From: a virus
IMG/VR virus record: IMGVR_UViG_3300045004_000238
Coordinates: 1 to 20,402 of that record
Length of the DNA stretch: 20,402 nt
Reading direction: 5' to 3' (one strand)
Numbering within the stretch: the stretch's first letter is position 1; every line of letters starts with the position of its first letter. Below are positions 1-20,402 of the stretch, piece by piece. A model generated the notes under the pieces. That model was not told the origin of the DNA, did not search any database, and worked only from the letters and a program-made list of their open reading frames with translations. A program made the position numbers and the translations under genes.

Positions 1-2460
1 GTGGAGATCGAGAACGAAACGCTGCGCGAGCGCATCGCGCGTCAATTGGAAATCGAAGCCGATAGCCGCGCCTTGGGCGCCTCTCGCTATCAGTCGTCGC
101 GTCCGTTGCCGTGGCGCACGGCGACGGCGAAACCTAATGAGGAAGCCGACCTTCCTCCGGGGCGACAACTCCTGAAGCTGGCTGTCGAGCCCACCGCCCA
201 AGCCATCCGCGAGTTTGTAGATCGCATCGCCAGCGGTGGAGCCGGAGCCAAGGCCGCCGCCTACGAAATCCTGTCGCAGATCGGCGCCGAAGAGGCCGCG
301 TACCTTACGGGCCGCGTGGTGGTGAACGCCGCCGCTTCCCGCCTGCCCCTCACCAAGACTGCCGTCGCCGTGGCTGACGCCCTGATCGACCATATCGAGA
401 TGGCCAATCTTCGAGAGCGCAATCGCTCCGGCTTCCATGGGCTGCTGAAATCCCAGAAGCGGAAGTCTTCGAGCCGCCGCCGTCGAGATCAGACGCGCAA
501 CATCATGGCGAAGGAAGGTGCGGCCATCGACGCGCCGCTCAAGCTCCGAGTTCAAACCGGAACCAAGGCCATCGAACTGTTCTGCGAGGCGACCGATCTC
601 TTTCGGATCGAACTTACCCCGCACCGCCGCCGTGCGCTGTACGTCATCCGCCCGACCGAAGCGGCTCAACATTGGTTCGACCGCCAGCACGCCCGTTGCG
701 AGCTTCTCGAACCCATCCACATGCCGATGGTGATCCGCCCCCGCCGGTGGCGCACCCCGTTCTGGGGCGGATATCTGACCAAACGCCCCGGCCTGCGTCT
801 CGTGAAGCAATGGAATCCGAACTACCACTCCGAGCTTCGCCACGTCGAAATGCCGGAGGTGTACGCGGCGGTGAACGCCGTGCAGGAGACGCCTTGGCGG
901 ATCAATTCCACCATCCTCGCGGTCATGCGCGAAGTCTGGGACGGCGGCGGATCGCTTGGCGGCCTGCCCCGTCGCGACGATCTCCCGCTCCCGCCTTTGC
1001 CCCACGACATGGACACCAACGAGGCGGCGAAGCGGGCATGGAAACGTGAAGCGGCCAACGTCCACGAAGCCAACGCCATGGCTTTGTCGAAACGCCTCGC
1101 CATGGCGCAACGGCTATGGATCGCCGCGAAGTTTGAGCCGGAAGAGGCGATCTACTTCCCGCACGAATTGGACTTCCGGGGCCGCATCTATCCGATCCCG
1201 ACTGGTGGCCCGCACCCGCAGGCCGACGACAGCGGCAAAGCCCTAATCGAATTCGCCTACGGCAAACCCATCGGAGACGCGGGCGCATGGTGGCTCGCCA
1301 TCCACATCGCCAACCTGTTCGGCGTCGATAAGGTCAGCTTCGCGGAGCGGTTCCAGTGGACGATGGACCACACCAACGCCCTGATCGACAGTGCCGACCA
1401 ACCCCTTGATGGCTCCCGTTTTTGGACGACCGCCGACAAACCTTGGCAGGCGTTGGCCGCCGCCATCGAATGGGCGGGCTACATGCGCGAAGGTCCCGAG
1501 TACGTCTCGCATGTTCCGGTCGCGCTCGACGGTTCGAACTCCGGCCTTCAGCACTTCAGCGCGATGCTTCGCGATCCGGTCGGCGCTCGCGCCGTCAACC
1601 TCACCCCATCTGATCGCCCCCAAGACATCTATGCCGAGGTGGCGGCCAAGGCTCAGGCTCTTGCCGACCAGTCTGCGGATGAGTCCGCCATCCCATGGCG
1701 CTACGGCGCGATGAATCGGAAGGTGGCGAAGCGTCCATGCATGACATTCTGCTACTCCGCGACCCGCTTCGGGATGCAGGACATGGTGTCTCAGACCCTC
1801 CGCGAGATCGACGCGGAGAACGCGGACTCTGGTAGACCGCCGCATCTGAAGGGCGCGGACAACTATGCCGCCGCCCATTGGGCTTCCTACGCCCTCTATG
1901 ACTCGATCTCACATACCGTCGTAGCTGCGTCCGCTGCCATGGCTTGGCTGCGTCAGGCGGCGAAGATCGCCTGTCAGGCGGGCCGCCCCATCTGGTGGAC
2001 CACGCCCTCTGGCCTGCCGGTCCTTCAGATGTACCGAGGCAAGTCAGAGCAGCGGGCCAAGGTCTATCTCAAAGGCCGCCGGGTGGAGCTTGTCATTACG
2101 CCCAACGACGGGAAGACCCTCAACACCATGGCGCAGGTGAACGGGATCGCGCCGAACTTCGTCCATAGTCTCGACGCATCGCACCTCATGTCAGTGGCGA
2201 ACCGCTGCTGGGAGCGTGGCGTCTACGCGCTCGCCGTAGTGCATGACTCATTCGGAACCCATGCGGCGGACGCGGCGACCCTCTCCATCGTCCTGCGGGA
2301 AACCTTCGTGGATCAGTACGAACCTGACGTGCTCGCCCGCTTCCGTGACGAACTCATCGACCAGCTTCCCCCCGAGTTCGCGGAGAAGCTCCCGCCGCTT
2401 CCCCCGTTCGGAGATTTCGACATCCGCTCGGTGCTCAACGCCGAGTACGTCTTCTCTTGA
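1..2460 (+). CDS. T7-like single-subunit DNA-directed RNA polymerase
   Basis: Phage RNA polymerase that would transcribe the middle and late genes from phage-specific promoters. The 819 codons align with T7 RNA polymerase nearly end to end. The palm motif DGSNSGLQHFSAMLRD carries catalytic Asp510 (T7 D537). The O-helix motif AKRPCMTFCYS has Lys577, Arg578 and Tyr585 (T7 K631, R632, Y639). The second catalytic Asp749 lies in VVHDSFGT (T7 H811-D812), and the C-terminus ends in the family's foot-like sequence. The ORF opens with GTG at base 1 and corresponds to roughly T7 residue 20-30, so a short N-terminal piece may lie outside the window; T7 has 883 residues and other Autographiviridae polymerases are shorter. 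A Ser follows Tyr585 where T7 has Gly640; I believe this is a known variant in the family. Identity is very secure; only the start is open. Confidence 0.96.
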   Translation: MEIENETLRERIARQLEIEADSRALGASRYQSSRPLPWRTATAKPNEEADLPPGRQLLKLAVEPTAQAIREFVDRIASGGAGAKAAAYEILSQIGAEEAAYLTGRVVVNAAASRLPLTKTAVAVADALIDHIEMANLRERNRSGFHGLLKSQKRKSSSRRRRDQTRNIMAKEGAAIDAPLKLRVQTGTKAIELFCEATDLFRIELTPHRRRALYVIRPTEAAQHWFDRQHARCELLEPIHMPMVIRPRRWRTPFWGGYLTKRPGLRLVKQWNPNYHSELRHVEMPEVYAAVNAVQETPWRINSTILAVMREVWDGGGSLGGLPRRDDLPLPPLPHDMDTNEAAKRAWKREAANVHEANAMALSKRLAMAQRLWIAAKFEPEEAIYFPHELDFRGRIYPIPTGGPHPQADDSGKALIEFAYGKPIGDAGAWWLAIHIANLFGVDKVSFAERFQWTMDHTNALIDSADQPLDGSRFWTTADKPWQALAAAIEWAGYMREGPEYVSHVPVALDGSNSGLQHFSAMLRDPVGARAVNLTPSDRPQDIYAEVAAKAQALADQSADESAIPWRYGAMNRKVAKRPCMTFCYSATRFGMQDMVSQTLREIDAENADSGRPPHLKGADNYAAAHWASYALYDSISHTVVAASAAMAWLRQAAKIACQAGRPIWWTTPSGLPVLQMYRGKSEQRAKVYLKGRRVELVITPNDGKTLNTMAQVNGIAPNFVHSLDASHLMSVANRCWERGVYALAVVHDSFGTHAADAATLSIVLRETFVDQYEPDVLARFRDELIDQLPPEFAEKLPPLPPFGDFDIRSVLNAEYVFS

Positions 2461-2482
2461 AATGTGGGCTAACGCACAAAAA

Positions 2483-2497
2483 GGCGCGGTATAGGAA
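2483..2497 (+). promoter_or_regulatory. Candidate promoter for the phage RNA polymerase
   Basis: Just after the polymerase stop codon is the sequence CGGTATAGGAA (2487-2497), preceded by GNCN. It resembles the initiating half of T7-family promoters (TATAGGG). The same 11 bases occur in the same orientation at 12591-12601, also outside a gene on that strand. It would drive the cluster that starts with the 96-residue protein and RusA. An 11-base match alone is not statistically rare in 20 kb, so position and T7-like character carry the call. Confidence 0.4.
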
Positions 2498-2540
2498 AGA
2501 GCGTCTCTTCGAACCCTATCCCCTCTTTCCTCCCCCATGA

Positions 2541-2831
2541 ATGCCACCCTTTTCCAGTGTGGCCGACCGCGTGAAGACCGCCTCGACGGTGGCCGTCCTG
2601 CGGGAACCGGCCTTCCTCCTTCTCGACCGTATCCAGCACGTTGATCCCGCCGATCAGGTGCGTGCGCTCGCCCTCACCTTCGCCGTCTACATGGAGGTGC
2701 TTGGGCTTGATCCCGCCGAGGAATACGAGCGCGCGAAGCGCATGCTCGCCGACGCTGAAGCCCCCTACACCTACCACGTCCAAGCCATCCGAGACTTCGT
2801 GGAGCAGGAGGTAGCTCGGAGACCCCGGTGA
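2541..2831 (+). CDS. Small conserved-type phage protein, function unknown
   Basis: This 96-residue, mostly helical, soluble protein has no recognised domain. Its centre is hydrophobic and helical, and it lies between the RNA polymerase and the RusA-like gene. The GTGA overlap with the next gene shows they are read as one unit. ATG at 2541 is the first start in frame; there is no clear Shine-Dalgarno site before it, so the true start could be further inside. The neighbourhood suggests a DNA-metabolism or transcription accessory role, but nothing in the sequence shows this. Confidence 0.7.
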   Translation: MPPFSSVADRVKTASTVAVLREPAFLLLDRIQHVDPADQVRALALTFAVYMEVLGLDPAEEYERAKRMLADAEAPYTYHVQAIRDFVEQEVARRPR

Positions 2832-3244
2832 CGGCGAAGGCCGCCGTCACCCTGTTCATCCCCTGCGATCCCATGCCGTCCCCTCGCCCCCGCGCGCGGG
2901 TCAACGGGCGGTTCGCGAACATCTACATGCCGCCCGAGTATGTGGACTGGAAGGATGAAGTCGCAGCGGCGATTCGCACGACCCTCGGTCCTGTCGATCC
3001 CGAACGGTTCGAAGCTCCTGTCGCGGTCACCGCAGAGTTCGTCTGCCTGTCGCCGAAGACCACGAAGCTCCCGTTCCCCAAGCCCGACTTGGACAACTAC
3101 CTCAAGAGCTTGCTCGACGCGGCCACCGAGTCCGCCACGCTGTGGAAGGACGACTGTCAGGTCAACGCCACCAAGGCGTCGAAACGCTGGGCCGCCGAAG
3201 GCGAGCGCACCGGCATCAAGCTCAAAATCACCTACGCCAACTGA
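2828..3244 (+). CDS. RusA-like Holliday junction resolvase
   Basis: Endonuclease of the RusA family, which cuts four-way DNA junctions; in a phage it would resolve branched DNA before packaging. The 138-residue protein has the family layout. The N-terminal strand LFIPCDPMPSPRPR is followed by the signature KPDLDNYLKSLLDA with Asp87 and Asp89, and then a DDCQV motif with Asp108/Asp109; these acidic residues are the expected metal ligands. The start is GTG at 2828, overlapping the preceding stop as GTGA. A later ATG would cut into the family N-terminus. T7 itself uses the unrelated gp3 endonuclease at about this point, so RusA looks like a functional replacement. Confidence 0.9.
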   Translation: MTAKAAVTLFIPCDPMPSPRPRARVNGRFANIYMPPEYVDWKDEVAAAIRTTLGPVDPERFEAPVAVTAEFVCLSPKTTKLPFPKPDLDNYLKSLLDAATESATLWKDDCQVNATKASKRWAAEGERTGIKLKITYAN

Positions 3245-3259
3245 CCGAAAAGGAGCCCC

Positions 3260-3742
3260 ATGGCCGTCGTCAAGAAACGCAACACCACCAAGTTCATCGT
3301 CATCCATTGCTCGGCGACCGGCCCCAAGGCTGACATTGGCTTCAAGGAAATCGACGGCTGGCATCGCGCCAAGGGCTGGGCCTCTTGCGGCTATCACCGC
3401 ATCATCCGCCGCAACGGCAAGGTGGAGAACGGGCGCCCGCTCGACGAGCCCGGCGCACATGTGGTCGGCTACAACGCCATCTCGGTCGGCGTCTGCATGG
3501 TCGGTGGCGTCGCCGCTGACGGAAAGACCCCCGAGAACAACTTCACCCCGGAACAGTTCGCCTCGCTGTCCAAGGTCGTTCGCGACCTAAAGGCCATGTA
3601 CCCCAGCGCCGAAGTGCTCGGTCACCGCGACCTGAGCCCGGACTTGAACCGGGACGGAAAGATCACCCCGAACGAATGGATGAAGGCTTGTCCGTCGTTC
3701 GACGCCCGCGCGTGGTGGGCCATCGCCGAGGCCACCCAATGA
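3260..3742 (+). CDS. N-acetylmuramoyl-L-alanine amidase (T7 lysozyme-like endolysin)
   Basis: Zinc amidase that cleaves the amide bond between N-acetylmuramic acid and L-alanine in peptidoglycan; in T7 the homologue (gp3.5) also binds and inhibits the phage RNA polymerase. The zinc ligands align: His16 in FIVIHCSAT, His122 in VLGHRDLSPD and Cys144 in KACPSFD. The catalytic partners Tyr45 (CGYHRII) and Lys142 are also present. At 160 residues it is close to T7 lysozyme (151), with an extra loop (residues 125-140) common in other phage amidases. AAAAGGAG precedes the ATG at good spacing. No signal peptide is visible, so export would depend on a holin. Confidence 0.96.
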   Translation: MAVVKKRNTTKFIVIHCSATGPKADIGFKEIDGWHRAKGWASCGYHRIIRRNGKVENGRPLDEPGAHVVGYNAISVGVCMVGGVAADGKTPENNFTPEQFASLSKVVRDLKAMYPSAEVLGHRDLSPDLNRDGKITPNEWMKACPSFDARAWWAIAEATQ

Positions 3743-3936
3743 AGCGGTCTCGCTATCCGAAAACGTGGCGTGACGAACGTGTCGTCACCAGCACCACGAT
3801 GCGCGGCGCCCTCGCCGACGCGATCCGCGCCAAGGCCGGACTCCCCGACGATCACAACATCGACCACCTCCTGCCCAACGCGGGGCTGGTGAAGGTCGCT
3901 CCTGTCAAAGCCCCAAGGGCTCGCCCCGCTCGATAG
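3739..3936 (+). CDS. Small basic phage protein, unknown
   Basis: A 65-residue protein starts at the ATG overlapping the amidase stop as ATGA; a longer reading from 3676 would overlap the amidase by over 60 bases and is less likely. The N-terminus (MKRSRYPKTWRDERV) and the Pro/Arg/Lys-rich C-terminus are basic and there is no membrane segment. It sits between the amidase and the holin-like gene, which could mean a lysis accessory role, but I recognise no domain. Its stop codon falls inside a hairpin. Confidence 0.65.
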   Translation: MKRSRYPKTWRDERVVTSTTMRGALADAIRAKAGLPDDHNIDHLLPNAGLVKVAPVKAPRARPAR

Positions 3937-3940
3937 CGGG
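3909..3940 (+). promoter_or_regulatory. Tandem hairpins ahead of the holin-like gene
   Basis: Two short perfect stems lie side by side: AGCCC-CAA-GGGCT (3909-3921) and CCCGCT-CGAT-AGCGGG (3925-3940). The second contains the TAG stop of the upstream gene, and no T-run follows. They may be RNA processing sites or translational insulators in the late transcript (T7 uses RNase III sites this way), or a weak terminator. Confidence 0.4.
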
Positions 3941-3956
3941 AGAAAGAACCATCACC

Positions 3957-4130
3957 ATGAATCCCGTAATCAAAGTCATCATCGGCTTCCTGAAGAACCG
4001 TGCCGTTTGGGTCGGCGCCGCCGCCATCGCAGCCGCAGTCGGCGTGAGCCTGAGCCCGGAACTGGTCGATACCATCGCGGCCGCTGGCGTCTCCATCGCC
4101 ACCGCTCTGGGTACGTTCTTCGGAGCCTGA
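3957..4130 (+). CDS. Small two-helix membrane protein, probable holin
   Basis: 57 residues, too short for many gene callers. After a basic amphipathic start (MNPVIKVIIGFLKNR) come two hydrophobic alanine-rich segments at about residues 16-32 and 38-56, joined by the short turn SLSPEL. This is the layout of a small class II-type holin that would release the amidase encoded two genes upstream. GGGAGAAAG lies about 10 bases before the ATG. The stop overlaps the next gene as TGATG. Holin is inferred from size, topology and place; no holin family signature is certain. Confidence 0.65.
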   Translation: MNPVIKVIIGFLKNRAVWVGAAAIAAAVGVSLSPELVDTIAAAGVSIATALGTFFGA

Positions 4131-4330
4131 TGCGTCACCAACCCAAGGCGATTTCCCAATCGCAGCCGTTCCCCCGGACGGCGGAGGCCTTCCTCGAATT
4201 CCTCGACAAGCAGTTCCCCGAGCCTCGCCCCCGCGCGAGCGATGACCTCGCCGACATCATGTTCAAGGCGGGTCAGCGGAGCGTCGTCCACATCGTTCGA
4301 GACGCCTTCAACAAATCCCACCCCGAATAA
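4130..4330 (+). CDS. Small phage protein, unknown
   Basis: 66 residues, with its start overlapping the holin-like stop (TGATG). It is hydrophilic; after a Gln/Pro-containing start it has a helical stretch around TAEAFLEFLDKQFPEP and a second one around RSVVHIVRDAFNK. There is no membrane segment. Genes of this size commonly lie just before the portal in Autographiviridae. I cannot assign a function. Confidence 0.65.
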   Translation: MRHQPKAISQSQPFPRTAEAFLEFLDKQFPEPRPRASDDLADIMFKAGQRSVVHIVRDAFNKSHPE

Positions 4331-4343
4331 GGAGGGCCTTCCG

Positions 4344-4616
4344 ATGTGCATCATCAAAAAGCCCAAGGTGGCGGCGGCCCCGGCTCCGAAGGACCCACCG
4401 GTCCTTCGCAACCCGTATCTCGACGGCGTTGACGCCTTGATCCGCTCTCGCTCCACCGGTCTCCGCTCGCTGCGCATCGACCGCGCAGGCGTGCAGGCGC
4501 CGAAAACTAACCCCACCCCGGCAAGCCTCACCGCGCCCGCAGCTTCGCAGCAGGGCGGAAGCGTGATGTCTGCCGCCGCTGAGCGCATCCTGACAGGGCT
4601 CGGCATCCAACGCTGA
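4344..4616 (+). CDS. Small virion/tail-assembly-type protein upstream of portal
   Basis: 90 residues with AAGGAGGG well placed before the ATG. The pattern matches the small protein found just ahead of the portal in many T7-like phages (position of T7 gp6.7/gp7.3). It has an MCII-K-KPK start, an Ala/Pro-rich linker, the conserved-looking motif STGLRSLRIDR near residue 40, then a low-complexity Pro/Ala/Thr tail. In T7 these are virion-associated proteins needed for infectivity. The start of the portal overlaps its stop (TGATG). The call rests on position and the SLRID motif. Confidence 0.6.
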   Translation: MCIIKKPKVAAAPAPKDPPVLRNPYLDGVDALIRSRSTGLRSLRIDRAGVQAPKTNPTPASLTAPAASQQGGSVMSAAAERILTGLGIQR

Positions 4617-5866
4617 TGGCGAACGCCGCAGCGCGCTATGCCGCGCTGACCTCTGCCCGATCCGCCTATCTGGATCAGGCGCGGGACGCTTCGCGTCTGA
4701 CGATCCCGAACGTCATCCCGCAGCACGACAATCAGAACGAAAGCACCCCGTTCGAACAGCCGTACCAATCGGTCGGCGCACGCGGCGTCGCCAGTCTGGC
4801 GGCCCGTACCCTTCTCGCGCTTTTCCCGCCGAACCTTCCGTTCTTCCGACTGACCGTCACCGAGAGCGTGGCCCAGCAGCTTGGGGAAGAGATGGGCGAC
4901 GTGAACGCGAAGCTCGCGTCGATCACCCAATCCGTTCATCGGCTGATGGAAGATTCCATGCTCCGGCCTCACGCGGTCGAAGCTCTGCGTCACCTCCTGA
5001 TCGCGGGCAACGTGCTGTTGTACCTGCCCGATGGTGACCGTCCGCCGCGCACCTTCCGTCTCGACCAGTACGTTGTTCGCCACGATCACACCGGCCTCTT
5101 CAACACGATCATCGTGCTCGAAAAGGTCATGCCCTCGGCTCTCCCCGAGGATGTGCGATCTGCCCTCGGGATCGAGATCAAGACCGGCCAAGAACAGCCT
5201 CTTGATGTCTACACCGTGGTGGAACGCCGAGACGAAAAGGTCGTCCACTGGCAGGAGATCAAGGATGTCGAAGTCCCCGGTTCGCGTGGCGAATCCCCTG
5301 CCGCATCTACCGGCTGGCTTCCGCTGCGCTGGCTCGTCATCCCCGGCTCAGACTATGGCCGCGCCCATGTGACCGAAGTCGTCGGCGACCTGATGTCGCT
5401 CGAAGACGCTACGAGTTCGATGATCAAGTTCGCGGCTATCGCGTCGCGGATCATCCACATGGTCGATCCGAACAGCCAGACCGACATTGACGAACTGGCC
5501 GAAGCCGAGAGCGGTGACTTCATCCACGGCAAACGCGAAGACGTTTCCACTCTGCAACTCGATAAGTATCAGGACTTCACCGTCCTCAACACGTTCGCCG
5601 AACGGGTCGAACGCCGTGTGGGCGACGCCTTCCTTCTAACTTCGACCGCTGTCCGAAACGCTGAGCGCGTGACCGCCGAAGAAATTCGGATGGTCGCCGA
5701 ACAACTTGAGACCACGCTGGGGGGGACGTACTCGATCCTGTCAGCCGAGCTTCAGCAGCCTATCGTCCGCCGGTATCTCTACCTCGCGGAGAAGAAGGGC
5801 GTGATCCCGGCGTTGCCGGACTCGATCTCACCGACCGTCGTGACGGGCTTCGACGCCCTTGGTCGA
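4616..5866 (+). pseudogene. Portal (head-tail connector) protein, C-terminus deleted
   Basis: The first 417 codons match T7 gp8-type portal proteins in order. They include the start ARYAALTSARSAYLDQARD, the SVGARGVASLAARTLLALFPP segment, the LLIAGNVLLYLPDG region, the clip/stem part, and VVTGFDALGR (T7 has a close equivalent followed by GQDL). Portals dock the terminase and form the DNA channel. Right after GFDALGR homology stops; about 115 residues are missing. The reading frame continues to 6151 in foreign sequence, adding 94 residues of Arg/Ser/Pro-rich frame-shifted fibre DNA. The crown/barrel end is gone, so a working 12-mer is unlikely. The start ATG overlaps the previous stop. Confidence 0.93.
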
Positions 5867-6513
5867 ATGGCGTTCCGCTTCGGGGACCGCAGGGCATCCA
5901 AGGCCCGCAGGGCAACGCCGGGGTGGACGGCACAGATGGGGCCGATGGTGCCGATGGAGTCGGCATCTCCACCGCTGCGATCTCGAACGGTTGGCTCACC
6001 CTTACGTACTCCAACTCAGCCATCGCCAACGTCGGCTACGTCGTTGGGCCACAGGGTGTCCAAGGCCCGCAGGGCAACGCTGGCGCTAACGGTACGAGCG
6101 TTACCTACGCCTCGAACCTCCCGACCCTGCTTGGAACCTCAAACGCCGTAGGCGTGGCGAACATCGCCGCACGAGAGGACCATGTTCACCAGTTCCCATT
6201 GGCCACGATCTCGAACACGATTGTCACGGCCAACTCCGCCCTGACCCTCAACGATCACGGGCGCGTGGTGGAATGGGACACCGGCAATAGTTCGCTGATC
6301 CTCCCGAACACCTTCCCAGCGGGCTTCAACTGCATTGTGGCCGTGGCCAACGCCACAGGGGTTCCGACCTTCGTTGCCAACACCGGTGCCACGATCCGTC
6401 AGGCCGATGGCTACACCAAAGCCCGCAAGCAATGGTCCGAAGTCAGTGTCCGGGTGCGCTCGAACGCCAACGGCGCGGCGGCCATCTACGTGCTGTCGGG
6501 GGACATGCAATGA
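5867..6513 (+). pseudogene. Tail fibre fragment with collagen-like repeats (5' end deleted)
   Basis: In the frame one base off the portal, homology to phage fibres begins at the junction: SNGVPLRGPQGIQGPQG, followed by DGTDGADGADGVG, a second GPQG block, then the fibre motif AREDHVHQFP and a beta-rich C-terminal half. Gly-X-Y repeats form trimeric stalks in phage fibres. There is no start codon with a ribosome site at the junction; the first ATG is at 5923, which would give a 196-residue product. The N-terminal adaptor that binds the tail is absent, so it could not be mounted on a T7-type tail. Its stop overlaps the next ATG (ATGA), which shows normal gene order downstream. Confidence 0.85.
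5884..6081 (+). repeat. Imperfect direct repeats encoding GPQGxQGPQGNA
   Basis: Two 36-base copies (5884-5919 and 6046-6081) differ at about seven positions. Both encode the collagen-like block GPQG-x-QGPQGNAG. They explain part of the fibre stalk. The first copy begins only about 18 bases after the portal break. Confidence 0.8.
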
Positions 6514-7583
6514 TCATACTCCCGACGATGCGAGGGGTGCTGAAACGCACACCTCCCGTGCTTGCTATGGCTACCTACGTAGCAAGCGCAGGATCGCTCA
6601 CATCTACGGTTCCCAAGCCAACCGGACTGGCTGCTGACGACTACATGTTCGTCTTCGTTGGCCACGGCGATAGCACGATCAGTGGCGGGTCTGGCGGCTG
6701 GGCGAAGTCCACAATCAGTTGGCCGACCTACGGCTACACCACCACAGTGCTGCATAAGCGCGTCACCGCGTCGGATGTGTCCGCCACGCTCACTGCCAGC
6801 GGCATAAGTTCGAGTGGCATCCTCTCGGCTGCTTGGCGCGGGCCGGTGTCTGCATCGGTCATGTCGTCGAACGGCGAGACCAGCGGCAACATCCTGCCGA
6901 TGTCCCGCTCGGCGAAGAACGCACTGAGTCTTGGACAGGTCGCCTTCTCATCTGATCGCGATCCGAGCGGAACGCCCGCCGCGCCGAGCGGATGGGTGAC
7001 CCGCTTCAACTACACCGGTCAGTATTTCCAATTGACGGTTGGCGATCGGATCGACGGAACCCAACCTTCCGCGTCCGGCACCGACACGTTCACCGGATAC
7101 ACCGCCACCTATCCGCAGGTTGGCTTCAACATCGAGCTTAGGGCGGACGATCCGACCGCCTTCCCCGCGATGTCGTCCAACAGTCCGGGCGGGGGGTACA
7201 TCGCATCGGCGAGTAATGAGACCTACGGCGGCGCCTATCTGGCGTTCGACCAGAATAACTCGACGTTCTGGGGGACCAACCCGGATGTGGGCTGGCTCCA
7301 AATCCAGTTCCCCGGTCCCCGCCGGATCACGAACTATCACGTTCGAAATCGTACTGGCTTCACGAACCACATCGGCACGGACTTCAACCTTCAGGGCTCG
7401 AATGACGGATCGTCGTGGACAACGCTCGATAGCCGCTCGGGCCAATCGTTCACGGACGGGGGCGAGAACTCCTACGCGATCTCAGCACCCGGATCGTACC
7501 GGTATTATCGCCTGAACACCTTGAGCAATCCCGCCAACAACACCGTCTTTGTTGTGGCCGGACTCCGCTTCACCTTCGCCTAA
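6510..7583 (+). CDS. Tail/receptor-binding protein with C-terminal discoidin (F5/8 type C) domain
   Basis: 357 residues from the ATG that overlaps the fibre stop (ATGA). Residues 1 to about 215 are Ser/Gly/Thr-rich beta-type sequence typical of phage adhesins. Residues of about 238-357 form a discoidin-like fold. Signs of it are AYLAFDQNNSTFW, GWLQIQFPGPRRITNYHV, the NLQGSNDGSSWTTLDS core and a YRYYRL strand near the end. Such domains bind sugars or lipids, here presumably host surface polysaccharide. There is no signal peptide. It is probably a virion adhesin expressed with the fibre; enzymatic activity is not indicated. Confidence 0.8.
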   Translation: MIILPTMRGVLKRTPPVLAMATYVASAGSLTSTVPKPTGLAADDYMFVFVGHGDSTISGGSGGWAKSTISWPTYGYTTTVLHKRVTASDVSATLTASGISSSGILSAAWRGPVSASVMSSNGETSGNILPMSRSAKNALSLGQVAFSSDRDPSGTPAAPSGWVTRFNYTGQYFQLTVGDRIDGTQPSASGTDTFTGYTATYPQVGFNIELRADDPTAFPAMSSNSPGGGYIASASNETYGGAYLAFDQNNSTFWGTNPDVGWLQIQFPGPRRITNYHVRNRTGFTNHIGTDFNLQGSNDGSSWTTLDSRSGQSFTDGGENSYAISAPGSYRYYRLNTLSNPANNTVFVVAGLRFTFA

Positions 7584-7613
7584 CGCCGAGTCATCGGCTC
7601 ATCAAAGGAACCA

Positions 7614-8168
7614 ATGGCAGGAATGAAACTCTCCCGAGGCCAGATCGACGGTCTGGTCTCGGACCTTGCGAACAATGCTTCGCTGATCGCTGCGCTTTCC
7701 CTCGCGCTCGCGAACACCAACGCCAACGTCGTGTCCGTCTCGAACGCCATCACGGCGAACACGGCGGTGCTTGCGGCGAACTTGGCCAATACGAACGCCA
7801 ACGTCAGCGTTGTGAGCAACACGGTCACCTTCATCGACCGTGGCTATGAGAACGTCGCGAACACACCAATTCAGGCGAATGGCGTCCTCTATCTCGACCT
7901 CGCTTCCAGCACGGCTTTCGACGTTGTGCTCAACCGGAACATCACCAGCATCGTCTATTTGAACCCGCCGCCTTCGGGCGTGCGCAAATCGTGGACGCTC
8001 GCCCTCAAAGCTGTCGGCTCGGCCTACACGGTCTCTTGGTCGAACGCCGCTCACAACGGCGGCACGGCGCCGTCGCTGAACACGACCAACGGCAAGACCA
8101 ACGTCTTCCAGCAATTCACCGACAACGCGACGGTGACCGTGCGCAACTTCAAGTCAGGTGAAGTCTGA
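7614..8168 (+). CDS. Putative trimeric tail spike/fibre protein with NTNANV repeats
   Basis: 184 residues; AAAGGA precedes the ATG at 7614 (an in-frame ATG lies three codons later). The N-terminal 70 residues are a helical, probably coiled-coil stretch. The unit NTNANV appears twice (residues 34-39 and 59-64), each followed by an SVSN/VVSN motif. From residue 72 the sequence is beta-rich (FIDRGYENVANTPIQANG and onwards), like a fibre tip. The gene starts 30 bases after the discoidin gene and its stop overlaps the next start. A virion adhesin is the likely role; the receptor is unknown. Confidence 0.65.
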   Translation: MAGMKLSRGQIDGLVSDLANNASLIAALSLALANTNANVVSVSNAITANTAVLAANLANTNANVSVVSNTVTFIDRGYENVANTPIQANGVLYLDLASSTAFDVVLNRNITSIVYLNPPPSGVRKSWTLALKAVGSAYTVSWSNAAHNGGTAPSLNTTNGKTNVFQQFTDNATVTVRNFKSGEV

Positions 8169-8524
8169 TGGCCCGCCGGTTCGCCGGACGCGGCCTGATG
8201 GGTGGCACGAAGATCACCACCTACAACACGACCGTTCCGAGCGGCTACTACACCGCTGGCTACAATAGCGTGCCGGTCTACTACGACACCGCCGTCTATT
8301 ACGACACGACCTACTCCAACAACACCAGCCAGATGACCATAGAGTGGGTCGATATCGGCGGGGAGTTCGGAGGGTTCTACATCACGTATGAGACCTCTTG
8401 GTCTACCAGCTACCCGGTCGCCACATGGTACCCGCGAAACACGGTTCGCTACTCCGACCAACGCTACTGCTATTGGACTGACACCAGCTATTCGCAGCAG
8501 ACTTGGCGAGAAACTTCGTGGTGA
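8168..8524 (+). CDS. Tyrosine/threonine-rich tail-region protein, unknown
   Basis: 118 residues starting within the preceding stop (TGATG). Composition is extreme: about 17 Tyr, many Thr, Ser and Trp, with paired YYDT units (VYYDTAVYYDTTYSNN) and few charged residues after the basic start MARRFAGRGLMGG. It looks like a beta-structured, aromatic-rich surface protein, perhaps a fibre tip. I recognise no family. It belongs to the adhesin run 5.9-8.5 kb by position and codon use. Confidence 0.6.
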   Translation: MARRFAGRGLMGGTKITTYNTTVPSGYYTAGYNSVPVYYDTAVYYDTTYSNNTSQMTIEWVDIGGEFGGFYITYETSWSTSYPVATWYPRNTVRYSDQRYCYWTDTSYSQQTWRETSW

Positions 8525-8528
8525 CGGC

Positions 8529-9569
8529 ATGGTACTTCATGACCTTCATCGCGAACGCATCGGCGACTACAAGCACGCCGAACGTCTTGGCCCGCTGGCT
8601 GGGCGGCGCGGGAAACACCTTGGGAAGCTGAAGCCGGTCGAAGACCTCCTTCACGCCAAGGCTCCCCTCCCCGCCAGCTTCGACGTGAGCCGTGGCCAGC
8701 CGCCCTACTTCAACGAGTTCAGCTACACCGAATGCCTCGGCTTGCTGATGGTGCAGCCGCAGTCATCCGAGGTCGCAGCGCGCATGGTGGCGTTCGCCGC
8801 CGAGGCGCCCAATCCGTTCGACGGGTTCGACGTGTCGGCCATGGTCGCGGCTTGCGACAAGTACACCTTGGACGACGGCGCCCCGGTCGATCTCGAATCC
8901 GTAGCTTTCCCGCCCGGAACGAACATCTTCGACCTCTGCGTGAGCCGCGAGGCCATGGACCGCGCCATGCATCGCGATCCCGGCTTGATGATCAAACTGC
9001 ATCCCCTCACGAAGCCGGGCCTGATCGAACGGCTCGGGGTCCTCTACGGCTATCACCGGCTGATCGACCCCAATGTCAGCGGATGGGCCTGCCTGAACCG
9101 GGCCTCGGCGATCTACACCACGACCTCTTCCGAGATGGGCCTGTATGGGTTCCTGACCGGCAAGCGCGTGGTCAACGTGACCGCCTACGGGTTCGAAGCG
9201 CAGGGTAGCTACAACTCGTTGTATCGCTTGCTCTGGGAGCTATCTCCCGAGGATGCGACCGCTACGCTGAAGCGGGTCCTGAACTCGCCGTACAGCGGTC
9301 TATTCCATCCTGACGACCCGAACCTCGAAGCCAAAATGGACCTCTATTTCGCGAAGGCCATGGAGCTTCGCGAGCAGTTCAAGCCTCTCATCTACGAGTA
9401 CGAGCCGCGCGACTACGCGCGCCTTGTGAACCACCAACTACGAAAGCGACCACACCATGCTCCGAGCCCTCATCAACGGGGACAACGAAGTCATCCAGTG
9501 GCCGGTATGGGACAAGGACATCCCCAACCTGTTCCCGGCCATCAGCTTCCCCGACCCTATCGAGGATGA
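8529..9569 (+). CDS. Putative GT-B-fold, capsule-synthesis-like (KpsC/KpsS-type) protein
   Basis: 346 residues from ATG 8529, four bases after the previous stop. Residues 154-160 (IKLHPLT) and 198-215 (TTTSSEMGLYGFLTGKR, followed by VVN) resemble the KxHP and T-S-x-x-x-G-x-x-x-x-G-K-x-VV motifs of the nucleotide-sugar half of capsule polysaccharide glycosyltransferases. In those enzymes these motifs bind the CMP/nucleotide donor. A following GFEAQGSYNSLYRLL fits the usual post-motif helix. No signal or membrane segment is seen. It could modify host surface glycans or a virion protein. The last ~37 codons overlap the next gene and read as low-quality Pro/His/Arg-rich sequence, so the natural C-terminus may have been altered by a frameshift. 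The fold call is from motif recognition only. Confidence 0.5.
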   Translation: MVLHDLHRERIGDYKHAERLGPLAGRRGKHLGKLKPVEDLLHAKAPLPASFDVSRGQPPYFNEFSYTECLGLLMVQPQSSEVAARMVAFAAEAPNPFDGFDVSAMVAACDKYTLDDGAPVDLESVAFPPGTNIFDLCVSREAMDRAMHRDPGLMIKLHPLTKPGLIERLGVLYGYHRLIDPNVSGWACLNRASAIYTTTSSEMGLYGFLTGKRVVNVTAYGFEAQGSYNSLYRLLWELSPEDATATLKRVLNSPYSGLFHPDDPNLEAKMDLYFAKAMELREQFKPLIYEYEPRDYARLVNHQLRKRPHHAPSPHQRGQRSHPVAGMGQGHPQPVPGHQLPRPYRG

Positions 9570-9747
9570 CACCGACCTCTCGTATCTCGGCCTGATTAAC
9601 GTCCCGCCGACGATCCGCCCGGAACCGTCCGCCGAAGGTCTAAAGGTGGTGCTCGACACCCCCATCTGGATCGAAGGCGTGCTGACCCGGACCTACAAGG
9701 AAATCCCTCTCAACCCCGAACCTGAAGAAAACCCACCGACTGAATGA
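9457..9747 (+). CDS. Small acidic phage protein near tail genes, possible assembly chaperone
   Basis: 96 residues, acidic and Pro-rich (DFP/PEPEENPP-type C-terminus), with no membrane segment. It starts 113 bases before the end of the preceding reading frame and has no strong ribosome site. Its stop overlaps the next gene as ATGA. Small acidic proteins after the fibre genes often help fibre folding, but no family signature is visible. Between 9457 and 9569 this frame looks more protein-like than the overlapping one. Confidence 0.6.
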   Translation: MLRALINGDNEVIQWPVWDKDIPNLFPAISFPDPIEDDTDLSYLGLINVPPTIRPEPSAEGLKVVLDTPIWIEGVLTRTYKEIPLNPEPEENPPTE

Positions 9748-9977
9748 ACGACCCTACGACCGACAAGGACATCTTGATCCTTCTCGGCAAAATTGACGGC
9801 CAGCTTACCTCCCTGCTGGCCCGCTTCGACTCCCGCAACGCCGAGGACGACAAGAAGCACGCCCGCCACGAAGAACGCCTGTCCGCTCTGGAGAAGGCCA
9901 AGTGGATCATGATGGGCGCCAGCGTCGCCGCCGGTGGCGGGGCCGCCACCCTCTTCCAATTGTTCGGAGCGGGCTGA
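9744..9977 (+). CDS. Small membrane protein with coiled-coil N-terminus (XhlA/holin-accessory type)
   Basis: 77 residues starting in an ATGA overlap. Residues 5-50 form a charged helix or coiled coil (LLGKIDGQLTSLLARFD, then KKHARHEERLSALEK). Residues of about 53-76 are one hydrophobic Gly/Ala-rich membrane helix (WIMMGASVAAGGGAATLFQL). The plan is that of XhlA/DUF1515-type proteins that assist lysis. It lies directly before small terminase, where T7 carries its holin (gp17.5). So it may be the main holin, with the 57-residue protein at 3957 as a second one. Confidence 0.65.
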   Translation: MNDPTTDKDILILLGKIDGQLTSLLARFDSRNAEDDKKHARHEERLSALEKAKWIMMGASVAAGGGAATLFQLFGAG

Positions 9978-10270
9978 TGAGCAAGCGCGCCACCGAAGAG
10001 CGCCTGAGCTTTCTGCACGGCATGACCGCCGACGCGATCATCGACGAGCTTACCCGCGCTCAGGCACGGGCGGCGATGTACCCCGATGACCCGGCCTGCG
10101 CGGTGAACCCGCAGCTTCTCGACAAGGCCATGAAGCTCTTGTCCATCACCGGCATCACCGCGCCGCTCGCCGTTCCAAAGGCCGAGAACGTCAAGGCGAA
10201 GCTCGCCGCCCTCATGGACGGTGATGTGGACCTCGACGCCGAGGCTATGTCGGGCGACCGACACCACTAA
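9977..10270 (+). CDS. terS: Terminase small subunit (DNA maturase A)
   Basis: 97 residues starting in TGATGA at the previous stop. Size, position directly ahead of the large subunit and layout match T7 gp18: a helical N-terminal part (TEERLSFLHGMTADAIIDEL), the central DPACAVNPQLLDKAMKLLSITGI segment with the L-x-KA-x-KLL pattern, and an acidic C-terminus. In T7 the small subunit recognises concatemeric DNA and directs the large subunit. The call leans on gene order as well as weak sequence similarity. Confidence 0.8.
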   Translation: MSKRATEERLSFLHGMTADAIIDELTRAQARAAMYPDDPACAVNPQLLDKAMKLLSITGITAPLAVPKAENVKAKLAALMDGDVDLDAEAMSGDRHH

Positions 10271-10335
10271 CCCCAATTCCATCGCGCCCGTGATCACGCC
10301 TTCCAAGGCGTGGTCGCGGCTGCGCGCCCCTTTGC

Positions 10336-12069
10336 TTGGAAACAGACAACCTCTCGTTCGCCGATCACCTGAAGGCGGACTTCCCCCTATTCGTCCGCTA
10401 CGTCTGGAAGCACGTCCTGATGCTTCCGCCGCCCACGCGGACGCAACTCGACATTGCCGACTATCTTGCCACCGGCCCGAACCGCCGGTTCATCCAAGCC
10501 TTCCGTGGCGTCGGCAAGTCGTTCCTGACCTGCGCCTACGTCGTATGGAAGCTCTGGAACAACCCTCAACTCAAAATCCTGATCGTCTCGGCGAACGAGG
10601 ACGGCGCCACCAACAACGCCAACCTCATCAAGCAGATCATCGACCATGAGGCCGGTGACGATCTCTGGCGTGACCTTCGCTCTCGCCGCGATCAGCGAAG
10701 CTCCACCCTCGCCTTCGACGTTGGCCCGGCCCTCCCCAACAAGCAGCCCAGCGTGTCGGTCACCGGCATCTTCGGCCAGCTTCCCGGCAACCGCGCCGAC
10801 ATCCTCATCCCCGACGATATCGAGAACGATAAGAATTCGGCGACGGAGACCCAGCGCGAACGGCTGATCAAGCAGACCACCGAGTTCGCGGCGATCATTA
10901 ACGGACGCCCGAACCCGCACGTCATCTACCTCGGCACGCCTCAGTGCGAAGAGTCGATCTACAAGGGGCTGCGGGATCGCGGATATGGCGTCCGCATCTG
11001 GCCCGTCCGCTATCCGCTGGTCGCCAAGCTGCACACCTATGACGGTGCGCTTGCGCCCATGCTGCGGGAAGACATCCTCGCCAACGGCGACCTCTGCAAA
11101 CCAATCGGATCTTCCCTCGGCGGCGCCCCCACCGATCCGCAACGGTTCGACGAACACTCGTTGCACCTGACCGAAGTGGACATGCGGGCGGCGGCCTTCA
11201 TGCTCCAGATGCAGTTGGACACCAGCCTGTCCGACGCCGAGCGGTATCCGCTCAAGACCTCCGACTTCATCGTCATGGATGTCGATCCGAAGATCGCCCC
11301 GGTCCAACTCGCGTGGGCCAGCGGCGGCGATCAGACGATCAAGGATTTGCAGAACGTCGGCTTCAATGGCGACCGGTTCCACCGGCCTATGTACGTCAGC
11401 ACCAAGGCGTTCGAGAATTTCACCGGCGCCGTCATGCACATCGACCCTTCCGGCAAAGGCAAGGACGAGACGGCCTACTGTGTGACGAAGTTCTTGAAGG
11501 GGATGGTCTACATCCGCCGTTGGGGCGGTCTCACCGGCGGCTATGACGCCGAGACTTTGGAACGGTTAGCGACCATCGCCGCCGAGGAACAGGTCAATGA
11601 GATCGTCGTGGAATCCAACTTTGGGGACGGCATGTTCGAGAAGTTGCTCGAACCCGTGCTGGCCCGGAAGCACCCTTGCCGGATCACCGGCGAGCGGGCC
11701 TCCGGTCAGAAGGAGAAGCGCGTCCTCAACATCCTCGAACCGGCCCTAAAGCAGCACCGGCTTGTCATAGACACAACCGTGGTCCGCGCCGATCTCGCCC
11801 ATCCCAACCGCGATCAGTCCGGGCTCTATCAGCTAACCCACCTCACCGAGGCTCGCGGGTCGCTGAAGCACGATGACCGGATCGACGTGCTGGCCGCGTC
11901 GGTCGGCCATTGGACCAAGTACCTGAACGCCGATGTGACCAAGGCCGAAGAGGCATGGAAGCGAAAGCAGGACGAAGAATTCGAGAAGCGGTTCTTCGCC
12001 GGGACGATCATCGGAGATCGTGCTGGGAAGAGTGGCCGCCGTCGCGCGGTCGGTCGCCGGATGAGGTGA
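10336..12069 (+). CDS. terL: Terminase large subunit (DNA maturase B), complete
   Basis: Packaging ATPase and nuclease, strongly similar to T7 gp19 along its whole length (577 versus about 586 residues). The Walker A-type motif is RGVGKS (57-62). Walker B is ADILIPDDIE with Asp160/Asp161, and RVIYLGTPQ-type coupling is present as HVIYLGTPQ. The RNase H-like nuclease has Asp370 in HIDPSGKGKDE, Asp431 in ESNFGDGMF and Asp514/Asp517 in KHDDRID. The start is TTG at 10336; an in-frame stop lies at 10291 with no ATG or GTG after it, and no clear ribosome site is seen, so the start may be damaged or unusual. Every catalytic residue is kept even though the element lacks a capsid. The last 62 bases overlap the minus-strand gene. 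Confidence 0.96.
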   Translation: METDNLSFADHLKADFPLFVRYVWKHVLMLPPPTRTQLDIADYLATGPNRRFIQAFRGVGKSFLTCAYVVWKLWNNPQLKILIVSANEDGATNNANLIKQIIDHEAGDDLWRDLRSRRDQRSSTLAFDVGPALPNKQPSVSVTGIFGQLPGNRADILIPDDIENDKNSATETQRERLIKQTTEFAAIINGRPNPHVIYLGTPQCEESIYKGLRDRGYGVRIWPVRYPLVAKLHTYDGALAPMLREDILANGDLCKPIGSSLGGAPTDPQRFDEHSLHLTEVDMRAAAFMLQMQLDTSLSDAERYPLKTSDFIVMDVDPKIAPVQLAWASGGDQTIKDLQNVGFNGDRFHRPMYVSTKAFENFTGAVMHIDPSGKGKDETAYCVTKFLKGMVYIRRWGGLTGGYDAETLERLATIAAEEQVNEIVVESNFGDGMFEKLLEPVLARKHPCRITGERASGQKEKRVLNILEPALKQHRLVIDTTVVRADLAHPNRDQSGLYQLTHLTEARGSLKHDDRIDVLAASVGHWTKYLNADVTKAEEAWKRKQDEEFEKRFFAGTIIGDRAGKSGRRRAVGRRMR

Positions 12070-12508
12070 CCGGGACAACTCGGAACAGGCGTCGCACAAT
12101 TCCGAAAGGCAGGGAGCCGCCGGGCGGGTAGTGCAAGACCACCTCTTCGTCCTTTGGTTTGTGCGGCCTTTTGACGTGATCGGCTACCCGTTCAGCCAAG
12201 ACGCCGTTCGTCTCAAGTAACTCGGTGTCGACTTCGAACACGACGCCGGAGGCCACACCGCCCCAGAGGGCGTACCCGCTCGCGACCTCGTAGTGAGGCG
12301 TGAAGCTCACCCAGCCACGGGGGTTCTTTGCGGAGTCCCATTGATGGGGACGAATGGCGTTGCTCACGCAGCTTCCCATCCGTCCCAAGCCATGGAAACC
12401 ACTGCCGTGGTACAGCGGAGCCTCTACGACCGAGCCCTTCGGGAGCAGCGCTCGCCCTTCCATGAACATCATCAGGTTCACGCCGCGATAGAGCTTGCCG
12501 TTGATCAT
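12008..12508 (-). CDS. Putative mono-ADP-ribosyltransferase-fold protein
   Basis: About 166 residues from the ATG at 12508, which has AGGAAAGGGG before it. The order of motifs suggests an R-S-E type ADP-ribosyltransferase. There is an early Arg in LYRGVN (Arg8). A strand WVSFTPHYEVASGYA (about 66-80) matches the usual S-T-S-plus-helix. DEEVVLHYPPGG (about 120-130), followed by LFRV, matches the E-x-E/VL-PPG-x-x-F-x-V end strand, with a Glu as presumed catalytic residue and Asp rather than Glu/Gln two before it. Such phage enzymes (for example T4 Alt and Mod) modify host RNA polymerase or translation, or act as toxins. It is the only gene opposing the late operon, and its end overlaps terL tail-to-tail. 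The family call is by eye. Confidence 0.45.
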   Translation of the reverse strand: MINGKLYRGVNLMMFMEGRALLPKGSVVEAPLYHGSGFHGLGRMGSCVSNAIRPHQWDSAKNPRGWVSFTPHYEVASGYALWGGVASGVVFEVDTELLETNGVLAERVADHVKRPHKPKDEEVVLHYPPGGSLPFGIVRRLFRVVPVTSSGDRPRDGGHSSQHDLR

Positions 12509-12586
12509 GGGCGCCCCCTTTCCTGCGATCCAAAATCGCAGCCTTCGACGGAGGCGTAGAGCCCGTTTCGGTGTCCTCGAAGCACT

Positions 12587-12601
12587 GACACGGTATAGGA
12601 A
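12587..12601 (+). promoter_or_regulatory. Second candidate phage RNA polymerase promoter
   Basis: CGGTATAGGAA at 12591-12601 repeats the sequence found after the polymerase gene, with matching G and C at the two preceding odd positions. It points rightward, away from the minus-strand gene at 12508 and towards the 48-codon ORF and hairpin at 12734-12880. It lies in the 225-base gap between those two genes. Confidence 0.35.
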
Positions 12602-12733
12602 GACCGCGCACTCGACGCCCACGCTGAACTAATTCAAGCGCAGATCAAAGACACCTCTGTGTATTCGAGACCAGTATTATGATATCATTCCAGTTGTAGC
12701 GCGGTCAGAACCGCCCACTTCAGGAGATCATAA

Positions 12734-12880
12734 ATGGAACTGCACAAGATGTTCCCGACCAAAGTCAAGAACAAAATTTTCGAATATTTGAAGAATCGCC
12801 GGTTGACATGGCTCACCTTCAATCGTCGCGCTTTGCGCGAGAGCCTTCGGCTCGTGCGATTGAAGGTGAGCCAGCCATAG
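12734..12880 (+). CDS. 48-residue very basic ORF overlapping a large palindrome
   Basis: AGGAG sits eight bases before the ATG. The product starts MELHKMFPTKVKNKIFEYLK and carries 13 Lys/Arg against three Glu, so it is an amphipathic cationic peptide. The second half of the coding sequence is exactly the three-way-junction palindrome at 12809-12873, so the codons there may be set by nucleic acid structure rather than protein function. The surroundings (12630-12950) are AT-richer than the rest. It could be a small regulator, a toxin-like peptide or a leader peptide, or the ORF could be accidental over a structured RNA. Confidence 0.4.
   Translation: MELHKMFPTKVKNKIFEYLKNRRLTWLTFNRRALRESLRLVRLKVSQP
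12809..12873. repeat. 17-bp perfect inverted repeat enclosing two hairpins (three-way junction)
   Basis: Arms TGGCTCACCTTCAATCG (12809-12825) and its exact complement (12857-12873) enclose 31 bases. Those bases themselves form two perfect hairpins, TCGCGC-TTT-GCGCGA (12826-12840) and GAGCC-TTC-GGCTC (12841-12853). Almost every base is paired in the resulting cloverleaf-like fold, on either strand. A TTGACA lies immediately left (12803-12808). Possible roles are a structured RNA, a terminator, a single-strand origin or a recombination site. No T-run follows, which argues against a simple terminator. Confidence 0.85.
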
Positions 12881-12956
12881 CACATTTTGTACTTTTAGAC
12901 AAGCCGAATACTACATCTCGCATGGCGTTTGGTTTTGCCAATGCTAAGCTCGCTGG

Positions 12957-13724
12957 ATGTCCGACCCGAGCGCCATCCCGCCCCTTCCCGAAGGGCAAGG
13001 CCTGCCCGACAAAACCGCGCTGGCGATCTACCATGCGCTGCTGAAGCGGTACTTCGAACTCACCCTTGAGAGCATGGAAAAGGACATGGCCATCGCGTCG
13101 GATTTCGACGATGGGCCATCACTTGAATCTCTGACCGCCCGAGCGAAATGGTGGAAGAAGATCGACCTGATCTTCGAGACCGACAAATTGTTCGACCGGC
13201 GTTACTCCGGGCCGAAGGGCGAACTCCAACTCGTTCAAGAGATTTTCGGCGAACAGCTTGGGATCGACCCACTCCTTCTGGCCGATGATATCGAGAAGCG
13301 GTTGGATTGGTACAAGCGACGGATCGCAGCCGACTACGCCCGGACGGTGAAGGAGCGGATCGACAACCACAGCGTCGCGTCCCCCATCGAGCAAATCTTC
13401 CTCATGGAGTGGCACTTCCTGCGCGTTGAAGAACGGTTCGGCGTAGTCCTCACCCCACAGCTTGAGGTCACCGCCGAAGACCGCACCTACCGCATCGACT
13501 TCGGCGTGACCAAAGCCGGTAAGGCGGCGAAGTTGGGCATCGAGCTTGATGGCCACGCTTTCCACGAGCGAACCCCATCGCAGGCGGCCAAGGATAAGCA
13601 GCGCGAGCGCGCACTGATCCGGCAAGGCTTCACGATCCTCCGCTTCACAGGAACGGAGATGGTGAGGAACCCGCGCCAATGCCTGACAGAGGTTGTCGCA
13701 GTGATCGAGCAGAACGTCGCGTAG
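12957..13724 (+). CDS. PD-(D/E)XK nuclease, DUF559/Vsr-like
   Basis: 255 residues. The N-terminal 130 residues are helical and unassigned. The C-terminal domain begins with SPIEQIFLMEWHFL and has the nuclease core TYRIDFGV (Asp181), LGIELDGHAFHER (Glu196, Asp198, His200). It ends in the typical strand-helix GFTILRFTGTEMVRNPRQC. This order is that of DUF559/Vsr-like endonuclease folds. The role could be a nickase, a homing or restriction activity, or host DNA damage; there is no methyltransferase partner nearby. The start ATG has only a weak ribosome site; no better one is in frame. It is a stand-alone gene between the small palindrome and the oriT-like hairpins. Confidence 0.75.
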   Translation: MSDPSAIPPLPEGQGLPDKTALAIYHALLKRYFELTLESMEKDMAIASDFDDGPSLESLTARAKWWKKIDLIFETDKLFDRRYSGPKGELQLVQEIFGEQLGIDPLLLADDIEKRLDWYKRRIAADYARTVKERIDNHSVASPIEQIFLMEWHFLRVEERFGVVLTPQLEVTAEDRTYRIDFGVTKAGKAAKLGIELDGHAFHERTPSQAAKDKQRERALIRQGFTILRFTGTEMVRNPRQCLTEVVAVIEQNVA

Positions 13725-13739
13725 GCGTTCAGATCGTTT

Positions 13740-13840
13740 TGGGGTCGCATTTCTGAAACCCCATAGTTAGCGCGAAGCGCGGGCCAGACCCCCCGTGGGG
13801 GTGGCTTGCGAGCCGGGGCGGGGGCGCCCTCCCCCAGACC
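13740..13840 (+). other. Hairpin cluster, candidate mobilisation origin (oriT-like)
   Basis: A run of stems follows the nuclease gene: TGGGGT/ACCCCA (13740-13763), GCGC-GAA-GCGC (13770-13780), ACCCCC-CGT-GGGGGT (13788-13802) and GGCTTGCGAGCC (13803-13814), then GCGCCCTCCCCC (13824-13835). The last piece matches the core after the nick in RSF1010/R1162-type (MOBQ) origins, TGCGCCCTCCC as I recall it, and like them it follows an inverted repeat. No relaxase gene is present, so transfer would need one in trans. The first stem alone may be the terminator of the nuclease gene. The oriT call is an inference. Confidence 0.3.
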
Positions 13841-13902
13841 ATGCCGCCCGCTATGCGATGGCCATGAGCCTCGCGTTCGATTCTGACAATTGATTCAATG
13901 GG

Positions 13903-13936
13903 TTGACTTGACATTGAGCGCGTTGAGTCGGAATGT
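13903..13936 (+). promoter_or_regulatory. Host-type promoter of the serine recombinase gene
   Basis: TTGACT and overlapping TTGACA (13903-13913) are followed after 17 bases by GAATGT (13931-13936), about 30 bases before the ATG. A CACACA-containing sequence (13941-13947) lies at the presumed transcription start and resembles motifs around the ArdC promoter. Confidence 0.5.
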
Positions 13937-13964
13937 TTGTTCACACACAAGGGGGCCTTAACCC

Positions 13965-14618
13965 ATGAACAAACCTACTCGCTTCGTTTCGTACATCAGG
14001 GTTTCAACCGTGCGCCAAGGCGAGTCCGGCCTTGGGCTGGAGGCTCAACGGGAAGCCGTGCGCGGATACCTGAACGGGCGGGAGCTTCTCGCCGAATTCC
14101 CCGAGATTGAGACCGGCAAAGGATCGAACGCGCTGGCCAAGCGGCCCAAGCTGCGAGAGGCGTTGGCCTATGCCAAAGCCAAGCGCGCGACCTTGGTTAT
14201 CGCAAAGCTCGATAGGCTGGCGAGGAACGTGCATTTCATCTCGGGCCTAATGGAAGCCGGAGTCGATTTCGTCGCCGTCGATATGCCGGAGGCGAACCGC
14301 CTAACCCTTCACGTCATGGCCGCATTCGCCGAGCATGAGCGCGAGACCATCGCCCAAAGGACACGGGAAGCTATGGCCGCCGCAAAGGCGCGAGGAACGG
14401 TCATGGGGGCCAATGGCAAAGCTTTGGCCGCCAAGCATAGGCAAGAGGCTAAAGCCCGTCTGGCGCCGCTCTCTGGCCGCCTATTGGCCATGCGCGCAGA
14501 GGGCCTGACCGTCCGCAGGATCGCCGAGACGCTCAACGCGGAAGGCGTCGCCTCGCCGGGCGGCGGACGATGGCATGTGGCCAGTGTGCATCGGGCCTTG
14601 GGACGCCTCGCCGCTTGA
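13965..14618 (+). CDS. Small serine recombinase (resolvase/invertase family)
   Basis: 217 residues. The N-terminal catalytic domain has YIRVSTVRQGESGLGLEAQ with nucleophile Ser14 and Arg12. It continues with the KLDRLARN motif (Arg84, Arg87), the AEHERETIAQRTREA helix and a C-terminal helix-turn-helix (RIAETLNAEGVASPGGG onward). These enzymes resolve multimers or invert/excise DNA at short sites. It lacks the large C-terminal domains of phage-type large serine integrases, so plasmid-type resolution is more likely than prophage integration, though I cannot exclude an integration role. AAGGGGGCC lies ahead of the ATG. Its own promoter suggests it is expressed independently of the phage polymerase. 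Confidence 0.9.
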   Translation: MNKPTRFVSYIRVSTVRQGESGLGLEAQREAVRGYLNGRELLAEFPEIETGKGSNALAKRPKLREALAYAKAKRATLVIAKLDRLARNVHFISGLMEAGVDFVAVDMPEANRLTLHVMAAFAEHERETIAQRTREAMAAAKARGTVMGANGKALAAKHRQEAKARLAPLSGRLLAMRAEGLTVRRIAETLNAEGVASPGGGRWHVASVHRALGRLAA

Positions 14619-14650
14619 GCCCGTACATTTGTCGTCCCCTGCATTTTTTG

Positions 14651-14700
14651 CGTGTTATCACACATTGTGTGTTGACAACCTTTCGCCCAACCCATTAGAC
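14651..14700 (+). promoter_or_regulatory. Promoter and CACACA-type operator of the ArdC gene
   Basis: TTGACA at 14672-14677 and TTAGAC 17 bases later form a host-type promoter. The -35 box is overlapped on its left by the palindromic ACACA-TTG-TGTGT (14660-14672). Further CACACA tracts lie at 14740-14746 and over the ATG at 14758-14766. The arrangement suggests a repressor bound over the promoter and leader. Confidence 0.45.
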
Positions 14701-14765
14701 GTTCGCCCCATCGGAAGCGACCAACAAATACATTGGCTAACACACACAACGATAAGGCACACACA

Positions 14766-16055
14766 ATGCGGAACCGCGCTGACATCTATCAGGAAGTCAC
14801 GGACTCCATCATTCGCCAGCTTGAGAATGGCGTTCGCCCGTGGGCGAAGTCGTGGCAAGCCGCCGGGCCGGGCTTCGTCCTGCCCGTCCGGGCCAGCGGC
14901 GAACGGTATCGCGGGATCAACGTCCTGTTGCTCTGGGGCGCCGCCGAGGAAAAGGGCTTTTCCTCGCCGCAATGGTTCACCTTCAAGCAAGCACAGGAGA
15001 TGGGCGCGAGCGTTCGCAAGGGGGAGAAGGCGGCGAAGGTCGTCTATTTCAACCGGGTTTCGCGTGAGGTCGAAACCGACAACGGCGACCGCGAGGAAGT
15101 CGAAATCCCCTTCCTAAAAGCCTATGCCGTGTTCAATGCGGAGCAGATCGACGGCTTGCCGGACACGTACCAGCGCAAGCCGCTCCCGCGCGAAGATGCG
15201 CCCTCGCCTATCCCCAACGCCGAGGATTTCTTCGCCCGCGTTGGCGTGGAAATCCGCCACGGTGGCGACCGGGCCTATTGCTCGCGGGCGACTGGCCATA
15301 TCCAAATGCCGCACCTCGCCGACTTCGTAGACGCCGAGTCCTATTACGCCACGCTGGCGCATGAGACCGTGCATTGGTCAGGGCACGAAGGCCGCCTTGA
15401 TCGGGAGTTCGGGAAGCGGTTCGGCGATCAGGCGTATGCGGCGGAAGAACTGGTCGCGGAGATCGGCGCGGCGTTCCTCGCCGCTGATCTCGGCCTGTAC
15501 GTCGAGCCTCGCGAGGATCACACCTCCTATCTGGACTCATGGCTGAAGGTCCTGAAGGCCGACAAGCGGGCGATCTTCACGGCGGCAAGCAAGGCCCAAG
15601 CGGCGGCTGACTTCATCCATGAGAGCGCCAAGGAAGCCGCTCCGCGCCCTGTTGTCGCCAATATGTGTGTTAGCGCACAAATCCCCGTGGAAGCCGCCAG
15701 CGGCCCGGAAAATGGCCCGGACGGCGATCCTGATCCGCAACCGCCGAAAGGAGGGCGCAAGCCCTCCCGAAAGGCGACATCAAACTATCCGCCAGTCGTC
15801 AGAATGCATGCCCTGTATCGTGGTGTGGCTGGCGCCCGGCTCCGCTCGATTGAGCGTAAACTTTTGACCGCTGGGATCACTGATCTCCATCGCGTTCGCA
15901 CTTCGGCTGACCACCTGATAATCGACCCAAGGACCACCATGCCCGATCTCGATTTTGATGGTCTGCCCCACGCCAACCTGCCCCTTGGGCGCCCCGCCGA
16001 CCTGAGGGCTTTCGAAGATGAGGATGGTGGTTCCCACATCCATTTGACGGAATAG
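14766..16055 (+). CDS. ardC: ArdC-type antirestriction protein with unusual C-terminal extension
   Basis: The first ~285 residues match ArdC proteins. The N-terminal ssDNA-binding domain starts RADIYQEVTDSIIRQLENG, followed by the zincin-type domain with HETVHWSGH (His199, Glu200, His203), the AEELVAEIGAAFLAADLG helix and the usual end DKRAIFTAASKAQAAADFIH. ArdC proteins protect incoming DNA from restriction and are typical of leading regions of conjugative plasmids. The ATG at 14766 has AAGG upstream; a TTG 11 codons earlier is less likely. The reading frame goes on for ~145 residues of Pro/Arg-rich and then unrelated sequence. The last 276 bases are antisense to a convincing minus-strand gene, so this tail may be accidental read-through after loss of the native stop. 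Confidence 0.88.
   Translation: MRNRADIYQEVTDSIIRQLENGVRPWAKSWQAAGPGFVLPVRASGERYRGINVLLLWGAAEEKGFSSPQWFTFKQAQEMGASVRKGEKAAKVVYFNRVSREVETDNGDREEVEIPFLKAYAVFNAEQIDGLPDTYQRKPLPREDAPSPIPNAEDFFARVGVEIRHGGDRAYCSRATGHIQMPHLADFVDAESYYATLAHETVHWSGHEGRLDREFGKRFGDQAYAAEELVAEIGAAFLAADLGLYVEPREDHTSYLDSWLKVLKADKRAIFTAASKAQAAADFIHESAKEAAPRPVVANMCVSAQIPVEAASGPENGPDGDPDPQPPKGGRKPSRKATSNYPPVVRMHALYRGVAGARLRSIERKLLTAGITDLHRVRTSADHLIIDPRTTMPDLDFDGLPHANLPLGRPADLRAFEDEDGGSHIHLTE
15750..15767 (-). terminator. Hairpin terminator of the minus-strand gene
   Basis: GGAGGGC-GCAA-GCCCTCC is a 7-bp stem with a four-base loop. Read on the minus strand it follows the stop at 15780 by 12 bases and is followed by TTTCGG. On the plus strand it lies inside the ArdC reading frame, which supports the view that ArdC proper ends earlier. 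Confidence 0.55.
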
Positions 16056-16076
16056 CGTTCGACCTTCCCAAGCCAT
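15780..16076 (-). CDS. Small beta-rich protein, unknown, antisense to the ArdC tail
   Basis: 98 residues from the ATG at 16076, which has an excellent ribosome site (GGGGAGG six bases upstream). The sequence is beta-type with SH3-like spacing: TTILIFESPQ, QVGVGQTIKIEIG, DYQVVSRSANAMEISDPSG, KFTLNRAEPG. There is no membrane segment or signal peptide. A hairpin terminator follows. It lies convergent to and wholly within the end of the ArdC frame. It may be a small regulator or antidefence protein; no family is recognised. The ribosome site, the protein-like composition and the terminator together make it more credible than the overlapping plus-strand tail. Confidence 0.6.
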   Translation of the reverse strand: MAWEGRTLFRQMDVGTTILIFESPQVGGAPKGQVGVGQTIKIEIGHGGPWVDYQVVSRSANAMEISDPSGQKFTLNRAEPGASHTTIQGMHSDDWRIV

Positions 16077-16595
16077 GCTTGCCTCCCCGATTTAATCGTC
16101 GTGGTTGTAAGTCATGGGCACGCCTCGCACCAGTCGCAACGGCGCTTTCACTCCCGTTCTAAATAGCTGGCCACGGCTCGCCCCAACCGGGTTGGATTGA
16201 CCGCTCACCTCAATCGCGCGGGCCGTGGCGCCGTGGCGCGGCCCGATCCAAATTCCTCTTCACTTTCGCCGCCCCAAATTTTCTTTCCGGGGTTCGACAA
16301 CGACGTTCCCGAGCAGGAGGTTTTCGAGCGAAGCGAGGAAGCCGACCACTTACACCTTCGAGTTCGAGTCAAGCGAAGCGAGGCTTGAGATCACTTATTG
16401 CCGGGCTTTGCAGAGCAAAGCGTGGCGCCCTTATAAAGTATGCCACGAGCAAAACCCGACTTCGATCTGACCTCGACTTGAATTCGACTTAATTCATTGT
16501 TTTTCCTCGAAAAACGAATTCGTCGAAGACAACTTATTCCGCGCCGAAGGCGTGGCGCCCTTATAAGTATTCTTTCTAAGATATTGGGTATTGCC
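16077..16595. other. Repeat-rich, AT-richer intergenic region, possible replication origin
   Basis: No credible gene is seen in these ~520 bases. The stretch is rich in short repeats: GCGAAGCGAGG units near 16330 and 16375, CGACTT units at 16458-16490, a palindrome GCTTTG-CAGAG-CAAAGC before the first 15-bp element, and AATTC/GAATT inverted pairs around 16490-16530. Part of it is AT-rich. Such a pattern fits a plasmid origin or a partition/resolution site, but no Rep gene is visible to support an origin. Confidence 0.4.
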
Positions 16596-16613
16596 TTATA
16601 TAAGGGCGCCACG
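16421..16613. repeat. Three copies of CGTGGCGCCCTTATA (two direct, one inverted)
   Basis: Copies at 16421-16435 and 16551-16565 are direct and share further bases (TAA and GTAT, with one extra A in the first). The third, at 16599-16613, is inverted, making a perfect 15-bp inverted repeat with the second around a 33-base AT-rich spacer. Each direct copy is preceded by a small hairpin. The third copy encodes the last residues (RGALI and stop) of the minus-strand gene. Confidence 0.85.
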
Positions 16614-17300
16614 GTTTCCACGCGGCGGATAAACCCACCCGAACAACTCGGGCGAACTGGATTGCCGGGACTGCGCCACGGCTCGCCCGGCGAGCGGGCG
16701 GCCATTCGCAGCACGGGTGTCGAAATCGGTGATGATGTGCAGCATGGTCATGCCGGGCACGTAGATGGCGACTTCGGCGGGACGGCCAGCGATCAGCTTC
16801 ATGCCGACGTAGTGACCGGCGAAATGGAAGGACGGGCCATTCGGCTCCTTCACCTTGAGGATGCCGTAGACATCGTAGTCGAAGTTATCGACGAACAGGT
16901 TGAACTCGTCCCGCCCTGCCTCGGGGAAGGGATGGACGTTGCGGGCACGGCAAATCTGCCGAAGCTCGCTTTTGATTTTGTTCTTCGGCCACAGGAAGGC
17001 TGACGCCTGCCAAGCAGGCTCGTTGAAATCGATCTTCTCGCCCTCGAAGACCTTCAGCGTTGCCGCCCATCGGTTGCCGACGTTCTTGGTGAGGTGGTTG
17101 TCATAGATCGTGAGTTGCTGCGTCGAGAGGGTGCCCCACTCGGGGCAGGGCTCTGCGAAAAACGGCTGAGGCGCCTCGGCGTAGATCGTGGCGCAGGCTT
17201 TGCCGATCTCTGGATAGGCGAGCCTCATCCGGGCGCATTGGGCAGGATCGGACGCGATGGTGTCGAACAGCCGGGCCACGGCATCAAGGTCGATTGTCAT
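16596..17300 (-). CDS. Unknown protein, second gene of the minus-strand operon
   Basis: 234 residues. The start overlaps the upstream gene's stop (ATGA) and has GGAAGG before it. It is a soluble mixed alpha/beta protein: a helical start (MTIDLDAVARLFDTIASDP), a Trp/Lys-rich middle (PAWQASAFLWPKNKIKSELR) and a beta-rich half with YDVYGILKVKEPNGPSFHF and IYVPGMTMLHIITDFD. I recognise no family. The last ~37 residues are Arg/Ser/Pro-rich and end inside the 15-bp repeat element, so the natural C-terminus may have been replaced by a rearrangement. Translational coupling says it works with the 106-residue partner. Confidence 0.65.
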   Translation of the reverse strand: MTIDLDAVARLFDTIASDPAQCARMRLAYPEIGKACATIYAEAPQPFFAEPCPEWGTLSTQQLTIYDNHLTKNVGNRWAATLKVFEGEKIDFNEPAWQASAFLWPKNKIKSELRQICRARNVHPFPEAGRDEFNLFVDNFDYDVYGILKVKEPNGPSFHFAGHYVGMKLIAGRPAEVAIYVPGMTMLHIITDFDTRAANGRPLAGRAVAQSRQSSSPELFGWVYPPRGNRGALI

Positions 17301-17617
17301 GCCGCCACCTTCCGATGGCGCGGGATGATGGGGTGTTTGATCAGATGATCATGCCACTTCAGTTTGAAGAGAGTGGCGTCGGCGTCCGATGCGATCTCAA
17401 CCTTGAGGGCGATGATGTAGGAGCCAATGGGATGAACCCATTGCGCGGGGGATTGGCCGGGCGCAATGGCGATCCGCTCCTTCTCATCAAGCTCTACGAG
17501 TTCATCGATCTCTTCGATGTCGAAGAAGAAGCCGTTGATTTGGGCGTGACACCAACGATGAACGTGGCCAAGCGCGCGCGCATGAAGATAGAAGATTGTG
17601 GGAAGTTCTGAATTCAT
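17297..17617 (-). CDS. Unknown small protein, first gene of the minus-strand operon
   Basis: 106 residues from the ATG at 17617, with GAGGT about seven bases upstream; a GTG three codons earlier is possible but lies on the ribosome site. It contains an acidic segment (FFFDIEEIDELVELDEKE) and then a beta-rich, His-containing C-terminal half (WVHPIGSYIIALKVE, KLKWHDHLIKHPIIP). No known domain is seen. It is co-transcribed with the 234-residue gene and sits behind a structured leader. Confidence 0.65.
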   Translation of the reverse strand: MNSELPTIFYLHARALGHVHRWCHAQINGFFFDIEEIDELVELDEKERIAIAPGQSPAQWVHPIGSYIIALKVEIASDADATLFKLKWHDHLIKHPIIPRHRKVAA

Positions 17618-17636
17618 TTTCAACACCTCGAAATAA

Positions 17637-17734
17637 AAGAGCCTCAGCAGAGGGCAAGTCCGCCAAGGCTCTTCGACATCACGAGGCAGAAACCTCGCAA
17701 GGTATTGAAACTTGTCACTCGGCGACTTGCCCTC
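17637..17734 (-). promoter_or_regulatory. Attenuator-like structured leader of the minus-strand operon
   Basis: Read on the minus strand, the leader has GAGGGCAAGTCGCC (17734-17721), a small hairpin CGAGG/CCTCG (17697-17682), and then a hairpin with arms AAGAGCCT and AGGCTCTT (17673-17637) followed by TTTTATTT, which looks like an intrinsic terminator. Its loop holds GGCGGACTTGCCCTC (17664-17650), which pairs with the first element over 14 bp with one bulged base. The two pairings compete or form a pseudoknot. The operon start codon is 20 bases further on. An AT-rich stretch with TAAATATTTT (17755-17742) just upstream is a candidate -10 region. Confidence 0.6.
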
Positions 17735-17822
17735 GCCTCGGTAAAATATTTATGCATACTACCGCACCCGGCGCCCGATCACCTAAATTAATCGTGCCTC
17801 GCGAGCCTAAATACCGCCCGTG

Positions 17823-18020
17823 ATGAAGCCGCCTACTGGAATTCTGAACATGTCGGAGCGGGCTCGCCGCGTTCGCGCCCAGATGGCGAAGCGCGACGTT
17901 CAGGTGAGCCTACGGCGCTACATGTCGGCGTGCTGCGTCACAATCGACCTGACGAATGGTGAGGCCTCAGGAAGCCCGAAAGCACTCGCTATCTATCTCA
18001 AAAATAAAGGCCGCACATAA
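17823..18020 (+). CDS. Small basic protein, unknown
   Basis: 65 residues from ATG 17823 (GTG directly before it is also in frame; ATG 17850 is an alternative). It is strongly basic in the N-terminal half (RARRVRAQMAKRD), followed by VSLRRYMSACCVTIDLTNGEASGSP. This could be a small nucleic-acid-binding regulator. No ribosome site is clear. It begins the plus-strand series leading to the HNH gene and diverges from the minus-strand operon, so the gap 17735-17822 must hold both promoters. Confidence 0.5.
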   Translation: MKPPTGILNMSERARRVRAQMAKRDVQVSLRRYMSACCVTIDLTNGEASGSPKALAIYLKNKGRT

Positions 18021-18034
18021 CTGGACGACCATCT

Positions 18035-18073
18035 CGATAAATAACTCGTGTAACGAGATTTATCGGGAGAAAT
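18035..18073 (+). promoter_or_regulatory. Hairpin leader next to the HNH ribosome site
   Basis: CGATAAAT-AA-CTCGT (18035-18049), loop GTA, ACGAG-ATTTATCG (18053-18065): a 13-bp stem with one AA bulge, followed directly by GGAGAAAT and the ATG. It ends at the ribosome site and could control its access. A related leader precedes the gene at 18649. Confidence 0.6.
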
Positions 18074-18580
18074 ATGATTGACCAAAACTATCTAAAGGAT
18101 CGACTTCACTACAATCCGAAGAGCGGTGTCTTCACTTGGAAGCCGAAGGCGGGCGCAACGCCCGCCGAACGGGGATGGAACACGCGCTACGCCGGGACGG
18201 TCGCCGGGAGCGTCCAGCCAAACGGGTACCTCTACATCGGCATCGGCGGGCGGATCATCCAAGCCCACCGTCTGGCTTGGCTCTACGTGGCGGGCTCTTG
18301 GCCGAAGGATCAGATCGACCACGCCGATCTCAACAAGCTGAACAACGCCTTCAACAACCTGCGCGCGGCCACGCCGTCCCAGAACATGGCCAATATGCGA
18401 GGACGGGCCGCCAGCGGGTTCAAGGGCGTGACCGCCACCGCCGCCAACCGCTGGGTCGCCCACATCCGCGACGGCCCCCGCACTGTCTACCTCGGGACGT
18501 ATGACACGCCGGAGGAAGCTCACGCCGCCTACGCGGGCGCTGCCCGGATGAAGTACGGTAAGTTTGCTCGCGCGGCGTGA
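18074..18580 (+). CDS. HNH endonuclease with AP2 DNA-binding domain
   Basis: 168 residues. The HNH part is HRLAWLYVAGSWPKDQIDH (His65, His83) followed by LNKLNNAFNNLR with the paired Asn residues (Asn90/91, Asn94/95). The C-terminal AP2-type domain runs from about 120 (GFKGVTATAANRWVAHIR) to the end (YLGTYDTPEEAHAAYAGAAR). Free-standing HNH-AP2 genes of this type are common in phages, where they act as homing endonucleases or assist packaging. It starts at ATG 18074 behind GGGAG. It is not inside another gene, so it may simply be a selfish insertion in the early region. Confidence 0.9.
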   Translation: MIDQNYLKDRLHYNPKSGVFTWKPKAGATPAERGWNTRYAGTVAGSVQPNGYLYIGIGGRIIQAHRLAWLYVAGSWPKDQIDHADLNKLNNAFNNLRAATPSQNMANMRGRAASGFKGVTATAANRWVAHIRDGPRTVYLGTYDTPEEAHAAYAGAARMKYGKFARAA

Positions 18581-18615
18581 CACCTAAACGCCGCCGTTAA
18601 TCCTCGAACTCGGGA

Positions 18616-18648
18616 GGATAAATAAGACGACCGAGATTTGGAGAAATC
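18616..18648 (+). promoter_or_regulatory. Second copy of the GATAAATAA leader
   Basis: GATAAATAA, then CGAGATTT, then GGAGAAATC and ATG: the same blocks, in the same order, as the leader at 18036-18073, with the lower stem lost. A separate small hairpin TCCTC/GAGGA lies just upstream (18601-18618). The shared parts suggest common control of the two genes, or duplication. Confidence 0.5.
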
Positions 18649-19020
18649 ATGGAGAACAATTCAAACAACGCGGGCGCACATGCTGCGCTCATCCACGCCA
18701 TTGCAGCAATCGATGCTTGCGAGAACTTCCTTGCGGAAGCACGGGCGCGCATCGCCCCTCACCTCTCGGCACTTGAGCCGAAGACACCGGCTGAGAATTT
18801 CACCCAAGCTCGCTACCAGCAGGCGGATCGAACCCGCGCCCAGCTTGAGAACGAGATCGCCGAGGTGGAGGACGCCTTTGGTGGCGACCGTAGCCATCCG
18901 CTTGCGATGGAGCGCCTCGAACCGCTCGAAACCATGCTCGAACACGTCTGCCGATTCATGTACGCCTGCCGGGCGCATCTGAACGCGCAGGACATCGACG
19001 CCACCTACGAGGTGCGCTGA
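18649..19020 (+). CDS. Helical protein, unknown
   Basis: 123 residues with GGAGA before the ATG. It is almost all helix: AALIHAIAAIDACENFLAEA, then a charged coiled-coil-like stretch (RTRAQLENEIAEVEDAF) and a Cys-containing helix (MLEHVCRFMYACRAHL). There is no membrane segment. It is the first of four genes joined by overlaps (TGATG, 8 bases, GTGA), so they are made together. Early-region phage genes of this kind often act on host proteins, but no function can be assigned. Confidence 0.65.
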   Translation: MENNSNNAGAHAALIHAIAAIDACENFLAEARARIAPHLSALEPKTPAENFTQARYQQADRTRAQLENEIAEVEDAFGGDRSHPLAMERLEPLETMLEHVCRFMYACRAHLNAQDIDATYEVR

Positions 19021-19412
19021 TGGAGATGTGCCGGGAACACCTGATCAAGCTGGTCATGGAGAACGTCTCCAACCAGATGATCGCTCAGGATCAGGACGTG
19101 ATGGCTGCGCCTAACCCGCTCTCGCCGGGCTTGGGTATGGTCGTGTCGGGCGTGCTCGACGTGTGCTCCATCGGAGACATGATCCTCGGCGAGGTTCTGG
19201 CGTGGGCCGCCGTGCAGAACGAGGAAGCCTATCAGCGCGGCGCCGCCGATATGGCTCGGCATATGCGCGAGCGGGCCAAGGTAGACGCGACTGCGCCAGC
19301 GACTTCCGAACCGGGTCCGCCGCCTACCCCGCCGTCAACGGCCACCGTGCTCGATGGGGTGTTCGCTCGCGTCGAAGCGGAGCGTGACTCCGAGGGCGGG
19401 GACCATGGCTGA
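19020..19412 (+). CDS. Unknown protein with Pro/Thr-rich C-terminus
   Basis: 130 residues, starting in the previous stop (TGATG). Residues 1-85 are helical with a hydrophobic central part (GMVVSGVLDVCSIGDMILGE, not long enough to be a clear membrane helix). Residues of about 90-130 are Pro/Ala/Thr-rich and then acidic. Its end overlaps the next gene by 8 bases. No family is recognised. Confidence 0.6.
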   Translation: MEMCREHLIKLVMENVSNQMIAQDQDVMAAPNPLSPGLGMVVSGVLDVCSIGDMILGEVLAWAAVQNEEAYQRGAADMARHMRERAKVDATAPATSEPGPPPTPPSTATVLDGVFARVEAERDSEGGDHG

Positions 19413-19590
19413 CGCAGAAGCTCTCACCCTAATCGAAGCGGCGCTGGACCGGCAGGCGCAGTTCGCTCTCGAAATCGAGACTGGTCCCTATCCGACCGTG
19501 GCGCCGAGCATCCGGGCCGGTGATTTCCGACTGTTCATTCCAGAGTCCTTCAAGGAAGCGTTCGACCGCTGGGAGGCCGACCAGCGGTGA
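19405..19590 (+). CDS. Small acidic protein, unknown
   Basis: 61 residues from ATG 19405, with GGCGGGG upstream; a longer version from 19354 would overlap the previous gene by almost 60 bases and is less likely. It is acidic and helical (LTLIEAALDRQAQFALEIE), and ends FKEAFDRWEADQR. It overlaps both neighbours. No family is recognised. Confidence 0.55.
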   Translation: MADAEALTLIEAALDRQAQFALEIETGPYPTVAPSIRAGDFRLFIPESFKEAFDRWEADQR

Positions 19591-19874
19591 AGATCACTGG
19601 CAGGCTGATCGACCCTACCGGCGGCGATGTGGTCATGCCTCGGTCCATCACGAGGGACCAACGGCCCTTATCTATGGTCGCTGAAGTCGTATTCGCGCTG
19701 TTGATGAACGCCGGATCGAAGGGCGCCTTTGAGGGCGATCCGATCATGAAGCTACAGGTCGATCTGGATGGCCGCGTCTTTTTCGAGCAAACTTTCGGCC
19801 AGCGTGCATTCTACCGCATCAAGTACGATCACACCGACTCCGACGACGAACCCGAGAATTCACGCCAGCCTTAA
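19587..19874 (+). CDS. Small unknown protein, last gene of the early-type operon
   Basis: 95 residues starting at GTG in a GTGA overlap with the previous stop. It has a beta-type N-terminus (MKITGRLIDPTGGDVVMP), a central hydrophobic helix (SMVAEVVFALLMNAG), a beta C-terminal part with KLQVDLDGRVFFEQTFGQ, and an acidic tail. It is followed by a terminator-like hairpin at 19954. No family is recognised. Confidence 0.6.
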   Translation: MKITGRLIDPTGGDVVMPRSITRDQRPLSMVAEVVFALLMNAGSKGAFEGDPIMKLQVDLDGRVFFEQTFGQRAFYRIKYDHTDSDDEPENSRQP

Positions 19875-19953
19875 TGGTCGTCACTCAAGGCTAAATACCA
19901 AGCCGAGTTGACTCCTTGGCGATTAGATTTCTCCAAATGGGGGGCCGGGGCCG

Positions 19954-19967
19954 AGAGCCTCGGCTCT
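19954..19967 (+). terminator. Palindromic terminator between convergent genes
   Basis: AGAGCC-TC-GGCTCT followed by TTAA, with an alternative stem CCGAG/CTCGG. It lies 80 bases after the plus-strand operon and 34 bases beyond the stop of the minus-strand membrane gene, so it could end transcription from either side. The T-run is short. Confidence 0.45.
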
Positions 19968-20000
19968 TTAACGGATAGCTCTCGCCATCACCTCCCGCGT

Positions 20001-20402
20001 CTACACGCCGTCCCCTCTGTACTCTCGCTGGAAGAGGGCATGCGCTCGCTTCACCACCATCAGCAACGTGCAGATGAAGTGGACATAGATCACTATAGAT
20101 ATCGCTGGTGCCCACCCGTCGAGCCACTGCATCACAAAAAAGACGATAAAAATTACCAGTGCTACGACACACACGAACGTCAGATAAGATATGTTCGAGT
20201 TAATCTCGCCCAATAGCTTCTTACGCACTCGGACGACATCCTCCTGTCGGGCAGCGAGGCGTTTGTCCGATGGCGCATCCCATTTCCGTTGATAGATGGA
20301 AAAGACGGCGACCTGTAAATTCAGGAGAAGCGCAATGAAGATGCCGAAAAAGGTGATCGATACATTGTAGAAATCCGCCTTCACCTGAAAGCATAGCCAC
20401 AT
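20001..20402 (-). CDS. Membrane protein, unknown, probably truncated by the window edge
   Basis: 133 codons visible. Hydrophobic segments are at about 15-36 (ITFFGIFIALLLNLQVAVF), 73-94 (LTFVCVVALVIFIVFFVMQW) and 98-117 (ISIVIYVHFICTLLMVV). They are separated by a charged cytoplasmic-type helix (DKRLAARQEDVVRVRKKLL). An ATG coincides with the very last base, so the true start may lie outside. Codon use is less GC-biased than in the phage genes, which hints at a different origin. Similar three-helix proteins with a charged linker occur as orphan genes near mobile elements; no function is assigned. Confidence 0.65.
   Translation of the reverse strand: MWLCFQVKADFYNVSITFFGIFIALLLNLQVAVFSIYQRKWDAPSDKRLAARQEDVVRVRKKLLGEINSNISYLTFVCVVALVIFIVFFVMQWLDGWAPAISIVIYVHFICTLLMVVKRAHALFQREYRGDGV

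Follow-up and report, generated by a model that had tools for sequence, protein, structure and literature searches.

A T7-like prophage remnant from Caulobacteraceae with portal and tail fibre genes apparently fused by a large deletion

A provirus related to Caulobacter phage S2B

The virus record IMGVR_UViG_3300045004_000238 (G000; 20,402 bases, analysed over its whole length and referred to here as the window) is likely to represent a defective S2B-like prophage located in comF of a Caulobacteraceae host, in which one deletion of about 13–17 kb between the portal gene and a tail fibre gene abolished self-sufficient particle production. One breakpoint would follow codon 417 within the portal gene and the other would fall in the collagen-like stretch of the fibre gene, and illegitimate recombination between the two genes within the prophage most likely fused them out of frame in a single event. 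Loss of the scaffold, capsid, tail-tube and core genes would leave the element alone unable to form heads and virions, whereas the transcription, lysis and packaging genes at the flanks are still readable.

The window, a 20.4-kb provirus record, derives from a temperate T7-like phage with Caulobacter phage S2B (accession no. MN857473.1; Autographiviridae) as a close relative. The gene order from the RNA polymerase (RNAP) gene to the gene for the large terminase subunit (TerL) was the same as in S2B, with 64, 58, and 63% identity for RNAP, portal, and TerL, respectively. Unlike the window record, S2B contains a full head and tail block, genes for DNA polymerase, primase, and exonuclease, and an integrase gene adjoining the RNAP gene. 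In S2B, which is the best annotated relative, the RNAP gene is followed by DUF2815 (ssb), RusA, lysozyme, primase, DNA polymerase, and exonuclease genes, and then by the portal, scaffold, capsid, tail tube, core protein, and tail fibre genes, terS and terL. T7-like prophages are known and widespread, and lysogeny in temperate T7-like phages has been demonstrated only recently (PMC10134795).

Both ends of the window coincide with gene starts (the RNAP start at position 1 and a minus-strand ATG at position 20402), which suggests a trimmed provirus. A second, independent IMG/VR contig of 7086 bp (L002; IMGVR_UViG_3300045005_000014) was identical to positions 1–5853 of the window and added 1233 bases on the left. 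The first approximately 787 bases of this contig showed up to 83% identity to Caulobacteraceae chromosomes and, from reading frame and content, probably contain grxC and part of comF. On this side, the prophage starts within the host comF (L002 780–790), with the host comF DNA lying approximately 446 bp to the left of the RNAP gene. This host DNA on the left flank indicates that the prophage is chromosomal and its host a member of the Caulobacteraceae. Neither L002 nor the window showed a recognisable tyrosine integrase, and the right end of the prophage is cut. The features of the window are as follows:

1–2460, + strand: phage RNA polymerase (T7-like), intact (phrog_414, E 3.8e-234; 64% identity to S2B gp054)
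2541–2831, + strand: S2B gp052 homolog (57% identity)
2828–3244, + strand: RusA Holliday junction resolvase (PF05866, E 4.7e-21; 48% to S2B gp048)
3260–3742, + strand: amidase endolysin (phrog_822, E 6.2e-63; 56% to S2B gp047)
3957–4130, + strand: small membrane protein, holin-like only in appearance (sequence reading, no family match)
4128–4330, + strand: S2B gp031 homolog (45% identity over 4169–4321)
4332–4616, + strand: S2B gp030 homolog (70% identity over 4401–4502)
4616–5866, + strand: portal gene, residues 1–417 of about 503, lacking the C-terminus (phrog_449, E 1.7e-136; alignment with relatives)
5867–5883, + strand: deletion junction (putative), 17 nt belonging to neither side
5884–6513, + strand: collagen-like tail fibre, C-terminal part, lacking the N-terminus (phrog_5073, E 1.3e-10; 68% to the C-terminus of a 793-aa protein of L008)
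6504–7583, + strand: tail protein downstream of the fibre (phrog_17517, E 4.4e-26)
9974–10270, + strand: terminase small subunit (PF11123, phrog_891; 39% to S2B gp005)
10336–12069, + strand: terminase large subunit, intact (phrog_38, E 2.7e-109; 63% to S2B)
14733–16055, + strand: ArdC-like antirestriction protein (PF08401, PF18818; 54–56% to the copies in G108, G109, and G064)

The gene at 8541–9569, adjoining the fibre genes, matched phrog_26179 and by eye resembles a polysaccharide-modifying enzyme. A DUF559/MTES_1575-type endonuclease, a small serine recombinase and the ArdC-like protein form one block at 12957–16055, and an inverted repeat whose 27-nt arms (85% complementary) are separated by 33 nt is located at 16539–16625.

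The portal–fibre junction and the missing block

The conserved portal motif GFDALGR ends at position 5866, which confirmed the end of portal homology given in the original prediction; the portals of the complete relatives S2B, jiawei, and D5 continue for 80–90 residues past this motif. The predicted start of collagen-like fibre sequence one reading frame over, within 0–18 bases, was borne out as well: the collagen register (GPQGIQGPQGNAG) runs from position 5884 in frame 1, the portal is read in frame 2, and the gap between them is 17 nt. The fibre fragment represents only the final approximately 200 residues of a protein of a kind that in other phages has a full length of 632–793 aa. As a feature of the contig, the junction is real and far beyond chance.

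An exact 47-mer spanning the junction gave no match in IMG/VR. The longest string crossing 5866|5867 that recurs was 12 nt in a comparison covering the window and its relatives, with the missing block itself outside the comparison; within this scope, no common k-mer capable of producing a false join was seen. A 6-bp hairpin at 5849–5867 was considered as a hotspot for deletion or coverage and was not significant (such hairpins occur approximately four times per kb). A phage promoter motif common to both sides of the junction was searched for and not found.

In the window, terS lies 4.1 kb from portal residue 417, compared to 17.4–20.7 kb in eight reference genomes, and this shortfall corresponds to a net 13.3–16.6 kb missing. 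As predicted, the window contained no scaffold, capsid, tail-tube or core genes and no fibre N-terminus, and it is the portal C-terminus, scaffold, capsid, two tail-tube genes, core genes and fibre genes that occupy this interval in relatives. IMG/VR relatives together with Caulobacter sp. D5 gave 31 loci that extend 1.8 kb or more beyond the portal; scaffold and/or capsid genes were present in 30 of these, the 31st (L168) being itself deleted there. The flanking lysis and terminase genes were open as described, amidase and TerL being open reading frames, and so was the RNAP gene. The single-subunit phage RNAP and the portal and terminase genes in conserved order place the window with the T7-like phages; however, the scaffold, capsid and tail-tube genes expected after the portal were absent, as were the DNA polymerase and primase/helicase genes. 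Lacking the scaffold, capsid and tail-tube genes, the window is a remnant and not a complete S2B-like member of Autographiviridae, and the loss or truncation of essential virion genes is that of a defective prophage.

The two sides of the junction showed matching divergence, the RNAP, portal, and TerL identities being 67, 59, and 62% to D5 and 64, 58, and 63% to S2B, and the ardC-like gene was found downstream of terL as in intact relatives. Together, these matches make one genome the simplest source of both sides, and the deletion was probably present in the cell. A single deletion of the head block, as originally proposed, is the best account, the flanks being of one S2B-like phage type, although other differences from S2B exist (see next section). 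That the loss was recent is suggested, though weakly and no more than that, by the open flanking frames. A search for intact relatives with which to place the breakpoints yielded intact loci, but none closer than approximately 60% portal identity; microhomology is not placeable because no close intact sister was found. Overall, the earlier interpretation was partly supported.

Replication genes and alternative origins of the junction

Besides the head block, the ssb, primase/helicase, DNA polymerase and exonuclease genes were absent from the window, unlike in S2B. A clade of 23 S2B-like sequences (L103–L107, L137, L138, L141–L143, L147, L149, L151–L156, L158, L160–L163) likewise showed no recognisable ssb, primase, DNA polymerase or exonuclease genes in the RNAP–portal interval, and such virion genes as were visible in these sequences were intact. 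This clade includes intact Caulobacteraceae prophages in G064, G108, G109, and G118, which resemble the window in having no DNA polymerase or primase gene between RNAP and portal, and three of which (G064, G108, and G109) also carry an ArdC-like gene downstream of TerL. They differ from the window in that the portal, scaffold, capsid and tail genes are full and RusA and amidase are absent at this place. The portal tree placed the window next to the clade with weak support (83/56), and the retention of RusA and amidase makes the window look like an intermediate. Since an entire sister clade whose head genes are intact is likewise without the replication genes, their absence is probably lineage history. 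A second deletion, of the replication block, was set aside as the less probable reading: the sister clade also lacks the block, and the genes at 2541–4616 are closely tiled or overlapping and show no scar. The claim that the loss was specific to the head block thus stands in so far as the portal–fibre join is the only visible scar, but has to be qualified by the additional absence of the replication genes.

The principal competing explanation is an assembly chimera, in which the cell carries an intact prophage and portal and fibre ends were brought together by the assembler or by a chimeric read; we regard this as unlikely. L002 ends at window position 5853, only 13 nt short of the end of portal homology (a chance of approximately 0.4% if contig ends are random), and the join is followed by collagen repeats, with 22 nt repeated exactly at 5897 and 6059; both observations speak for this reading. 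However, a 17-nt gap separates the end of portal homology from the collagen repeat and no longer common string spans the breakpoint, so that the repeat does not account for the end of the portal. Besides, a fork in the assembly graph separating an intact form from an otherwise identical deleted one should end a contig at or after 5866 and not at 5853, and the same kind of deletion was found in the relatives L168 and G102. Because a fork is expected at or after 5866, the end of L002 is a clean signature of neither a misassembly nor a true deletion; this contig ends before the junction and speaks neither for nor against the join, and its end so close by is a coincidence without explanation.

A break of L002 near the junction could also reflect two continuations in a mixed population, in which intact and deleted prophage forms coexist and the record represents the deleted form. 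This is quite improbable, as an exact 35-mer ending at 5853 was found only in L002, with no contig showing an intact continuation, and the closest fibre sequences in the collection reached only 68–73%. These best matches, found in a search for near-identical fibre contigs as an intact partner, came from L007–L009, in which other window genes were not seen in the stretch compared; a fibre search of 390 Caulobacteraceae genomes gave only C-terminal matches of 39–41%. That the element is a functional satellite, streamlined by a single deletion, retaining its own RNAP, terminase and lysis genes and packaged in the heads of a helper T7-like phage, is scarcely credible: these genes are open although the head genes are gone, but portal and fibre were cut mid-gene and out of frame instead of being cleanly lost, and the architecture of the window was common to none of the relatives, which thus gave no conserved capsid-less gene set in independent genomes.

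Probable prophage decay in Caulobacteraceae and relatives

Two relatives resemble the window in having a large internal deletion that fuses normally distant virion genes, with different and independent breakpoints. In the isolate prophage L168 (IMGVR 2627853674_000002; 4703–5752; record G392), portal residue 299 (approximately) is joined to a tail-tube gene, with a loss of approximately 2.9 kb; terL and ardC are inverted in this record. What is left in the Caulobacteraceae genome G102 (L193, 14032–17465; on a 723-kb contig) is a partial tail tube gene, gp023 and a partial gp022 that is fused to the C-terminal two thirds of TerL, a 13.5-kb deletion compared to G109. Cryptic or 'grounded' prophages, as described in a review (PMC6379469), are like the window chromosomal phage remnants that have lost virion genes; compared to cryptic prophages in general, the window belongs to the temperate T7-like group.

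With the window read as a defective prophage, the event is ordinary prophage decay, and defective prophages are already a known kind of element. Only mobilisation by a helper phage, if true, would raise the importance of the element. The case calls for caution, as here an entry catalogued as a virus contains a remnant probably unable to make virions. Together with L168 and G102, it adds to the evidence for decay via large internal deletions of virion genes among temperate T7-like prophages of Caulobacteraceae and relatives.
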